Notes under the pieces: generated by a model
What the model saw: only the letters and a program-made list of their open reading frames with translations
What the model was told of the DNA's origin: nothing
Databases searched by the model: none
Assembly: GCA_028820655.1 (NCBI GenBank)
Contig: JAPPIK010000042.1
Coordinates: 36,861-100,860 of the forward strand
DNA length: 64,000 nt
From: Candidatus Poribacteria bacterium
Lineage (GTDB): Bacteria > Poribacteria > WGA-4E > JAJDTR01
Direction: 5' to 3'
Shown: in pieces, positions 1 to 64,000 of the stretch
Numbering within the stretch: position 1 is the stretch's first letter
Layout of the letters: each line of letters starts with the position of its first letter
Made by a program: the position numbers and the translations under genes

Positions 1-542
1 CAAGGAAAATAAATCGACCGATTATGGAGTGTGAGAGAGACCTCAATAACGACTGATTGAGCGAGTGAATAGCAAGCGCGATGGAGTTCCCTGCTCGATG
101 GAATTCTCATAGAGTTCCATAGAAATATTGATAGAGATTCTCCGTTTTTCTCTACTGCCAAATTGAGCGGATTTTAGTCCTCGAAGGCATAGGTTGAAAT
201 GACTTCCCGCTCTTGACTCCGAAAAACCACGGAGTATTAGCAGGTTCCGTGACGACTGGCGATATTTACACACATCTAATGTATTACTTTCGACGTCAAT
301 TGTCTAAATTTCAAGCCAATTTGTTGAGCGGCGATTCTAGTAAATTCACTCGTCTAAACCCGCGCCACAGCCTTAATGAGGGGCGTACTAAAGATGAGGC
401 GGCTGTTGACAAGAAATCGTCATTTGTTGTATTATACATGCGGAAAAGTTTCAGAAACTTAAGTTCGAAGAAGATTTCGGTAAATTCATGTATTAAATCT
501 GGATGAGAGATGAGTTTCCAATGACAAGAGAAGGAACTTCCA
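1..542. other. Intergenic region, no convincing gene
   Basis: No reading frame here has protein-like composition together with a ribosome binding site. The only structure I see is a degenerate copy, in reverse orientation, of an intergenic repeat at about 45-95 that also occurs near 42.1 and 59.5 kb. The last bases hold the AGAAGGAA ribosome binding site of the next gene. Confidence 0.5.
45..95 (-). repeat. Degenerate intergenic repeat copy, reverse orientation
   Basis: The reverse complement reads as a GGAACTCCATCGCG block followed by a TATTCACTCGCTCAATCAGT block. It matches, with substitutions, the segments at about 42,107-42,160 and 59,470-59,510. It belongs to the family that elsewhere carries the GCGACCT-AGGTCGC hairpin. 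Confidence 0.4.
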
Positions 543-1730
543 ATGAGCGAATTACACTTTGACTTTAGGGATGTTTTTCGAGCCGGACGCTACGGGTTTA
601 GTAGCAAAAAACTCACCGTTCATCTCCTTGGTCTGGCACTCGCGTATCTGATTTACGAGGTGTTTGTGTATATTAGCCTCTTGATTGTTGGAGGAAGTGC
701 CCTTAAGGATTTCTGGAATGAATATGCGTTGATTCCGGTTTGCCCCATTGTAGATTACGAGCTAAAACCCGTTACGGTCGGGGCGATGTGGTTAGGTTTG
801 TTGGTATTCTTTGTTATCTTCTTTTCGACGAGCACCATGGTATCGAAAATCACGATACAACAGTTGCGGGGAGACAGTTTCTTTTCGATGAAGGAAGCCG
901 CATTGTTCCTGAAGAAACGTTGGAAAGCTGTTTTTGGAGCGTTCATAGGAATAATCATTGTATTAGTTCTTTGTATGCTAGGTCCGATTGTCGTGGGTCT
1001 GCTTGGCAAGATTCCGTGGGCTGGAAAAGTTATCGTGACACTTTCATCTTTGCTAATGCCTTTTGCATTTTTCCTCGGGTTACTCATGGTTTACCTGCTT
1101 GTAATTTTGAGTGTAAGTCTGTTGTTCGTTCCTGCGGTTGTTGCCGCCGCTGACACCGACACTTTTGAAACGATCTATCAGCATTTTTCTATCGTTTGGA
1201 ACCAACCGTGGCGCATCGTGGTTTATGAATTCCTCTTAGTAGGCCTAAAACTAATCTGCATACCCGTTTGGATCATTTCTTCCTTGTTAGGACTCAGCTT
1301 GGTGATGTTGCCGATTCGCTATCTCCTACCCGAGGATATGATTCTTTTTATGGGAAATGCCAACAAGTGGCTTGGTAAATTGATGGATGAAATACCTGCA
1401 CTACCACTTCTCCGGGATTTAGGTGTATTTGACACGATCGCACCTTCGACTGCTGCTTCGACCCAGTTGTCAGCGTTTGATACCTTTTTTGTGGCTCTAA
1501 CCTCAGTATTCATCACGCTGTCCCTACTCTTTGTTGCGGGTCTGATATTGGCATATCTCTTCTCAATCGCTTCGGTCGGAAACACAATCATCTATGTGAT
1601 TTTGCGAAGACGGTGTGACGGTGAAAACCTGCTGGAAGCTGATGAGGAAGACGACTCTTTCCCGGACGATGAAGCACCGCAAGAGAAGGAAGCTAGCGAG
1701 GAATCAGTTGAAAAGAAGCCTGATGCATAG
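543..1730 (+). CDS. Polytopic membrane protein of unknown function
   Basis: 395 residues. I do not recognise the family. The sequence has about six hydrophobic segments: residues near 25-50, 75-100, 135-160, 165-200, 225-265 and 320-355. The C-terminus is strongly acidic (about residues 365-395, rich in E and D), probably cytoplasmic. The arrangement resembles bacterial DUF-type integral membrane proteins with a long periplasmic or amphipathic loop around 280-310. The ATG start is supported by AGAAGGAA nine bases upstream. It stands alone, about 250 bp upstream of secA on the same strand. A membrane-biogenesis role is possible from context only. Confidence 0.75.
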   Translation: MSELHFDFRDVFRAGRYGFSSKKLTVHLLGLALAYLIYEVFVYISLLIVGGSALKDFWNEYALIPVCPIVDYELKPVTVGAMWLGLLVFFVIFFSTSTMVSKITIQQLRGDSFFSMKEAALFLKKRWKAVFGAFIGIIIVLVLCMLGPIVVGLLGKIPWAGKVIVTLSSLLMPFAFFLGLLMVYLLVILSVSLLFVPAVVAAADTDTFETIYQHFSIVWNQPWRIVVYEFLLVGLKLICIPVWIISSLLGLSLVMLPIRYLLPEDMILFMGNANKWLGKLMDEIPALPLLRDLGVFDTIAPSTAASTQLSAFDTFFVALTSVFITLSLLFVAGLILAYLFSIASVGNTIIYVILRRRCDGENLLEADEEDDSFPDDEAPQEKEASEESVEKKPDA

Positions 1731-1982
1731 TCAGAAATCGCTGAATGGTGCCAAGTTATCGGTATTTCTTTCCTAGTTATGTTGCCGCGATAGAATTCGC
1801 TCGTGTAGGTGAAGGTGTGGGTCAACTGAATCCAATGATTTGTCAACCACGAGATGATAATTGAAATAATCGGGATTTGCTCCTTAGTTTTGGAGCGGGA
1901 ACCTGACAAGTTGTAGGTGGGAATTTGATTTCCCACAAACATCGTTTCACCCGCGATGGGATTTAAAAGGGGATGATGTTTT

Positions 1983-4688
1983 ATGTTTCAGCAGATTCTC
2001 ACTAAGGTTCTTGGAAGCAAACAAGATAGAGATCTCAAGCGATTTCAACCGATAATTAACGCGGTGAATCAACGAGAGGCCGAAACAAAACGCTTAACCG
2101 ATTCCCAACTTCAGTCAAAGACGACACATTTTCGAGAGAAATTTCACGCCGGAGAGCCACTGGACAATCTCCTTCCCGATGCATTTGCTGTCGTCCGAGA
2201 AGCTGCTGTAAGGACGTTGGGACAACGCCACTACGATGTACAAATAATGGGCGGAGCCGCACTCCATCAGGGATGTATCGCCGAAATGAAAACCGGCGAA
2301 GGGAAGACTCTGACTTCAACGCTTGCTGTCTATCTGAATGCACTAACAGGAAATGGGGTCCATGTTGCCACCGTGAATGATTACCTCGCACGGCGGGATG
2401 CGGAATGGATGGGAAAAATTTACAACTTCCTCGGCCTGTCCGTTGGTTTGACCATTAGTATGATGCCACACGAGCAAAAAAAGCTCGGGTACAAAGCGGA
2501 CATTACTTATGGAGTCCACAGCGAATTTGGTTTCGATTACCTGTGGGACAACAAAGCATCGTACCTGGACGCAAAAGTACAGAGAGGTCATCACTATGCG
2601 ATTCTTGACGAAGTTGATAGCATTTTGATTGATGAAGCCCGCGTACCGTTAATCATTTCGGAACCCTATGGGGAACCCGTCGAGTTGTACACGAAGATTA
2701 ACCGTGCCGTAGTTCGGCTTAAGGCGGCTGCACATTATGAGATTGATGAGAAAAGTAGCAAGCGTGGATCCGTAGCGCTAACAGAGGACGGGGTTGAAGA
2801 GATGCAGCGCCTTATTGGTGTGACGGATCTGTATGATCACACGAACATGGAACTCGTCCATCATGTGAATCAATCATTAATCGCTCAACACCTCTATCAA
2901 CGTGATGTGGACTATCTCGTCGAGCAGGGCGAAGTGATACTTGTGGACGAATTCACCGGTCGAAAACAACCGGGCAGACGACTAAGCGAGGGACTTCATC
3001 AAGCCATTGAAGCGAAGGAACGTGTTCGAATTGTTCAGGAAAGCCAAACGGGAGCAAGTATCACTTATCAGAACTTTTTTCGAATGTACGGTAAACTCGC
3101 AGGAATGACAGGAACGGCCGAAACTGAGGCGGCCGAGTTTGGACATATCTACAAATTAGATGTTGTGGTTGTGCCCACAAATGAACCGATGATACGAGAA
3201 GATCATTCGGATCAGATTTACAAAACGGAGGAATCGAAATACCGGGCAATCATTGACGATATCGTAGAACAACATGAAAAGAAACGCCCGGTTTTGGTCG
3301 GTACCATTTCCATTGAGAAGTCTGAGAAATTGAGCAAATTGCTTAAGGCTAAACAGCGCGATGTGCGGCATCAGGTCTTGAATGCAAAAGAACATGCTCG
3401 CGAGGCAGAGATTATTTCCCAGGCTGGCACACCGGGGGCCGTCACCATTGCAACGAACATGGCGGGAAGAGGAGTCGATATTCTACTAGGCGGGAATCCC
3501 GACGGAATGGTTAAAGAAATTCTCCGCAAGCGTAATGGTGACGCAGACGCGATCGACGAGGATTCAGGTGAGTGGAGAACGGCTTACGCGGAAGCGGAGG
3601 CTGCTTGCGAAGAGAACCGTGAAGCAGTCCTGCAGGCCGGCGGATTGCACATAATTGGCACCGAGCGGCATGATTCTCGAAGAATTGACAATCAACTGCG
3701 TGGTAGATCGGGACGACAAGGAGATATCGGTTCCTCCCGATTTTATCTGTCGCTGGAAGATGATCTCATGCGCAAGTTTGGGTCAGACCGATTGTCCGGT
3801 ATGATGGACCGGGTGGGTATGGAAGAGGATATTCCAATCGAACATCCCTGGGTCACCAAGGCCATTGAGAAGGCTCAAACTCGGGTGGAAGAGAGGCACT
3901 TCGAGATTCGAAAAAACGTGCTTAAATTCGATGATGTGATGAACACCCAGCGCCAAACCGTTTACGATCTGCGTAATAGCATCCTTGAAGGCGAAAACCT
4001 AAAGACGACGATTTGGGCCATGATAGAGAATGTACTTGATGACAGGTTACAAGTTGACGTGCCAATTGAAGGGACAGAAGAGGAATTAGAAAGCATCACA
4101 AAGTGGCTGGCGCAGACGTTTCCCGTTGATTTAAGGGCTTGGGGCAGTCCGATGACGGAGATGAACCTGCCGCAACTTCGGGAGAAAACGATTGAAGCGC
4201 TGCGCACGACCTACGAAAAGCGTGAAGAAGACATGGGGGCCGAGCAGATGCGGACCCTGGAACGGCTTTTGCTTTTGGATCGAATCGACAGCCACTGGAA
4301 GGATCATTTGTACAATATCGATTACATCGAGGAGGGGATTCACCTTCGGAGTTATGGGGGAAAGGACCCGATTGTGGTATTCAAGAATGAAGCCTTTAAT
4401 GTTTTCGAAGCGATGTATCAGCGCATTGAAGAAGAGACGAGTGAATACATTTTTAAAGTGCATCTTGATGTAGAAGCACCTAGACGTACCGTACCACAAC
4501 GCCGCTCGCCGCAATCTGGCGTCCCTCGTAGGCGAAGGTCGATGGCATCTAGTTCTAGGGAGGAAGACATTTCCTCATCTGCCGAATTCGCCAGCCGGGA
4601 AGCCATGGGAAGTATTCCTAAAGTTGGTCGAAATGAGCCCTGTCCTTGCGGTAGCGGGAGGAAGTTCAAGCGTTGTCATGGAAAGTAG
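1983..4688 (+). CDS. secA: Preprotein translocase ATPase SecA
   Basis: 901 residues, normal SecA length. This is the motor ATPase that drives unfolded preproteins through SecYEG. Visible motifs are Walker A GEGKT at residues 105-109, the Walker B/DEAD-type stretch [12 protein letters not shown] near 209, the NBD2 motif [10 protein letters not shown] near 500 and the arginine-finger region [11 protein letters not shown] near 580. The C-terminus ends in the CPCGSG-x5-CH zinc-binding SecB/lipid-binding motif, so the gene is complete. The ATG is preceded by AAAGGGGATG. A low-complexity Arg/Ser linker (about 840-880) precedes the zinc motif, as in many SecA proteins. Confidence 0.98.
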
Positions 4689-4820
4689 CTGACGCAATAC
4701 CGGCGATACCACATGAGGAAAGGGTGAGAGATTCCAATATCGGCTCGAAATTTTATGCTTGATTTGTGCGTCCCAACTATTATAACATGTATAATGCAAT
4801 AATTTTTGGGGGAAACGGCA

Positions 4821-5012
4821 TTGACTTCGCAGGAAGAAACAATCAGTCGCGAGTTGCTTGAAATATTGGCTTGTCCGGCTTGTAAAGGCGATATTGAATA
4901 CGACAGTGAGAATCAAAAGCTAATATGTGTAGGTGAATGTGAGCGTCGCTATCCCATTCGGGACGGTATTCCCGTTATGCTCATTGACGAGGCTGAGACT
5001 CCGGTAGCCTAA
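4821..5012 (+). CDS. Trm112-like small zinc-ribbon protein
   Basis: About 63 residues from a TTG at 4821, which follows GGGGGA with 8-nt spacing; an in-frame TTG at 4806 would add five residues but would place its own start on the SD. The sequence shows [16 protein letters not shown], a second cysteine in [19 protein letters not shown] and the IRDGIPVML signature of the Trm112/YcaR (UPF0434) family. Such proteins are small Zn-binding partners, for example of methyltransferases, or occur beside lipid A/LPS genes. Here it lies just upstream of a polysaccharide gene block. The second half of the zinc ribbon has only one cysteine, so metal binding may be incomplete. Confidence 0.8.
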
Positions 5013-5078
5013 ATTGTGCTAAGAAAGTGTCACCTTCACAAAAAGGCAAGCTATAGTTCTGTGTTTCTTTTTTCTCAC

Positions 5079-6257
5079 ATGAAGATTTTGTTCTTGAGCC
5101 TTAGATTTCCATACCCGCCCCATCGAGGAGATCGAATTCGCGCCTATCACTTCATTAAACAACTTGCCCAACATCATTCCGTCACTGTTGTCTCCTTTTT
5201 CGAATCAGATCAAGAGGTGGACTACGTCAAACACTTACAGTCTTTCTGTGATAGAGTCGAATCGGTGCGATTTCACCATGGCCGGGCTAGATTGAACTCT
5301 CTATTACATTGTTTGTCTAGTTGTCCTCTGCAGGTGTATTACTGGTTTGTCCCCGAGATGCAGCGTGCGATTAACCGGTTGTTGAATCAGCACAGTTATG
5401 ATTTGATCCATGCGCAGCTATTTCGGATGGGTCAATATGTTCCCCACGTCCGCGGTGTTCCGAAGATGTTGGATCTGTGCGATTCGCTTGGGCTTAACTT
5501 AAGTCGTCGTGCGGCTCTTGATAGAAGCTTAACGCGCACTCTAGTGAAACTTGAAGCAAGGCGAGTTCGTCACTATGAAGTTGAGATAATGAATTCGTTT
5601 GATTGGGGTACCGTCGCTGCATCAGTCGATAGGGACTATTTGCTAAAGCAGGATGAAAGGTTAAAATTGTCTGTGGTGCCGATGGGGGTCGATTTGGATC
5701 ATTTTCAACCGGCGTCAAATGGATATCGACCTCACATACTATTCACCGGAACTATGGACTATTTTCCAAATTGGGATGCCGTGCAGTATTTTCACTCGGA
5801 GATTTTCCCACTTGTTCAAGAGGCGCATCCGGAAACTGTATTCTATGTTGTAGGCAGTTCGCCTACCAGTCGTGTCCGTAAGCTTGCCAATCATAAGAGT
5901 GTTGTTGTCACCGGGCGTGTACCCGACACGCGGCCATACTTTGACGAAGCTGCCGTATTTGTTTCCCCCATGCGTGCGGGTTCAGGCTTGCAAGTAAAAA
6001 ACCTTGAAGCGATGGCGATGGGGGTACCGGTTGTAACCTCCTCACTGGGTGCTATGGGGCTAGATGCAAAAGTCGGAGAAAGCCTCCTGGTTGGCGACAC
6101 ACCCGAAGCCTTCGCAAAACAGATCATTGACTTAATCGAATCTCCAGATTTCCGCCAAGCGGTTGGCACTTCGGGCAGACGACTCGTCGAGAGAAAGTAT
6201 TGCTGGGATGTTTTGGTAAATCAACTGGAAGGAGTGTATTCCCAAATCTGCCACTGA
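5079..6257 (+). CDS. GT4-type glycosyltransferase, TIGR03087/Stp1-like
   Basis: About 392 residues from ATG 5079 (MKILFLSLRFPYPPHRGDR). An upstream GTG at 5016 would add 21 residues that do not resemble the family. The N-terminal GT-B domain has the PPHRGDRIRAYHF donor/acceptor loop. The C-terminal Rossmann domain has VPMGVDLDHFQP, LFTGTMDYFPNWDAV and the nucleotide-sugar-binding ExMAMGVPVVTSSLGAMG motif. Overall it looks like the sugar transferases associated with PEP-CTERM/exopolysaccharide clusters. It is probably cytoplasmic or membrane-peripheral, adding a sugar to a lipid-linked glycan. It opens an envelope polysaccharide block with the next two genes. No good SD is seen, so translational coupling to the upstream small gene is possible. 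Confidence 0.9.
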   Translation: MKILFLSLRFPYPPHRGDRIRAYHFIKQLAQHHSVTVVSFFESDQEVDYVKHLQSFCDRVESVRFHHGRARLNSLLHCLSSCPLQVYYWFVPEMQRAINRLLNQHSYDLIHAQLFRMGQYVPHVRGVPKMLDLCDSLGLNLSRRAALDRSLTRTLVKLEARRVRHYEVEIMNSFDWGTVAASVDRDYLLKQDERLKLSVVPMGVDLDHFQPASNGYRPHILFTGTMDYFPNWDAVQYFHSEIFPLVQEAHPETVFYVVGSSPTSRVRKLANHKSVVVTGRVPDTRPYFDEAAVFVSPMRAGSGLQVKNLEAMAMGVPVVTSSLGAMGLDAKVGESLLVGDTPEAFAKQIIDLIESPDFRQAVGTSGRRLVERKYCWDVLVNQLEGVYSQICH

Positions 6258-6499
6258 TGTAATTTGGTGCAGGTCGAGTCCGATGACCTGGCAGTAGCGT
6301 ACATGACGGTTTTGCCTTGCGATGTTAATGCGATGTTAAGTGGTGAACCATTGAAGACCGTTTCGTAGTAGTCGCGGAGCATTATCTTAATGTTTTGTGT
6401 GGATTCTATAGTCTGGTATATGAAAAAAATGTTCCATTACAGTTAAAGCGGTAGAGACAGAATTGCATTTACGCGGTTCACTACAAGTAAGGATGTAAT

Positions 6500-8506
6500 A
6501 TGCCAAAATCCAGGAAAAGATTGATAACTTCGATTGTCTTTGATGTCTGTCTGATTAATCTTGCCTTCTCGGCAGCGTATTATTCGTGTAAATCGTTAGG
6601 CGTCGATATACTTGCCTCTTTTGTGCCGGAGGGGGAAGTTGAGCGTCTCCCACTACATGAGCATTCCTTTATAATCACCGCAGCGATTATCACCATTGTG
6701 CGTTTGGTAGCGTTCTTGATTTTCAGGCTCTACAAGCCGGTCTGGCGATACGCGAGCGTTCGAGAATTCCTATCCCTGATTGGTGCAATTATATGCGGGA
6801 CCTTTGCGCTGATGCTTGTCCCCTATGTTGCACATCTCCTCCGAATTATCCAATACTCCGGTAACCTTCTCCATTCGTGGGTATTGTTTTCAATGGATGG
6901 ATTTTATAATATTGTATTCATAGGATTGGCGAAATATTCCCTTCGAATAGTTGAGGAATACCGAAAAAAGCAAGTTGCAACGCCGTGGATTAAGGTTTTA
7001 ATTGTTGGCACTGGGGAAGCAGGAATTGGAGTATTACGTGAAATTCGCAATCATCCGGAGAAAGGTTATTTGCCCGTCGGATTCATTACAGACAACCGTG
7101 AGAAGGTCGGACAGAGCATTCAAGGTCTCGAGGTTCTTGGCACCACCCGCGAGTTGGCTTATATTGTACACCGGCGCCAAGTAGATGAAATCGTTATTGC
7201 TATGCCGTCTGCATCGGAAGGAAAGGTTCGCGAAATTGTCCGACAGCACAAATATAAGGGGTGTAAGTTCAAAATTGTTCCGAGCATACACGCAATCCTT
7301 GATGGACACGTTAGCATTAGTCAGATTAGAGACGTAAGAGTCGAAGATTTGCTCAACCGCTCGACATCATCAATCGATTTGGCAGAGGTATCAAAATACT
7401 TGTCGGGTAGGCGCGTAATGGTGACTGGCGCCGGTGGGTCAATCGGATCCGAGTTGTGCCGACAAGTAGCAAAGTTCGAGCCTGAGTTGCTTATTCTCGT
7501 TGGAAGAGGCGAGAACAGCTTATACCACATTGATATTGAATTAAACGAGTCTGACCCAAATGTAAACCGTGCGGTAATCGTCGGAGACATTCGTGACCGA
7601 TCGAAGATTGATCGAATCATGGAGAAATATAGGCCGCATATCATTTTTCATGCGGCGGCGCATAAACATGTAAAGTTCATGGAAACGCATCCTGATGAAG
7701 CCGTCAAGAACAACATATTGGGTACTAAGAGCCTGATTGATGCCGCAATCAAGCATCATGTTCAGGCATTTATTTTGGTATCATCAGACAAAGCGGTCAA
7801 TCCGACCAGCGTTATGGGGGCATCTAAACGCGTCACTGAGAAGTTGATTCAAAGTAAAGCTAAACGTAACGGTACCGATTTTATCGCGGTTCGCTTTGGG
7901 AACGTAATTGACAGCCGCGGAAGTGTTTTACCGAATTTCAAACGCCAGATAGCAAAAGGCGGTCCCGTCACGGTCACACATCGCGAGGTCACGCGATTCT
8001 TTATGACGATTCCCGAATCAGTACAGTTGCTTATTCAAGCTGGGGCTATGGGAAATGGGGGAGAGATATTTATTCTGGATATGGGAGAGCCGATCAAAAT
8101 ACTCGATTTGGCACAGGATTTGATTCGACTTTCGGGGCTTGAAGTCGATCAAGATATCAAGATTGAATTCACGGGTTTGGAGCCGGGCGAAAAACTGTAC
8201 GAAGAGCTTTTAACTCCGAAAGAAGGGGTTACCGCCACCAAACATCAACGAATTTTCGTTGGGCAACTAGAGACAATTGAAGAAACTGAATTACTAGCTC
8301 AAATAGGCTCGTTAGAAGGTTTGGCGAATCGGCTCGATACAGAAGGCATCATTGCCAAACTTCAGGAGATTGTCCCAACCTACAAGCCGCAAAGGACATA
8401 CATCGACCAATTGGGCGATGAAAGATTGAGACAATCCGAGCCGCAAGTGATAAACCTTCCTATTGGGCGGAAACCCTATGAAAAGCCAGCAGTGGGAAGC
8501 TCTTGA
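6500..8506 (+). CDS. CapD/PglF/WbpM-type nucleotide-sugar 4,6-dehydratase
   Basis: 668 residues. The N-terminus has four predicted membrane helices (about residues 10-30, 50-75, 90-110, 125-145). A first CoA-binding/Rossmann-like domain follows, with VLIVGTGEAGIGVL near 170. The catalytic SDR domain has the VTGAGGSIGSEL NAD-binding motif near 307. The SSDKAVNPTSVMGASKR segment (about 427-444) contains the Met-x3-Lys that replaces the usual Tyr-x3-Lys in UDP-GlcNAc 4,6-dehydratases. It makes a 4-keto-6-deoxy sugar nucleotide for polysaccharide or glycan synthesis. Start ATG follows GTAAGGATGT. The 3' end overlaps the sugar transferase gene, so the two are probably co-translated. Confidence 0.93.
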   Translation: MPKSRKRLITSIVFDVCLINLAFSAAYYSCKSLGVDILASFVPEGEVERLPLHEHSFIITAAIITIVRLVAFLIFRLYKPVWRYASVREFLSLIGAIICGTFALMLVPYVAHLLRIIQYSGNLLHSWVLFSMDGFYNIVFIGLAKYSLRIVEEYRKKQVATPWIKVLIVGTGEAGIGVLREIRNHPEKGYLPVGFITDNREKVGQSIQGLEVLGTTRELAYIVHRRQVDEIVIAMPSASEGKVREIVRQHKYKGCKFKIVPSIHAILDGHVSISQIRDVRVEDLLNRSTSSIDLAEVSKYLSGRRVMVTGAGGSIGSELCRQVAKFEPELLILVGRGENSLYHIDIELNESDPNVNRAVIVGDIRDRSKIDRIMEKYRPHIIFHAAAHKHVKFMETHPDEAVKNNILGTKSLIDAAIKHHVQAFILVSSDKAVNPTSVMGASKRVTEKLIQSKAKRNGTDFIAVRFGNVIDSRGSVLPNFKRQIAKGGPVTVTHREVTRFFMTIPESVQLLIQAGAMGNGGEIFILDMGEPIKILDLAQDLIRLSGLEVDQDIKIEFTGLEPGEKLYEELLTPKEGVTATKHQRIFVGQLETIEETELLAQIGSLEGLANRLDTEGIIAKLQEIVPTYKPQRTYIDQLGDERLRQSEPQVINLPIGRKPYEKPAVGSS

Positions 8507-9155
8507 CCTATCATTAGACGGTAGCAGTCTCAATCGCTCCGTTTTTCAGAATGTAGCAAAACGACTTCTGGATCTTCTATTTGCGACATTGGGTTTAATC
8601 TGCTTTCTCCCGTTAGTGGTGCTAAGTGCATTATTAGCGCGCATTCAGTCTCCCGGGCCAATCATCTATAGAGCAAAACGGGTTGGCCGTGGCGGGCGGA
8701 TTTTTGAGATGTACAAATTCCGGACTATGGTCGCAAATGCCGAGTCACTTGGTACAGGATTGACGATCTACGGTGATTCGCGGATCACTAAACTGGGTCG
8801 GTTCTTACGGTGGACGAAATGGGATGAGATTCCGCAGTTCCTCAATGTCATCAAAGGTGACATGAGTATTATTGGCCCCCGCCCTGAAGCGCCGGCGTAC
8901 GTGGAATATTATACTGAGGTTCAAAAGCAAGTCCTCCAAGTTCGACCTGGAATTACCGGTCCGGCGCAAATTGCGAATCGTGATGAAGAGAAGAAGCTGG
9001 AAGGTCAGTCTCATCCTGAACAGTATTACATCACCCAATTGATGCCAAAAAAGCTTGAAATCGATCTTGACTATATTGGAAATCAGAGCGTAGCCGCCGA
9101 TTTACTGTGGCTGCTCAAGACACCTTTTGTGATTGTCTTTTCTCACAGGTGTTGA
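8478..9155 (+). CDS. Priming sugar-phosphate transferase (polyprenyl-phosphate type)
   Basis: About 225 residues from ATG 8478 with GGGCGGA just upstream; the start lies inside the preceding gene (29-nt overlap). One re-entrant or transmembrane helix (about residues 25-50) is followed by the conserved catalytic core: GPIIYRAKRVGRGG, the MYKFRTM basic motif, LRWTKWDEIPQFLNVIKGDMS and IGPRPE. This is the small monotopic family of PglC/WcaJ C-terminal domains. It transfers a sugar 1-phosphate to undecaprenyl phosphate on the cytoplasmic face. Next to a PglF-like dehydratase this resembles the start of a bacillosamine-type or exopolysaccharide pathway. The exact sugar cannot be read from sequence. 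Confidence 0.93.
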   Translation: MKSQQWEALDLSLDGSSLNRSVFQNVAKRLLDLLFATLGLICFLPLVVLSALLARIQSPGPIIYRAKRVGRGGRIFEMYKFRTMVANAESLGTGLTIYGDSRITKLGRFLRWTKWDEIPQFLNVIKGDMSIIGPRPEAPAYVEYYTEVQKQVLQVRPGITGPAQIANRDEEKKLEGQSHPEQYYITQLMPKKLEIDLDYIGNQSVAADLLWLLKTPFVIVFSHRC

Positions 9156-9184
9156 TAGCGCGGTAGTAAGGAAAACATACTCAC

Positions 9185-10051
9185 ATGACGCGGAAGACAA
9201 TCATAAAACTTCTCGTCTCCCTCGCAGCCTTAGTGATTCTTGTGCTTCTTGTAAGGACATTTGTGGGTGACGGGTCAATTGGAGGAAGAATCGCGGTAGT
9301 CGATATCATTGGGACGATAACAAAGTCGGACAAGGTCATTGAATTGATTCATCAATACCGCGACAATGGAAGTGTTAAAGCGATAGTAGTGCGAATAGAC
9401 TCACCGGGCGGTAGTGTTGCACCAGTTCAGGAAATCTATAGTGAATTAAAAAAATTAGACAAACCGGTTGTTGCGTCACTTGGAGGAACAGCTGCGTCCG
9501 GAGGATACTACATTGCTAGCGCAGCCGATGAAATCTTTGCTAATCCGGGAACGCTGACAGGAAGCATAGGGGTCATTATGCAGTTCGTAAAAATGAAGGC
9601 GCTTTTCGACAAAGTAGGGGTAAATCAACAGACTGTAAAAAGTGGCGAATTCAAGGACACGGGATCACCCGTCCGCGATCTAACGCCAGAAGAGAAGGAA
9701 CTATTGCAGGCGACAATTGACGATGTACACAGTCAGTTCATAGACGCAATATTTGACACGCGAAAGGATCGACTGACTCGCAGCGAGGTGCAGGCATTAG
9801 CGGATGGGCGTATCTTTTCGGGGAATCAAGCATTAGAATATAAACTCGTTGACAGATTGGGAAACCTTCCTGACGCTGTGGCACATGCCGCCGAACTCGC
9901 CGGAATTGAAGGAAAACCACGGATAACGCGCGTTAAACACGAGCCTTCTTTGCTTGAACGGATAATCGGGATTTCCGGAACACATGCGTTAGAGGATTTT
10001 TTTGATGGCACGGGTGTTTTATTTCGGTACGAGTTAAGTTTTGCAGAATAG
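9185..10051 (+). CDS. sppA: Signal peptide peptidase SppA, short form
   Basis: 288 residues. The N-terminal membrane anchor (about 8-25) is followed by one ClpP-like domain. The nucleophile serine is in GGTAASGGYYIASAADE and the catalytic lysine in VKSGEFKDTGSPVRDLT, giving the Ser/Lys dyad of SppA. It digests leftover signal peptides or membrane protein fragments at the outer face of the cytoplasmic membrane. It probably starts a run of four co-directional genes (gaps 35 and 50 bp, then a stop/start overlap). A second, long-type SppA is encoded at 43.9-45.8 kb. Confidence 0.93.
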   Translation: MTRKTIIKLLVSLAALVILVLLVRTFVGDGSIGGRIAVVDIIGTITKSDKVIELIHQYRDNGSVKAIVVRIDSPGGSVAPVQEIYSELKKLDKPVVASLGGTAASGGYYIASAADEIFANPGTLTGSIGVIMQFVKMKALFDKVGVNQQTVKSGEFKDTGSPVRDLTPEEKELLQATIDDVHSQFIDAIFDTRKDRLTRSEVQALADGRIFSGNQALEYKLVDRLGNLPDAVAHAAELAGIEGKPRITRVKHEPSLLERIIGISGTHALEDFFDGTGVLFRYELSFAE

Positions 10052-10085
10052 AGTCACACGAGTAGAAAAACCTCAGTTTTGTTGA

Positions 10086-11186
10086 TTGAGGATTTATACG
10101 GGAGCAATCGAGTGGTCAAGTTTCGACCCAATCTTGGAGAGTATGAAGGGTGATTATCAGGGGAACCATGATTGGGAACGTATTGCGCGAAGAATCATTC
10201 ATCCCCAAGCGATTGTTCTTGTAATTGGTTCGGTGGACACCGGCAAATCTACGTTTTGCCGATTCCTAGTTGAACAGGGCCTGGCTCGTGGCTTGACAGT
10301 AGGACTGGTTGATGCGGACTTAGGCCAGTCACAAATCGGCCCGCCGGCGACAATTGGCCTCAAGGTTTTGTCCCAAAACCCTGATTGGAATGAAATCGAA
10401 GCCGACGATTTATACTTCGTCGGCTGGATTTCTCCCGAAGGACATTCACTGCGGTGTGTCACGGGAGTCCGCCTAATGGTGGATACTGCCGTTCGAGCCG
10501 GTGTGGATTTTGTTGTGGTCGACACATCTGGCTATGTCAAGGGTAGGGGCGCCGTCACGCTTAAACAGCACAAAATCGAGATAATTCAGCCTCGCCATCT
10601 GGTTTGTATCCAGCGTTCGGGCGAGTTGGATGAAATCGTTGCAGGATTTGATGACATCCACCCCGTGAAGGTTCATCGGCTTGCCCCCCATCGCGCGTCC
10701 ACTTCCAAAACCAGCGATTTCCGACGAAAATATCGTGAATCCCGCGTCAATCGTTATTTTTCCGAAACAGTGGAAGCATGTCTACCGTTTGAGAGATTTC
10801 GTGGACAGAGGACTCCTTATTTCGTTGGTAGAAGTGCAAATGCAAGAGAGTTGGAGATTCTTTCTGACCTGGCCGAAACCCGAGTCCTTTATGCAGAATG
10901 GGGTCATCGAACTCTGGCACTTGTAACTCAGGAAGTTTTACCAGATTGTGTTCAGTCGCAATTGAAGCATCGGTTGAGCTTATCCAATTTGGTCGCGAGA
11001 CCCCAGAGATATTTTGAGCGCCGATTTGTCGGTTTAATTGATGCGAGGGGTAAGACGGTTTCAGTTGCAATCATCAAAGCAGTTGACTTTGAAGCAAATT
11101 GTCTTACGCTGCTTTGCAAACCGGATACAGCAGAGAACACGAAGATTGTGCAATTTGGACGCTATAAGGATGAACAAGTCGGGTAG
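10086..11186 (+). CDS. Clp1/Grc3-like P-loop polynucleotide kinase
   Basis: Up to 366 residues from TTG 10086; an ATG at 10143 (MKGDYQGNHDWER) is an equally likely start. The core shows a Walker A GSVDTGKST, a DADLGQSQIGPPATIGL switch-like motif and the VDTSGYVKG Walker B. This pattern matches the Clp1 P-loop family (polyribonucleotide 5'-hydroxyl kinases, archaeal and eukaryotic Clp1/Nol9), which also occurs in some bacteria. The C-terminal ~150 residues (RYFERRFVGLIDARGKTV and following) look like a beta-rich Clp1 C-terminal domain. A role in phosphorylating RNA or DNA 5'-OH ends is inferred from the family. It sits between sppA and a methyltransferase in a probable operon. Confidence 0.82.
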   Translation: MRIYTGAIEWSSFDPILESMKGDYQGNHDWERIARRIIHPQAIVLVIGSVDTGKSTFCRFLVEQGLARGLTVGLVDADLGQSQIGPPATIGLKVLSQNPDWNEIEADDLYFVGWISPEGHSLRCVTGVRLMVDTAVRAGVDFVVVDTSGYVKGRGAVTLKQHKIEIIQPRHLVCIQRSGELDEIVAGFDDIHPVKVHRLAPHRASTSKTSDFRRKYRESRVNRYFSETVEACLPFERFRGQRTPYFVGRSANARELEILSDLAETRVLYAEWGHRTLALVTQEVLPDCVQSQLKHRLSLSNLVARPQRYFERRFVGLIDARGKTVSVAIIKAVDFEANCLTLLCKPDTAENTKIVQFGRYKDEQVG

Positions 11187-11236
11187 AGAGGAGGACGGTT
11201 ACTATTACGGCCATAAATTAAAGTATTGGACCTGTC

Positions 11237-11959
11237 ATGTGGGATGAGACGTATTTGCTCTCTGAGTTGCCATCAGAAGACGAGACGAAGGAAGAAGCAG
11301 ACTTTATCGTTGATGTGTTAAATCTTCAACCCGGGTCGACTGTCTTGGATCTATGCTGCGGACAGGGCAGACATGGGCGGAAATTGGCGAATTTTGGCGT
11401 CGATGTCATTGGTCTTGATAACTCTCGGTTTCTGCTCAACGAGGCGCAGAATAATACCGACGCAGATGGAGGTCGACTTCGACTCATTGAAGCGGATATG
11501 CGACATATTCCTCTGAAGTCGTCGTGTAATGCAGTCATAAGCCTATTCACAAGCTTCGGATTTTTTGAAGAAAAGGACAACACAAACGTCATTTCAGAAA
11601 TCGCGTCGGTATTGAAGCCAGATGGTCGGTTGCTAATTGACCACTGGAATCCATACGCGGTTGCCCAGCTTGACCATACGCGAAATTGGTGGTGGGTTTC
11701 AGAATCGACCCTCGCCTTGGCGGAGGTGGAATATCAGCCTCAATCGGGGCGGTTGTACGACTATCGCACGATCATAGAATTGCCCACAAAATCAATCCGC
11801 AAAATGGTCAACACTGTACGATTTTACTTCCCGACGGAAATGGAGAGGTTGTTAAAGGCCGTTGGTTTGGGCATTCGGGCCACTTATGGCGATTTTGATG
11901 GCAGCGACTTCAATACCGGGTCGCGGCGCATGATCACAGTTGCGGAGAAGTCGACGTGA
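11237..11959 (+). CDS. Class I SAM-dependent methyltransferase
   Basis: 240 residues. Motif I is LDLCCGQGRHGRKLANFGV (about 35-53), followed by the acidic VIGLDNS loop that binds SAM ribose. LIEADMRHIPL is motif II/III and DGRLLIDHWNP motif IV. The fold is the common Methyltransf_25 type; the substrate is not visible. The stop codon TGA (11957-11959) overlaps the GTG start of the ABC exporter, so the two genes are translationally coupled. A product made or modified here could be exported by that transporter, but this is inference. Confidence 0.88.
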   Translation: MWDETYLLSELPSEDETKEEADFIVDVLNLQPGSTVLDLCCGQGRHGRKLANFGVDVIGLDNSRFLLNEAQNNTDADGGRLRLIEADMRHIPLKSSCNAVISLFTSFGFFEEKDNTNVISEIASVLKPDGRLLIDHWNPYAVAQLDHTRNWWWVSESTLALAEVEYQPQSGRLYDYRTIIELPTKSIRKMVNTVRFYFPTEMERLLKAVGLGIRATYGDFDGSDFNTGSRRMITVAEKST

Positions 11960-13770
11960 TACCGATCTTTGGGAGGTTTGTACGGTATCTGGCGCCATAT
12001 TCTGTACAAATCTTATTTGCGGTACTTTGCGCGATTGTAATTTCGATTTGCGAATACGGTTACTTTCACATTCTGGCGGAGACTACAGACCTCCTAGTAT
12101 TGATTACAACAGAGGGGTTTGACGCGGAGCCTATCGTCGTTCGTTACTTTTACGTGGAAGGATTTTTTGACGGAATCCCCGAAATTGTATTGGTAGATTC
12201 TGGTGACGCACTGCAGCTTGTGGGTCTGGTTATCACAAGTATTTTGATATTGGTGGTCGTGAAAGGGGTATTCACGTTTTGCAATGACTACCTTATGTCG
12301 CGAGTCGGACATAGATTGTTTGTCCGAGTTCGCAACGAAATGTATGCAAAGATACTTTCTGCTCCATTAGGCGTGCTTAGGGAGCATCGGACTGGCGATT
12401 TGATGTCGCGAGTCACTGACGATGTTCGAACATGGCTCAATAGTGTTGGAACAACTGCACCAACCATCCGTGCAATTGTCACTGTTCCTGTCTTTGTCTG
12501 TTTGCTGTTCGTTCGGAATTTTGAATTAACTGTCTTCGCGGTATTGGTGTTGCCACTATTGGCATACATCATTTCACGTGTAGGGAAGCGGGTGCGCCAT
12601 GCGAGCATCGGAATTCAGCAGAGCACTGCAGACATTGTTTCACAACTAAAAGAGACTATCACTGGCATCAAAATCATAAAAAGTTTTACTGCTGAAGTGT
12701 TGGAACAGCAACGCTTTGAGACTGTCGGCAATCGTCAATACCGCGTAGCAATGCAACGCGTTCGTCTTGTAGCAGCGCTACCACCGTCAATTGAGTTAAT
12801 CAGTGCCGTTGGCTTTGGGGCAGTTTTTGGGTTTGGCTGTTGGCAAGTCATCCAAGGAACGCTATCTCCCGGATGGTTCATCGGCTACATCGGCATGATT
12901 GGTTTTATGTTCAAACCGATAAAAACCATCGGGCAGTTCAACAACGTACTTCAGCAATGCCTCGCGTCAGCAGAGAGAATATTTTACATACTGGATTTTC
13001 AGGATGAGGAACCGAAGAAATCAGAGAAAACGCATCTTCCCGACGTAGTGGGTGATGTCAGGTTTTGCAATGTGTCCTTCGGTTATGATCAGCGGGTCGT
13101 CTTAAAAGACATTAATATACATGCCAAGCCGGGGGAAGTTGTTGCTTTGGTAGGGGCAAGTGGAAGTGGAAAAACCACGTTGCTTAATCTGTTGCCGCGG
13201 TTTTACGAGGTTGGTGCAGGAGAGATTCTGATTGATGATCACTCCATTTCTGAAGTGACGGCACGATCCCTGAGGCACCAAATTGCGATTGTGCCGCAGG
13301 ATACAATCTTATTTGATGGGACGGTCGGAGATAATATAAGCTACGGTTGTCCTGATGCGACTCGCGAGGAGGTGGTTGAGGCAGCGCAGCAGGCAAATGC
13401 ACACGAGTTTATCATGCAGATGCCCAATGGTTATGACACATCAATAGGTGAATCCGGATTGAAATTGTCCGGCGGGCAACAACAGCGTATTTCAATCGCA
13501 CGGGCCATTCTGAAGAATCCCCGTATTCTCATTCTTGATGAAGCCACGTCTGCGTTAGACAGTACTTCGGAAGCGCTTGTTCAAGACTCTCTCGCAAAAC
13601 TGATGAAAGGGAGAACGAGTTTTGTCATTGCTCATCGGCTATCAACGGTTTCGCATGCGGACAAAATTGTCGTACTGGACCACGGCAAAGTAGTAGAAAT
13701 CGGACCGCATGATGAATTGTTGAAACGGAAAGGTTTGTACCAGAGTTTATGCAAAATGCAACTCCGTTAA
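11956..13770 (+). CDS. MsbA-like ABC exporter (fused permease and ATPase)
   Basis: 604 residues starting at GTG 11956, overlapping the previous stop by the GTGA pattern. The N-terminal ABC transmembrane domain has about six helices (about residues 15-330). An extended external loop of roughly 60 residues lies between the first two helices (about 38-90). The nucleotide-binding domain has Walker A GASGSGKTT (about 399-407), signature LSGGQQQR (about 503), Walker B ILILDEATSALD and the H-loop AHRLS. All are intact, so the protein should be an active homodimeric exporter of lipid, glycan or peptide. It ends the sppA-clp1-methyltransferase run. Confidence 0.92.
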   Translation: MIPIFGRFVRYLAPYSVQILFAVLCAIVISICEYGYFHILAETTDLLVLITTEGFDAEPIVVRYFYVEGFFDGIPEIVLVDSGDALQLVGLVITSILILVVVKGVFTFCNDYLMSRVGHRLFVRVRNEMYAKILSAPLGVLREHRTGDLMSRVTDDVRTWLNSVGTTAPTIRAIVTVPVFVCLLFVRNFELTVFAVLVLPLLAYIISRVGKRVRHASIGIQQSTADIVSQLKETITGIKIIKSFTAEVLEQQRFETVGNRQYRVAMQRVRLVAALPPSIELISAVGFGAVFGFGCWQVIQGTLSPGWFIGYIGMIGFMFKPIKTIGQFNNVLQQCLASAERIFYILDFQDEEPKKSEKTHLPDVVGDVRFCNVSFGYDQRVVLKDINIHAKPGEVVALVGASGSGKTTLLNLLPRFYEVGAGEILIDDHSISEVTARSLRHQIAIVPQDTILFDGTVGDNISYGCPDATREEVVEAAQQANAHEFIMQMPNGYDTSIGESGLKLSGGQQQRISIARAILKNPRILILDEATSALDSTSEALVQDSLAKLMKGRTSFVIAHRLSTVSHADKIVVLDHGKVVEIGPHDELLKRKGLYQSLCKMQLR

Positions 13771-13918
13771 CAATTGCGGGTCTTGAAGGCCAATAAAATT
13801 GGGCTAAATTGCAAGGAATACGTAAACTTAACATTGGGTAATCCCGTCTCATTTGGAACAAATCAATAGATAAAACCAATGCGCGAGTATTTCGAGTGTC
13901 TAAACTTCATTGATGAAG

Positions 13919-14494
13919 TCAATTACGCCCCTGTTTTATGATGGCATCTTTGAGATCAGAGCGCTTGTACACAGCTTCTGAAAAGTCTACTTCATACAGG
14001 TAAGCGCTTGTAAACTTGGCTCCGTTAAAGATAACGCCTTGCGGCTTGGTTTCGCCAAATATGGTTCCCTCAAGATTTGCATTCTCAAAGCTTGTAAGCC
14101 TTCCAAACTGATCCGGCACAATCCAGCGAGGGCAACCAATGGTTGCGCGACGTAGATCTGCATTACGAAAATTCGTGCCCGCGAGGATACTGCCGCCGAG
14201 AAATGCTCCTTGAAGATTTGTTCCTTCAATGTCTGTGTTCACAAGATTGGACCCAACCAGATAGGCACCCTGTAATACGGCGTCTGACAAATCAGCGTCG
14301 GAAAGGTCTGTTTCATTAAGGTTAGCGTCGGTTAAATTGGTGTTTTTCAGTCTCGCGCCATTTAAATTTGCACGTGAAAAATCAATGCCGACCAATTGTT
14401 CACCAGACAAATCAATATTTGCGAGATTTTCACCCGCAAGAGATTTGCCATCTCGTATACGCTTCACTACATCAGATTTGCTAATTCGATTCAT
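13919..14494 (-). CDS. Pentapeptide-repeat protein
   Basis: 191 residues with repeated A(D/N)Lxx/xNLxx units from about residue 20 to 115, and again around 140-185: for example ANIDL, ANLNGARLKNTNL, ADLSDAVLQGAYL. The N-terminal ~20 residues (MNRISKSDVVKRIRDGKSL) resemble the DVxxRIxxGxSLxGxNLxGxxL lead-in common in this family. Such proteins form a right-handed quadrilateral beta helix; roles range from gyrase protection to scaffold. No targeting signal is seen. The gene converges with the ABC exporter and is divergent from the NADAR/DarT pair, with about 258 bp between the starts. Confidence 0.85.
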   Translation of the reverse strand: MNRISKSDVVKRIRDGKSLAGENLANIDLSGEQLVGIDFSRANLNGARLKNTNLTDANLNETDLSDADLSDAVLQGAYLVGSNLVNTDIEGTNLQGAFLGGSILAGTNFRNADLRRATIGCPRWIVPDQFGRLTSFENANLEGTIFGETKPQGVIFNGAKFTSAYLYEVDFSEAVYKRSDLKDAIIKQGRN

Positions 14495-14681
14495 ATTTTA
14501 CCCCGAGTCTTGGCTGAGAGGAATTTAATTTGTGGGGGAATAAAGAGTATCTGGCTTTCGAAATTTCCGATTTTCATGAGGAAAATTGTCTTTCACACAT
14601 AGATGAAGATAGGTATCAATCATTAGACAGATGAATGTGTCTGAGTTTGGTGCGGTTACGAGTAGAATGTCATTAATCTCG

Positions 14682-14710
14682 TTACATGTGATAGACCCAC
14701 GATATAGTAT
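14682..14710 (+). promoter_or_regulatory. Candidate promoter for the NADAR/DarT-sigma pair
   Basis: TTACAT at 14682-14687 and TAGTAT at 14705-14710 are separated by 17 bases, about 43 bases before the NADAR ATG. This is a moderate match to a housekeeping -35/-10 pair. A second candidate upstream of the toxin gene itself was not seen. Confidence 0.4.
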
Positions 14711-14752
14711 AGCACAAGATTGAGGGCATTACCAAAGTCAGGAACTAAATAG

Positions 14753-15427
14753 ATGGCACAACGCCCCATTTTTTCGCCGGATCCTAGCAAGTGTCCGTAT
14801 GTTCGAGTCGTGAATGTCGACTTCCAATGGCATCCCGGGTTTGCGAAATCACAGCTTCAAAAATCTATCGAGTCATTGCACGATGCCGCTGAAAAACTAG
14901 GAATCGCCCCCATTCTGGAAATATCGGGAAAATCGACATCGCGACTTGGGGTTTCATTGAGCGCATTTAATTTAAAATTGATAACACCAAACGGTTCCTC
15001 AATAAGCGTGGAATGTGCTTACCAAGGAAGTAAGGTGTTTCGAAATGGCGGTCCGTTTAGCGATCTGTACTTCGTCGAATCAAGCCGAGCAGCAAAAAAG
15101 GATCTGAGGTTGACAACTTCGGGTACGTTAATAAGATTCGACTACTTCGGGAAAGTCTTTCCAGCTGAACCCAAGACAGCTTTCTACGATTGGTTATATG
15201 TAAAAGCGCTGTGGCAAAATGACCCTGATCTGGCAAGAGAACTCGCAAGGTTTGGGGGTTTCTCTGACATAGTCTTTAATCCCAAACGGTCCTTCAACTG
15301 TCAAGCGCGTGCTGCCGCACTTTTTGTGGCCTTGTCTCAGAATCAGTTGCTCAATCAGGAAATTTTGGAGGATAAGGACCACTACTTGGAACTGGTGGAC
15401 GACACTGGGTTTTTTCCCATTAGGTAG
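14753..15427 (+). CDS. DarT1-associated NADAR-type antitoxin
   Basis: 224 residues. The whole length resembles the NADAR antitoxins that pair with DarT1-type toxins: an FQWHPGFAKSQLQKSIESLH start, LEISGKSTSRLGVSLSAFNL, VECAYQGSKVF, GGPFSDLY, SSRAAKKDLRL, EPKTAFYDWLYVKAL and FNPKRSFNCQARAAAL. NADAR domains remove ADP-ribose from nucleobases and protect the host from the partner toxin; that is family knowledge. The ATG start has a weak AGGA upstream. The gene lies directly upstream of the DarT-sigma fusion (78 bases from its stop to the likely toxin ATG), antitoxin first, as expected for a co-expressed toxin-antitoxin pair. The family call rests on recognised motifs only. Confidence 0.82.
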   Translation: MAQRPIFSPDPSKCPYVRVVNVDFQWHPGFAKSQLQKSIESLHDAAEKLGIAPILEISGKSTSRLGVSLSAFNLKLITPNGSSISVECAYQGSKVFRNGGPFSDLYFVESSRAAKKDLRLTTSGTLIRFDYFGKVFPAEPKTAFYDWLYVKALWQNDPDLARELARFGGFSDIVFNPKRSFNCQARAAALFVALSQNQLLNQEILEDKDHYLELVDDTGFFPIR

Positions 15428-15505
15428 ATTCCAAATTTGTCTATGATACTGCCGCAAGTTTGAGTGGAAACAGGAGTTTTCTTTAGGAGGATTAGAATCA
15501 GGAAT

Positions 15506-18361
15506 ATGTATGTTAGAGACCAACACGGGAGAAGTTCGAAACGTGTCGCTCAAATAAAAGAGATTTGTAAGGAGCGCGACATTACAACACTTGTGCACTT
15601 TACCCGTGTCGATAACTTAAGCAGCATTCTACGGGACGGTTTGTTGAGTCGTGAAACACTAGAAGAACGCCGTCAAACGTTCGATTTCAATGATTCAGAG
15701 CGATTTGATCGTCAAAAAGACGCAATTTGTCTGAGCATAAGTTTTCCAAACTCAGAAATGTTTTATGTCACAAGGGAAAACAAACAGCAGGCTGAGGATG
15801 TGAGTCATTCGAAATGGGTCGTTTTGCTACTTGATGTAAAAGTCTTGTGGGAATTGGATTGCGGGTTCTGTCAGGAAAACGCTGCGGCTAAATGTATGCA
15901 CGAGACTCCTTGGAAGGAGAAGACAAAACCCGAATCGTTACAGAATATGTTCGTGGAAGTTGTAACAGACACCAAGGAAAAGGATTACCGGCGTGAAGAT
16001 TTGCAAATACCTGATAACTATCCAACGCATCCTCAAGCGGAAGTGCTCGCGAAAGGACATATCCCGGCAAATTATATCAAGGAGATTTGTTTTCAAGATT
16101 CACGCGCTATGGAACGCTGGAAGTCCAGTATCACGGAGTCTGTTTCTCCCAAGTTGATCGCAGACAAGAAATACTTTATACCCAGAAGCAACAATACGTG
16201 CCCGCAAAATTACCAATACAATGGGGGTTACGAGGAAGCAGAAACTGTGGATAAGTCAAAAGCAGAAGAAGAGGTGGTTGAGACAAGAATTGGCGATGAT
16301 TCGTTTGACCATGAACCAGATTATACGATGACTGAGAAGGAAGGTGGCAGATCCCAACACGGGAGATGCTCCAAACGTGTTGCCGAGATAAAACGGATTT
16401 GCGAGGAGCATGACATTGGAACACTTTTGCATTTTACCCGTGTCGATAACCTAAGTAGCATTCTACAGGACGGATTGTTGAGTCGTGGAACTTTGGAAGA
16501 ACGCGGCCAAACGTTCTATTTCAATGATCCAGAGCGGCATGATGGACACAAAGACGCAATTTGTCTAAGCATAAGCTTTCCAAACTCTGAAATGTTTCGT
16601 TCCAAAAGGGAATTCAAATCAAAGGCTGAGGGAGTGAGTCATTCCAAATGGGTCGTTTTGCTTCTTGAAGTGCGTGTCTTGTGGGAATTTGATAGCGGAT
16701 TTTGTCAGGTAAACGCTGCTGCAGATCGTATGCAGAAGATTTCTTGGAAAAGGAAGAGCGAACCTGAAAAATTACATCGTATGTTTAAGGAAGTTGTAGA
16801 AGATGCTACAAAGTCGTATGACCGGTGTCAATTACAATTGCCCAGGGACTATCCAACGCATCCGCAAGCGGAAGTGCTCGTGAAAGGGCAAATCCCGGCA
16901 AAATATATCAAGGAGATTTGTTTTCACGATCAAAAGGCTTTGGATCAGTGGAAGACCGGTAATACGGAATATTGTCCTTCCATATTGTCCGCTGGCAGCC
17001 AGTATTTTGTACCCAGAAGCGATTATACTATCTTGAATCAAGTTAAATCAGCGAAAGAAGATGTAGATGAGAATAGTATTGACAATGATACGTGTGACCA
17101 TGAGCCAGATTATGTGAAGAAAGACATCCCATTCCTGTCATTGCCCACGGATGGATCAACTGATGATGATTTATATGGTAACACAGATAAAGATGACCAC
17201 AATGAAGACGAAATCATCTCCTCGATTCGGAAGCCTCCCGACGTGACGGACAGCACGAGGGATGAAGCTTTTTCTTACCTGCAAGAAATTGCTCGCACTC
17301 CCTTACTTAAACCCAAAGAAGAAGTTGATCTTTTCAGAAGGTTTGAAGATGGGAAAGCAGGTGTAGCTGAGCTATTGGATCAACTTCCGGAATCTATTCT
17401 GGCGGAAGTGCGTCCGAAGGCAATCAAGCGCCGCGGTGCAAGACAACAATCAGAAACTGAATTGTGGTGGAGCCCGATGAATCTCGGTAGTGTCTTGGAC
17501 CAGGTTCGTAATATTATTGAGGCCACCCGCGTCACCGGAGTACAGGAAACTCAGTCAGCGGAGGCATATCTTGAGGAGCGAGAACGGCTTGCTACATTGT
17601 GGGGCAAATTACAAACCGCTGCCCAGAAAATCCACGATGCAAAGTTGAAGATAGTGGAAGCAAATTTGTTGCTTGTAGCGAGCATTGCCAAACAGCACAA
17701 TTTCAACAGATCATCTCTCTCGTTTCTCGACCTGATGCAAGAGGGAAGTATCGGTCTAATGAAGGCTGTCGAGAAGTTCGACCTCAAGAGGGGATACCGA
17801 TTCAGTACATATGCTACATGGTGGGTGATGCAAGCGATAAAGCGCGCTTTAGACCAGCAAAGTCAAACCATTCGCATTCCATGTTACGTCGGCGAAACTC
17901 GGAGGTCAATCAAACAAGCGCAATCCACCTTGGCAAAAGATCTTGAGCGCGAGCCAGATATTAGGGAGGTTGCTAAAATCGTCGACATGCCTGAGAGCCG
18001 CGTGATTGAAATTCTGCAAAGCACAAAAGGTACGATTTCGCTGGATTCGCCACTCAGCGAAGCGTCGCCCGATGCGACCGTTTCAGACTTGTTGGCAGAT
18101 GATTCGCAGATAACACCGGAAGACGAACTACTCTGTGTCTCGGAGAAGGAATCCCTTGAAAGGGTGCTCAATACATTGGCACCGCGCGAAACCCTTGTAA
18201 TAAAACTCCGCTATGGATTGACGGATGGTACAGAGTATACTCTTGCTGAAATTGGCCGACAACTTGGCATCAGCCGCGAGAGGGTGCGTCAGATTGAAGA
18301 TGAAGCGCTTCGAAAGTTACGGCATCACACACGTGTGCAATATCTCCAAGAGTTGCTATGA
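15506..18361 (+). CDS. Tandem DarT1-type ADP-ribosyltransferase fused to sigma-70 factor
   Basis: About 951 residues from ATG 15506; an in-frame GTG at 15464 would add 14. AGGAGG at 15485-15490 is 15 bases from this ATG, longer than usual. Numbers below count from the GTG. DarT copy 1 (about 20-240) has LVHFTRVDNLSSIL with His45, NDSERFD, ICLSISFPNSEMF, WVVLLLDVKVLWE and PTHPQAEVL with Glu193. Copy 2 (about 298-520) repeats all of these with His323 and Glu470. The Glu of QAEVL corresponds to the catalytic glutamate of DarT. Each copy is followed by a related acidic linker ending in DHEPDY. Residues about 600-965 form a full group 1/2-type sigma-70: region 1.2 (FSYLQEIARTPLL), region 2 (LDLMQEGSIGLMKAVEKFD, FSTYATWWVMQAIKRAL), region 3, and region 4 helix-turn-helix (LAEIGRQLGISRERVRQIE). 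Region 1.1 is absent. The reading frame is open throughout. Confidence 0.85.
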   Translation: MYVRDQHGRSSKRVAQIKEICKERDITTLVHFTRVDNLSSILRDGLLSRETLEERRQTFDFNDSERFDRQKDAICLSISFPNSEMFYVTRENKQQAEDVSHSKWVVLLLDVKVLWELDCGFCQENAAAKCMHETPWKEKTKPESLQNMFVEVVTDTKEKDYRREDLQIPDNYPTHPQAEVLAKGHIPANYIKEICFQDSRAMERWKSSITESVSPKLIADKKYFIPRSNNTCPQNYQYNGGYEEAETVDKSKAEEEVVETRIGDDSFDHEPDYTMTEKEGGRSQHGRCSKRVAEIKRICEEHDIGTLLHFTRVDNLSSILQDGLLSRGTLEERGQTFYFNDPERHDGHKDAICLSISFPNSEMFRSKREFKSKAEGVSHSKWVVLLLEVRVLWEFDSGFCQVNAAADRMQKISWKRKSEPEKLHRMFKEVVEDATKSYDRCQLQLPRDYPTHPQAEVLVKGQIPAKYIKEICFHDQKALDQWKTGNTEYCPSILSAGSQYFVPRSDYTILNQVKSAKEDVDENSIDNDTCDHEPDYVKKDIPFLSLPTDGSTDDDLYGNTDKDDHNEDEIISSIRKPPDVTDSTRDEAFSYLQEIARTPLLKPKEEVDLFRRFEDGKAGVAELLDQLPESILAEVRPKAIKRRGARQQSETELWWSPMNLGSVLDQVRNIIEATRVTGVQETQSAEAYLEERERLATLWGKLQTAAQKIHDAKLKIVEANLLLVASIAKQHNFNRSSLSFLDLMQEGSIGLMKAVEKFDLKRGYRFSTYATWWVMQAIKRALDQQSQTIRIPCYVGETRRSIKQAQSTLAKDLEREPDIREVAKIVDMPESRVIEILQSTKGTISLDSPLSEASPDATVSDLLADDSQITPEDELLCVSEKESLERVLNTLAPRETLVIKLRYGLTDGTEYTLAEIGRQLGISRERVRQIEDEALRKLRHHTRVQYLQELL
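15521..16339 (+). repeat. Intragenic direct repeat, copy 1 (DarT domain plus linker)
   Basis: Begins with CAACACGGGAGA. It is clearly similar at nucleotide level to 16355-17115, offset 834 bases at the 5' end, including long near-identical blocks around the HFTRVDNLSSIL and SISFPNSEMF codons. The unit includes the acidic linker ending in the DHEPDY codons. Confidence 0.85.
16355..17115 (+). repeat. Intragenic direct repeat, copy 2 (DarT domain plus linker)
   Basis: Second copy of the DarT-plus-linker unit, beginning CAACACGGGAGA. It differs from copy 1 by scattered substitutions, one missing codon before the PTHPQAEVL motif and a shorter linker. The region downstream, encoding the sigma factor, is not repeated. 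Confidence 0.85.
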
Positions 18362-18462
18362 GTTGCGAACCCGCCACAGCCCTTTAGGGCTAGTTAGTAA
18401 TGTCTCTCCCTCGAATCCAATCATTGTATGTAAAATCCTTTGGCAATTCCCTCTATCGGATT

Positions 18463-19851
18463 TTAGATTGCACCACCGTTGATAATCGGGCACAGATCGC
18501 AAAGTCGGCTGCTGCAAAAGTTATTGTGAAGATAGATTGTGCCTTGTTGAGTCTTCGCAGCCGGTGAGACTATACTAAAAGGCTGCGTTTCAGAAAAAAC
18601 TTGGGATTGAATCTTTCTGGTGATTCGGTTGTCTTGTAATTTCGGACAGCTGCTATACAGTCGTTCCACAGCGTCGTGCAAAACGACACTTTGAGATTCC
18701 TCGGCCCATACAATTGCAATTGGCAGAAGTATGTTGACAATTATGTCCAATGCGCGATCTGCTCCAATTAAAGTGGATCCAATTTGAGGCAACCCTTTTC
18801 CAAAATTAGAATGATCAATCCAGTAGCCCGTAGGTGCAGGTGTCAATTTCTCCACTAACTCCCGCCGGATTGCTCCCAATCTCTTTTTCCCTGCCTCCGC
18901 AGAGAGTTGAATAGTGGGAAGGAAGATCATCATCAGGCTTTCTTGGCAGTTGCCAATGAGTCGGCTGATAGCGGCAATTCGTCGAGTGGGATAGTTTCCC
19001 GGACGGGTTTTTGAGAATTGCCACTGCTCGGCAACCATTCGAGTTGGGGGCTTGGCTTGCTCAGATGCCTGCCAGATCGATTCTATCCGCTTTATGAATG
19101 ACTTGTCAGTTTCGTCCAGATCAACAGAACGTTGAGATTGCGAGGGTAATAGACCTGCCGTACCGAACAGTATTCCCTGTATCTCTTCGTCTTCCTTACC
19201 GGCAAGAGATGCAAAGGGAACTCGCCGAGCTAACTCCCGAAAGGGTTCACGATTCTTGGCGTAGCCTAGCGCTTCCATGATACCCTCATACAGCAGTTGT
19301 TCAAAGTCCATCCGAATGCGGAGATTCTTCATTGCGTCCGCTTTTTCCATCAATCGTTCTCGACCTAAGTCTTCAAGGACCGATTTGAGCTTTCCAATAT
19401 TAAGAGATTTGCCTGTAACTCGACAGAAGTCACCGGTCGCAACTCTTGCCGCTTCTGATTCGTCAAATAGGTCTCCGATAGGGGTGTTGAGTCGATTCAA
19501 GAGTTCAAGCGTTGGTATTCTCTGCCCATCCTGAAGACGCGTGCGCAAGTTTATATCATCGTTCAGGTATACGACGTGCAAAACAACACGATTGTATTTC
19601 GGATTTAGGTGATGCTCGTGAGCGTACCAATCTGACGAATTGATATGGATCTCAACATCACCGATCGTAAGTTTCCCTTCAATGATGATTTCCGCCCGGA
19701 CAAAATCTGGTCCTTCATCACTATTCCAGATGCCAGCCTTTAGAATACTTACCGACCGACCATCCGTAGTCTGCAGGTCAATGTTAAAAAAACTTTGATC
19801 GTTCCAGATATTCTGAAAGAATTCTTCGCTGATTTTCTTAGATTCGGCCAT
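18463..19851 (-). CDS. DUF2851 family protein
   Basis: 462 residues. The N-terminal half carries the family features: SEEFFQNIWNDQSF, GIWNSDEGPDFVRAEIIIEG, IGDVEIHINSSDWYAHEHH and NRVVLHVVYLND. This His/Glu-rich beta-strand region has the look of a nuclease- or cupin-like core, and Asp-Glu-His combinations could bind a metal. The C-terminus has a CSSRLCDLCPI cysteine cluster. Members are found across Bacteroidetes and other phyla and have no established function that I know of. It converges on the DarT-sigma gene with about 100 bases between the stops. Confidence 0.8.
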   Translation of the reverse strand: MAESKKISEEFFQNIWNDQSFFNIDLQTTDGRSVSILKAGIWNSDEGPDFVRAEIIIEGKLTIGDVEIHINSSDWYAHEHHLNPKYNRVVLHVVYLNDDINLRTRLQDGQRIPTLELLNRLNTPIGDLFDESEAARVATGDFCRVTGKSLNIGKLKSVLEDLGRERLMEKADAMKNLRIRMDFEQLLYEGIMEALGYAKNREPFRELARRVPFASLAGKEDEEIQGILFGTAGLLPSQSQRSVDLDETDKSFIKRIESIWQASEQAKPPTRMVAEQWQFSKTRPGNYPTRRIAAISRLIGNCQESLMMIFLPTIQLSAEAGKKRLGAIRRELVEKLTPAPTGYWIDHSNFGKGLPQIGSTLIGADRALDIIVNILLPIAIVWAEESQSVVLHDAVERLYSSCPKLQDNRITRKIQSQVFSETQPFSIVSPAAKTQQGTIYLHNNFCSSRLCDLCPIINGGAI

Positions 19852-20262
19852 GAAATTGTCTGGAAGAATAACTCAATGATTGGTCGCGAGAATTCCAATC
19901 TCCCTAGATGTTGAGCATCATGTGAGCAATTCAGGCGCCGCAAAAAATAAAATCCTGCTCATAGATGAGTAAATGTTGAAAATCGAATCAACGGAATCTA
20001 GGAGGAGACCTCATCCAAGAACCAACAGTCTTGCGGTCCCGGCTTGAATTAACAAAATCTGCACATCAATATGATTTATCGATTGCCAACGCGCGTGGCC
20101 TATTAGATTAGTTACCGAATGCTAGAATCTATGAGACGATACTATATCAGAGATACAGTCGGTGTATCAAGCCCAATCCCTAAGGGAAACGTCGGGTATT
20201 AGCCTTGACATCAATTCCTGTATGGTATATTCTCTCCGAGTCTATAGATAAAACGTAAATTC
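19852..20262. other. Intergenic region with a promoter at its right end
   Basis: This stretch separates the divergent DUF2851 and oxidoreductase genes. I see no coding sequence. The right end carries the TTGACA promoter listed separately. Confidence 0.5.
20205..20233 (+). promoter_or_regulatory. Sigma-70-type promoter for the oxidoreductase
   Basis: A perfect TTGACA at 20205-20210 is followed by TATATT after 15 bases or TATTCT after 17. It lies about 35 bases before the annotated TTG start, so the leader would be very short. Confidence 0.5.
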
Positions 20263-21339
20263 TTGGCAAATCACACCACAGCTAGCAAAGAAATCAAGAG
20301 AAGTTCGTCAAAGACGGTCACATTGGTGGGTAAATCAAAAAAGCATCAAAATGAAAAATTGCGTGTCGCCGTAATCGGTTGCGGTGCCATCGGGTCGTTG
20401 CACGCGCGGGCGGTCACTCAATCCCGACATGCCCAGATGATGGCAGCCTGCGACGTTGAACCGAAACGCGCAGAAGCCGTTGCTGAATCAACAGGCGCGA
20501 ACGTGTACGGAAATTTTGAAGATCTATTGTTAGCCGAGCGGTTGGACGTCGTCACAGTCGCAACCCCGGAGCACCTACACTTGGCTCCCGTAGTCAAATC
20601 AATGGAAGCTGGTTGTCACGTATTCTGTGAAAAGCCGATGGCGTCCACGTTGAAAGATGCAAAACGAATGGCCGATGTGGCGGCACAACTTGGTCGACAT
20701 CTCGCAATCGACTACAACCGTCGATTCGGATTTGGTTATTTGAAAGCAAAAGATCTCTGTACTAGCGGTGCAGTTGGCGAAATCCGATATGTAATGATTC
20801 GTGTAACCGAACCGCTTACCGGTTCGAAGGATAACCTTAAAGAGTATTCAATAATAAAAAACGTGTTAGTCCATCATATTGATTTGATGCGCTTTTTCTG
20901 CGGCGAGATCTGTTCGATACACGCCTCTTTTCGCCCGCGAACATGTTCTAACCTTGGACATGACGTTGCTATTTCACTTCAATTTGAAGGGGACGCACTA
21001 GGAACGCTTATCGGAGGGTGGCAGAACGTGCCGCGTTGGACGCGGACGTCCGAGTGGACCGAGATTGGCGGCACAAACGGAACAGTAGTGATTGAAGATG
21101 TGATGCAGACCGTCAAATACTGGTCGGTTGACCCCGATCAGGTTGAGTGTTTTCGTCCCAATTACTTCAGAGGCCAATCCGCCTTTTATGATTCTTTGAC
21201 AGATCATATCCACTGCTTTCTGAGTCGATTGGCGAACGGAAAATCGCCCGCGGTTACAGGGCAGGATGGCTTGCGCGGTCTAGAGATTGTGGATGCAGCA
21301 GTACAATCCAATAGAACTGGGCAAGTCGTACATGTGTAA
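20263..21339 (+). CDS. Gfo/Idh/MocA family NAD(P)-dependent oxidoreductase
   Basis: 358 residues from TTG 20263, a weak start without clear SD. The first ~28 residues are a Ser/Lys-rich tail before the Rossmann fold, so an internal start is possible. LRVAVIGCGAIGSLHARAV is the NAD(P) motif; ATPEHLHLAPV and HVFCEKPMAST (EKP motif) are the family signature. DYNRRFGFGY and HHIDLMRFFCGE supply the catalytic-domain Arg/His/Asp residues. The enzyme oxidises or reduces a sugar or inositol-like substrate. The neighbouring gene is a CocE hydrolase with its own leader, so no operon is implied. Confidence 0.9.
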   Translation: MANHTTASKEIKRSSSKTVTLVGKSKKHQNEKLRVAVIGCGAIGSLHARAVTQSRHAQMMAACDVEPKRAEAVAESTGANVYGNFEDLLLAERLDVVTVATPEHLHLAPVVKSMEAGCHVFCEKPMASTLKDAKRMADVAAQLGRHLAIDYNRRFGFGYLKAKDLCTSGAVGEIRYVMIRVTEPLTGSKDNLKEYSIIKNVLVHHIDLMRFFCGEICSIHASFRPRTCSNLGHDVAISLQFEGDALGTLIGGWQNVPRWTRTSEWTEIGGTNGTVVIEDVMQTVKYWSVDPDQVECFRPNYFRGQSAFYDSLTDHIHCFLSRLANGKSPAVTGQDGLRGLEIVDAAVQSNRTGQVVHV

Positions 21340-21757
21340 CCTCGCACTGACAAGCTTGGACACTCAATTTGGTTCCGGTTTCTATATTATGTGAACAGCG
21401 CCAGGCGAAACGGTTCAATCATTTCTGTTGATGTCCCTCCACAACAGGTAGATGTGATTCGCACTAGACGTACAAAGATTAAAAGGAAATCGGAGGCTCT
21501 TCCAATGTTCAATTTTGGAACTCACGCATTATCCGCGGAAGATTTTTTTGCCGTATGAGGTCTGTCAAACACGGCACTGATCTTTCAGAGTTTCACGAAT
21601 TTTCCTGCCATAACAATCCCTGTCATACTGTTAACGATAACAGCAGCCATCAATAATTCCTAGGAGACCTATCCGAAATAGAATCAAATCCGAAGGCTGC
21701 CTTTAGTTTCTATTCTTGGCGCTTCTTGGAAGGACATTATCGCTTTTAGAGGTAGCA
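21340..21757 (+). other. Intergenic region, no gene seen
   Basis: About 400 bases between the oxidoreductase and the CocE-type hydrolase. No protein-like reading frame, no strong terminator and no clear promoter could be picked out. Confidence 0.4.
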
Positions 21758-23497
21758 ATGACACAACCGGGAATTGAAGAATCGCATCCTGTACACAAAG
21801 TGAAGATGCAATGCGATGTCAGGGTACCTATGAGAGATGGAATAACCCTATCCACGGATCTATTCATGCCTGATGTAGATTATCCCGTCCCCGTCATTTT
21901 GGTCAGAACCCCTTACGGTAACAACAGTGAGAGCGAGGTTGCGCAGGCATTCTATTTCGCTTCTTGTGGTTACACGGTAGCTGTCCAAGATGTGCGCGGA
22001 CGGCACGATTCTGGTGGCGAATGGTATCCCTTCAAGCATGAGGCAAATGATGGATTTGATACGCACGAGTGGCTTGGAGTTCAACCTTGGTGTGATGGAA
22101 ATATAGGGATGGTAGGCGATTCCTATGTGGCTTTGGTGCAACTTCAGGCTGCGCCGATGCGGAGCAAATATTTAAAAGCGATAATTCCACGCGTCGGCTA
22201 TTCGCATGCGTATCACAACTGGGCATACACCGGCGGTGCGTTCCAGCTTGGATTCAACCTACGCTGGGCTGCCGTGAAGATGCACACTCGCACGAATCAA
22301 GTACAGTATCTGTGGTTTCCCGAAGGTAATCACCTTTCAGACCTTCATTGGCATCTCCCATTGAGAACCATGGATGAAGCGGCTGGCCGCACTAACAGAA
22401 TTTGGAAGGACTGGATTGACCATCCGAGTTTTGACAAGTATTGGAAAGAAATGCAATCGGTCGAAGATCGCTACGAAGACATAGAGGTTCCCATATATGG
22501 AATGGGCGGATGGTTTGATGTGTTCTTACAAGGTACACTCAACAACTTTATGGGGGTTAAACGAGACGGACGTGAACCCGGAAAGAGTCGACAAAAGGTC
22601 ATCATTGGGCCGTGGATACACAACCTCGGCGGTCACGGCACTGAAACCAAAGTAGGCGATATGGATTTCGGGCATGCAGTCTTAATTAACTTGCGACAAG
22701 AGTGCCTGCGTTGGTTTGACTATTGGCTAAAAGGAATCGATACCGGAATCACTGACGAACCGCCGGTCAAGGTGTTCGTTATGGGTGCCAATGAGTGGCG
22801 CACTGCTTCAAACTGGCCAATACCGGGCACAGAGTATGTTCCTTACTATCTCCACAGTGAAGGAAACGCCAATTCGCTATTTGGTGATGGTACTCTAAAT
22901 CCACACAAACCAAAAGTTGAGAAGCCGGACAGCTTCGTCTATAATCCTAGCAACCCTGTCATGACACTTGGTGGGAGCACCTGCTGTGCTGAAGATGTGA
23001 CACCGATCCCGATGGGTCCGCGAAATCAACAGTCTGTGGAGTGGAGACCGGATGTGCTTGTATATGATTCACCGGTCCTCCAATCAGATGTTGAAGTGAC
23101 TGGTCCCGTGTCAATGGTATTATTTGCGGCTTCCGATGCGAAGGATACCGACTTTACCGCGAAGCTTGTGGATGTCTTCCCTGACGGGCGCGCCATAAAC
23201 GTGGCACAGGGAATCATTCGCGCGAGGTACCGCGATTCTTGGGAGGAACCGACATTACTCGTGCCCGGGAAGATCTACAAATATACCATTGATTTGTGGT
23301 CCACATGCAATCGATTCTTGAAGAATCATCGAATTCGTGTTGAAGTGTCGAGCAGCAACTTTCCTCAATTTGATCGCAACCCGAACACCGGACGGCCTTT
23401 TGGGTTGGACACGGACCTTCAAATAGCAAATCAGACAGTTTACCATGATGTGGAACATTCATCACACATACTACTACCGATTATTCCCATATCCTAA
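21758..23497 (+). CDS. CocE/NonD family hydrolase (X-Pro dipeptidyl-peptidase S15 fold)
   Basis: About 579 residues from ATG 21758, which follows GAGGTAG; an upstream TTG at 21716 is in frame but poorly supported. The alpha/beta-hydrolase part has RDGITLSTDLFMPD, PVILVRTPYGN, VAVQDVRGRHDSGGEWYPF and the nucleophile region GMVGDSYVAL. The nucleophile serine motif is G-D-S-Y, as in CocE. Later come GGWFDVFLQGTL (Asp) and the His-containing GPWIHNLGGHG. The C-terminal jelly-roll domain (about 330-579) ends in the expected HRIRVEVSSSNFPQFDRN and following. It probably hydrolyses esters or acyl-amino compounds in the cytoplasm; no signal peptide is seen. Confidence 0.92.
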   Translation: MTQPGIEESHPVHKVKMQCDVRVPMRDGITLSTDLFMPDVDYPVPVILVRTPYGNNSESEVAQAFYFASCGYTVAVQDVRGRHDSGGEWYPFKHEANDGFDTHEWLGVQPWCDGNIGMVGDSYVALVQLQAAPMRSKYLKAIIPRVGYSHAYHNWAYTGGAFQLGFNLRWAAVKMHTRTNQVQYLWFPEGNHLSDLHWHLPLRTMDEAAGRTNRIWKDWIDHPSFDKYWKEMQSVEDRYEDIEVPIYGMGGWFDVFLQGTLNNFMGVKRDGREPGKSRQKVIIGPWIHNLGGHGTETKVGDMDFGHAVLINLRQECLRWFDYWLKGIDTGITDEPPVKVFVMGANEWRTASNWPIPGTEYVPYYLHSEGNANSLFGDGTLNPHKPKVEKPDSFVYNPSNPVMTLGGSTCCAEDVTPIPMGPRNQQSVEWRPDVLVYDSPVLQSDVEVTGPVSMVLFAASDAKDTDFTAKLVDVFPDGRAINVAQGIIRARYRDSWEEPTLLVPGKIYKYTIDLWSTCNRFLKNHRIRVEVSSSNFPQFDRNPNTGRPFGLDTDLQIANQTVYHDVEHSSHILLPIIPIS

Positions 23498-23660
23498 ATT
23501 GCAATCCATGATCATTATTTCAGCAATCGACCCTCGATTTCGGCGCTGCCTTGTAGCCGGAAAATGCCTGCAAGATGGGTGGTCCGAGTCATGATACGTG
23601 GTAGTGGTGGAATCAAGGCCGGCGACCGAGAAGGCATGCTGTTACGCCCACCATTTTTTC

Positions 23661-23691
23661 TTGACATTCGGAGAAAACGTATGGATATTGT
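23661..23691 (+). promoter_or_regulatory. Candidate promoter for the small methyltransferase
   Basis: TTGACA at 23661-23666 with GATATT (17-base spacer) or TATTGT (19-base spacer). A small hairpin CCCGAT-TAAGT-ATCGGG at about 23807-23823 lies between it and the gene start and may be part of the leader. Confidence 0.4.
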
Positions 23692-23857
23692 GTAATAAGT
23701 GAAAGAGGCAAATTGCGGTTCTGTTCACTTGAAGTTTCGCGAGATAAATGAAGTTGAGCGGTGGTTGATTCCTACTATGTCAAGCGAGTGTGGCTATTGT
23801 AAATGCCCCGATTAAGTATCGGGCTATTACGAATTTTGGTTTTAGGAAGGCATTTTT

Positions 23858-24466
23858 ATGTCGATTAAAGAGAGCCGGTTGGTCAATAAAATGTGGAAGG
23901 CGCAACACCTGATTTTATACAAACTTGGGTTACGGGATTATCGGAGAGCGCACAGACCCATCATCAAGAACTGCCTACTTGAGGTGTTCAAAACAACTCC
24001 GCACCCAACTGTCATCGAAACAGGTTGTATTCGGGATGCCAATGAAGGAACAGAAAGTACCTTGACAATTGCGTCCACGCTGAACGAACGTGGAGCATTC
24101 TATACATTTGAGATTTGCAAAGAACACATCCACATTTGCCGGACAGTGTGCCGTGACTATAACGAACACATTAACTATGTTGAAGGCGACAGCATTGAAA
24201 ACCTAAGAAATATGATTGACACTAATGTCTTGGATTCGATTCATCTCGCCTTATTTGATTCCGTGAATGACGGAGATCACATTTGGAAAGAGTTTAAGAA
24301 TTGTGAGGCGGCATTTAGATCGAACTCAATCGTCATTATCGATGATGTCTTGTGGGGGGACAAGGGTAGGGTCATAAAGCCATATCTGGAGGCATCGCCG
24401 GAGTGGCGGACAAGAATCTATAATGTGGAATACGGTATGCTCGTTGCCCAAAAGATTGGGGGTTGA
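23858..24466 (+). CDS. Class I SAM-dependent methyltransferase-like protein
   Basis: 202 residues, ATG after TAGGAAGG. The pattern is VIETGCIRDANEG (motif I with Glu-Thr-Gly), a FEICKEHIHICRTVC segment typical of Methyltransf_24/TylF-like proteins, NYVEGDSIENL, HLALFDSVNDGDH and VIIDDVLWGDKG. The IIDD motif is where these enzymes bind a metal. The sugar or small-molecule substrate is unknown. The gene stands alone, about 360 bases after the CocE-type hydrolase. Confidence 0.8.
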   Translation: MSIKESRLVNKMWKAQHLILYKLGLRDYRRAHRPIIKNCLLEVFKTTPHPTVIETGCIRDANEGTESTLTIASTLNERGAFYTFEICKEHIHICRTVCRDYNEHINYVEGDSIENLRNMIDTNVLDSIHLALFDSVNDGDHIWKEFKNCEAAFRSNSIVIIDDVLWGDKGRVIKPYLEASPEWRTRIYNVEYGMLVAQKIGG

Positions 24467-24576
24467 TACTACAAGGAAGAAGTGCGCATGTGTGCTTCTA
24501 CCTTGATGTTCGACCAGATTTGTCTCTTGGAAAATCCGTGACCAAGTCGTTAATGAATATCCAACACATTAGGTGC

Positions 24577-25320
24577 CTATGGGGCGAGTTCCTGCTCTGG
24601 GGTAAGATTCCTCTCTACAACATCGGTACCACTGGCCTCAATTTCGACAATTCGTGCCCGATGTTCTTCGACAGTACGTCCTCCACCTATTCGTAGCTTT
24701 CTTGTTTTTTTCTTGTCACCGCGCAAAACGGCTAAGCGGAGTTTGTCGATTTCGACAGGAACTAAGTTGAATTCATACCGACCACGGTTTGGCTTGCTGG
24801 GTGTCGGAGAATAGATATATCCTTTTCTTACTACCACAAGGTTGGTCCATCGATCTTCGGTCCAACATTGAAGGAGTGCTTCTCGCAATCCGTACTGTAC
24901 ACGCTTTTTTTAATAGTACGCATGGACGACATCTCTGTCAATTCTCATGCAGCTAGGGAACACAACTTCAATCCACGCTGATTCGTCTTTATTGATTTCC
25001 CATTCCCAACGCCAAAAGGGCCTTCCTCGATAATCATACCATCAATAATAGTAGGATCCGTATCCCGGACGGTAATATGCCGCCAGTCAAAATTTGGATT
25101 CCCAACCTTCCCCATTGTCCCAGACGTTCGAGTCAGTTATTCCATTATTGACTGTTTCAGGTGGGTGGTCTCGGTTTGACTTTGGACATTTAATCATCGC
25201 GCCACTGCTTGCAAGAGCGTAATCAACCAGTCGACCGTTCGCATTGCGTCGGTCTTGCACGTGATTGCCAAGAATTCCTTCCGCACCGAAGTGCCGCCGC
25301 CGGCTCTAAACTGTGCGCAT
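24577..25320 (-). pseudogene. Decayed discoidin-like (F5/8 type C-like) surface protein gene
   Basis: Read on the minus strand from about 25320, one frame gives protein-like sequence interrupted by stops: ILGNHVQDRRNANGRLVDY, then NNGITDSNVWDNGEGWESKF-stop-LAAYYRPGYGSYYY-stop-WYDYRGRPFWRWEW, DESAWIEVVFPSCMRIDR, a TAA, then YGLREALLQCWTEDRW and RYEFNLVPVEIDKLRLAVL. The order (DG-W near the start, WIEV-FP, YGLREAL, W-D-L, F-PVE-DKLRL) resembles galactose-binding/discoidin domains of secreted proteins. At least two TGA and one TAA lie in frame, so no full product can be made. The last 103 codons are an open fragment. Confidence 0.5.
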
Positions 25321-25459
25321 CCGGACATGCCCGCACACAAAAATAGGGGGAGGTATATGTTCGCGATTGTACATTGTAAGGACGCCTTGAGATTTACTAT
25401 GCTTCAAGGGTTAGCAATATTCGAAAACCGAATTCATTATCCGCCGCTGTAGAGCAGAG

Positions 25460-25828
25460 TCAATTTGACTTGGGTACAGCAAACACTTCAACATCTTGGA
25501 TGAATCCCATAGGGTCAGTAATTCTAACGGCGTCCCCTCTCGCCCTAATGTCAATGGCGGTAACCCCTTCAATCTTCCCTTTGACGTGCTTGACAATTTT
25601 CCACGTGTTCTCTCCCACTCTGACATAAATGTGCGTATTCCGCATCGGAAATAGCGTGTGAATGAATAACTGACGGATAATCCGCTGTTCCGCCAACTTG
25701 ACAGCATACGATGTCAATACACGAGAAGACGTCGGAGCAAGAAAGAACTCCGCTTCAACTCGTTCGAGTGCACCCGGACCTTCTAGTATTTTGGCACAAC
25801 CACAAATCGCACAAAAACTGATAAACAA
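25460..25828 (-). pseudogene. Small lipoprotein-like gene, probably frameshifted at its start
   Basis: 122 codons from a TTG: MFISFCAICGCAK and following, ending DPMGFIQDVEVFAVPKSN. The lipobox-like AICGC is present but the open frame has no basic N-region. Just upstream, in the neighbouring frame, an ATG gives MQLRNRRRS, exactly the positive start such a signal peptide needs. A one-base shift near 25835 would join them, so this is either a frameshifted gene or a sequence error. The body (ENTWKIVKHVKGKIEGVTAI, MGFIQDVEVFA) resembles the end of galactose-binding-like domains, as in the decayed gene downstream. Confidence 0.4.
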
Positions 25829-26095
25829 AATCAGTGTGAGACCGTCTTCGATTTCGAAGTTGCATGGCTATTTTTTCCAATTGCACGATTTGGATTGAAC
25901 GAAGTAACGTTCAACTCCGCACTAACGACTCTGACCTAATTTACCTAATCTTGTTCATTCGATTCGACCCAAAAGTGTGCACCGCCACCGACACAGATTG
26001 CCATCTTTTCACGGCACCAAGATGCCTCGGAATCATCGCAGCGCGAGCCTCATTTTGGTAGGATTGGATCTTCAACTTGGTTGACTCAACGCTAT

Positions 26096-27529
26096 TCAAT
26101 TCATGCCACGTTTATCTTTCACGGCATACTTTTGTAGCTGTTTATTGTCCAAGAGTGTAAATCTACCGTTGTTCTGTTCCGCAAGTTGAACAAGAAGCTC
26201 GGCCCCAATGGATTGCCCCAAAACAATTTCAAGTCCCACGACATAAATGCTCGTGTTGTTTACGTTTTTCGCCTTCACTGCCTCAAGGATTTTATCGTTG
26301 TCAGTTTCAATGTTCATCTTGCCTTTTCTGTACACATTGAGTTGGCCGAGCTCCTTATGTATATAGAAAGTCCGTTCACCACTCATTACTTTCCACTGGA
26401 GATCTTTCGTCTCCATAATGAGTACGGCGTTCGGAGAAATGGAAATTCCATTATTTTGGAACACTCCATTCAGTATTGCTATGCGGTTCTTGTTCAAATG
26501 GGTCTGGTATTTTAAATCTAGACTAAATAATCGCCTTTGCCTGTTCGCACCTGCAGTCGGAAGACCATCGGTCACCAAGACAATAACAGACGGATTCTTC
26601 TCAAGAGCTTTCTCGATCGCACCTAGCAGGTTCGTCTCTCGATTCCCCAGAATTCGATCGGAGTTGAACCCCTCAAGATATCTCGATGCTTCTGTGATGT
26701 TCTCCGCGGTCGCGGGCACGAGTTCTTGCTTTCGAGACTTGGCTTTGGCGGAGAACGTGATGATGTCGAAGTAACTTTCCTCAGTGAGGGTACGTAACGA
26801 TTCCTTGATGGATTGAATCGCCAACTCGAGCTTTCGCAACCCCGGTATATTCATACTTGCAGAGACGTCAAGACAATAGATGACCCGTTGGGGATTACCC
26901 GATACCTTCTCCTTTATAAAATCCACGATGCCCAATGGGTCCATCATTCCAGGGTTGCCGCCTCCGCCTAATAGACCGTCTTCCGAATCGCCATACGAAT
27001 CGGTGAGGAAACGACCCATTCCGCGTCCTCTTACGCGTACGCGACCCGTAACTACACCCCGACCGTCTGAACGCCCAGGTTGCGACACCAAGCGATTAAG
27101 ATTCGAAGCTTCTGCGGTCCGAAGATCTGCATCCGTCATCAGATCGGGAATTTTATCACTGGGAGGCGCCTCATGGACTTCCAAATTTTCAACAACAATT
27201 CGTTCGCTAAGTCGTGCAACTTCAGTAATTTTATTAGGGGAGGATTCTGCCAGTTTGTTCTTTGCTTCTCGCGCCAGCCGAGTTTCCGGCTTGAAAACTT
27301 CTGCCTTTAAGGGCGGTTTCATCTTCAATTTCCGGAGTTGCGGAGCTGGAACATCCTTTACCCAGTCTATCGCTATGCTATCGGTGAATTCTGCCGCTTT
27401 ATCTTTGTGAAGATAAAGGAAAATGATAGCGATTAACATGTGTATTATGAGCGAGAACAACATGGCAGATCTACGCCGGACTCTATGTTGAATTCTATGC
27501 TGCTGTTTGACGGATAACATTCTTGTCAT
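26096..27529 (-). CDS. TonB-like anchored von Willebrand factor A domain protein
   Basis: About 477 residues from the ATG at 27529 (GGAAA upstream); an in-frame ATG at 27562 adds 11. The N-terminus has an Arg-rich cytoplasmic tail and one membrane helix (SAMLFSLIIHMLIAIIFLYL), like TonB/TolA anchors. A Lys/Pro/Glu-rich linker follows (about 40-150), then a GRGVVTGRVRVRGRGMGRF glycine/arginine stretch. The VWA domain (about 210-470) has the MIDAS motif DVSAS, with later TNLLG and VTDGLPTAG motifs, so metal binding looks intact. The linker and VWA domain are probably periplasmic, giving a binding or scaffolding role. Confidence 0.85.
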   Translation of the reverse strand: MTRMLSVKQQHRIQHRVRRRSAMLFSLIIHMLIAIIFLYLHKDKAAEFTDSIAIDWVKDVPAPQLRKLKMKPPLKAEVFKPETRLAREAKNKLAESSPNKITEVARLSERIVVENLEVHEAPPSDKIPDLMTDADLRTAEASNLNRLVSQPGRSDGRGVVTGRVRVRGRGMGRFLTDSYGDSEDGLLGGGGNPGMMDPLGIVDFIKEKVSGNPQRVIYCLDVSASMNIPGLRKLELAIQSIKESLRTLTEESYFDIITFSAKAKSRKQELVPATAENITEASRYLEGFNSDRILGNRETNLLGAIEKALEKNPSVIVLVTDGLPTAGANRQRRLFSLDLKYQTHLNKNRIAILNGVFQNNGISISPNAVLIMETKDLQWKVMSGERTFYIHKELGQLNVYRKGKMNIETDNDKILEAVKAKNVNNTSIYVVGLEIVLGQSIGAELLVQLAEQNNGRFTLLDNKQLQKYAVKDKRGMN

Positions 27530-27717
27530 AGTGATTTCCGGTAATCTGTTGAGATACCGCACCGATAGAAGCGTGCGTAAAATTGAGAATGACTATGTGC
27601 AATTCGTAACGTATTCAGTCTTAGCGGTACGTGCCGTGGTGCCCGCAATGCAAGAACAACACCAATGCCAGTAACTTCAGATGAATTTCATGATTTTGTG
27701 ATGTCCGGGCACTCGCG

Positions 27718-29151
27718 CTAAGCGACGCCCCTACGTCCAATCGCAGCCAATTCAGACTCTCGCTCACGCTTTGCCATGATTGCGACCGCCGGGAGCAAGC
27801 CGTAGATCAACCAGAATGGGATTGCAATCGCATCTCCATTAAGCAGGTTATTGACGGCGAAGTGGACAAGCAATGAAAGTTCAGCAGAAAGCAACCCGAT
27901 GATAAGCGAGCGATAGAAACCATCGTCAATATGCTTTAGCGCGCGAAACCCATAGCGGAAAAATGCAATGACCAGCCACATCCAAGCAACGAATCCAACA
28001 ATCCCTAGTTCTGCCAGGACTTGCAAGTATTCACTATGTGCACCCAATTGAAACTGTGCAGTATATTCGCCGACCAGAGAAGCATCGGCTTCGTATAGAA
28101 TAGCAAACGCACCGTACCCATTTCCAATAATTGGACTTTCCAGAAACAATAGTAACGCCTGTCCCCACCGCAGAAGTCGCGCTTGGTTTGAGGCAAATTG
28201 AAAGTCAAAGACGGATGAAACCCGCTCTTGCACGATGTTGGAAGCCATCGGAAAGTTAACTATTAACAGGAGTAGGATTGTAACAGCGCCAGCAAACAGC
28301 ACTTTTTTGTGTTGTTCGCCCGTTTTTATTTGCATCAGTAGGAATCCAACCGCGACGATAAGTGATAGCCACACACCTCTTGAAAAACAAACCAATAGTC
28401 CGATCCCGAATATGAATAGCATTATTGTCCAGATCACGCGGTCGTAATTGCTTCGGTCGAAAAGCAATCGACTAAGCACGATTAGAAAGAATACACCGGC
28501 GAATGAACCATAGCTGGCGTGGTTTGTAAATGGTGTCCCCAAGTATGCGCTACGCCATTGCCACTGATCAATTTGATAGATCAATACGCAACTCGTCCAA
28601 ACCACGGCTACCAAAGCCGAGGGGAATGTCGAGATAAACAAGCGATGGAGGCTTTGGCGATTACGAATGAGTTCATACGCCAAAAACCCGGTCATCATGT
28701 ACACCGACGCTCGAAATGCGCCCTTAAGGGTGACAAAGAGATCAGGTGTGTTGATAGTCGGCACAAATGTCACTGCAATGTACACCGTTAGTGGTAAGGC
28801 GATCGGGAACCGCTCTTCCTCCTGCGGTGCGGGGTCTGGACTGATTGCTCGGTTGACAATTTTTTTTAGCCAGAATATGGCTATTAACAACCCCAACAAT
28901 GGCTCTGTCGGCGTTTGGATTTCCACTTGGGAGGGAAGAAAGTAACGAAATGAAAACGGAAGGCAAATTAACAATACATAAAGCACAAGGTCGGGTGCCA
29001 AAAACACCAGCACACTTGATACTGCTAGTGCGCATAATACCGGGATGGGTGTCTCCGAGTAAATGGCCAAAATCATGCCGAACGCGACGCAGCACACACC
29101 GATCAAGGCAATCAACGACAGATGTTTTGAAGCTATCCTAACGAGATTCAT
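27718..29151 (-). CDS. O-antigen ligase/polymerase-like membrane protein
   Basis: 477 residues with about 12 hydrophobic segments. The long periplasmic loop near residues 320-365 contains WGQALLLFLESPIIGNGYGAF and AHSEYLQVLAELG. The loop His-Ser-x-Tyr-Leu and conserved Arg/Gly positions are the WaaL/Wzy family signature. It should join or polymerise lipid-linked glycan repeat units at the periplasmic face. It is separate from the glycan genes at 5-9 kb. The next gene on the same strand (VWA protein) starts 189 bases downstream. Confidence 0.88.
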   Translation of the reverse strand: MNLVRIASKHLSLIALIGVCCVAFGMILAIYSETPIPVLCALAVSSVLVFLAPDLVLYVLLICLPFSFRYFLPSQVEIQTPTEPLLGLLIAIFWLKKIVNRAISPDPAPQEEERFPIALPLTVYIAVTFVPTINTPDLFVTLKGAFRASVYMMTGFLAYELIRNRQSLHRLFISTFPSALVAVVWTSCVLIYQIDQWQWRSAYLGTPFTNHASYGSFAGVFFLIVLSRLLFDRSNYDRVIWTIMLFIFGIGLLVCFSRGVWLSLIVAVGFLLMQIKTGEQHKKVLFAGAVTILLLLIVNFPMASNIVQERVSSVFDFQFASNQARLLRWGQALLLFLESPIIGNGYGAFAILYEADASLVGEYTAQFQLGAHSEYLQVLAELGIVGFVAWMWLVIAFFRYGFRALKHIDDGFYRSLIIGLLSAELSLLVHFAVNNLLNGDAIAIPFWLIYGLLPAVAIMAKRERESELAAIGRRGVA

Positions 29152-29489
29152 AACTCTATCTATGTTTTGGGTTCTTAAAAGTCCGACATGAACTCAATTT
29201 TGGACGGGAAACCACGCGCTAGAATGAAACAATCATTGATTCATTTCGCCGATTCGGTCTCACCCATTCGGACACGTTCCGGGTGGGGGCGCGTTTGATG
29301 TTAGGAAAATCAATGAACACATCTTGAGAGAATCGGTTCATCTTGGGTGATTCAATCGTCCACGGCGGACACGGAATGCCCGGTAAACTTATAAAGAGAA
29401 TGTTGACGCTATACTCCCGTTGTTAAAATCAACGCGCGTCAACATACCAAAACATGAGCTTTTTGGTGTGCACATTTTAAACCCACAGC
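29152..29489. other. Intergenic region, no gene seen
   Basis: About 340 bases between two minus-strand genes. I found no coding sequence. A TTGAC-like element cannot be placed with confidence. Confidence 0.35.
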
Positions 29490-31217
29490 TTAACAAGCGC
29501 TAGGAATCCCTGGTTCGACGTACAAGGTCTTTTCGCGGGAATAGTGTACATATCCGGGGGCGGAACCTTTCGGCTTAACGACATATCGCGCCCATGTATA
29601 ATCAACTGGAACATGACTCGCATGTTTTCCCTTGCTGAAGAAAGCGGCAATCTGCGCGGCTTGTAAAAGCGTCGGCATGGGGATGCCAGGTTTGTTCTCA
29701 GGGTTTCGGATAAGCACATGTGAACCGCGAATCTGCTTGGTGTGGAGCCACATGTCGCGGCCCGATGCGACACGACGAAGCAAGAGATCGTTCTCCTTGC
29801 TATTCCTGCCAACATAAATCTGGAAACCGTCGGGAGACGTGTACTTTTGAAACGTACTGGTTATGGACTGCTGTTTTGACCTCACATTTTTCTTTTCTTT
29901 AATCCAGCCCTTTTTGACGAATTCTTCGTGAATCGCGTTAAGTCTATCTCCTGTTTCTGTCTGCTGTACCTTCAACACATAACTCAGCAATTCCTTCTGT
30001 TCGGCACGACTCTCTGCAATCAGTTGATTGATGACGGCCCGCCCACGTTTCGCCTTGGTATATTTCCGAAAATACCCTTGAGCGTTCTCGGACGGACTGA
30101 GTTTTGGATCGAGTAGTATTTCAACTTTGTCGAATTCAGGTGCATAATAATTCCGTGCTTCAATAGAGGTTGTACCTCGCTGAATTAAGTGTAGATTTCC
30201 CGTAAGTAACTCTCCCTTGATACGGTAGTCTTCAGCTTGTTCGGCATTGGCTAAATCTCGATTCAAGCGTGCCATTCGTCGGTTGGTGGCGTCCTGAAGC
30301 TTCTCTAATACTTGGCAAAGTGTGCGCCGTTTTTGTTGAACAGCCTCTTTGGTAACGACCATCTCGTAAAAGGAATTCAGCGCCTCACTCATTGAGTTGA
30401 ACATAAGGTGGTTCATGCCGCGGAATTGGTTGAGAGGAAATGGAGAAACGGCGACGGGGTCATCGCCTTCATTCGGGTTTACCAGCACGATTGGATTGCC
30501 ATAAGGTGGATTGAAATGCGGTTTAATCTCTCCGTATGATGCCCATAACTTTCCTGCACAATTTGGTTTGTCTGCGCGGAAGAGAAGTTCTTTGGCAAGT
30601 GTTGGACTAAATCCGTCAATCCGATCAAACAAACATCGCCAATCTACCTTTGAGCCGTTTTCAGCCAAAGTAAGAAACGTTTGATAGTCCAGATTTAACG
30701 GGTCTAGTTTTACCGGCCTCCTGGGCGGAGTATAGGTAACTCCAGGAAGGATTTCGCGGTGACGACTCAGAGTTTCATCGATATGTTTCATGCTTTGCAG
30801 GATCTTTCCTGTAGACTCATCGACAAGAATGATATTGCTGTGCTTTCCCATGAACTCTCCAATGAGAACTCGGGATTGGGATTCAACTAGCGCGTCTAAT
30901 TGCGGTTGAATGGTGATTCTCAACACGCGGTCCCAACCGAGCTGTTCAATTCCAGAGATTACACCGCGGCCAATGTGGGTCATTAAGAAATCCGCAAAAT
31001 ACGACCGCTGTTGTTCCGAGACAGGGGGTTCAATTAGATGAGTCCGTGCATGGCGTGCATGGGCCGACATAATTAGAAATTGAGTTCTACCATCTCTGGT
31101 GATCTTGAGCGCAATGGAGGTTGCATCTAGCTGCGCAACATGACGAATGCTACCGTGCAGCAGCTTTTCTTGTAAGTCGTGAACCACATGACGCAGAGCC
31201 AAGCTATCAAATGACAA
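29490..31217 (-). CDS. NFACT family protein (RqcH/FbpA-type)
   Basis: 575 residues, start TTG at 31217 after GAGGTAATCCA. The N-terminal NFACT-N domain begins DSLALRHVVHDLQEKLLHGSI and contains the GWDRVLRI segment whose Asp-Arg pair is important in RqcH. A coiled-coil middle (about 280-420) is rich in K, E, R and Q. The NFACT-R domain (about 465-560) has YVGRNSKENDLLLRRVASGRDMWLH and GSHVLIRNPENKPG. RqcH binds obstructed 50S subunits and directs alanine tailing of stalled peptides; older annotation calls this a fibronectin-binding protein. All main motifs are present. Confidence 0.9.
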   Translation of the reverse strand: MSFDSLALRHVVHDLQEKLLHGSIRHVAQLDATSIALKITRDGRTQFLIMSAHARHARTHLIEPPVSEQQRSYFADFLMTHIGRGVISGIEQLGWDRVLRITIQPQLDALVESQSRVLIGEFMGKHSNIILVDESTGKILQSMKHIDETLSRHREILPGVTYTPPRRPVKLDPLNLDYQTFLTLAENGSKVDWRCLFDRIDGFSPTLAKELLFRADKPNCAGKLWASYGEIKPHFNPPYGNPIVLVNPNEGDDPVAVSPFPLNQFRGMNHLMFNSMSEALNSFYEMVVTKEAVQQKRRTLCQVLEKLQDATNRRMARLNRDLANAEQAEDYRIKGELLTGNLHLIQRGTTSIEARNYYAPEFDKVEILLDPKLSPSENAQGYFRKYTKAKRGRAVINQLIAESRAEQKELLSYVLKVQQTETGDRLNAIHEEFVKKGWIKEKKNVRSKQQSITSTFQKYTSPDGFQIYVGRNSKENDLLLRRVASGRDMWLHTKQIRGSHVLIRNPENKPGIPMPTLLQAAQIAAFFSKGKHASHVPVDYTWARYVVKPKGSAPGYVHYSREKTLYVEPGIPSAC

Positions 31218-31577
31218 TGGATTACCTCATGAAAACGAAAATGAAAAATGAAACATGAAGTGTCAGAATCTCCTAACGTTATAGTATACACTTTCGATGA
31301 CTATCTGTTCAACGTGATTGGATTAAACTTGACAATCTCGGTCTTTTCGGTTATATAATGATAACAGTTAAAGGGATGTAAGCACTTTACTTCTGCAAAT
31401 GGATGTCGGACACATCTCGGAGGACGGAGATTGGCGCATGTTTTGGATTGTCCTAGATAGGAACGCACCAATTAATTTGAGATTTGGACGGTTCAACAGG
31501 GTCGCACATCGTTTTGACAGCATAGAATTACACTTCTTTGCGAATTCCTCGTTTCAAAGACTCACAAGGAGTCACTT
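31218..31577. other. Divergent intergenic region with a strong promoter
   Basis: Lies between the minus-strand NFACT gene and the plus-strand oxygenase. It carries the TTGACA promoter listed separately. An open frame at 31399-31584 has no homologous look or SD. Confidence 0.5.
31329..31359 (+). promoter_or_regulatory. Strong sigma-70-type promoter
   Basis: TTGACA at 31329-31334 with TATATA after 17 bases and an overlapping perfect TATAAT after 19. It points toward the phytanoyl-CoA-dioxygenase-like gene, leaving an untranslated leader of over 200 bases. Confidence 0.6.
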
Positions 31578-32441
31578 ATGTTAACGCAGGAGCAAGTTGA
31601 TTTCTACTACAGCAATGGCTATATCGGCATTGAAGATGTGCTTACTGCCGATGAGGTCGCCGACCTACGGCGGGTAACCGATGAGTTTGTTGAGAAGTCT
31701 CGAACCTTAACCGAACATACCGACGTTTTCGACCTTGAGCCGAGTCATTCTGCGACGGATCCTCGCGTGCGCCGTATCAAAAACCCCTATTTGGAGCATC
31801 TCGTTTACGACAGAGCGCTGCGGCATGAGAAAATCCTCGGCGTTGTATCGCAGTTAATAGGAGACGGTCTCCGCACCAACGGTCAGAAACTCAATATGAA
31901 GTATGCGGAATACGGAAGTCCGGTAGAGTGGCATCAGGATTGGGCATTCTATCCGCATACTAACGATGATTTGTTGGCGGTGGGTGTATCATTCGATGAC
32001 ATGACGGAGGAGAATGGTGCACTGATGGTCATTCCGGGATCGCATCGAGGACCGACCTACGATCACCATCAGCATGGCGAATTTGTCGGCGCCATCACTG
32101 ATCCAAACTTTAGTCCGGTGAGTGCAGTGCCTGTAGAGGTCAAAGCCGGTGGGATTTCAATCCATCATGTGCGGACGGTACATGGTTCCGCGTTAAACAC
32201 CTCTAGCAGACCGCGTCGACTGCTGCTTGCCCAGTATTGTGCTATTGATGCATGGCCTCTTGCAGGAATTCCCGACTGGGATACATTTAACTCGTTTATT
32301 CTGCGCGGCGAACCGACGAACCAAGCCCGTGTCGAATCAGCACCGGTTCGAATGCCCCTGCCACACGGCGACCGCAAGGGTTCCATATATGAGGTCCAGA
32401 GCTTGCTGGACAATCCCGTCTTTGCAAAGAAAGCTAGCTGA
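31578..32441 (+). CDS. Phytanoyl-CoA dioxygenase (PhyH)-like Fe(II)/2-oxoglutarate oxygenase
   Basis: 287 residues, ATG after AAGGAG. The iron facial triad is visible as WHQDWAFYP (His-x-Asp, about 116-118) and the distal His in ISIHHVRTVHGSALN (about 196), with a C-terminal Arg in SSRPRRLLLAQY for 2-oxoglutarate. NGALMVIPGSHRGP is the usual strand. It should hydroxylate a small substrate in the cytoplasm; the substrate is not readable. It is followed by, and convergent with, the minus-strand ThDP/isomerase/transketolase cluster. Confidence 0.9.
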   Translation: MLTQEQVDFYYSNGYIGIEDVLTADEVADLRRVTDEFVEKSRTLTEHTDVFDLEPSHSATDPRVRRIKNPYLEHLVYDRALRHEKILGVVSQLIGDGLRTNGQKLNMKYAEYGSPVEWHQDWAFYPHTNDDLLAVGVSFDDMTEENGALMVIPGSHRGPTYDHHQHGEFVGAITDPNFSPVSAVPVEVKAGGISIHHVRTVHGSALNTSSRPRRLLLAQYCAIDAWPLAGIPDWDTFNSFILRGEPTNQARVESAPVRMPLPHGDRKGSIYEVQSLLDNPVFAKKAS

Positions 32442-32662
32442 CCTGATTTGAATCCACTGTTTAGTGATCGAATCACCAGACAGTACACAAGCATCAGACT
32501 TTCCCAAAAAGTCTGACTTGTCGACACTCCATTTCTGACATCGATCTTGGCGAAACAAACTACATGCTTGTCATGGTTGGTGTTTAACCTGCCTTCGTCG
32601 TTGTCCGACCCCAGTTTTACCCTGACAGCAGACCTCGATTTTCGCCAGCACTGCGTGAACGC

Positions 32663-34297
32663 CTAATACCGTGAAATTGCGGTTTCTTTGCAGGTAATGA
32701 ACTCCAATAAGGCCGGTTTGCCTTCATGGGTTTGCTCAATGCCCCGTTTAATGGCGGGAATGATTTCATCCGGCGTTTCAATCCGTTCCCCGTATCCACC
32801 GAAAGCCTTTGCCATGTCGGCGTAGTTGCCCGAGATGTCGGTGCTACGAAATTTCTCCGTTGAAAGTGCCATGGGGCTTAATTCTATAGCCATGCAGAAA
32901 TTGTTGAAGAGTATGGAAAGAATGGGGATTTCCGCTCTAGCTGCAGTCTCAAAATCCATACCCGTAAAGCCGATAGCTGCATCGCCCCAGACATTGATAC
33001 ATAATTTTTCTGGCTGCGCCAGTTTTGCTCCCATTGCCAATCCAAGCCCATAGCCCAATTGTGTGGTTTTCCCCCAACCGATGTAAGTTAAGGGTGCGGT
33101 GGATTGCCAGAAAGGCGAGAGTTGGTCGCGCGGGCTGCCTGCGTCGTGGGTGATGATTGTATTCGCTACATCCACAGTATGCAGCAGGTCCCAAATTACG
33201 CGGTAAGGACAGAGCGGAGTTTCATCAGATTCTAATTTCGGCTTCCAGACAGCCAACCATTCCGATTTAATATCGCTGATTTCTTGAGCCACTCGACTAC
33301 TACGCCCCCGGCGGTTGTTTCCCAGCCGATCACCGATTTCGTCGATAAGCGCTCTCAACGTCAGGCGCGCGTCGCCAACCAAAGCGTAGTCCGCCTCAAC
33401 GTCTTTGTTGATGTCCAATTCATCTAGGGTAGCGTGAATGATAGTCTTGCCTTTTGGAATTGCTACACCGAACCCGGTGTCGGTAAAGCTACACCCTATT
33501 CCGAATATGATATCAGAGGCATGCAAAAAATCGTGTACCATCTTTGGAATGGCAAGACCACCTGAACCGAGAGCCAAGGGATGGTTCTCCGGAAACGCAC
33601 TCTTGCCTTGCAGGCTAGTGGTAACAGGTGCTTCCAATATCTCTGCCAGTTCCTTTAACTCCTCCCACCCCTTCGAGTAGTGAACACCTTGTCCCGCATA
33701 AATGACCGGTCGCTCGGCTTCAATCAGGATTTTGGCAATCCTTGGAATTTCATTCGGATCGGGCGCACGACGAAGTTTCGGAACAGGTCGGTAATCCAGT
33801 ACACCGGGCAGTTCCTCACTGAAGATATCTCGGGGTATCTCTACTAGAGTCGGGCGCGGACGACCGTTTTTCGCCTGAGTGAACGCACGTCTAAGCGCCG
33901 CCGGAACGGCAGCCGGCACCGTGACCTGTTCGCAGGATTTGGTGACATTGCGGTAATTTATCAACGAACTAAAATTAGGATCAATGTTCGTTTTGTCTCG
34001 GCTATATCCCGCCGGCAACACCACGATAGGTGCGGAGTCTCCATAGGCTTGGGCGACTCCGCCGAATGCATTTTCCGAGCCGGGGCCATGCTGCATACAA
34101 AACACGCCAATCTTCTCTCCAGAATTCATCCGACTAAATGCGTCTGCCATGTGAAGGCCGATTCTTTCCTGTCGGACTACGATGGGTCGAATTCCCGCCT
34201 TGGCTGCGCCTTCGGTGATAGGATTGACCGGGTAAGTAAATAAATACTCTGTGCCTTCGGCCTTCAGGATTTCGCCGATAGCATCGGAAACAATCAT
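32663..34297 (-). CDS. Thiamine diphosphate-dependent enzyme, acetolactate synthase-like
   Basis: 544 residues, ATG after AAGGAG. The N-terminal PYR domain has the activating glutamate in VVRQERIGLHMADAFSR. The middle domain (about 190-320) has the YAGQGVHYSKGWEELKELAE segment. The C-terminal PP domain has the ThDP/Mg motif INVWGDAAIGFTG ending in ILFNN, with GDA in place of the usual GDG. Length and layout fit acetolactate synthase, benzoylformate decarboxylase or sulfoacetaldehyde acetyltransferase relatives. It is one of two such paralogues in this cluster, the other at 36.5-38.2 kb. Confidence 0.88.
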   Translation of the reverse strand: MIVSDAIGEILKAEGTEYLFTYPVNPITEGAAKAGIRPIVVRQERIGLHMADAFSRMNSGEKIGVFCMQHGPGSENAFGGVAQAYGDSAPIVVLPAGYSRDKTNIDPNFSSLINYRNVTKSCEQVTVPAAVPAALRRAFTQAKNGRPRPTLVEIPRDIFSEELPGVLDYRPVPKLRRAPDPNEIPRIAKILIEAERPVIYAGQGVHYSKGWEELKELAEILEAPVTTSLQGKSAFPENHPLALGSGGLAIPKMVHDFLHASDIIFGIGCSFTDTGFGVAIPKGKTIIHATLDELDINKDVEADYALVGDARLTLRALIDEIGDRLGNNRRGRSSRVAQEISDIKSEWLAVWKPKLESDETPLCPYRVIWDLLHTVDVANTIITHDAGSPRDQLSPFWQSTAPLTYIGWGKTTQLGYGLGLAMGAKLAQPEKLCINVWGDAAIGFTGMDFETAARAEIPILSILFNNFCMAIELSPMALSTEKFRSTDISGNYADMAKAFGGYGERIETPDEIIPAIKRGIEQTHEGKPALLEFITCKETAISRY

Positions 34298-34653
34298 CGG
34301 AATTCTCCTTGCAAATTATAATGTCTCCCGGTTTAAAATGTTGGAATTCGTATAGAACCCATACGTGACAATTTTAGCTAATAACGATCTGACCAAAAGA
34401 TGTCGGTTCAGGGATTATTTGTGTGGTGTGCCAGCCGGCAAAAGGAATTCATGCGAGTGACCATCAGAGAATCTAGGCCGGGTCGAATTCTGTCACTGTC
34501 GAGGGATTTCGTCCTAGAATTGGCGTGTCATTTACGCAATCGTCTTTCATCGGTCCTCAACTCGACAAGTGTGGGAGAGGTAGGAACGGAGTATTATCGG
34601 CATTCCATAGTTGTGCATTCCGCGCCATCACCCCGAACTTGCTCATAGCTGTC
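34298..34653. other. Intergenic region, no gene seen
   Basis: About 355 bases separate two minus-strand cluster genes. The plus-strand open frame across it (34400-34648) lacks an SD and protein-like composition. Confidence 0.4.
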
Positions 34654-35694
34654 CTATTGTCCGAGGAGGTGGTTAAGTAGGTAGAGGTCTAACTCCTCGT
34701 AGTCGCGTGCATCAATTAACTCACGCTCGACGGCGCGGTCAAGTGTACGTACTTTTTCAAGCAGGCGGAGGAAGGTCTTGCGACTGTTGAGGAGGTGTTT
34801 GGTTGAAATTGCACGAGGTTGTGTTCGCATGACTTTCACGTCCAAACCTACAAACTCCCCATTCTTGCCGTAACCGTGTTCTTCCAAGATGCGCACCTGA
34901 TTGAAAGCGCGCCGAAGATCCACTGATCCGAACGCTTTATCCTCATCGAATTTCAAACCGTTTTGATCGTTGAGGTGCACACTCCAGAGTTTTTTGTGAT
35001 GCAGGGCATATCCCATTTCATCCGAAGGATCGAGTCCTGCAAGAATGGCATGTGCGCTTTCGATCAGACCGCCGACGCGATCCGGGTCATTGCTAATGTA
35101 GGCAAGTCCCAGGGCATGTCCGATTGTCGGGATGTAAGCCTGATCCATTGGTTCATTCGGTTTGGGTTCAACCAATACACGGATTTGCGGATCGTAGTCA
35201 AGCATAGTGTTGATAGCGTCAATGATTCTGCCGACAGCACCTGCCGAATCTTTTGCCTCTCGGAGATAGGTGCCTTCGCGGGCGAGCCAGAGAACAATGT
35301 TGCGACACCCAATTTCGTTGGCAATGTCTACGCAGCGCTTGGATCTTTCAAGGGCATAGGCGCGATCGGAGGGCAAATTGGAGGTGTAGCCGCCATCAAT
35401 GGTTTGCGGTGCAAACCACAAACGTGGCGCCACAATCTCGGGTGTCAAGCCCTGACTCTCGATGAGTCGCTTAACTTTTCTGGTTTGCTGCATGAGTTGA
35501 TCATGCGTCTTGTCATCAATGTCGGGAACGATGTCATCGTCGTGAAACTGAATTCCAGCGAAACCGAGATCACGGTAAAATCCAACTTTCTCATCAAATG
35601 AGTACGAATCACGGACAGGGGGACCGAATGGATCTTCCCCTTCGTGGATGTTCCAGGGACCAAATGAAAAAAGATATTCGTTCTGTTCCGGCAT
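34654..35694 (-). CDS. Xylose isomerase family TIM-barrel enzyme
   Basis: 346 residues from ATG 35694, which follows GGGAGG by five bases. The pattern matches class I xylose isomerases: FHDDDIVP (catalytic His51, Asp54), RLWFAPQTIDGGYTSN, NIVLWLAREGTYL, VLVEPKPNEP (metal ligand Glu176), GLIESAHAIL (Glu212, His215), LKFDEDKAFG (Asp250, Asp252) and GLDVKV (Asp285). The strand that normally supplies an Asp ligand (HIDLN in typical enzymes) reads SVHLN, so His240 replaces it. Expected reaction: aldose-ketose isomerisation of a pentose or related sugar with two divalent metals. The shorter C-terminus lacks part of the usual tetramerisation arm. Confidence 0.85.
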   Translation of the reverse strand: MPEQNEYLFSFGPWNIHEGEDPFGPPVRDSYSFDEKVGFYRDLGFAGIQFHDDDIVPDIDDKTHDQLMQQTRKVKRLIESQGLTPEIVAPRLWFAPQTIDGGYTSNLPSDRAYALERSKRCVDIANEIGCRNIVLWLAREGTYLREAKDSAGAVGRIIDAINTMLDYDPQIRVLVEPKPNEPMDQAYIPTIGHALGLAYISNDPDRVGGLIESAHAILAGLDPSDEMGYALHHKKLWSVHLNDQNGLKFDEDKAFGSVDLRRAFNQVRILEEHGYGKNGEFVGLDVKVMRTQPRAISTKHLLNSRKTFLRLLEKVRTLDRAVERELIDARDYEELDLYLLNHLLGQ

Positions 35695-35753
35695 ATAACC
35701 TCCCAAATGTTTTAATGAATCAAGCCATATTCTTTTACAGATACCAGTGTGGC

Positions 35754-36401
35754 TTAAAGCGTAGCTCCGAAAAGTTTAGAAACGGTTTTTCCGATCGCCA
35801 TTCCAAGCACTCGATGTTGATCTTCATCCAAATGTACTCCATCAATCTGGCTAGTCGTCGTCACCGACCCGGCATCAAAGAAGTGACAGCCGAGTTCTTC
35901 CGTGATTTTATAGTATTCGGTAGCGAGCCCTTTGCACTTGACATCGGCGCCGGCGAACTTTGGAGCCATAGTGCCCTTCGGTTCTTGGATTTCGGGTGGG
36001 GCGATCACCAGTATCTGGGGGACTGGCATTCCAGGTTCTAAAGGAGCGCCCCTAATCTCGGAAATCAATGCCCTAATTCCTTGCGCCGAATGCCAAGCAG
36101 TGTACGTATGCACGGATTGGAGGTCGTTCGTGCCAAGCATTAGAATGGCGAGATCGAGGGGAGAATGAATTTCAATTCGCTGCGCTAATCCTTTTAATCC
36201 ATTTCTTCCAGGTTTGAACGGATCGTCCCACACCGTTCTACGTCCGTTGAGGCAGTCCTCGATCACCCGCACCGGGATACCGTTTCTGATCAGCGCGCTT
36301 TCCAAGACACCGGGCCAGCGTGCTTCAAATTCCAACCGATTTCTGGTATTTGGAATTATCCCCCAAGTAAGCGAGTCGGAATACACAAGAATCTGCTTCA
36401 T
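35754..36401 (-). CDS. SGNH/GDSL hydrolase
   Basis: 215 residues, ATG after AGGAATC. Block I is VYSDSLTWGI, with the nucleophile Ser in S-D-S-L rather than G-D-S-L. Block III is LMLGTNDLQ. Block V carries the Asp/His pair in IDGVHLDEDQH. The arrangement matches cytoplasmic arylesterase/acyl-esterase relatives, and no signal peptide is present. It may deacylate a sugar handled by neighbouring enzymes; this is inference from context. Confidence 0.9.
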   Translation of the reverse strand: MKQILVYSDSLTWGIIPNTRNRLEFEARWPGVLESALIRNGIPVRVIEDCLNGRRTVWDDPFKPGRNGLKGLAQRIEIHSPLDLAILMLGTNDLQSVHTYTAWHSAQGIRALISEIRGAPLEPGMPVPQILVIAPPEIQEPKGTMAPKFAGADVKCKGLATEYYKITEELGCHFFDAGSVTTTSQIDGVHLDEDQHRVLGMAIGKTVSKLFGATL

Positions 36402-36469
36402 AGAATGATTCCTGGTTCATGGCGAGCAAATTCAGGGGCACTAAGGTTGCTGCATGAGTTTGGGCTGTG

Positions 36470-38218
36470 TCAATACGCTTCCTTATACCCAATGTCCGTT
36501 ACACGGAAAGGTTCGGCACCCCGCCCGTTGTTTGGAAGATTTAGCGGTAGGTGTACATCCAGAAGGAATGGACGTCCTTCCCGTTCCACTACGTCCAATC
36601 CACGTTCGATTGAATCTGCGACACAAGACTCGTCCTTCACGCACACAGCTTCCACGCCGAATCCCTCGGCGATCTTCACGGGGTCGATGCCGCTCAAGAC
36701 GACACCTGGATACACGTCGGTTTCCTCCATTGTTGAACCTTTGGCTCGGCCAAAGTGGTGTGCAACGATTCCGTAAGATCGATTGTTGGATATCACATAG
36801 AGTAGGGGAATCCCGTGATGAACCGCCGTCCATAGACCTGAATCGGCATAACACAGCGATCCATCCCCGACCAGACCAACGACGGGGCGATCAAGCGCCG
36901 CCAGTTTGGCACCAATGGCTGCACCTACCCCGTACCCTTCCGATCCGCCGGCCGCGATCAAGTAAAGGTTGTCTCCCACATCTTCGGATTTCGCGAGGTT
37001 TTCCACGGGAACAACATACTGTTCGATCATAACCACGCCCCCATCCCGCCGGTTTAATGCTTCATCCAGTGAATCTCGTAGCAGCCAAGGACGTACTCTA
37101 CCGGACCGAGGTTTGGATGTACGCTCGGTTTTGATGCGTTCTGCGTGGAGCGATGCTGCCTGTTCTTGTGCCCACCCACGCCGGTTTTCCAATCGATTCG
37201 ACTTAGAATGACTATCTGCGAACTCGTTCAACCTTTCCAGGGTGCGCTTTTCATCCGCCAGAATGGCGAAATCGAGCCCCGGAATATTCTTGATGTTTGC
37301 GGGGTCCGACCCGATGGCGGCTAACTGTCGACCGTCGGTAAACGCATGATAATCGTGAGGTATTCCAAGCCCGGCGTGCCGGACGCCAAGACATAGAATA
37401 AGGTCCGGATCAAGTGTATCTATGGCTGCCATATGTCCACAGCGAAATCTGTGCCTAAGCGGGATGCTACGCAGATCGCCCCATACGTTGACAACGGGTA
37501 GTCCAAAATTCTCAACAAACGTGGTAGCTTCCGACTCAGCCCGGTTTTTCCAGATGCCGTCACCAATGTAGAGCACGGGGCGCTCGGCGTCGTGAATTAG
37601 CCGTGCCATTTTTTCCACATCATCATCGTCGGGGTACCCTACGTGCATGACCGCAATATCAGTTTCGATAATGTTCGTCGAGACCTGTTGATTGTACAGC
37701 ATCCGATCGTAAACAGCCAGGTGTACGGGCCCTACCGGAGGTGTCTTGGCGACGTGAATCGCTCTATAAATAGCTTGAGGCAGCCCTTCCGGTTCAATAA
37801 CGGACCAAGCTGCTTTTGCCATAGGCGCGGCAATCGAGGTTGGTGCAACACTATGCCCCAGGTCAAGACTAACTCGGTCACCGTAGCTTCCGGTGTCACC
37901 GGCGAAAGTGATGAGTACGACAGGCAGACTCCCGTACCATACGTTATAAAATTGGCCGAGACACTGAGCTAATCCGGCACCGAGGTGCACTAGCATTACG
38001 GCAGGATCGAGTTTCACCTGCGCATAACCGCCAGCCATCGCAGCAACACTACCCTCGTGCAGACCGAGAATGCCGTGAATCTTGGGGTGGGAATTTAGAG
38101 CATCGAAGAAATGCGCCTCTCGGGAGCCGGAGTTATTGAATACGTAGTTGACTCCCAGTGCCGCGAGTTGCTCGACCAAAATCTGAGACGGACTCGCCGT
38201 GATAGGCCTCAAATCCAT
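36470..38218 (-). CDS. Thiamine diphosphate-dependent decarboxylase/synthase-like enzyme
   Basis: 582 residues. The PYR domain contains the catalytic Glu in GLHEGSVAAMAGGYAQ. The middle domain has the YIGDGIWKNRAESEATTF segment. The PP domain has the full ThDP motif VGLVGDGSLCYADSGLW ending in YVISNN, and a GYGVGAAIGAKLA approach. Length and motifs resemble benzoylformate decarboxylase and acetolactate synthase large subunits. It differs strongly from the first ThDP gene of the cluster, so it is an old paralogue, not a recent copy. Start ATG lies behind a GGAAGG. Confidence 0.88.
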   Translation of the reverse strand: MDLRPITASPSQILVEQLAALGVNYVFNNSGSREAHFFDALNSHPKIHGILGLHEGSVAAMAGGYAQVKLDPAVMLVHLGAGLAQCLGQFYNVWYGSLPVVLITFAGDTGSYGDRVSLDLGHSVAPTSIAAPMAKAAWSVIEPEGLPQAIYRAIHVAKTPPVGPVHLAVYDRMLYNQQVSTNIIETDIAVMHVGYPDDDDVEKMARLIHDAERPVLYIGDGIWKNRAESEATTFVENFGLPVVNVWGDLRSIPLRHRFRCGHMAAIDTLDPDLILCLGVRHAGLGIPHDYHAFTDGRQLAAIGSDPANIKNIPGLDFAILADEKRTLERLNEFADSHSKSNRLENRRGWAQEQAASLHAERIKTERTSKPRSGRVRPWLLRDSLDEALNRRDGGVVMIEQYVVPVENLAKSEDVGDNLYLIAAGGSEGYGVGAAIGAKLAALDRPVVGLVGDGSLCYADSGLWTAVHHGIPLLYVISNNRSYGIVAHHFGRAKGSTMEETDVYPGVVLSGIDPVKIAEGFGVEAVCVKDESCVADSIERGLDVVEREGRPFLLDVHLPLNLPNNGRGAEPFRVTDIGYKEAY

Positions 38219-38318
38219 AGAATCTAACCTTCCTCAATCCGCTGTTTAGAGGTGCGTATGGTCGATTGGATGACATTCCTTTTCAATCATCAATGCGCCG
38301 TCTAAACATGTGTGCGTC

Positions 38319-40850
38319 CTACTCCAAGTTTGCCAGAAATCCGCGCTGCCGATTTAGGCGGTCGTCGCGCATTTCGGCAAAACGCTTTATCCCGGCAAAA
38401 ATTGACTCGGCATCAAGGTGAGCCTCTGCGATGACATCCGATTCTGTACCCCCGGTCAGCCACTGATTATCCCAGTCGGCGGTCAATGAAAATTCGTCGG
38501 TCAGCGGACCCACATCCGAGACGGGCCAGACTCTCCGCGTACCGGTGCTGACTACCATCAAGTCATATTTTGCCTCCTGAGGTAGTACCGATTCTCGATA
38601 GTCAGCCGGTTGGCGAACAAAGAGATCCTCGCTAACGGCTGCAATAATCTTCACGTTGATGCCCTGCTCTTCGAGGCGCGGGATTATGTTCACGAGATTG
38701 ACGGTGGAATTGGAACCTTGGACAATCACGTAGCCGTGTTTAGGTTGGTTTGGCGCGAAGTCTCGGATGACATACAGTCCTTTCGCGGCCGCCTTGAGAT
38801 CTTTGTCGGCAAACGTGTTTCGGTCCGCTACCGGGAAGTCCGGGCGCGCTACTTCAATGATTATTACACTGACTCTCGGATCTCGAGCTGCGATTTCGGC
38901 TGCGGCAAAGTATCCGGGGGCAACATCATTATAATCCCAGAAACTCACGTGGATCGCTTGACCGCGCGGAAACAGCTTCCAAACTTGGGGGGCAAAGATG
39001 CCAAAATGTGTGCGTGCATCCGCGGCGGTTTCCGGTCCTGAATGACCGGCGAGTATGTGCAGTATCCCCATGCGAAAGCGACTGTCTTGACTCTGCTGGC
39101 TCCATACTCGGACAGGGAGATACATTAGCGGTGTGAATGCGCCGTAAGTCCCGCTTAATGCCCACACCCCTGCAAATCTCTCCGGGTCTAGCGACGCACT
39201 TTGCCCCACCAGCCCGATCGCGCTTGAGGCGTTGCCGGCTTCTTGGATGGGCGCCTTAAATCGAGTGGCGGCAGGATTGGTGTCGGGATTATAGTGTCCC
39301 CACAAGCTACCGTGTTCCACATTTATGGACTCCGAAAGGTCTGCTGCGAGAGTAATGAACCGATTGTCCGTTACGAAGTTGACCCACTTGATAATTTCTG
39401 AAATACCGCGGCGCGTTCCGGCAACCTCGCCCGCCTCCCTAAACAGCGAGATTTCCACTTCTTTCTTTTCGCCAGACACGGGATTTGCAACCATGAGTTG
39501 TTGCGGGCCAACCGGGAGATTCTCAACTCGGAGCCGGTCGTCCAGGAAAGGGTCGCGTGTGACATCGACTCGCAGCGGTAATTCATCCTGCACCGAGTCA
39601 CCAATCTCTACGACGCGATCCGCCAGCCAGTCTCCCAGCCCATTGCGATCCAGCACCGACATCACAACGTCGATATTGGATTTGAATTGAATCAGACGCT
39701 CACGTTCGTCAGTCACCGGACCGTCGTGAATACCTTGAAATTCGACGCCGTACCGGTTTTCAAACGTCGTGGCCAATGCCACAAAATACTCCGAATTCAT
39801 CTTCATGGCGTATGGATGGCTTGGGAAACTAATCAATTGGTCGCCATAGCCCTCAATCTTTCCATTGAAAGCTCCGGGCCAATATCCCTTTACCGTGTTT
39901 CCGACGACCACCATTGGTCGGCGATCATCCGAGTCCCAGTTCTCCATGGTGTTTAGAACGGCTAGGATTTGATCGTAATCATTACCGTTTTCAAGAGGGA
40001 ACACGTTCCAACCGTAGGAAGTCCACTGATCCTCGAGTTTGTACTGATTATACTTGGCGTCTACCACGCCGCCGACCAAGGTGTCGTCAATTCCGGCGTT
40101 ATTGTATGAAATCAGGATTCGCAGGCGTTTGCCCACCTCCATGGCGAGTCCTTGCGTTTTCAGCTCTTGGGCATGCCCCTCGGTCATGGCAAATTCGCCT
40201 TCAAGTGCAAGGATCTTAAGAGAGTCGGGCGCGCCCATAAAATTCCAGAAGGCAGCCTTTCCGGCGGCCGTTGCGACACCAATTCCGGATGGACCGCCGT
40301 TGACATCATTGGTTAAGTCGGTCGTTTCGGCGTGCCCGGCGAGGGATCGAATCCCGCGCGTCCTTGCCTGAGTGAATAGCGGATGGTCGTCAATCCCATG
40401 ATCTTTTAGAAGCGATTCCAATGCGCCGGCGCCGCGTCGGAAACCGAGAGCGTCAATCGGCAGCATGGCGATTTCGGGATCCACATAATATCGTGAATCG
40501 GTAGTCGCCGAGTGTTTTCGCGCCATCGCTTCGCCCACTATCATCCACAAGGCGTATGCGGTGGGGATATTGTGTCCTCCCGCGAGCATGAATTTGTCGC
40601 AGAATGGATGCTTCGGCCTTCGGTAATCATAGCGAAGTCCACCGAGTTCCGGGCCTACCAAATGGAGTGCCACATTGTAGGGCGTGTATGCCAATGGGCC
40701 ACCGAAATGGCCTGTTTGAGCGTAATTGCCAAGCAACACCAACGTCATACATGTCATGTATCCGACGTCTTCTATGCGTTCTCGATTATAATCGACAATT
40801 AGCGGCTGAATCTGAGATAGTAAAGGATTTGGGGTTGCTGTGTCTGCCAT
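38319..40850 (-). CDS. Divergent transketolase-like enzyme
   Basis: 843 residues, longer than typical transketolase (about 650-700). The N-terminal half has a GHFGGPLAYTPYNVAL start, LAGGHNIPTAYAL, and an altered ThDP motif ALEGEFAMTEGHAQEL followed by YNNAGIDDT. The usual GDG Asp is Glu here. The PYR half has FITLAADLSESINVEHG and IQEAGNASSAIGLVGQS, where the activating Glu of the REHAM motif is kept. The C-terminal domain shows YVIVQGSNSTVNLV. It may be a pyruvate dehydrogenase E1/transketolase hybrid-type subgroup acting on unusual ketoses. It precedes the second ThDP enzyme on the same strand. Confidence 0.82.
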   Translation of the reverse strand: MADTATPNPLLSQIQPLIVDYNRERIEDVGYMTCMTLVLLGNYAQTGHFGGPLAYTPYNVALHLVGPELGGLRYDYRRPKHPFCDKFMLAGGHNIPTAYALWMIVGEAMARKHSATTDSRYYVDPEIAMLPIDALGFRRGAGALESLLKDHGIDDHPLFTQARTRGIRSLAGHAETTDLTNDVNGGPSGIGVATAAGKAAFWNFMGAPDSLKILALEGEFAMTEGHAQELKTQGLAMEVGKRLRILISYNNAGIDDTLVGGVVDAKYNQYKLEDQWTSYGWNVFPLENGNDYDQILAVLNTMENWDSDDRRPMVVVGNTVKGYWPGAFNGKIEGYGDQLISFPSHPYAMKMNSEYFVALATTFENRYGVEFQGIHDGPVTDERERLIQFKSNIDVVMSVLDRNGLGDWLADRVVEIGDSVQDELPLRVDVTRDPFLDDRLRVENLPVGPQQLMVANPVSGEKKEVEISLFREAGEVAGTRRGISEIIKWVNFVTDNRFITLAADLSESINVEHGSLWGHYNPDTNPAATRFKAPIQEAGNASSAIGLVGQSASLDPERFAGVWALSGTYGAFTPLMYLPVRVWSQQSQDSRFRMGILHILAGHSGPETAADARTHFGIFAPQVWKLFPRGQAIHVSFWDYNDVAPGYFAAAEIAARDPRVSVIIIEVARPDFPVADRNTFADKDLKAAAKGLYVIRDFAPNQPKHGYVIVQGSNSTVNLVNIIPRLEEQGINVKIIAAVSEDLFVRQPADYRESVLPQEAKYDLMVVSTGTRRVWPVSDVGPLTDEFSLTADWDNQWLTGGTESDVIAEAHLDAESIFAGIKRFAEMRDDRLNRQRGFLANLE

Positions 40851-41142
40851 TTTAATTCCTTTTGTTTCCTACCAGTATACTCGGCAGGTGGGCGAAGCGG
40901 GTGACTAGAGATGCAAGGATTGCCACCAAATCTATAAGTCAAGTACCAAGGAAGCGCCCTACCTGCCCGGTATTTGAATGTTCGTTGCTACGCACAATTT
41001 TACTTAATTATAGCACGAGTCACCGAAATATGGTACACAAAAAAGGAACGTGTGGGTGCGAGCACAAGCCACATTCGCGCAGATTGGGCGCTCAAGTCGG
41101 TGTGCTGAACGCTGCAGAATTGTTCGAGAAAGACACAAAGTT

Positions 41143-41412
41143 TTAAGAAAAAGCTCGGTTTCGAGATTCGGTCCAGGAAGAAATCAAGTTTTCAAGAAAA
41201 AACTTGATTTCGGCGGTTTTGAGATTAGAGCGCACAACTTGGGTCAGCTCTGAAATTGCGCTTGAAACCTTACGGGGCGTGGCTTGAAGCCATTCGCCGC
41301 TCGCTGCACGATTGGGCGCTAATGTGCGCCCATATATTTCACCCCACAATTCTGAAAGGCGATCGGACAGCGGTTCAGGCCGCAATAATTCGTCTATGTA
41401 TCTTCCGAGCAT
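41143..41412 (-). CDS. Possible small hypothetical protein
   Basis: 89 codons from an ATG. The first 60 residues (MLGRYIDELLRPEPLSDRLS, then WGEIYGRTLAPNRAASGEWL) have plausible amphipathic composition. There is no convincing SD and no family I recognise. The end overlaps a repeat-rich stretch. It may be a remnant of a longer gene. Confidence 0.25.
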   Translation of the reverse strand: MLGRYIDELLRPEPLSDRLSELWGEIYGRTLAPNRAASGEWLQATPRKVSSAISELTQVVRSNLKTAEIKFFLENLISSWTESRNRAFS

Positions 41413-41653
41413 AATATGTTTCTACTTTCGGTCATTGCTTATCTCAAAAAACGCTTGGATCTCCGCTCCCCCGCTCGCAGCTTTTCCTCTTGATCCGATA
41501 CAGTGAACTGAGATGCCAACGGAGCGTCGATTCAAGCGGCGTGTTGGCATATTCAGAAACGGAGAATTCCTGTGTAGGAGCGGATTCTCAGGAATCGCGA
41601 TGCTAACAAAATGCCAACAGAAAATTAAAGTTGCGCCGCCTTGGCGGATAGGA

Positions 41654-41700
41654 TCGTATAATATACCACATAAATGTTAAGTAGTCAATCTAAAATAACG
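41654..41700 (+). repeat. TATACCACAT-type intergenic repeat, copy 1
   Basis: TATACCACATAAATGTTAAG followed by TAGTCAATCTAAAAT. A close match lies at about 49628-49670. Both copies are intergenic and in the same orientation. Confidence 0.55.
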
Positions 41701-41885
41701 AGTTGCGGGAGGGAAGAAAAGTTGGCCGACAGCGGTTGCACCAATTCACAGACATTTTGGTGCATAATTGGCAGATGGGGTGATTTGGAATCGCGAATCA
41801 GAGATCGCGGGATCTGTATCGCAGTTGCCATCTGCTCGTCTGATTGCGCCTACCGGGTGTTACATCGCGCAAACATGTAAGTATT

Positions 41886-42160
41886 AGCGAACGCGGTCGC
41901 TATCCACTCGCTTGATCCGCAGGTGTGCAAGAATTGAGTTTTCTCCCTGCTACTGACATGCCGTTCCTCCGGAGCGGGGAATCGCGACCTGGAGATCGCT
42001 CCTACGGGCAACGCAGGGAATCGCGACCTGGAGGTCGCTCCTACAGGGGGCGGATTGAAGGCCGCCGGGGTCGGGAGTCGCGGCCGGGAGAAGATTTGTA
42101 TGCGAACTCTGTGGAAGTCCTATCGCGTTCGTAATACACTCACTTGATCACTCGCTATCC
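41886..42160 (+). repeat. Cluster of GCGACCT hairpin repeats
   Basis: Two near-identical units at 41977-42008 and 42016-42050 each contain GCGACCTGGAGRTCGC, an inverted repeat that can form a hairpin, followed by TCCTAC. A third, degenerate unit begins at 42073 with GCGGCCGGGAGAAGATTT. The flanks contain TATCCACTCGCTTGATC-type sequence. Related copies lie near 59.45 kb and, reversed, near position 50. Confidence 0.65.
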
Positions 42161-42596
42161 GATCGCTCGCTTACCTTACAAATGTATTCTTCGAACAAGC
42201 TCTCCTTTCTGTCAATTATGATGCGGGATACGGCTACCTGAGAAATCAAACTTTTGAATGCTCAATAATGCGGAAGATGGGTGTGTAATTGGGGAAAACG
42301 CTTCTAACTACAAAGGAGGTCTCAAGGAGGTAGAACGTCCGATTATTGTTGGGTTTACTCAAATCCTGGCACGTTCAAACGAAGTATGCACTCGAAAACC
42401 ACTACGAGATGATCGATTACTAACGGATTTTCGTTCCACCCAACCTACGACTCTGACGGTATTATACGGCTTCCGCACCTCTGGCGCGTAGTATTGCAAA
42501 ACCGATGGACCGGGACGCATCTGTTTTCATTTTCTCTGGTTTGAATTTGATCGAGTGATTTCAGATGCGTTTCCCCTAATATCTAGTGAAACACGC

Positions 42597-42625
42597 TTGA
42601 CAAAATCTGTGACTTGATGTACACT
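42597..42625 (+). promoter_or_regulatory. Sigma-70-type promoter for nadA
   Basis: TTGACA at 42597-42602 and TACACT at 42620-42625, spacer exactly 17 bases. This leaves a leader of about 140 bases before the nadA ATG. Confidence 0.65.
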
Positions 42626-42765
42626 CTTTGTCTCATTTCCGTTCATTATCATGAAGCATCCAGCTAATCTTGAGAACAAACCGGATTAAGGAACAAAGTG
42701 TCGGCGGCGGTCGACTAGCAGTCAAGTGATTCAGCGGCGAGGAGAACATCCAAAGGTAGCAGCGA

Positions 42766-43848
42766 ATGAGCACACAGGCAGGAAATATAGAATTTGAGAA
42801 CGTTAAAACGGAACTCTACAAGAGAGGCCATCCGAGTTTAACCCGTGTGGATATTGAAGCTCATGCCAGGACCGTGCAAAAAATCCTAGCGCTCAAAAAA
42901 AAACACAACGTGGTCATGCTTGGTCACAACTACATGGAACCGCTAGTGTTCGGGCTGTCCGCAAAAGAGGAACAGGGCGATTCCTTAGGCTTGAGTATGC
43001 ACGCCGCCAAAACGACAGCACCTTATATTATTTTTAACGGAGTTCCGTTTATGGCGGAAACAGCCAAGATTCTCAACCCGGCAAAGACGGTTCTGGTCGC
43101 GGACAAGACGGCAGGATGCTCGCTGGCTGACAATTTTGGGGCGGAAGATGTGAGAAAACTAAAAGCCATGTATCCGGATGTGCCGGTCATGATTTACATC
43201 AATAGTTATGCGGATGCGAAGGCGGAGTCGGATGTCTGCTGCACGTCCGCTAATGCGGCGAAGATTGCTAGAGAGATGCCGGGCGACAAGATAGTGTTTG
43301 TGCCGGACATCTACTTTGCTCAGAACTTGGAGGATGAGCTAGCTGGCGAGAAAACTGTCCTTTACCCGGGTAAAGGAAACCACGGTAAGGGTGCCGTGTG
43401 TGAGGTGCATGAAGAGTTCAGGCTTTCAGATTTGACTGCCGTACGAGAATCTTTTGAGATTCCCAAAGGGCACGGGAGTCGTGTCTTATACGCGCATTGG
43501 GAATGTCGACGAGAAGTTCTCAGGGAAGCCGATTTTTACGGGAGCACCAGCCAAATTATGGCAGACATCGCAAAGCGGGTAGCGGAAAAGCGGTTGGACC
43601 GCGCTTTTGTAGCTTCGGAATGTGAATTGACGTCAAACCTATCGCAAGAGTTCCCGTCGGTACAATTTTGGACCGCATGCTCGATCCGCTGTTCACACAT
43701 GGCGAAAGTTAATCTTGCCAAAGTGCTCGGTATTCTTGAAGCCATAGATGCGGGTGACAGTGTAAGTGATTATGAAGTCACTCTCGAACCCGAGGTAATT
43801 GACCGCGCAAGGACGCCCATAGAACGGATGCTTCAGATGAGTGCCTGA
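42766..43848 (+). CDS. nadA: Quinolinate synthase NadA
   Basis: 360 residues. It condenses iminoaspartate and dihydroxyacetone phosphate to quinolinate in NAD synthesis, using a [4Fe-4S] cluster. Motifs are VVMLGHNYMEP, the cluster Cys in ADKTAGCSLAD, DVCCTSANA, HWECRREV and the C-terminal FWTACSIRCSHMAKVNL Cys region. The SAECELTSN-type stretch appears as VASECELTSNL. The protein is slightly longer at the N-terminus than minimal NadA. No nadB or nadC is adjacent. Confidence 0.93.
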   Translation: MSTQAGNIEFENVKTELYKRGHPSLTRVDIEAHARTVQKILALKKKHNVVMLGHNYMEPLVFGLSAKEEQGDSLGLSMHAAKTTAPYIIFNGVPFMAETAKILNPAKTVLVADKTAGCSLADNFGAEDVRKLKAMYPDVPVMIYINSYADAKAESDVCCTSANAAKIAREMPGDKIVFVPDIYFAQNLEDELAGEKTVLYPGKGNHGKGAVCEVHEEFRLSDLTAVRESFEIPKGHGSRVLYAHWECRREVLREADFYGSTSQIMADIAKRVAEKRLDRAFVASECELTSNLSQEFPSVQFWTACSIRCSHMAKVNLAKVLGILEAIDAGDSVSDYEVTLEPEVIDRARTPIERMLQMSA

Positions 43849-43927
43849 TACACTGTATCGCTTACTGCAGGTATTTGGAAGAGATACCGTTTCAGCCTAA
43901 AAATCAGCTCCGTCATTAACGATTTTT

Positions 43928-45763
43928 TCATCTGATTTCTAAATCAATCGGTAGGACTGTAGCCACTGGTTCGTTTGCAAATGCCAGAAGTCGATAAATC
44001 GCAGTCAGTGACGGTGCTATAGAGGCAGGGACGGACAAATTCAGAGGTCGCGGAATACTCAAGTTTTGTTCCAAATCTTCCACAAATAACTCAAGAAACG
44101 TCTTCGGTTTAGGCAATACGAAGACCTCTACCTCATCGTCGACCTTCAATCCGGCTTCGGCTTTTGCTAGCGAAAGTGCGGTGTCGAGCCCTCCAAGCAC
44201 ATCGACGAGGCCGATTTCCACTGCTTGTTTTCCTGTCCAAACACGCCCTTGCGCGATTTCATGAATCTCCTCTTCCGTCATGTCTCTGCCATCGGCGGCT
44301 TTCCGCACAAAATCTTCGTAAACGGTATTCATCAGTTTTTCTACACGTTCGCGTTCGGTCATTGTGAATCTTCCATAATCCGAGTAAATATTGGCATTCT
44401 TTCCTCGGGTTATAACTTCCTTCGTCAACCCAAGCTTATTGTAAAGCCCTTTGAGATTGAGCTTCCCGCCAACGACTCCAATCGATCCGGTTATTGAAGC
44501 TGGTTGAGCGACAATAGCGCCCGCCGCCATGGCGATGTAGTAGCCGCCCGAACCAGCAACATCCGACATCGATACGACAACAGGTTTTTCTTGTTGGGTC
44601 AAGAAAACTTCGCGCCAGATGAGGTCTGAAGCCAGTGCCGAACCTCCGGGACTGTCGATGCGCATCACGGCAGCTATAACAGAATCGTCCGTGCGAATCT
44701 GGCGGAGCGCCTCGGTGAGTTCGCGAGGCGTGATAATCTGGCCAGTATTGAAGGGGCTATCCGGAACATCCGATAATATTGGTCCTGCCGCATAAATGAT
44801 CGCAATGCGTGGGACATGTGGTCGCTTGACGTCTTTTCGGGGTGGCGACAACATAGAAAACAACCGCATTAATCCCCCGAATCCGGTTAAATCCGCCACT
44901 TCCTTCGATTCTTTCGCAGAATCCGTGACGACCTCAATTGGTTTGGCCGATTCAGATTGAACCGAGGCGAGAAGCTCATCATAGTAGAGGAGCCCATCCA
45001 CCAATCTGTTGTCAAGCGCTTCACCCCCAGTAAACGGTCCCCCGTCGATAAGTTGCGCAACCACGGCGTCATCAAGTTCTGTTCGTCCTCCCGAAATCAT
45101 ATCGATTTGCTGACTATGCAGGTCATCGAGGATGGTATTCACCGCTTCGCGAAAGGGTTCGGACATTTGCTTTTGAGTGAAAGGTTCGACTACAGATTTA
45201 AATTTGCCAATTGCAATCATTTCTGCTTCAACGTCAAGTTTCTCGAACAATCCGGCGTAGAACATCACCTCCGCGCGAAGTCCCGTCAAACCAACAGTGC
45301 CTGTAGGCGTAAGGTAGATTCGGTCGGCTGCGCAAGCGAGCAGATATTCCATGTTTCCCCCGCCATTGAGATGACTTATTACCACTTTGCCCGACTCGCG
45401 AAGTTGAATAATCTTGTCTCGCATTTCCTGCAGTTTTGCCCAACCGGTACCCAGGTTGCCAATCTTCAACAACACGCCAATAGCATTCTCATTTTCGCGA
45501 ATAGATTCAAGTTCAGATGTCAAACCTCTTATTGTCTTAGGCGTTTGACTAAATGGAAAAGGAGATTTGGCTTCTACGTACGGACCGTGGATCGACACCT
45601 CAATGTACTGTAGTGATGGTTGTGTTTTACCAGCCTCCTCGTCATCGGTGACTTCACATTTATTAGCAGGCTCGGAAGTGAGCACGGCGTGTAACGGGAT
45701 AGATAGAGGGTAAATTAGTAGCGCTATTAAAAACTTCCATTTGACTCTTGCGTTACTCTTCAT
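43928..45763 (-). CDS. sppA: Signal peptide peptidase SppA, long form
   Basis: 611 residues: signal/anchor segment (KFLIALLIYPLSIPLHAVL), then two ClpP-like domains as in the 67-kDa SppA. The N-terminal domain carries the lysine in AIGKFKSVVEPFT (about residue 198). The C-terminal domain has the nucleophile in VAGSGGYYIAMAAGA (about 405), the usual split dyad. It acts in the periplasm on residual signal peptides. A short, single-domain SppA lies at 9.2 kb. Start ATG follows AGGAAAACAAA. Confidence 0.92.
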   Translation of the reverse strand: MKSNARVKWKFLIALLIYPLSIPLHAVLTSEPANKCEVTDDEEAGKTQPSLQYIEVSIHGPYVEAKSPFPFSQTPKTIRGLTSELESIRENENAIGVLLKIGNLGTGWAKLQEMRDKIIQLRESGKVVISHLNGGGNMEYLLACAADRIYLTPTGTVGLTGLRAEVMFYAGLFEKLDVEAEMIAIGKFKSVVEPFTQKQMSEPFREAVNTILDDLHSQQIDMISGGRTELDDAVVAQLIDGGPFTGGEALDNRLVDGLLYYDELLASVQSESAKPIEVVTDSAKESKEVADLTGFGGLMRLFSMLSPPRKDVKRPHVPRIAIIYAAGPILSDVPDSPFNTGQIITPRELTEALRQIRTDDSVIAAVMRIDSPGGSALASDLIWREVFLTQQEKPVVVSMSDVAGSGGYYIAMAAGAIVAQPASITGSIGVVGGKLNLKGLYNKLGLTKEVITRGKNANIYSDYGRFTMTERERVEKLMNTVYEDFVRKAADGRDMTEEEIHEIAQGRVWTGKQAVEIGLVDVLGGLDTALSLAKAEAGLKVDDEVEVFVLPKPKTFLELFVEDLEQNLSIPRPLNLSVPASIAPSLTAIYRLLAFANEPVATVLPIDLEIR

Positions 45764-46169
45764 TTTGTTTTCCTTTCTAACACAGGCGGGGAACTTAGAA
45801 TGAATGCATCTCCGAAGAATCTAACCTGCGGGCAGAGGTTCAGCCCGTGTTCGCCTAATACTCCTTAATTTGCCGGTTGCACGAACCGAGATGGTTAAAG
45901 TCTCGTTATTGGAGCCGTTCAATGTGCAGGAACGTTAACGAAGATTATACGTTGCGGCGCAAGAAAGTCAAGCGTTCCGTCGTTACGCCATGGTGGTTGA
46001 AATTCCTGTAAAACATCAAGTGATTGTGCTACAATGCGAGCAAACTTTAGAAATTATTTCGCGGATTTGACCAGTGTTTGACAGCTAGGCATCTTGCCAC
46101 GGTAACGGCGGGAGTGGTTGCAATAATCGTTCACTCGCAATCACTCCAATGTATAAACGGGGTTTGATA
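45764..46169. other. Divergent intergenic region, no gene seen
   Basis: About 400 bases between the divergent sppA and aminotransferase genes. A TTGACA occurs near 46077 but no matching -10 element is present at the right distance. Confidence 0.4.
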
Positions 46170-47075
46170 ATGGTTCAAGAACGTGTCGTGTTTTTTAACG
46201 GGGGGATCATTCCGGAGCGTGAAGCAAAGGTTCCCTTCCGTGACAGAGGATTCATGTTTGGAGATGCCGTGTTCGATGCGACTCGAACATTTGGCGGGGA
46301 GATCTTCAAGCTGAAGGAACACCTTGACCGATTTTATGATTCTCTAAAATATATGCGCATAGATCCGGGTATGACTCTAGATCGGATGGCGGAGTTGACC
46401 TGCGAGGTGGTCCATGCAAATTTCCCTCTCCTTGGCGAAAATGATGATACTTGGGCGAGTCAACGTGTCAGTAGAGGGTCACTTGCTCCAGACGGCGCGT
46501 TCACTCCCACCGTTATCATTGAAACGATGCCGATTCCATTTGCCGCCAGGGCAAAGTTTTTTCGCGACGGTCTCTCGGTAATAACTCCAGCAACGAGGCG
46601 AACGCCTCCCGAGTGTATGAGTCCGAGAGCTAAGTTACACAATTACATCAATCTGTTCCTCGGCGAGCAGGAAGTCAAGGCTCAGAACCCGGATGCGATT
46701 CCAATTCTACTGGATATCAATGGCAACATTTGCGAAGGTGCCGGCGCCAATATTCTCATTGTAAAGGATGGTGTAGTCATCACACCGAAGGACCAATATA
46801 TCTTGGCTGGAATCAGCCGTCGAACCACTATGGAACTTGCCGCCGACCTCGGAATCGAGGTGCGCGAAGAAGACATTGATCTCTTTGACGCCTATACTGC
46901 CGATGAAGCGTTTATCACCTCTACCAGCTACTGCATCTGTCCCGTGTCGTCGGCCAACGGGATCACCATCGGTGATGGTAGTGTGCCCGGTCCCGTTACG
47001 CACCGCTTACAGACGGCGTACAGCGAACTGGTGGGTATCGATATTGTCGGGCAGTATCTGTCGAGACTGGATTGA
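46170..47075 (+). CDS. Class IV aminotransferase (branched-chain/D-amino acid type)
   Basis: 301 residues from ATG 46170 (MVQERVVFFNGGIIP); an in-frame ATG at 46149 adds seven. It is a PLP fold-type IV enzyme: PFRDRGFMFGDAVFDATRTF, the Schiff-base Lys in SPRAKLHNYINLFL, and NICEGAGANILIV with the conserved Glu. TSTSYCICPVSSANG fits the PLP phosphate and Arg region. It could act as IlvE, a D-amino-acid transaminase or an (R)-amine transaminase; sequence alone does not decide. It lies 29 bases upstream of an SDR gene, probably in one transcript. Confidence 0.88.
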   Translation: MVQERVVFFNGGIIPEREAKVPFRDRGFMFGDAVFDATRTFGGEIFKLKEHLDRFYDSLKYMRIDPGMTLDRMAELTCEVVHANFPLLGENDDTWASQRVSRGSLAPDGAFTPTVIIETMPIPFAARAKFFRDGLSVITPATRRTPPECMSPRAKLHNYINLFLGEQEVKAQNPDAIPILLDINGNICEGAGANILIVKDGVVITPKDQYILAGISRRTTMELAADLGIEVREEDIDLFDAYTADEAFITSTSYCICPVSSANGITIGDGSVPGPVTHRLQTAYSELVGIDIVGQYLSRLD

Positions 47076-47104
47076 ATTTAGCTTCTTTCAACGGATAGAA
47101 GGAT

Positions 47105-47917
47105 ATGCAGCGGGATGGAGAAAGGTTAGAGGGAAAAGTTGCTATTGTTACCGGTGCAGGCTCGCGCGGCGAGGTCATGGGTATCGGTCAGGCTACCGCT
47201 ATCCTGTTTGCAAGGCAAGGGGCAAGCGTCTTGGTCGTGGACAAGGACGAGCAGAATGCAGATAGAACGCTGTCTCAAATTGAAGAGGAGGGCGGAAGGG
47301 GGTCGCGGTTTGTCGCGGATGTGACCCATAGCGGCGCGTGTCGAAGAATGGTAGAAGCCGCGGTTTCACGTTACGGCGGACTGCACATCCTATTCAACAA
47401 TGCGGGCATCACCGATAGGAAAACGGTTGTCGACGTGGCTGAGGCTAGTTGGGACCGGGTGGTAGAGGTCAACCTAAAGGGCACAATGCTGTCGTGCAAA
47501 TTCGCCATCCCGACGATGATTCGGAGCGGAGGCGGGTCAATTGTAAATATCTCTTCCATTGACGGAATGCGAACCGGGTGGCGGCCGAACGTCCCGTATG
47601 CCGCGGCGAAAGGGGGCGTCATGGCAATGACTCAGAATATGGCAGTGCACCACGGCCGCGATAACATTCGCGTCAACTCGATTGCCCCCGGTCAGCTTTG
47701 GGGCTCTTTCGTTGGACCGATCCCTGCGACGTCGCGAGATCTTCGCCGACGCGCCAATCCCGTGGGAACGGAAGGGACGGTATGGGATGTAGCTTGGGCG
47801 GGAGTGTTCTTGGCGAGTGAAGAGGCGCGCTGGATTTCTGGTGTGGTTTTACCAGTTGATGGCGGGGCGGTAGCGGCAACGCCACTGTCGATGTTTCATC
47901 ATCTTCAGGAAGGATAG
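47105..47917 (+). CDS. Short-chain dehydrogenase/reductase
   Basis: 270 residues. The NAD(P) motif is expanded: VTGAGSRGEVMGIGQATA, with extra residues between the first and last Gly. NNAGITDR and the catalytic triad Ser (NISSIDG), Tyr and Lys (YAAAKGGV) are present. RVNSIAPG and the C-terminal VLPVDGG tail are typical. The extended Gly loop resembles the subgroup with TGAxSRGxGIG. Substrate unknown. Probably co-transcribed with the aminotransferase. Confidence 0.9.
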   Translation: MQRDGERLEGKVAIVTGAGSRGEVMGIGQATAILFARQGASVLVVDKDEQNADRTLSQIEEEGGRGSRFVADVTHSGACRRMVEAAVSRYGGLHILFNNAGITDRKTVVDVAEASWDRVVEVNLKGTMLSCKFAIPTMIRSGGGSIVNISSIDGMRTGWRPNVPYAAAKGGVMAMTQNMAVHHGRDNIRVNSIAPGQLWGSFVGPIPATSRDLRRRANPVGTEGTVWDVAWAGVFLASEEARWISGVVLPVDGGAVAATPLSMFHHLQEG

Positions 47918-47967
47918 ATAGGCTTTAATTTGAATATTCATTTTCTGGAGTGCTTGGGAATATTAGG

Positions 47968-48002
47968 ACTGGAAGGATGGAAGAACGGAAGGTTGGAAGG
48001 TT
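47968..48002 (+). repeat. GGAAGGATGG-type purine-rich repeat
   Basis: Several consecutive GGAAGGATGGAAGAACGGAA-like units. A related stretch occurs at about 49848-49882 (GGAAGCATGGAATAATGGAA). Confidence 0.45.
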
Positions 48003-48218
48003 TGCTTCGACGAATTCCTCGGCGTTCTGTGAATCTGATTCATGAAAACCGGCGAAACAAAGCCCTTTGTCAGGTCTCTATACAGAGGCGCGAACTTTTC
48101 TTCGCGTCATTTGTCTAAATGAATAGACATCGAAGATTGCTAACTAATTTTGCACTCCACCGGGATATTCCGGTGGCGCAACTCAAGTTTAACATTCAAC
48201 AATGAGGGAGATACTATC

Positions 48219-48728
48219 ATGACACGCAAATCTTTAGGCGTTATTTCCGTGCTCGCTATTGTCTTGGCGACAGTCTTTGTGTTAAATGAGATTACTCAAG
48301 CCCAGCGCCCCGACCGCAGCGAAATGCGAGAGAGAGGGCGGGGAGGACGAGGCGAACGAGGTGAACGAGGTGGTATGCGCGGATTTTCGGCAACTAGTAT
48401 AATTGACAGTGCATGGACAGACCTCACCTTTGTGGTTAAGGTTGACGATGAGACGCTTCTGAAAGCACGACCGGTATTCCACAAACACCGTGAGAAGCTT
48501 GAAAAAGCCGTTAAAGAGGCTAGGGAATCGGGTGATTTTCAGGCTATGCGCCTTACAATGGCAAACCTTCGCGATGCGTTCGCCACGGAACGAGATGCGC
48601 TCTTGTCGGAAGAACAGATCAGCCAGCTTGAGAAGTTAGAGGCGGATCGGATAAATCGGATGATGCGTCGCGGAGGCGGTCCGGGCGGAAGACGTGGCGG
48701 CGGTGGAGGCGGTGGGCCCCGGGGTTAG
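48219..48728 (+). CDS. Exported Gly/Arg-rich small protein
   Basis: 169 residues from ATG 48219 with GAGGGAGATACT upstream. N-terminal signal peptide (about 1-28: MTRKSLGVISVLAIVLATVF and on to TQAQ). An RGGRGERGERGG basic segment follows. Then comes a helical region (about 75-150) with EKLEKAVKEARESGDF and LLSEEQISQLEKLEADR. The C-terminal tail is glycine-rich. The helical core resembles periplasmic Spy/CpxP-like metal- or stress-related proteins (LTxxQ-type), but the motif match is weak. A terminator follows directly. Confidence 0.75.
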   Translation: MTRKSLGVISVLAIVLATVFVLNEITQAQRPDRSEMRERGRGGRGERGERGGMRGFSATSIIDSAWTDLTFVVKVDDETLLKARPVFHKHREKLEKAVKEARESGDFQAMRLTMANLRDAFATERDALLSEEQISQLEKLEADRINRMMRRGGGPGGRRGGGGGGGPRG

Positions 48729-48759
48729 ACCATTCACCAAGATAGAATTTGCAATACGA

Positions 48760-48796
48760 GAGAGCGCATCGTTTGACGTATGCGCTCTCTTTGTAT
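48760..48796 (+). terminator. Rho-independent-like terminator
   Basis: GAGAGCGCAT (48760-48769) and ATGCGCTCTC (48780-48789) form a perfect ten-pair stem with a ten-base loop, followed by TTTGT. It closes the small exported protein gene. Confidence 0.75.
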
Positions 48797-49100
48797 CAAG
48801 TCCTTACTCACCCCGGAGTCGACCCCTTTGAAACCACATGCTGACACATTGGCACTTTAGTGGTGGTACTCGAAAGAAATGGGAGACCTGTAAACAAGTT
48901 TCAATATGAAAGTTAATCTTCTTTGGGGATTAAGAAGAATTGAAGTTGAATAGTTAGGGTTCACCGTATTCAACCCGCCCTATTGGTAAGATAGAGACCT
49001 GCTGGATTTGCCAATGCATCAGGAGCGGTCAGGGGCTTATTCTCTATTTCAGCCTCAAAATGTAAAGTGTATTTTTGAAACTTGCTTCCACGAGCAAGTT

Positions 49101-49821
49101 ATAATAGACATCTTTCCAAAATATTAGAAGTTGCTACTGAGTATTTTCCGAGCGTTGAGTAGCCACAGGGGTGCATGAACGATAAGTTGATTTTGGCGAT
49201 TCAGTTAAGGTTTTTCGTCCGCTTGCCCTTCATTTTGCCGGCCGAAGGCAAGTATCTCCGTGATTCAATCATATGAGGCGTTTTCTGTCTGGATTTTCTG
49301 GTTCCCGTGACTCGCAACCGATCTTCCATGATCGGCGGTTACGCTGCTTGTTCCCCCTGTTTGCGTGATTCAACTTTGCCTGCGATGCCGGATGTCGTCG
49401 CAGAAGATGGCTATTCGCAAAAATCGGCCTGGAATCCAGTGATGACACGGGTTTGACGGGTTTGGAGCGCTATACGATTTTCTGCGATAAACTGCGAATA
49501 GTTTTCAGCGCGCCTCCTCCCGCTTAGCCAAACTACGGGGGGCGACGATGTAAATTCGATCTGATTTCATAGAGTTGCGACACCCGGCATCAATTGAATT
49601 GCACCTGCAGATGGAGCGCTTTGCTAGTATACCACATGAGTGTTAAGTATTCAAGTTAAAATCGGGGCGTGACAAGGCAAGAGTTTTTTCAGTAATAATC
49701 CGGACAAAACCAAAGTTTGTTCACTTGAGATACCCCGATGCAAGTTGCCAATCGGTGTAGATATTCTGATCTCCAACATTACTATAACCACATAGATCCA
49801 TTTTGGAAAGATGTCTAATAT
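49101..49821. mobile_element. Possible MITE or IS remnant with 22-bp inverted ends
   Basis: The left end 49101-49122 (ATAATAGACATCTTTCC, then AAAAT) matches the reverse complement of 49800-49821 with one mismatch. The 721-bp interior shows no transposase frame. It contains a copy of the TATACCACAT repeat. Direct target duplications were not clear. Confidence 0.45.
49628..49670 (+). repeat. TATACCACAT-type intergenic repeat, copy 2
   Basis: TATACCACATGAGTGTTAAG followed by TATTCAAGTTAAAAT, matching the copy at about 41654-41700 with few differences. Confidence 0.55.
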
Positions 49822-50165
49822 GAAAGTTCAGGTTCCTCATCGACTAGGAAGACTGGGATTGGAAGCATGGAATAATGGAAGGGCGGAAGATCTCCCACCG
49901 ATCTACCCTTAATAGCCATTGCTTCGAAGCAAAAGAATCAAGCTATCGGTCTCCAGGGACCTAGAGACTCTCTATAGATTAGAATCTGCTGGATTTGTCA
50001 ATCCAGCAGGAGCAGCTTGGACCTAGAATGAAGCCTAGGTTTATTGTTGAAAGTTGCTCTGGAGTTTGAACTCTTCTCCTTAAAATATTTGTCGTCAATG
50101 GTGGGGGTTTCGTCATTGAAGAATGACTGGAGAAACTAAAATCATGCTCGGCGACATGCGACACG

Positions 50166-50210
50166 GAAAAAAGTGCTAGAAAAAAGACGCGCAGTGACGT
50201 CTCTTATTGT
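50166..50210 (+). promoter_or_regulatory. Conserved ECF-cluster promoter element, gene 1
   Basis: GAAAAAAGTGCTAGAAAAAA starts 66 bases before the ATG. A TTATTGTAA stretch lies about 18 bases further on. The same AAAR(T/C)GCTAGAAAA element precedes three other sigma genes of this cluster at 65-66 bases. Confidence 0.6.
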
Positions 50211-50231
50211 AAGGAGGAAACACTCACGGTC

Positions 50232-51665
50232 ATGGTTGAGAATGACTTACTCATTTCGAGTGCGCAGGCTGGTGATGACAAGGCATTCACTAACCTCGTC
50301 AAGAATTACCATGCTTTTGTGTATGCAGTTGTCAGCGCAGTGCTGGAGAATCCGGACGATGCTCAAGAGGTTGTGCAAGACACGTTTATCAACGTCTACA
50401 GTGGTTTGCCTCAACTGAAGGACACAGCCAGTTTTAACGGGTGGATAGCCGAGATCGCCCGCAACTGCGCACGAGACCGACTGCGAAAACAGAGCCTAGA
50501 AACTGTACCAATTGATGAAGTGGGACCGCACATACTTGAGACAGTCGATTCCGCGGACGCACGTTTGATACGTGATGAGCAGATTGCGCTGATTCGCGGC
50601 GCAATGGATGCGTTATCGCAAAAAGATGGGGAAATTGCTCAGGCGTACTATCTTGATGGCGCAAGCTACGACGAACTTATCCGCACGCACGGATTGTCCT
50701 ATAAGGCAATTTCGTTTCGGCTCTCTCGCGCGAAACGGATACTCACCAAACGTCTGCGACATCTGCTCTCCGGAGTATTTCTTCCTCCAGCAACGACACT
50801 CAAAAGGATTGGTTCGGGAGGTCTTACAACCATGAAAATCGGAACGTTTCCCAAAGTCACGGTCGGGGTGATAGCGATTCTTGTGATCGCATTCATCGGT
50901 TCGCGCCAACTAATGTATCCAAAGGAGCCTCCATCTTCGTCCGCTAAAGCCCTGGGCCCGACTGAAGAAAAACGTGCGTCATCAGGTGGAGAAGTTTACA
51001 CGGCTCGAGAAGAAAAAGATCCTGGGGCTGCGCTTGAGACCGAACCAGAGCTTTCCGCCGAGGAGATGGAGCAAATTGAACGCTTTTTTGCTGAACTCGA
51101 CGCGGCGGACGCTCAGTCTGACGAGTCACTGCCCGTGGACGTTGATGAGCATAATGGAAATGAACCTGAGGCGTTCGATACGGACGACGAACAATCTCCC
51201 GAGGATATAATGAACGCTTACGTAGAGGCATACAAGAATGCAAACTTTGAATCATTGCTCCCGCTGGTGACTGGAACCGCGCGTGAGGGTATTGAAAGTA
51301 TTTTACGTATTTTTAGCGGCGAGATGCCAGAAGAAATACTAGATGGAGCCGCAGATCTATTGTCAGGAACGTTGTCGGAAGAGGACATAAGCAATGGGCT
51401 GGCAATGGTCCGCGAGATTATGCAAGGACCAGAGGTGCGCGCGAAGATGCAAGAAACTTACGGTCGAACAGAGATTGTGAGCAGCGGGTATGTTGGGGAT
51501 GAATTTCACTTCAAACTCAAAACACCGATGCCGGAACTACCTGATATGTCGGAGCTAACAGGACTGTCGGAATTTGAATTTCCCGGAATGCCCGGGATTC
51601 CAGAAAATATTGAGGTTGTGCACAAGATTCGGAAGCAGAATGGGGAGTGGCTGATTTATAAGTAG
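50232..51665 (+). CDS. ECF sigma factor with transmembrane and extracytoplasmic domain (paralogue 1)
   Basis: 477 residues, the only fully intact member of the four membrane-tailed paralogues. Sigma region 2 spans about 5-85 (NPDDAQEVVQDTFINVY, FNGWIAEIARNCARDRLRKQ). Region 4 spans about 115-178 (YDELIRTHGLSYKAISFRLS). A linker, then one membrane helix (about 208-224, KVTVGVIAILVIAFIGS). An acidic segment (EEMEQIERFFAELDAADAQ) leads to a C-terminal domain (about 320-477) beginning EDIMNAYVEAYKNANFESLL and ending KIRKQNGEWLIYK, which has an NTF2/SnoaL-like outline. Topology predicts sigma inside and sensor outside. GGGAGG plus ATG at 50816-50834 could start a membrane-sensor product alone. Confidence 0.85.
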   Translation: MVENDLLISSAQAGDDKAFTNLVKNYHAFVYAVVSAVLENPDDAQEVVQDTFINVYSGLPQLKDTASFNGWIAEIARNCARDRLRKQSLETVPIDEVGPHILETVDSADARLIRDEQIALIRGAMDALSQKDGEIAQAYYLDGASYDELIRTHGLSYKAISFRLSRAKRILTKRLRHLLSGVFLPPATTLKRIGSGGLTTMKIGTFPKVTVGVIAILVIAFIGSRQLMYPKEPPSSSAKALGPTEEKRASSGGEVYTAREEKDPGAALETEPELSAEEMEQIERFFAELDAADAQSDESLPVDVDEHNGNEPEAFDTDDEQSPEDIMNAYVEAYKNANFESLLPLVTGTAREGIESILRIFSGEMPEEILDGAADLLSGTLSEEDISNGLAMVREIMQGPEVRAKMQETYGRTEIVSSGYVGDEFHFKLKTPMPELPDMSELTGLSEFEFPGMPGIPENIEVVHKIRKQNGEWLIYK

Positions 51666-51714
51666 TGGGATATCAAACTGACTCACAATCTTTTCCAACT
51701 TATTTACGAGACAG

Positions 51715-51743
51715 GCGAATGGTTGAGTCCATTCGCTTTTTTT
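51715..51743 (+). terminator. Rho-independent terminator after paralogue 1
   Basis: GCGAATGG and CCATTCGC form a perfect eight-pair stem with a six-base loop, followed by T7. It is one of four related terminators between the sigma genes. Confidence 0.85.
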
Positions 51744-51776
51744 GTTTTACTCCAGTGCAGATTTTGGCAACTCGCT

Positions 51777-51820
51777 CGAAAAAATGCAAAAATTTGCTTC
51801 GATTTTCGTCTTTAATCATA
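51777..51820 (+). promoter_or_regulatory. Weak version of the ECF-cluster element, gene 2
   Basis: CGAAAAAATGCAAAAATTTG lies 55 bases before the ATG. It keeps AAAAAATGC but not the CTAG core and sits about ten bases closer than the others. Confidence 0.35.
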
Positions 51821-51831
51821 AGGAGGAGAAT

Positions 51832-52842
51832 ATGCCAGCACGCTTGGACACTGAGTTAGTCCAGTCCGCACGGTCGGGTGATGAAAAGGCGTTTGAAAGG
51901 TTAGTCGAGAAATACCGAGCGCGCATTGATGTGACCATTTCGAAATTCATCAACAATCCACAAGACCGCGAGGATATCGCGCAAGAAACCTTCATTAACG
52001 CGTACCGAAATCTGCACCAACTTTCGAATTCGGAGCTTTTCGGCTCTTGGTTGGACGCGATTGCACAGAACCAGTGCCGCGATTGGATGCGCAAAAACCG
52101 GATACAGTTCGTTCCGATTGACGAGGTTGAAGCGGATTTGCAGAGCTGCGAAGAATCGCCAGATCAGAGTTCTGTTGAGGCAGAGCAGCGGCGGATAATC
52201 GCTCAGACGATTGACACATTACCGCAGTCGGAGCGGCAAATTGCGCGTGCGCATTATCTTGAAGGCGCGAGTCATGATGAATTGGTTTCTCGGCACGGTA
52301 TCTCGTATCAGTCCGTTTCTGCGCGGTTGTTTCGCGCGAAGCGAAAGCTGGTGAAGCGGCTTCGGCACGTACTCGGCGGGGTTCTTGTTCCTCCAATTTC
52401 GATGCTCAAAAAAATTCCATCAGGAGGATTCACAGCCATGAACGTTGGAACGGTTCCCAAAATCGCGGTCGGTGTGATTGCGATTATCGTAATTGTCTTC
52501 ATCCGCTCACACCAATTGCAGTCTTCAAAAGATGGTCCATCTTCATCAATAAAAGCTACGGTGTCAACCGCTATTAAACCTGAACAGACAAGCCCCGAAT
52601 TTGATCCTTCTTTCGGACGCGTTAGCGCAGTGCCCGTGCACGTTGATGAACCACAGATATCCACCGAGGAAATGGGACAGATTGGGAATTTTTCGCTCAA
52701 CTCGAGGCAGCGGACGCGCAATCTCAGATGGAGTCTTCACAACTCGCGACTGATGTGGAAGTCAATCAAAACACAGAAGAGAATTACACTCCCGACGCAT
52801 CAGCAACTTTCGACAGGACAGAGCGATCTGCCGAAGATGTAA
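51832..52842 (+). CDS. ECF sigma factor with membrane helix, C-terminus frameshifted (paralogue 2)
   Basis: 336 residues in this frame from ATG 51832 (AAGGAGGAG upstream). Sigma regions 2 (INNPQDREDIAQETFINAYR) and 4 (HDELVSRHGISYQSVSARLF) are intact. The membrane helix is KIAVGVIAIIVIVFIRS. After TEEMGQIGN the frame departs from the paralogues and ends in unrelated NFSLNSRQRTRNLRWSLH and further residues. The paralogue sequence (FFAQLEAADAQ) resumes in the -1 frame from the T5 run 52689-52693 and stays open to 53234. Sigma region 2 differs more from the other paralogues than they do from each other. Confidence 0.75.
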   Translation: MPARLDTELVQSARSGDEKAFERLVEKYRARIDVTISKFINNPQDREDIAQETFINAYRNLHQLSNSELFGSWLDAIAQNQCRDWMRKNRIQFVPIDEVEADLQSCEESPDQSSVEAEQRRIIAQTIDTLPQSERQIARAHYLEGASHDELVSRHGISYQSVSARLFRAKRKLVKRLRHVLGGVLVPPISMLKKIPSGGFTAMNVGTVPKIAVGVIAIIVIVFIRSHQLQSSKDGPSSSIKATVSTAIKPEQTSPEFDPSFGRVSAVPVHVDEPQISTEEMGQIGNFSLNSRQRTRNLRWSLHNSRLMWKSIKTQKRITLPTHQQLSTGQSDLPKM

Positions 52843-53234
52843 TGGGGGCTTATGTGGAAGCTCTCAAGAATCTTGATTCTAAGACAATTCTTTCCTTAAT
52901 GCCCGCGACTGTTAACGGAGAGATCGCAGACCTTTGGGTTGACTTTGACAGTAATCCAACCCCCGCGTTAAGAAAGGCGTTGCAAGAGACGTTTGGTCAG
53001 GTGGAGATTTTGAGCAGCGGACATGTCGGAAATGAATTCCGCTTCCGTCTCGAAGTGCGGTTGCCAACCTGGTTGATTCTTCAATGTCTTGAAAAGGTGA
53101 ATATACCTGAAGGGGCTCTGGAAAGGTTCCTAACTCCAGAGATGTTCAAGTTTCTGGAGGCACCCAAGAGCGTCGTGCTTCCGCACACGATGAAAAAGGA
53201 AAGTGGCACGTGGATAATTTATTGCTTAAACTAG
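52692..53234 (+). pseudogene. Sensor-domain half of paralogue 2, in the -1 frame
   Basis: From the slip site this frame encodes FFAQLEAADAQSQMESSQLA and on to EDVMGAYVEALKNLDSKTIL, QVEILSSGHVGNEFRFRLEV and MKKESGTWIIYCLN, the same domain as the end of paralogue 1. No SD precedes the ATG at 52728. It would be made only by a -1 frameshift, or not at all. The domain itself has no further breaks. Confidence 0.6.
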
Positions 53235-53282
53235 CAACGAATTTAGCTAGTCTGCATTGGGCGCTAAAAGAAGACTTCATAA

Positions 53283-53314
53283 GGCGAATGGTTCAATCCA
53301 GTCGCCTCTTTTTA
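53283..53314 (+). terminator. Rho-independent terminator after paralogue 2
   Basis: GGCGAATGG (53283-53291) pairs with CCAGTCGCC (53298-53306) apart from one mismatch, followed by TCTTTTT. Confidence 0.8.
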
Positions 53315-53455
53315 TTTTCATCTCCCGAAAAACTTACTAAAATGCTTTAGATTTTAACCTATGGCTGAAGTTATTGCAGCGGTGCACTGTAGGATAAAAT
53401 CGTTCTTATATGACGGTAACATGCTCTTCCGACCGTCAATCTGCTCTACTAAATA

Positions 53456-53505
53456 GAAAAAGTGCTAGAAAATATCAAAGAACGGTGTTTTGATAGAATG
53501 GAAGG
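53456..53505 (+). promoter_or_regulatory. Conserved ECF-cluster promoter element, gene 3
   Basis: GAAAAAGTGCTAGAAAA starts 65 bases before the TTG start. TTTTGATAGAATG lies where the -10 would be, comparable with TCGTGATAGGATG in gene 5. Confidence 0.6.
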
Positions 53506-53520
53506 GAGGAATGCCGAACT

Positions 53521-54252
53521 TTGGACGAGAACGTCACACTCATTTCACGCGCACAATCCGGCGACGAGCAGGCATTTGCCGAACTGATGCGGGCGTATTA
53601 CGTCTTCGTTTATCGGATTGTCATCGAAATTGTAAACAATCCTCATGACGCAGAAGAAGTCGTCCAAGACACCTTTCTCAACGTGTATCGCGGGTTAGCG
53701 CGGTATGACGAGAGAATGAAATTCCGGGGTTGGCTCGCAAAGATTGCGCGAAATCGTGCTCTAAACTGGCAACGCACAAAGAGATTGGACACAGTGCCGT
53801 TTAATGACGTAAGCGAACGTACGCTCCAAGTCGAGGGTTCGCCAAGCGACCAGTTGATACGCGACGAAGAGCTAGAGATGGTTCGGCGTGCGATGAATAC
53901 GCTTGCGCAAAAAGACAGAGACATTGCACGTTCGTATTATCTTGAAGGTGCCAGCTACGACGAGCTCATCCGTGCGCATGGGCTGTCATACAAGGCGATT
54001 TCGTTTCGGCTGTCTCGTGCGAAACGGACACTTGCGAAGCGGTTGCAATATCTCCTCAACGCGGCGTTCATTCCTCCCGCAATAACTGTCAAAAAGATTT
54101 CATCAGGAGGACTTACAGCCATGAAAATCGGAACGGTTCCTAAAATCACAGTCGGGGTAATACCGATTATTGCTCTGGGGTTCTTCGGTTCGCGTCAACT
54201 GTTATCGCCGAAAGAGGACTTCTCTCTGTCTTCCACGGTCACGGTACCATAA
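53521..54252 (+). CDS. ECF sigma factor with membrane helix, truncated by a stop (paralogue 3)
   Basis: 243 codons from TTG 53521 after GGGAGGAA. Sigma region 2 (NNPHDAEEVVQDTFLNVYR, FRGWLAKIARNRALNWQ) and region 4 (YDELIRAHGLSYKAISFRLS) are intact. The membrane helix is KITVGVIPIIALGFFGS. The frame ends at TAA 54250-54252 just after the helix. The same frame continues beyond the stop with the linker and sensor domain, so the gene looks like a single-nonsense derivative of the full-length form. Confidence 0.75.
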   Translation: MDENVTLISRAQSGDEQAFAELMRAYYVFVYRIVIEIVNNPHDAEEVVQDTFLNVYRGLARYDERMKFRGWLAKIARNRALNWQRTKRLDTVPFNDVSERTLQVEGSPSDQLIRDEELEMVRRAMNTLAQKDRDIARSYYLEGASYDELIRAHGLSYKAISFRLSRAKRTLAKRLQYLLNAAFIPPAITVKKISSGGLTAMKIGTVPKITVGVIPIIALGFFGSRQLLSPKEDFSLSSTVTVP

Positions 54253-54957
54253 TCCAGTACACCTGAACTTACATCTGCCGAAGTTGACACTTCTCTTGGA
54301 AGTACGGCTACGGTGCCCGGGCGCGCCGATGCACCGCAGATCTCCGCCGAGGAGATGGGACAGATTGAGGGCTTCTTCGCTCAACTCAATGAAGCGGATG
54401 CGCAATCGGATTCAGGGCAACCGGCGGAAGCTGGATTTCGGGAGGAGGCCGACGAGCGTGTTGCGGGCAACACTGAAGTGTTAACCGAGAACACGGAGCA
54501 ATCAGCCGAAGAGGTAATGCACGTTTTTTTGGAGGCGTTTCGGAATCTTGACAGCGATACCATTAGCGCGCTGGTAACAGAGGATATGAGAGCCCAGGTG
54601 GCCTCTGTGATCAACATTGGTGGAGTGGAACTGACAAAAGTGTCTAGGGAGTCGGCATCTGTTGTTCCGGCTGAAGTCGTCGAAGATATGGTCGAAGAGA
54701 CGCACGCAAATCTAGAACAGATGATGTTAACTTTGATCCAGAATATGATAAAGCAGGCAGAGGTCGTAAGCAGTGGATATGTTGGTGATGAATATCACTT
54801 CCAATTCGGAATGCCTGCGCCGCCTACGCCGGAAACACCGGAGCGTGTTCGAGGGATAGAAGTAGAATCGAACATAACGCCTCCGCCAGATATACTTGTT
54901 AAAATGCGCCGAGAAAACGGGGCGTGGCGAATCTATGATGGTGAGACATTGGATTAG
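54253..54957 (+). pseudogene. Sensor-domain half of paralogue 3, after an in-frame TAA
   Basis: Same frame as the sigma part. It reads SAEEMGQIEGFFAQLNEADA, then EEVMHVFLEAFRNLDSDTIS, EVVSSGYVGDEYHFQFGMPA and ILVKMRRENGAWRIYD. A GTG at 54313 is the earliest start and has no clear SD. Read-through of the TAA would restore a full-length protein. The domain is intact. Confidence 0.6.
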
Positions 54958-54986
54958 TTCGTATTATTCTAATCACGCATACAACA

Positions 54987-55016
54987 GGCGAATGGCTCGT
55001 TCCGTTCGCCTTTTTT
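54987..55016 (+). terminator. Rho-independent terminator after paralogue 3
   Basis: GGCGAATGG (54987-54995) pairs with CCGTTCGCC (55002-55010) with one mismatch and is followed by T6. Confidence 0.85.
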
Positions 55017-55165
55017 ATTTTCAACTCACGAAGAACCTACTAAGATGTTTGGGGTTCGAATCTATACACAGGTTTTTTTTTGAGAACCAACTCGTGCGCG
55101 AAAGCCTTTCCCGATCAAATGAGAGTGAGTAAAAACATGGCTTTCAGTTTGCAGTCTGAATACGT

Positions 55166-55215
55166 GCAAAAAATGCTAGAAAAAAGTGAAGAATTGTATC
55201 TTTATAAGATACAGG
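55166..55215 (+). promoter_or_regulatory. Conserved ECF-cluster promoter element, gene 4
   Basis: GCAAAAAATGCTAGAAAAAA starts 66 bases before the GTG start. CTTTATAAGATAC is the -10-like stretch. Confidence 0.6.
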
Positions 55216-55231
55216 GGAGGAACCGCTAGCT

Positions 55232-56194
55232 GTGGCTAGGGACAGTGAACTCATTTCGCGCGCCACATCTGGAGACGAGGAAGCTTTTGCAGACCTCATG
55301 CGAGCATATTACGCCTTCGCTTATAGGATTGTCATCGAAATTGTGAGTAATCCCCACGATGCCGAAGAGGTAGTGCAAGACACCTTTCTCAATGCCTATT
55401 GTGGCTTGGGCCAGATTGAAGAGAGAACCAGATTTAGAAATTGGTTGGCAAAGATTGCGAAAAATCGTGCGCTAAACTGGCAGCGCGAGCAACGGGCGGA
55501 TACCGTGCCCATTGACGACTTGATCGATAGTGCAGTCCAAGCTGCGGATTCGCCAGGCGAACAGTTGGTACGCGACGAAGAGTTAGAGATGGTTTGGCGT
55601 GCAATGAATTCGCTTTCTCAAAAAGATAGAGAGATAGCACGTTCGTACTATCTTGAGGGTGCCAGCTACGACGAACTTATCCGCGCGCATGGGTTGTCAT
55701 ACAAGGCGATTTCGTTTCGGCTGTCGCGTGCAAAACGGACACTGGCGAAACGGTTGCAGTATCTTCTCAACTCGGAATTTGTTCCTCCCGTGATATCTCT
55801 CAAGAAAATTTCATCAGGAGGATTCACAGCCATGAAAATCGGAACGGTTCCCAAAATCACAGTCGGGGTGATAGCGATTATTGTAATTGTCTTCATCGTC
55901 TCGCACCAACTGCTATCGTCAAAGGATGGGCCATCTTCATCAATTAAGGCTACGGCATCAAAGATTAAGAGACCTGACCAACCGGCCACTGAAAGCGACA
56001 CCTCTCTTGGAAGTGTAGTCTCAGCACCTCGGCGTACCGATGAACCACAGATTTCCGCCGAGGAAATGAAACAGACCGAGAATTTTTCGCACAACTTGAA
56101 GCATCGAACATGCAATCAAAGACCGTGCTACGCGCGGAGGCGGAATTTCAGCAGGACGACGATAAGCGTGGCGCAGGCAACACTGATCCGTTAA
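55232..56194 (+). CDS. ECF sigma factor with membrane helix, C-terminus frameshifted (paralogue 4)
   Basis: 320 residues in this frame from GTG 55232 after GGGGAGGAA. Region 2 (SNPHDAEEVVQDTFLNAYC, FRNWLAKIAKNRALNWQ) and region 4 (YDELIRAHGLSYKAISFRLS) are intact and close to paralogue 3. The membrane segment (KITVGVIAIIVIVFIVSHQL) and following linker are close to paralogue 2. After AEEMKQTEN the frame diverges. The family sequence FFAQLEAS resumes in the -1 frame at the T5 run 56083-56087, the same place as in paralogue 2. The mosaic similarity suggests gene conversion. Confidence 0.75.
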   Translation: MARDSELISRATSGDEEAFADLMRAYYAFAYRIVIEIVSNPHDAEEVVQDTFLNAYCGLGQIEERTRFRNWLAKIAKNRALNWQREQRADTVPIDDLIDSAVQAADSPGEQLVRDEELEMVWRAMNSLSQKDREIARSYYLEGASYDELIRAHGLSYKAISFRLSRAKRTLAKRLQYLLNSEFVPPVISLKKISSGGFTAMKIGTVPKITVGVIAIIVIVFIVSHQLLSSKDGPSSSIKATASKIKRPDQPATESDTSLGSVVSAPRRTDEPQISAEEMKQTENFSHNLKHRTCNQRPCYARRRNFSRTTISVAQATLIR

Positions 56195-56661
56195 CCGAGA
56201 ACTCAGAACAATCCGCCGAAGAGGTTATGAATGCTTATGCGGAGGCTTTCAAGAATAGTGATTTTAAGGGCATGCGTTTGCTGGAGACAGCGGATTTGAG
56301 AAAACGCTGGAATCCTAGCGATCCTAGCGGATTCACATTAGAGGCAGAAGTAATACGACGAGAGTCGGAATTTGGAACAGAGGTCATAGAAAATCCGGTT
56401 GTTGTCGAGGAAGCACGCTTGCAACTTGAACGGTTGATGTTTGAGCCAGTGATTGAAATGATAACTCAGGCAACGATTGTCGACAGTGGGTATTTCGGCA
56501 ATGAATTTCACTTTCGATTGGGAATGCCGGCGCCGGAGATTCCCGCACCGAGTAAAGAGACGGTGATAGAAACGGAAATACCGCCCCCACCGGATACGCT
56601 TGTTAAAATGCGCAAAGAAGATGGCCAGTGGCGAATATATGAAAGCCACACATTGAATTGA
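56086..56661 (+). pseudogene. Sensor-domain half of paralogue 4, in the -1 frame
   Basis: Reads FFAQLEASNMQSK and on to EEVMNAYAEAFKNSDFKGMR, ATIVDSGYFGNEFHFRLGMP and LVKMRKEDGQWRIYE. The domain is intact and open to its natural end; an ATG at 56110 has no SD. It would need a -1 frameshift to be joined to the sigma and membrane part. Confidence 0.6.
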
Positions 56662-56699
56662 GTTACTAGCCAGTCCTTAAGTGCGGGGATTAAGCTCAG

Positions 56700-57257
56700 A
56701 TGCTTAAACCACTTGGCATGATCTGCATTCTAACAGTTCTCGGGATTGGAGTTTTCGGAATCCATGCAGATAACGAAGAGACTCATGAACCGGCACGGAA
56801 TGAGGAATACGGTGAGTTCAAGCTGCCGCCGAAGGTGATGGAGTTACTTAAAAAAGAGGGGGTGACCATCACGGACTTGAAGAACGACAGCGTTCTTCGC
56901 AGGAAATGGTTACAGCGGCTCCGAGTTCTGGGTGGCGTGGAGCCGGCAAAACCGGCAGGAACAGGAGAAGACTTCTATCAGGTTATAATCACCAATAACC
57001 TATTTCGGCCGCTTGGTTATAGAAAGCCCAGACCTCCACCGCCGTATCGGCTAATCGCGACCATGACCAACCATGAACATGAGAGCAACAAGGCGCTTCT
57101 TCGCCGTAACAAGGATGGGCGCATGTATTATGTCGGGATCGGAGAGGTTTTCGATGACGCGAAAATGGAACGCATAGGACCCAAGAGCGTGACCTTATTG
57201 ATAGACGGGCGGTCAAAGGAATTTCGCCTACCGCGAACTGTTCTATTGGAAAAGTAA
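56700..57257 (+). CDS. Exported GspC/PilP-like protein
   Basis: 185 residues. N-terminal signal peptide or anchor (PLGMICILTVLGIGVFGIHA). An acidic/basic helical region follows. The C-terminal part, YQVIITNNLFRPLG and PYRLIATMTN, then MYYVGIGEVFDDAKMERIGP and SVTLLIDGRSKEFRLPR, has the layout of the homology region of type II secretion GspC and pilus PilP proteins (small beta domain). It lies 38 bases after paralogue 4 and may be in the same transcript. No other secretion genes are nearby, so it may have been adopted as a periplasmic partner. Role unknown. Confidence 0.65.
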   Translation: MLKPLGMICILTVLGIGVFGIHADNEETHEPARNEEYGEFKLPPKVMELLKKEGVTITDLKNDSVLRRKWLQRLRVLGGVEPAKPAGTGEDFYQVIITNNLFRPLGYRKPRPPPPYRLIATMTNHEHESNKALLRRNKDGRMYYVGIGEVFDDAKMERIGPKSVTLLIDGRSKEFRLPRTVLLEK

Positions 57258-57405
57258 TCCTACGGATAGGAACGATTCTGTAGGATTGCGACAATGGGAC
57301 AATGGGTTTGCCATTGAAAGCCTCGCTAACGCCTTGAAATGTGTCCTTGGAGCGACGTTGCGTCGTCAAATGCGACAACAAACATAGTTGACAAGAGAGG
57401 GAAAA

Positions 57406-57436
57406 GGCGAGTGGAATTAGTCCACTCGCCTTTTTT
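57406..57436 (+). terminator. Rho-independent terminator before the WD40 sigma gene
   Basis: GGCGAGTGGA (57406-57415) and TCCACTCGCC (57421-57430) form a perfect ten-pair stem with a five-base loop, then T6. It probably ends the paralogue 4/GspC-like transcript. Confidence 0.88.
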
Positions 57437-57486
57437 CATTTCCAACTTCCCAACCGATTTGCTATCATTTTTCTCTTTCATTCGTT

Positions 57487-57535
57487 CTAAAAAAGCGCTA
57501 GAAAAACTTGATGAACTGTGTCGTGATAGGATGAA
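57487..57535 (+). promoter_or_regulatory. Conserved ECF-cluster promoter element, gene 5
   Basis: CTAAAAAAGCGCTAGAAAAA starts 66 bases before the GTG start. TCGTGATAGGATG is the -10-like stretch. Confidence 0.6.
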
Positions 57536-57552
57536 GGGGAGAATAGATTACC

Positions 57553-59184
57553 GTGAATAAAGACGATGCACTCATTTCTCGTGCACAGTCCGGCGACGAG
57601 AAGGCGTTCGTAGACTTGATCGAGGCTTATCACGCCTTCGTTTATGCGATTGTCAACGCGATAGTGGGCAATTCGCATGACGCAGAAGATTTGGTGCAAG
57701 AAACGTTCATCAACGCTTACCTCGGTTTGTCTCAGCTTGAGGACAGGGCCAAGTTCAAAAGTTGGTTGGCAGAAATCGCGCGAAATTGCGCGCGAAATTG
57801 GTTACGAAGGCAGAGAGTTGATACAGTACCGATTGATGAAGTAGATGCGGACACTCTTCGGATATCTGAATCTCCGAGTTCGATGTTGATACGTGACGAA
57901 CAGATAGAATCGATTAGACTAGCATTGGAGACTTTACCGGAAAAGGATCGAAAAATCGCCCTGGCGTACTATCTTGAAGATGCCAGCTACGAGGAACTAA
58001 TCCGTGCGCACGGGTTGTCATACAAAGCTATCTCCTTTCGGCTTTCGCGTGCGAAACGGACACTTACAAACCGATTGCAACATCTGCGAACTGAAGTGGT
58101 TGTTCCTCCGGCAACGACAGCGAAAGACGAAAAATCGGGAGCACTTACGGGCATGAATATTAAACCGATGAGACAACTGCTGGATAATAGAGGCTGGCTT
58201 GTTGCCTTTTTGCCGGATGGGAAATATCTGGCGGGCCTCAACAGCGACAATTCATTGATAGAGTGGGACATTGAGAACGGGCAAAAGATCAGAGTGGTGG
58301 AGAGAGTTACGGGACACGGCGAGACTGTTTCGCTATTCCGCGGGCGAACTCTGAAAGTGTCATCGGAAGGCACCTACTCTGTAGTAAGTTCTTCATTTGA
58401 CAGCGCCGGGAAGGAAATAGTGACGCTGTGGAACGGAGAAACAACGGAAAGTTTTGGAAATGAAACGACGGTTGTGGCTGCCGCCGTGCCGTCGGATGGA
58501 AAGTTTCTGGCATCCGGCGGTTGGGACCGACTAATCACGCTGTGGAATTTAGAATCCAAAAAACCGATTCGGGAGCTTTCCGGACATACGGGAGAGATTC
58601 ATGTGCTCGCATTTTCGCCCGACGGCCGACGTCTGATTAGTGGCGGGGCATACAAATGGGTATATCTGGAAGGTGAAGATGGGAGCACACTTCGGCGCAA
58701 TGGAGCTTGCGCTATTCGAAGCGACGGGGATGGCTCAATGCATTTTTATGCGGCCGATGAAAGCCAGACCGACAATACCGTCAAGGTCTGGGAGGTGGAA
58801 TCCGGAGAAAACATCGCTACTCTCGAACTTCAACAGAAAGCCACCGCGATTGCATTCTCGCCGGATGGCAATCGCGTGGCATCTGCTTCGGGGAAACAGG
58901 TCATCGTGTGGTGTACGAAGACGTGGAAAGCAATTAAGACACTGGACACGGTAGAGATTGAATCCCTTGCTTTTTCTCCCGACGGTGCACGACTTGCGGT
59001 TGGAGGTACGGGCGCTGAGCCGGTAATTCAAATCTGCAGTGTGGATACGGGACGACATCTTGCTGAACTTTCCGGTCACACAAACCGAGTTGAATCTGTC
59101 GCCTTCTCGCCGGATGGCTGTTTACTCGCCAGCGGCGGCTCAGACAACGCCATCTATTTGTGGGAAGTCGAATTAAGGGAGTAG
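57553..59184 (+). CDS. ECF sigma factor fused to WD40 repeats (paralogue 5)
   Basis: 543 residues from GTG 57553 after GGGGAG. Sigma region 2 (GNSHDAEDLVQETFINAYL, FKSWLAEIARNCARNWLRRQ) and region 4 (YEELIRAHGLSYKAISFRLS) match the other paralogues. The linker still has a KSGALTGM stretch equivalent to the SGGxTAM of the others. No membrane helix follows. Instead, residues about 205-543 form WD40 repeats with FSPDGRRLISGG, FSPDGNRVASASG, FSPDGARLAVGG and LSGHTNRVESVAFSPDG. The propeller is probably a cytoplasmic interaction or sensing module. ECF-WD40 fusions are known in Planctomycetes, Poribacteria and related groups. Confidence 0.9.
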   Translation: MNKDDALISRAQSGDEKAFVDLIEAYHAFVYAIVNAIVGNSHDAEDLVQETFINAYLGLSQLEDRAKFKSWLAEIARNCARNWLRRQRVDTVPIDEVDADTLRISESPSSMLIRDEQIESIRLALETLPEKDRKIALAYYLEDASYEELIRAHGLSYKAISFRLSRAKRTLTNRLQHLRTEVVVPPATTAKDEKSGALTGMNIKPMRQLLDNRGWLVAFLPDGKYLAGLNSDNSLIEWDIENGQKIRVVERVTGHGETVSLFRGRTLKVSSEGTYSVVSSSFDSAGKEIVTLWNGETTESFGNETTVVAAAVPSDGKFLASGGWDRLITLWNLESKKPIRELSGHTGEIHVLAFSPDGRRLISGGAYKWVYLEGEDGSTLRRNGACAIRSDGDGSMHFYAADESQTDNTVKVWEVESGENIATLELQQKATAIAFSPDGNRVASASGKQVIVWCTKTWKAIKTLDTVEIESLAFSPDGARLAVGGTGAEPVIQICSVDTGRHLAELSGHTNRVESVAFSPDGCLLASGGSDNAIYLWEVELRE

Positions 59185-59443
59185 TAGGAATTTCGCTGAA
59201 TGACTGCTGCGTTATAGGGTTCCGCATGGTCCATTCGCCGACGGCGAGGAATTCGAAGGGATGATTGGACGCGGTTGAGGCAACTCGAAATCATGCTATA
59301 GTTAAATGGACAGTGATCGCGCCGACCAGCTATCTATAGTCATTACAACCAAGAATTACACATTTATGACTTGACAGTTCAATGTGTAGTAACGCAATTT
59401 ACTGCACATCGTTTATAGAAGTGAGTTCTGCCCGCGACAAAAA

Positions 59444-59510
59444 ATCGCGACCTGGAGAAGATTTCAAAGGGAGTTCTATCGCGGTCATTATCCATTCCCT
59501 TGATCAGTCA
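59444..59510 (+). repeat. GCGACCT hairpin-family repeat, single copy
   Basis: TCGCGACCTGGAGAAGATTT, then a GGGAGTTCTATCGCGGTCAT block and a CATTCCCTTGATCAGTCATT block. It matches the third unit of the cluster near 42.1 kb. Confidence 0.55.
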
Positions 59511-59643
59511 TTATTCATTCCTTTGATCTCGTACTGTTAGGTTGTTGAATATGTGCAAATACGAATTTGAATGACGATAACCCTTGGATAATTGAAAGGT
59601 CGCCAAACAAGGTGCGGTTTGCCTCGATGGCTTTCAGTTCTGC

Positions 59644-59672
59644 TTGACATGGAAAAATGAGCGTGATACTAT
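59644..59672 (+). promoter_or_regulatory. Sigma-70-type promoter for the lipoprotein gene
   Basis: Perfect TTGACA at 59644-59649, 17-base spacer, TACTAT at 59667-59672. The downstream gene starts about 140 bases later. Confidence 0.65.
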
Positions 59673-59812
59673 CCATCCCATGCGTGTCGCCTGTATTGCT
59701 TTGCTGATGGGATCACGGTAGTGTCCGTCACACGTATTCAATCTTACACTCAAATTTGGGTGATCCAAGTTTAAAATTCGTGGACAATGTACAAACTGCG
59801 CGGGAGGATGGT

Positions 59813-60586
59813 TTGAAATTTTTTGCGCTTTCCATTTTTCTCATCTGGGGTTGTTTTGCGATTGGATGTCTCACGTCGCCATTGTTGGTAGGACCTGAAA
59901 AAACGCCGTCCGATGAGCGGTCGGTGACATCTGAACGAGTAGAGGAAGTTCCAGTAGAAGACGCTTTTGTCGCTCGCCTTCATGTATCATCGCCAAAACC
60001 TGCTTATCAAGCGAGTGAACCCATTCCCGTTCAGATAGCCATTGAAACCGGCACCTTCGACCTGCTCGTGTCCCATGCAACCGTTGAGAGCGACGGGTTG
60101 CTTCCCATGTTGGTTGTTACCAATCAGAATGGGAAGATTCTTGTTCCGAAGAACCCTATAGCTTTCGAAAGCGAAATGAAAGAATTAGTGCGGGATGGGA
60201 AAAAGGTCGATTGCGTTAAGGGAATCAAATTGATTGCCGGCACCGGGCAAATGGTAAGCATCAAGAACATTCAAAATCATTATGCGTTGGCACCGGGCGT
60301 TTACACCCTACAGGTATCACTAGACCTAAGTGTGTACAAAGAAACGTTGACGGCTGAATCGATACCAATTCATGATGCACAGCAAAGAATTGGAAGGGTG
60401 CAAGCAAAATCTCGAATTGCCGCTCATACGAGAGAGAAGCATGTTGCCGGTCTGAAGATGGCGATTAACGCCTTGGAAATTCAAGCAGAGGAGCTCGATG
60501 AAATATACCTTCCGATAGACTCCCTCCGCGGAGTCGTTGAACTAAAATCCAACCTTATTACATTGGAAATCCAAGAACCTTCCTAA
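59813..60586 (+). CDS. Lipoprotein of unknown function
   Basis: About 257 residues from TTG 59813, placed five bases after GGGAGGATGG. An upstream TTG at 59756 gives extra non-signal sequence. The N-terminus (MKFFALSIFLIWGCFAIGC) is a lipoprotein signal with lipobox AIGC. The mature part begins with a TSPLLVGPEKTPSDE acidic linker. An immunoglobulin-like beta stretch follows, with KPAYQASEPIPVQIAIETG and APGVYTLQVSLDL, ending in a Lys/Arg-rich helical tail. Similar Ig-like layouts occur in envelope accessory proteins. It precedes an oxygenase gene by 64 bases, probably by chance. Confidence 0.75.
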   Translation: MKFFALSIFLIWGCFAIGCLTSPLLVGPEKTPSDERSVTSERVEEVPVEDAFVARLHVSSPKPAYQASEPIPVQIAIETGTFDLLVSHATVESDGLLPMLVVTNQNGKILVPKNPIAFESEMKELVRDGKKVDCVKGIKLIAGTGQMVSIKNIQNHYALAPGVYTLQVSLDLSVYKETLTAESIPIHDAQQRIGRVQAKSRIAAHTREKHVAGLKMAINALEIQAEELDEIYLPIDSLRGVVELKSNLITLEIQEPS

Positions 60587-60650
60587 GTTTGAAAGCGCTG
60601 GCGCAGCTCCAAGTAATATCGTGACCGTGCAGAATTGTAAGGAGATTAAA

Positions 60651-61397
60651 ATGCCCGCCGATGCGCCGGTTGTACCCGCCCGCCTAAATCCTGACCTCTC
60701 AGCGGAACTCCAACTCGAGGTGAACTTTTTTCTGAAGTGGGGATACTTGGTGGTTGAGAATGCCCTGACCGATGAGCAAGTGCAGATTCTTCGAATTGCA
60801 CTTGATGAAACGTTTGACCGGCTCAATTCGGAGTTTACGCATCAACTGTTGGAGCAGGACGACCGATTTAGTTTCTTGATTGACAATCCACCGGTCATGG
60901 ATCGTATGAGGGCAATCTTGGGTAACTGTATACAATTGCATAGCGCTACCGCGCGCGTAACCCAGCCAAATCAACCTGATCAAAATTGGCATCGCGACGG
61001 GCCATGGCCAATGGACCCGGATAACACACCGTACGGGAGTTTACCGGGTCAAATCAATTGCGGCTATTTTCTTGATGAGTTGACGATGGACAACGGTCCC
61101 ATTGTAATCGTTCCGGGTAGCCACCGTGCGCCATTCAAACCGCCGGAGGGACATCCGGTTTTTCCGGACCAGAAGTTTGTCTTGGCTAAACCACGCCAAG
61201 CTGTGTTGTTCGATGGGTGGCTCTACCACCGGGGAGCGGCTAACAGGTCGCCGCACCATAGGCGCGTCTGCTTGATGTGCTATCAGAATGCATGGATGAA
61301 ATCGCGTGAGCCATTTGATGGACCTCGTGTCACCCAACTTCGTGAAGATGGTTCGCCCGAACGAAAGTTACTTTTAGGCGAAATCCCGAAATGGTAA
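60651..61397 (+). CDS. Phytanoyl-CoA dioxygenase (PhyH)-like oxygenase
   Basis: 248 residues from ATG 60651 after AAGGAG; a GTG at 60621 is in frame but unlikely. The Fe-binding pair is in NWHRDGPWPM (His-x-Asp), the distal His is in LYHRGAANRSPHHRRV with the 2-oxoglutarate Arg nearby. GPIVIVPGSHRAPFKPPEGH is the family strand. It differs from the enzyme at 31.6 kb, so the two probably have different substrates. Confidence 0.9.
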   Translation: MPADAPVVPARLNPDLSAELQLEVNFFLKWGYLVVENALTDEQVQILRIALDETFDRLNSEFTHQLLEQDDRFSFLIDNPPVMDRMRAILGNCIQLHSATARVTQPNQPDQNWHRDGPWPMDPDNTPYGSLPGQINCGYFLDELTMDNGPIVIVPGSHRAPFKPPEGHPVFPDQKFVLAKPRQAVLFDGWLYHRGAANRSPHHRRVCLMCYQNAWMKSREPFDGPRVTQLREDGSPERKLLLGEIPKW

Positions 61398-61746
61398 GCT
61401 GCCACGTCTGATGCTAATGGGTGCAGGATTGTCGCTAACTGTCATGAATGGGGTTGTTTGAAATAGCCAAGACAATGTCTTCGGTTCCACTGGCTCAAAG
61501 CGCCCATCGTTTTTCCTACCAATCTTCCTACCAGTGTAATTCACGACACGATGTGTCATCGTGAACACATCCGCTCAGTTCCATCCCCCGAAATGCAGTA
61601 TACCTACCACATCCTTCCGATGCGCCTGTTTCCTCAGAAGCCTAATTTTATCGCGGATTAGCATGGATAGAGTGTGTTGGCATGTGACTTGCTCATCCTT
61701 TTGAACATCTAGCAGTTTCAATGTCAGAGCATAAGGAGGTTTTACA
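61398..61746 (+). other. Intergenic region, no gene seen
   Basis: About 350 bases. Only the AAGGAGG ribosome binding site of the next gene (near 61733) is recognisable. Confidence 0.45.
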
Positions 61747-62520
61747 ATGTACACTCGCACACGATTCATGATCAGGATGCCAATCTATATCGCGTGTTTC
61801 ACCTATATAATGATGTTTGGCTACCTTAATTTCGTACGGGGAGAAGTCGAGTCTCAGGCAAATTCTCCCCGAACAGCAGTGACCCGGTCGCAAGTCCAAA
61901 TTTTACAGGTCGGGGAGTTTTTCTACGAAATCTCCGCCGACCCAAATAAGGTGTGGATGGGATTGTTTCCCACGAAGGAGGGATATTCCTTGATGCCTTC
62001 GGAGATTCGGATAGACGCATTTTACAATCCAACGATTGGAGGCGACGAGAACATGACCGGGGCCACTCGTGTCTCAGTTCATGGAGACAATCCGCCGCTC
62101 TTTCTGATTACAGGTTTGGAATCGTTAAGGGCGGGAATGGTAAAAACTCTGTTCGCGGGACGGCTCCCCTTGCCGCCGGAGAGTCTGTTGGAGTTCACCC
62201 TAGACAACGAAAACCCGTATTCCATTACTGCGCTTGGGGGGATGGAATCCAATGCGGGCGGTGTCGATCATAGGGTTGAACTGGTTAAGGGCAGTCGTTC
62301 ACAAGTGATCTGTTCTTTCGCCAGGACGGATGTGGCCGTAACGTACCTGCTGTGGGCGGGAGACCTTGACAGAGACGGTCAGTTGGACATGTTGATCGAC
62401 ACGGTCTGTGATTACAACGCATCAGGTCCCATGCTCTTACTTTCATCATTTGCAGAGGACGGAGATCTACTTCAAATGGTTGCTCAGTTCGAAACCTCGC
62501 CTGCGCTAGTGCTGAACTGA
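61747..62520 (+). CDS. Exported protein with a calcium-loop-like motif
   Basis: 257 residues, ATG after AAGGAGGTTTTACA. Signal peptide (IYIACFTYIMMFGYLNFVRG). A globular part contains ADPNKVWMGLFPTKEGYSL, then VTYLLWAGDLDRDGQLDMLI, which has the DxDxDGxxD calcium-loop pattern also found in FG-GAP/integrin-like and dockerin repeats. It is single-copy here, so a bound Ca2+ is only suggested. No family is recognised. It converges with the YCF48-like gene. Confidence 0.75.
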   Translation: MYTRTRFMIRMPIYIACFTYIMMFGYLNFVRGEVESQANSPRTAVTRSQVQILQVGEFFYEISADPNKVWMGLFPTKEGYSLMPSEIRIDAFYNPTIGGDENMTGATRVSVHGDNPPLFLITGLESLRAGMVKTLFAGRLPLPPESLLEFTLDNENPYSITALGGMESNAGGVDHRVELVKGSRSQVICSFARTDVAVTYLLWAGDLDRDGQLDMLIDTVCDYNASGPMLLLSSFAEDGDLLQMVAQFETSPALVLN

Positions 62521-62625
62521 TAGAATGTGGGGCTGTAGGTCTACAGTCAGGCACGTGAGAAGCATAGGGCTTGTTACAGGATAAACCGGGGGTCATTGTA
62601 GAATATTAACACGATGATTTAGCGC

Positions 62626-63612
62626 TCAATCTCCTTTGTAAGATACAATGAGTCCCCATTCACCAACCGCCCAGCAGTGATTCTTGTCTACCGCGTGGAC
62701 TGCCCATAGGTTAGTCGAAGATCCTGCTGTTCCAAGCATCCAGGTGGCACCGCCATCGGTTGTGTGCGCAACCGCGCCAAAATCGCCGACCGCCCAACCG
62801 CTGCTTTCATCAACAAAGACGATGTCGTAAAAGTTATCGTATGCGTCGGTTTCCTGCTGCGTCCATGTCACCCCTCCATCGGTAGTGTGGGCAATGAAGC
62901 CCTCTTGCCCCGATATCCAACCAGTTGTAGAATTGAGGAAGTGTACGCCGTGAAGATTGCTGTCCGTGCCAGGATTTTGAGGCGCCCATGTTGCCCCGCC
63001 GTCCGAAGTGTGAAGCAGTGTTCCGAATGAGCCGACAATCCAACCGTGTGTCGGCGAGCCAAAAAATATCCGTTCGAGATTGTTTCGAGTTTGACCGACA
63101 GCGACTCCTCGCCCTTCGCCGCTCCACGTTTCGCCGCCGTCCGAGGTCCTAAGGAGAGTATTGTTTTCGCCGACCATAAAGCCTATTTTTGCGTCTACAA
63201 GCCAAGTATCTAACAATCGTCTTCGACCACTGACTCCTGCTTCAACTTCCCATTTCTTGCGTTCCCACGTCGCGCCGCCGTCCGAAGTTTTGAGAATAGT
63301 ACCCCCAACTCCCGTGATAAATCCTACACTTTCGTCGTAAAAGTAAAGATTCCAAAAGTTAGTGCTCCTTTCTAACTCAATTTCGACTTTCATCCATGTA
63401 TGCCCTCCGTCGGTGGTTTGGAGTACGAGACTCCCATGACCAACCGCCCACCCGTTCTCGGTGTTTGTGAAATGCACGTCCTGAAGAATACCTTCCACGC
63501 CGTCGCCGCGAACGAAGTCGTCTTGTCGGACAATCTTCCATTCTTGCGCCTCTCCCCAAATAGATACGCTATTTAGAAAAAGAATCAGAACCACTGTTAC
63601 GCCACATCGCAT
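62626..63612 (-). CDS. YCF48/HCF136-like beta-propeller protein
   Basis: 328 residues, ATG after GGAGGTAACACG. Signal peptide (VTVVLILFLNSVSIWGEAQ). About seven repeats of a W-xVGxxG-x-LLxTxDGGxTW type follow: FTNTENGWAVGHGSLVLQTT, FITGVGGTILKTSDGGATW, FMVGENNTLLRTSDGGETW, WIVGSFGTLLHTSDGGATW, WISGQEGFIAHTTDGG, WAVGDFGAVAHTTDGG. The HCF136/YCF48 family helps photosystem II assembly in plants and cyanobacteria. In non-photosynthetic bacteria the fold is a general periplasmic propeller with unknown partner. A short signal helix makes export likely. Confidence 0.9.
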   Translation of the reverse strand: MRCGVTVVLILFLNSVSIWGEAQEWKIVRQDDFVRGDGVEGILQDVHFTNTENGWAVGHGSLVLQTTDGGHTWMKVEIELERSTNFWNLYFYDESVGFITGVGGTILKTSDGGATWERKKWEVEAGVSGRRRLLDTWLVDAKIGFMVGENNTLLRTSDGGETWSGEGRGVAVGQTRNNLERIFFGSPTHGWIVGSFGTLLHTSDGGATWAPQNPGTDSNLHGVHFLNSTTGWISGQEGFIAHTTDGGVTWTQQETDAYDNFYDIVFVDESSGWAVGDFGAVAHTTDGGATWMLGTAGSSTNLWAVHAVDKNHCWAVGEWGLIVSYKGD

Positions 63613-64000
63613 CGTGTTACCTCCGCTGGGTTTTATTTAAGAGTCCATCGAATTGCTTCAAGCTGAAATGCAACAAGCATATGTTAGCACGGCTCGAGTT
63701 TCCAAGCAATGCTCGAATTGGGATTCGCCAGAGCGATAGCATCCAATTCTCGGTGTGGAGTTGCCCTGTACCTCGCATTGAGTCGGGCTTGAATGGAGAT
63801 GCATGGGTGAGACTGCACCGACCTTGAATCGGAGTTGAATACTAAATCCGATGTGTTCAAGGCAATGTTTAACACGGGTAGTGAAGCCGGTTACTCTATT
63901 GGTAGTTCGTAGCACGCGGCTTCGCGGTCATTCCGCACTAAGAGATGTAATTACCCCCAAAAACTAGACAGTTAGATAAGTAATCTTTTCGACTAGAAAA
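63613..64000. other. Intergenic end of the window, no gene seen
   Basis: No coding sequence supported. The leftmost bases are the leader of the YCF48-like gene. A gene may begin beyond the window edge. Confidence 0.4.

What the first reader, a model, noticed from the sequence alone, without database searches (positions are those of the whole stretch)
14753..18361. DarT-type DNA ADP-ribosyltransferase fused to a sigma-70 factor, paired with a NADAR antitoxin
Seen: one frame encodes DarT1-like motifs (HFTRVDNLSSIL, SISFPN, PTHPQAEVL) twice and then a complete sigma-70 core (regions 1.2, 2, 3, 4). A NADAR-type gene sits directly upstream. Known: DarT toxins ADP-ribosylate bases of single-stranded DNA and are counteracted by ADP-ribosylglycohydrolase antitoxins; sigma region 2 holds the unpaired strand of the promoter bubble. 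Inference: the sigma part may deliver the enzyme to melted promoters, so transcription of invading or host DNA is modified, or the toxin is kept silent until sigma engages core polymerase. I know of no described DarT-sigma system.
Basis: partly seen in the sequence, partly recalled or inferred. Interest (0 to 1): 0.93.

Follow-up and report, generated by a model that had tools for sequence, protein, structure and literature searches.

The report
DarT toxin fused to sigma factor
A bacterium's gene joins two copies of a predicted DNA-marking toxin to a complete sigma factor, the protein that opens genes for reading, next to its likely antidote gene; the sigma part likely steers the toxin to opened promoters, which would let a cell switch chosen genes off by reversibly tagging their DNA.

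Summary

It is not a misassembly: two further proteins carry one DarT joined to the same sigma, 85-87% identical to this one. A same-genus genome has the sigma alone at the same locus, without NADAR and DarT. The sigma part is under strong purifying selection (dN/dS 0.03).

Many DarT1 relatives end in an SSB-like tip (DDIPF; 8 of 13 loci of this order) or carry an SSB domain, which suggests swappable address tags for single-stranded DNA; sigma would be the tag for promoter bubbles.

Best reading: sigma likely carries a guanine ADP-ribosyltransferase to promoter bubbles, reversed by NADAR (0.45, untested). I found no described DarT-sigma fusion in the library searched. New variant of DarT1-NADAR; interest 0.85.

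The parts
14753..15427 (+). NADAR antitoxin gene, 224 aa, DarT1-associated type; residues matching E. coli C7 NADAR E88, K95, K115 and D171 all present
   Evidence: PF22397 E 3.3e-83; 8bat Geobacter NADAR E 1.3e-57; residues named in PMC11543638, placed by spacing on an alignment with Hafnia, Franconibacter, Rahnella and Acinetobacter NADARs
15506..18361 (+). DarT-DarT-sigma fusion gene, 951 aa from the likely ATG (965 codons from GTG 15464)
15485..15490 (+). AGGAGG, possible ribosome-binding site, 15 nt before ATG 15506
   Evidence: sequence; not tested
15596..16168 (+). DarT1 domain, copy 1 (residues 45-235 of the 965-codon frame); H45 F46 T47, N76, D77, R80, D82, S91, M99, F100, N139, Q191, E193
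   Evidence: PF14487; residue mapping to 8baq, numbering checked; pLDDT about 90 over most of the domain
16169..16429 (+). acidic linker between the DarT copies (242-298: 57 aa, 15 D/E, 5 K/R) and the start of copy 2
   Evidence: mostly pLDDT under 50
16430..16954 (+). DarT1 domain, copy 2; same essential residues as copy 1 (67% identical over 228 aa)
16955..17275 (+). end of copy 2 and acidic disordered linker to sigma (512-597: 86 aa, 23 D/E, 8 K/R); its last part matches the native sigma N-terminus of G001
17276..17356 (+). sigma-70 region 1.2
   Evidence: PF00140, 31.2 bits, cut-off 22
17651..17863 (+). sigma-70 region 2
   Evidence: PF04542, 61.5 bits, cut-off 24
17894..18127 (+). sigma-70 region 3
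   Evidence: PF04539, 56.2 bits, cut-off 25.3
18164..18325 (+). sigma-70 region 4
   Evidence: PF04545, 70.7 bits, cut-off 24.1
14530..17140 (.). stretch with no blastn match in the same-genus locus G001: NADAR, both DarT copies and part of the linker; homology resumes on both sides
   Evidence: blastn against L043
13919..14494 (-). left flank: pentapeptide-repeat gene, also beside the unfused sigma in G001
   Evidence: PF00805
18463..19851 (-). right flank: DUF2851 gene, also beside the unfused sigma in G001
   Evidence: PF11013

Best explanation
This is a predicted DarT1-NADAR toxin-antitoxin pair whose two DarT1 domains are joined in one protein to a complete sigma-70 factor, and the sigma part likely carries the predicted guanine ADP-ribosyltransferase to RNA polymerase at melted promoters, where it would tag unpaired guanines and block those promoters until NADAR removes the tag. 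Shown: the gene order, the fusion, the presence of the essential residues in both DarT copies and in NADAR, the recurrence of the fusion in three diverged proteins, the unfused sigma at the same locus in a sister genome, and strong purifying selection on the sigma part. Inferred: that the sigma still binds core polymerase and opens promoters; that DarT acts on DNA unpaired by it; that guanine is the base (from the NADAR partner and the residues shared with DarT1); that the outcome is a reversible, promoter-selective shut-off used for regulation or as a response to stress or phage. The tandem DarT would raise local activity. The general logic proposed is that DarT1 enzymes of this lineage carry exchangeable single-stranded-DNA address modules: an SSB-like C-terminal tip, an SSB domain, or here a sigma.
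Against: No biochemical evidence. The guanine contacts K74 and Y75 of C7 DarT1 are V/T in copy 1 and S/K in copy 2, Y73 is R in copy 2, and M33 is L in both, so base choice is open; the relatives mapped in that call vary at K74 and Y75 too. No consensus motif was found for C7 DarT1 (PMC11543638), so targeting would rest on sigma alone. dN/dS between the DarT copies is 0.44, weaker constraint than on sigma. G001 manages with the sigma alone. Only three fusion proteins are known, two of them without DNA context here, so it is not known whether NADAR accompanies those. The position recalled as reading the -12 base in E. coli sigma-70 (T440) is K here and in G001, so promoter choice may differ from the housekeeping sigma. 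The SSB-tip argument is an analogy from relatives; the fusion has no free C-terminal tip.
Confidence: 0.45

Rival explanations
1. Ordinary DarT1-NADAR toxin-antitoxin module that is merely anchored to a conserved sigma gene: DarT would act on any single-stranded DNA (phage or replication forks), and the fusion would keep the module from being lost because losing it would break the sigma.
For: DarT1-NADAR is a known toxin-antitoxin and anti-phage kind (PMC11543638, sections read). Single copy of this sigma in the genome. No consensus motif found for C7 DarT1.
Against: G001 holds the sigma without the module and, if the best tree is right, may have lost it (support 88 and 56; a tree with the fused three together is not rejected, AU p 0.118), so anchoring would be imperfect. 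Simple linkage would not need one protein.
Confidence: 0.25
2. Guard system: DarT would be held inactive while sigma is bound to core polymerase, or by NADAR, and be set free when a phage displaces or inhibits sigma, causing growth arrest.
For: Phages target host sigma (recalled; AsiA in passages of PMC7824862). Long disordered linker would allow gating.
Against: No clear defence gene among ten neighbouring proteins scanned (partial mad2 and mad3 matches to a methyltransferase and an ABC transporter, and weak mad8 and AriA matches). No placed contact between DarT and sigma in the model (pTM 0.40).
Confidence: 0.15
3. The DarT domains are dead or nearly so, and the protein works only as a sigma with an enlarged N-terminus.
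For: dN/dS 0.44 between the copies and changed residues next to the base (K74, Y75, and Y73 to R in copy 2). P0002 may have lost one copy.
Against: The five residues reported essential are present in both copies and in P0002 and P0003 (P0003 has S at N48 and T at S26). NADAR is kept with its four key residues.
Confidence: 0.1
4. Assembly or gene-calling artefact that joins two neighbouring genes.
For: The window comes from a draft genome in 61 contigs; no read data were at hand.
Against: The same junction recurs in P0002 (6.49-Mb contig) and P0003 with diverged sequence; no stop lies between the domains.
Confidence: 0.01

Closest known systems
DarT1-NADAR (DarTG1) toxin-antitoxin system, E. 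coli C7 and Geobacter lovleyi (PMC11543638)
   Same: DarT1 fold and essential residues; adjacent NADAR of the DarT1-associated family with its key residues
   Different: DarT doubled and fused to a full sigma-70; NADAR lies upstream, while it lies downstream in 28 of 28 other loci where both were hit; K74 and Y75 not kept
DarT2-DarG of M. tuberculosis as a transcription regulator (PMC12170906)
   Same: Works-like candidate: a DarT that modifies promoter DNA where sigma binds and inhibits transcription
   Different: That DarT is a separate protein, thymine-specific, with a DarG antitoxin; here sigma is part of the enzyme
DarT2-Cas9 append editor (PMC13368585)
   Same: A DarT tethered to a protein that opens DNA marks the displaced strand
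   Different: Engineered, RNA-guided; this one is natural and sigma-guided if the reading is right
Stand-alone NADAR in the rpsU-dnaG-rpoD operon of some E. coli (PMC11125620, passages)
   Same: A NADAR gene beside a sigma-70 gene
   Different: No DarT or fusion in the passages seen; a different NADAR subtype, reported unable to act efficiently as antitoxin against DarT1
SSB-tipped and SSB-domain DarT1 relatives
   Same: Same DarT1 subfamily, mostly about 40-55% identical
   Different: An SSB-like C-terminal tip or an N-terminal SSB domain in place of a sigma
MzaA of the MZA anti-phage system
   Same: Sigma-70-like protein in a defence context
   Different: Fusion scores 256 bits against a cut-off of 800; the genome's own RpoD scores higher in PADLOC's MzaA model (218 bits) than the fusion does (173.5 bits)

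Membership tests
DarT1-NADAR (DarTG1) | DarT domain (PF14487) with the DarT1 fold | tested here: met
DarT1-NADAR (DarTG1) | Residues essential in C7 DarT1: R52, D54, M71, N104, E152 | tested here: met
   All five in both copies (roles)
DarT1-NADAR (DarTG1) | Guanine contacts K74 and Y75 | tested here: inconclusive
   V/T and S/K; not among the residues named as essential in the section read, and variable among the relatives mapped; not treated as defining
DarT1-NADAR (DarTG1) | Adjacent NADAR antitoxin of the DarT1-associated type | tested here: met
   PF22397 E 3.3e-83; key residues present
DarT1-NADAR (DarTG1) | Guanine ADP-ribosylation reversed by the NADAR | not testable with these tools
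   Needs enzyme assays
DarT2-DarG (DarTG2) | DarT equivalog score and macrodomain antitoxin | tested here: not met
   NF048013 36 and 26.3 bits against 150; the neighbour is a NADAR
Sigma-70 family | Regions 1.2, 2, 3 and 4 | tested here: met
   All over Pfam cut-offs
Sigma-70 family | Binding of core polymerase and promoter opening | not testable with these tools
   dN/dS 0.031 in r2-r4 argues for kept function
Primary sigma (RpoD) | RpoD equivalog score | tested here: not met
   TIGR02393 251.8 bits against 354; a RpoD-like sigma of 561 aa is elsewhere in the genome
MZA anti-phage system (MzaA) | MzaA equivalog score | tested here: not met
   NF041931 256.2 bits against 800; control

The most novel reading that the evidence does not exclude
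A sigma factor that ADP-ribosylates guanines in the promoters it opens: each initiation by this sigma can leave a reversible covalent mark that shuts the promoter, with NADAR as eraser, so that transcription carries its own chemical brake or memory. DarT1 enzymes of this lineage form a family with exchangeable single-stranded-DNA address tags: SSB tip, SSB domain, or sigma.
Probability: 0.35. Interest if true: 0.95.

Novelty: new variant of a known kind. Interest (0 to 1): 0.85.

Why it matters
No DNA-modifying toxin carried on a sigma factor turned up in the listings of the paper searches. If the fusion marks the promoters it opens, bacteria would have a self-made, erasable DNA mark written by the transcription machinery itself, and a natural counterpart of the engineered DarT-Cas9 editors. 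It would also explain how a DarT without a known sequence motif could find chosen sites, and make the question of DarT as regulator or weapon directly testable with one purified protein and bubble templates.

Tried and rejected
Misassembly: rejected, the junction recurs. Primary sigma: rejected. MzaA membership: rejected, the hit is general to sigma factors. DarT2: rejected. Phage or viral source: no relative found in viral contigs (29 stretches matched a pattern, none confirmed) or in phage records; plasmids hold only distant DarTs, 24 of 72,556 records, all under 60% identity. Defence island: ten neighbouring proteins against PADLOC gave partial mad2 (E 1.3e-20) and mad3 (E 3.3e-33) matches to a methyltransferase and an ABC transporter, and weaker mad8 and AriA matches; I take these as general folds, without a further control. 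The rest of the window was not scanned for defence genes.

Further fusions: of 84 genomes of the phylum 14 have a DarT match (one of them weak), and only in the window's own does the match share a frame with sigma (the ends of 13 order places were read to their stop, the weak one, G031, was not). Of 17 loci of the genome-contig scan (near relatives of the window may be left out there) 15 were read to a stop near the end of DarT and none is fused; L052 stopped after 49 residues and L061 was not read. Of 7,848 long sigma hits 120 are listed, with only the three known fusions.

I considered that the KKDIPF at the DarT-sigma junction is a relic of an SSB-like tip. The native sigma N-terminus of G001 has a similar stretch and P0003 has EGVKF there, so I do not claim it. 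I considered that the fused three form one clade that excludes G001: the best tree nests G001 within them (88 and 56), but the alternative is not rejected (AU p 0.118; an earlier tree gave 0.914 and 0.451). Full-length structure: copy 2 modelled badly, probably because the alignment filled copy 1 (mean pLDDT 64.6 overall); modelled alone it is good. The promoter scan upstream found 4 sites against 2.1 expected by shuffling (sd 1.3), not informative. Base composition shows no sharp break (0.436-0.443 GC in windows over 14000-17499, neighbours 0.437-0.486). Two DarT loci gave no NADAR hit (L041, weak, and L059).
Full report
What is there. The window is a stretch of contig 37 of an unnamed draft genome (5.88 Mb, 61 contigs). 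Its order is Candidatus Poribacteria by inference: the DarT ends and NADAR matches of L030 (an order genome, G036) and of L045 (a record titled Candidatus Poribacteria) are the same. Window 14753-15427 encodes a 224-aa NADAR (PF22397, E 3.3e-83). The next gene on the same strand runs to 18361. It can be read from GTG 15464 (965 codons), but the two related proteins begin at the residue aligned with ATG 15506, so 951 aa is more likely. It holds DarT (PF14487) twice and sigma-70 regions 1.2, 2, 3 and 4, all over Pfam cut-offs.

Is the sigma part a working sigma? Regions 2 to 4 differ from the unfused same-genus sigma (G001) with dN/dS 0.031, while the ABC transporter, pentapeptide and DUF2851 neighbours give 0.106, 0.058 and 0.110 (a simple counting method, and dS is near or above 1 in most, so rough). 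In the genome search with the whole protein, 58 of 58 genomes gave a match and the best match of each of the other 57 lies in the sigma part. In the window's own genome three other sigmas have region 3: a RpoD-like one of 561 aa and two more; none is a near copy. The fused sigma is thus the only member of its orthologous group that I found there, and it is not the primary sigma (TIGR02393 251.8 bits against 354). In the alignment with SigA the region 2 motif FSTYATWW and the region 4 motif RER(V/I)RQIE are kept; that these regions touch the -10 and -35 elements is recalled knowledge. Also recalled is that the T of WWIRQAITR (SigA row; T440 of E. coli sigma-70) reads the -12 base. Here that place is K, also in G001, so its promoter choice may differ.

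How the fusion arose. Window 6454-14529 and 17141-18364 align to G001 at 79% and 82%; 14530-17140, holding NADAR and both DarTs, has no match there, and G001 has no DarT match anywhere. In G001 the sigma stands alone between the same two neighbours. The linker's last part resembles the native sigma N-terminus. Two further proteins have one DarT joined to the same sigma: P0002 (677 aa, 6.49-Mb contig) and P0003 (687 aa, 4.07-kb contig). Over 387 columns their sigma parts are 85.0 and 87.1% identical to the window's and 89.7% to each other, so the fusion has probably outlived species divergence. G001 falls among them in the best tree (88 and 56), which would mean loss in G001, but a tree with the fused three together is not rejected (p 0.118). 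P0002's DarT is nearer to copy 1 (77%) than copy 1 is to copy 2 (64%), which suggests that the duplication is older than the split of those two and that P0002 lost a copy; this rests on identities alone. The copies differ with dS 0.54 and dN/dS 0.44. In all 28 other loci where both were hit (about 23 distinct, as L045-L049 repeat order genomes) NADAR lies downstream of DarT; here it lies upstream, which leaves DarT's 3' end free for the sigma.

What other DarT1s carry. Of 208 listed relatives (88 of the 91, the three fusions dropped, and the 120 listed of 201), 91 end in IPF (49 of 88 and 42 of 120), usually after acidic residues; IPF occurs 2 times in 83,188 interior positions of the same proteins. 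The hits are related to each other: 178 had a DarT core that could be cut, and of cluster representatives 12 of 48 (70% identity) and 5 of 28 (60%) end in IPF. The genome's own SSB ends TEDDIPF. SSB's C-terminal tip is a docking site for its partners (abstract of PMC10164576 as listed). Thirteen listed relatives instead carry an SSB domain (PF00436), confirmed N-terminal to DarT in the three that I scanned, and none of the 13 ends in IPF. Others carry WD40 or ankyrin repeats. Among 12 non-poribacterial loci, ten could be read to their end and none ends in IPF (L052 and L061 not). I read this as exchangeable address modules for single-stranded DNA, of which sigma is one. That is inference.

How it would work. 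Sigma bound to core opens the promoter and holds the non-template strand (recalled); DarT1 needs single-stranded DNA; an acidic linker of about 86 residues, of low confidence in the model, would let a DarT reach the bubble. In M. tuberculosis a separate DarT modifies the non-template strand beside the -10 element, in regions that touch sigma A, and modification of that strand almost completely inhibits transcription in vitro (PMC12170906; passages and Discussion read). A DarT2-Cas9 fusion marks the displaced strand of an R-loop (PMC13368585; passages). Both make the proposed action plausible. A NADAR beside rpoD in some E. coli operons is reported, with the authors asking whether NADARs take part in transcription (PMC11125620; passages); the passages seen mention no DarT or fusion there.

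Novelty. Ten searches of the open-licence library, for NADAR with DarT1, DarT with sigma factor, DarT with RNA polymerase and promoter, DarT with SSB, Poribacteria with DarT, NADAR with sigma factor, DarTG with domain architecture, sigma factor with toxin domain, SSB-Ct with ADP-ribosyl, and DarT with sigma70, listed no paper that I recognised as describing a DarT-sigma fusion or an SSB-tipped DarT. I judged most by title and start of abstract, listings were cut at 10 to 20, and I looked at passages of PMC9503650 and PMC7824862 besides the papers named above. Most subscription papers and bioRxiv are outside that library. I file it as a new variant of DarT1-NADAR.

Limits. No DNA was available for P0002 and P0003, so their NADAR context is unknown. 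No activity, target base or physiological role is shown. The mechanism is a prediction with a clear test.

Noticed in passing
P0004-P0091 and P0209-P0328 (relatives): Many DarT1 relatives, a number of them with WD40 repeats, end in an acidic SSB-like tip (91 of 208 end in IPF), and 13 carry an SSB domain instead; no paper in the library held SSB-Ct together with ADP-ribosyl.
   Followed up: partly
L001:1474-2688 (same genome, contig 48; DarT match at 37162-37728 of the contig): A second DarT of the genome, in one protein with a macrodomain (404 aa; PF14487 E 5.8e-51, PF01661 E 6.4e-6): a toxin and its likely eraser in one chain, about 3 kb from the ssb gene.
   Followed up: partly
P0257, P0260, P0268 and similar: DarT1 relatives followed by ankyrin repeats (P0257 scanned); role unknown.
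   Followed up: no
P0005 (618 aa): DarT, NADAR and a macrodomain are listed for one protein: toxin and antitoxin fused.
   Followed up: no
window 14753-18361 against 28 other loci: Antitoxin-first gene order here, toxin-first in all 28 other loci where both DarT and NADAR were hit.
   Followed up: yes
L018-L023, sigma orthologues in family f2: Orthologues of this sigma in another family have open frames of about 550-560 aa, longer than the 430-480 aa usual in family f4; what the extra N-terminal part does was not examined.
   Followed up: no
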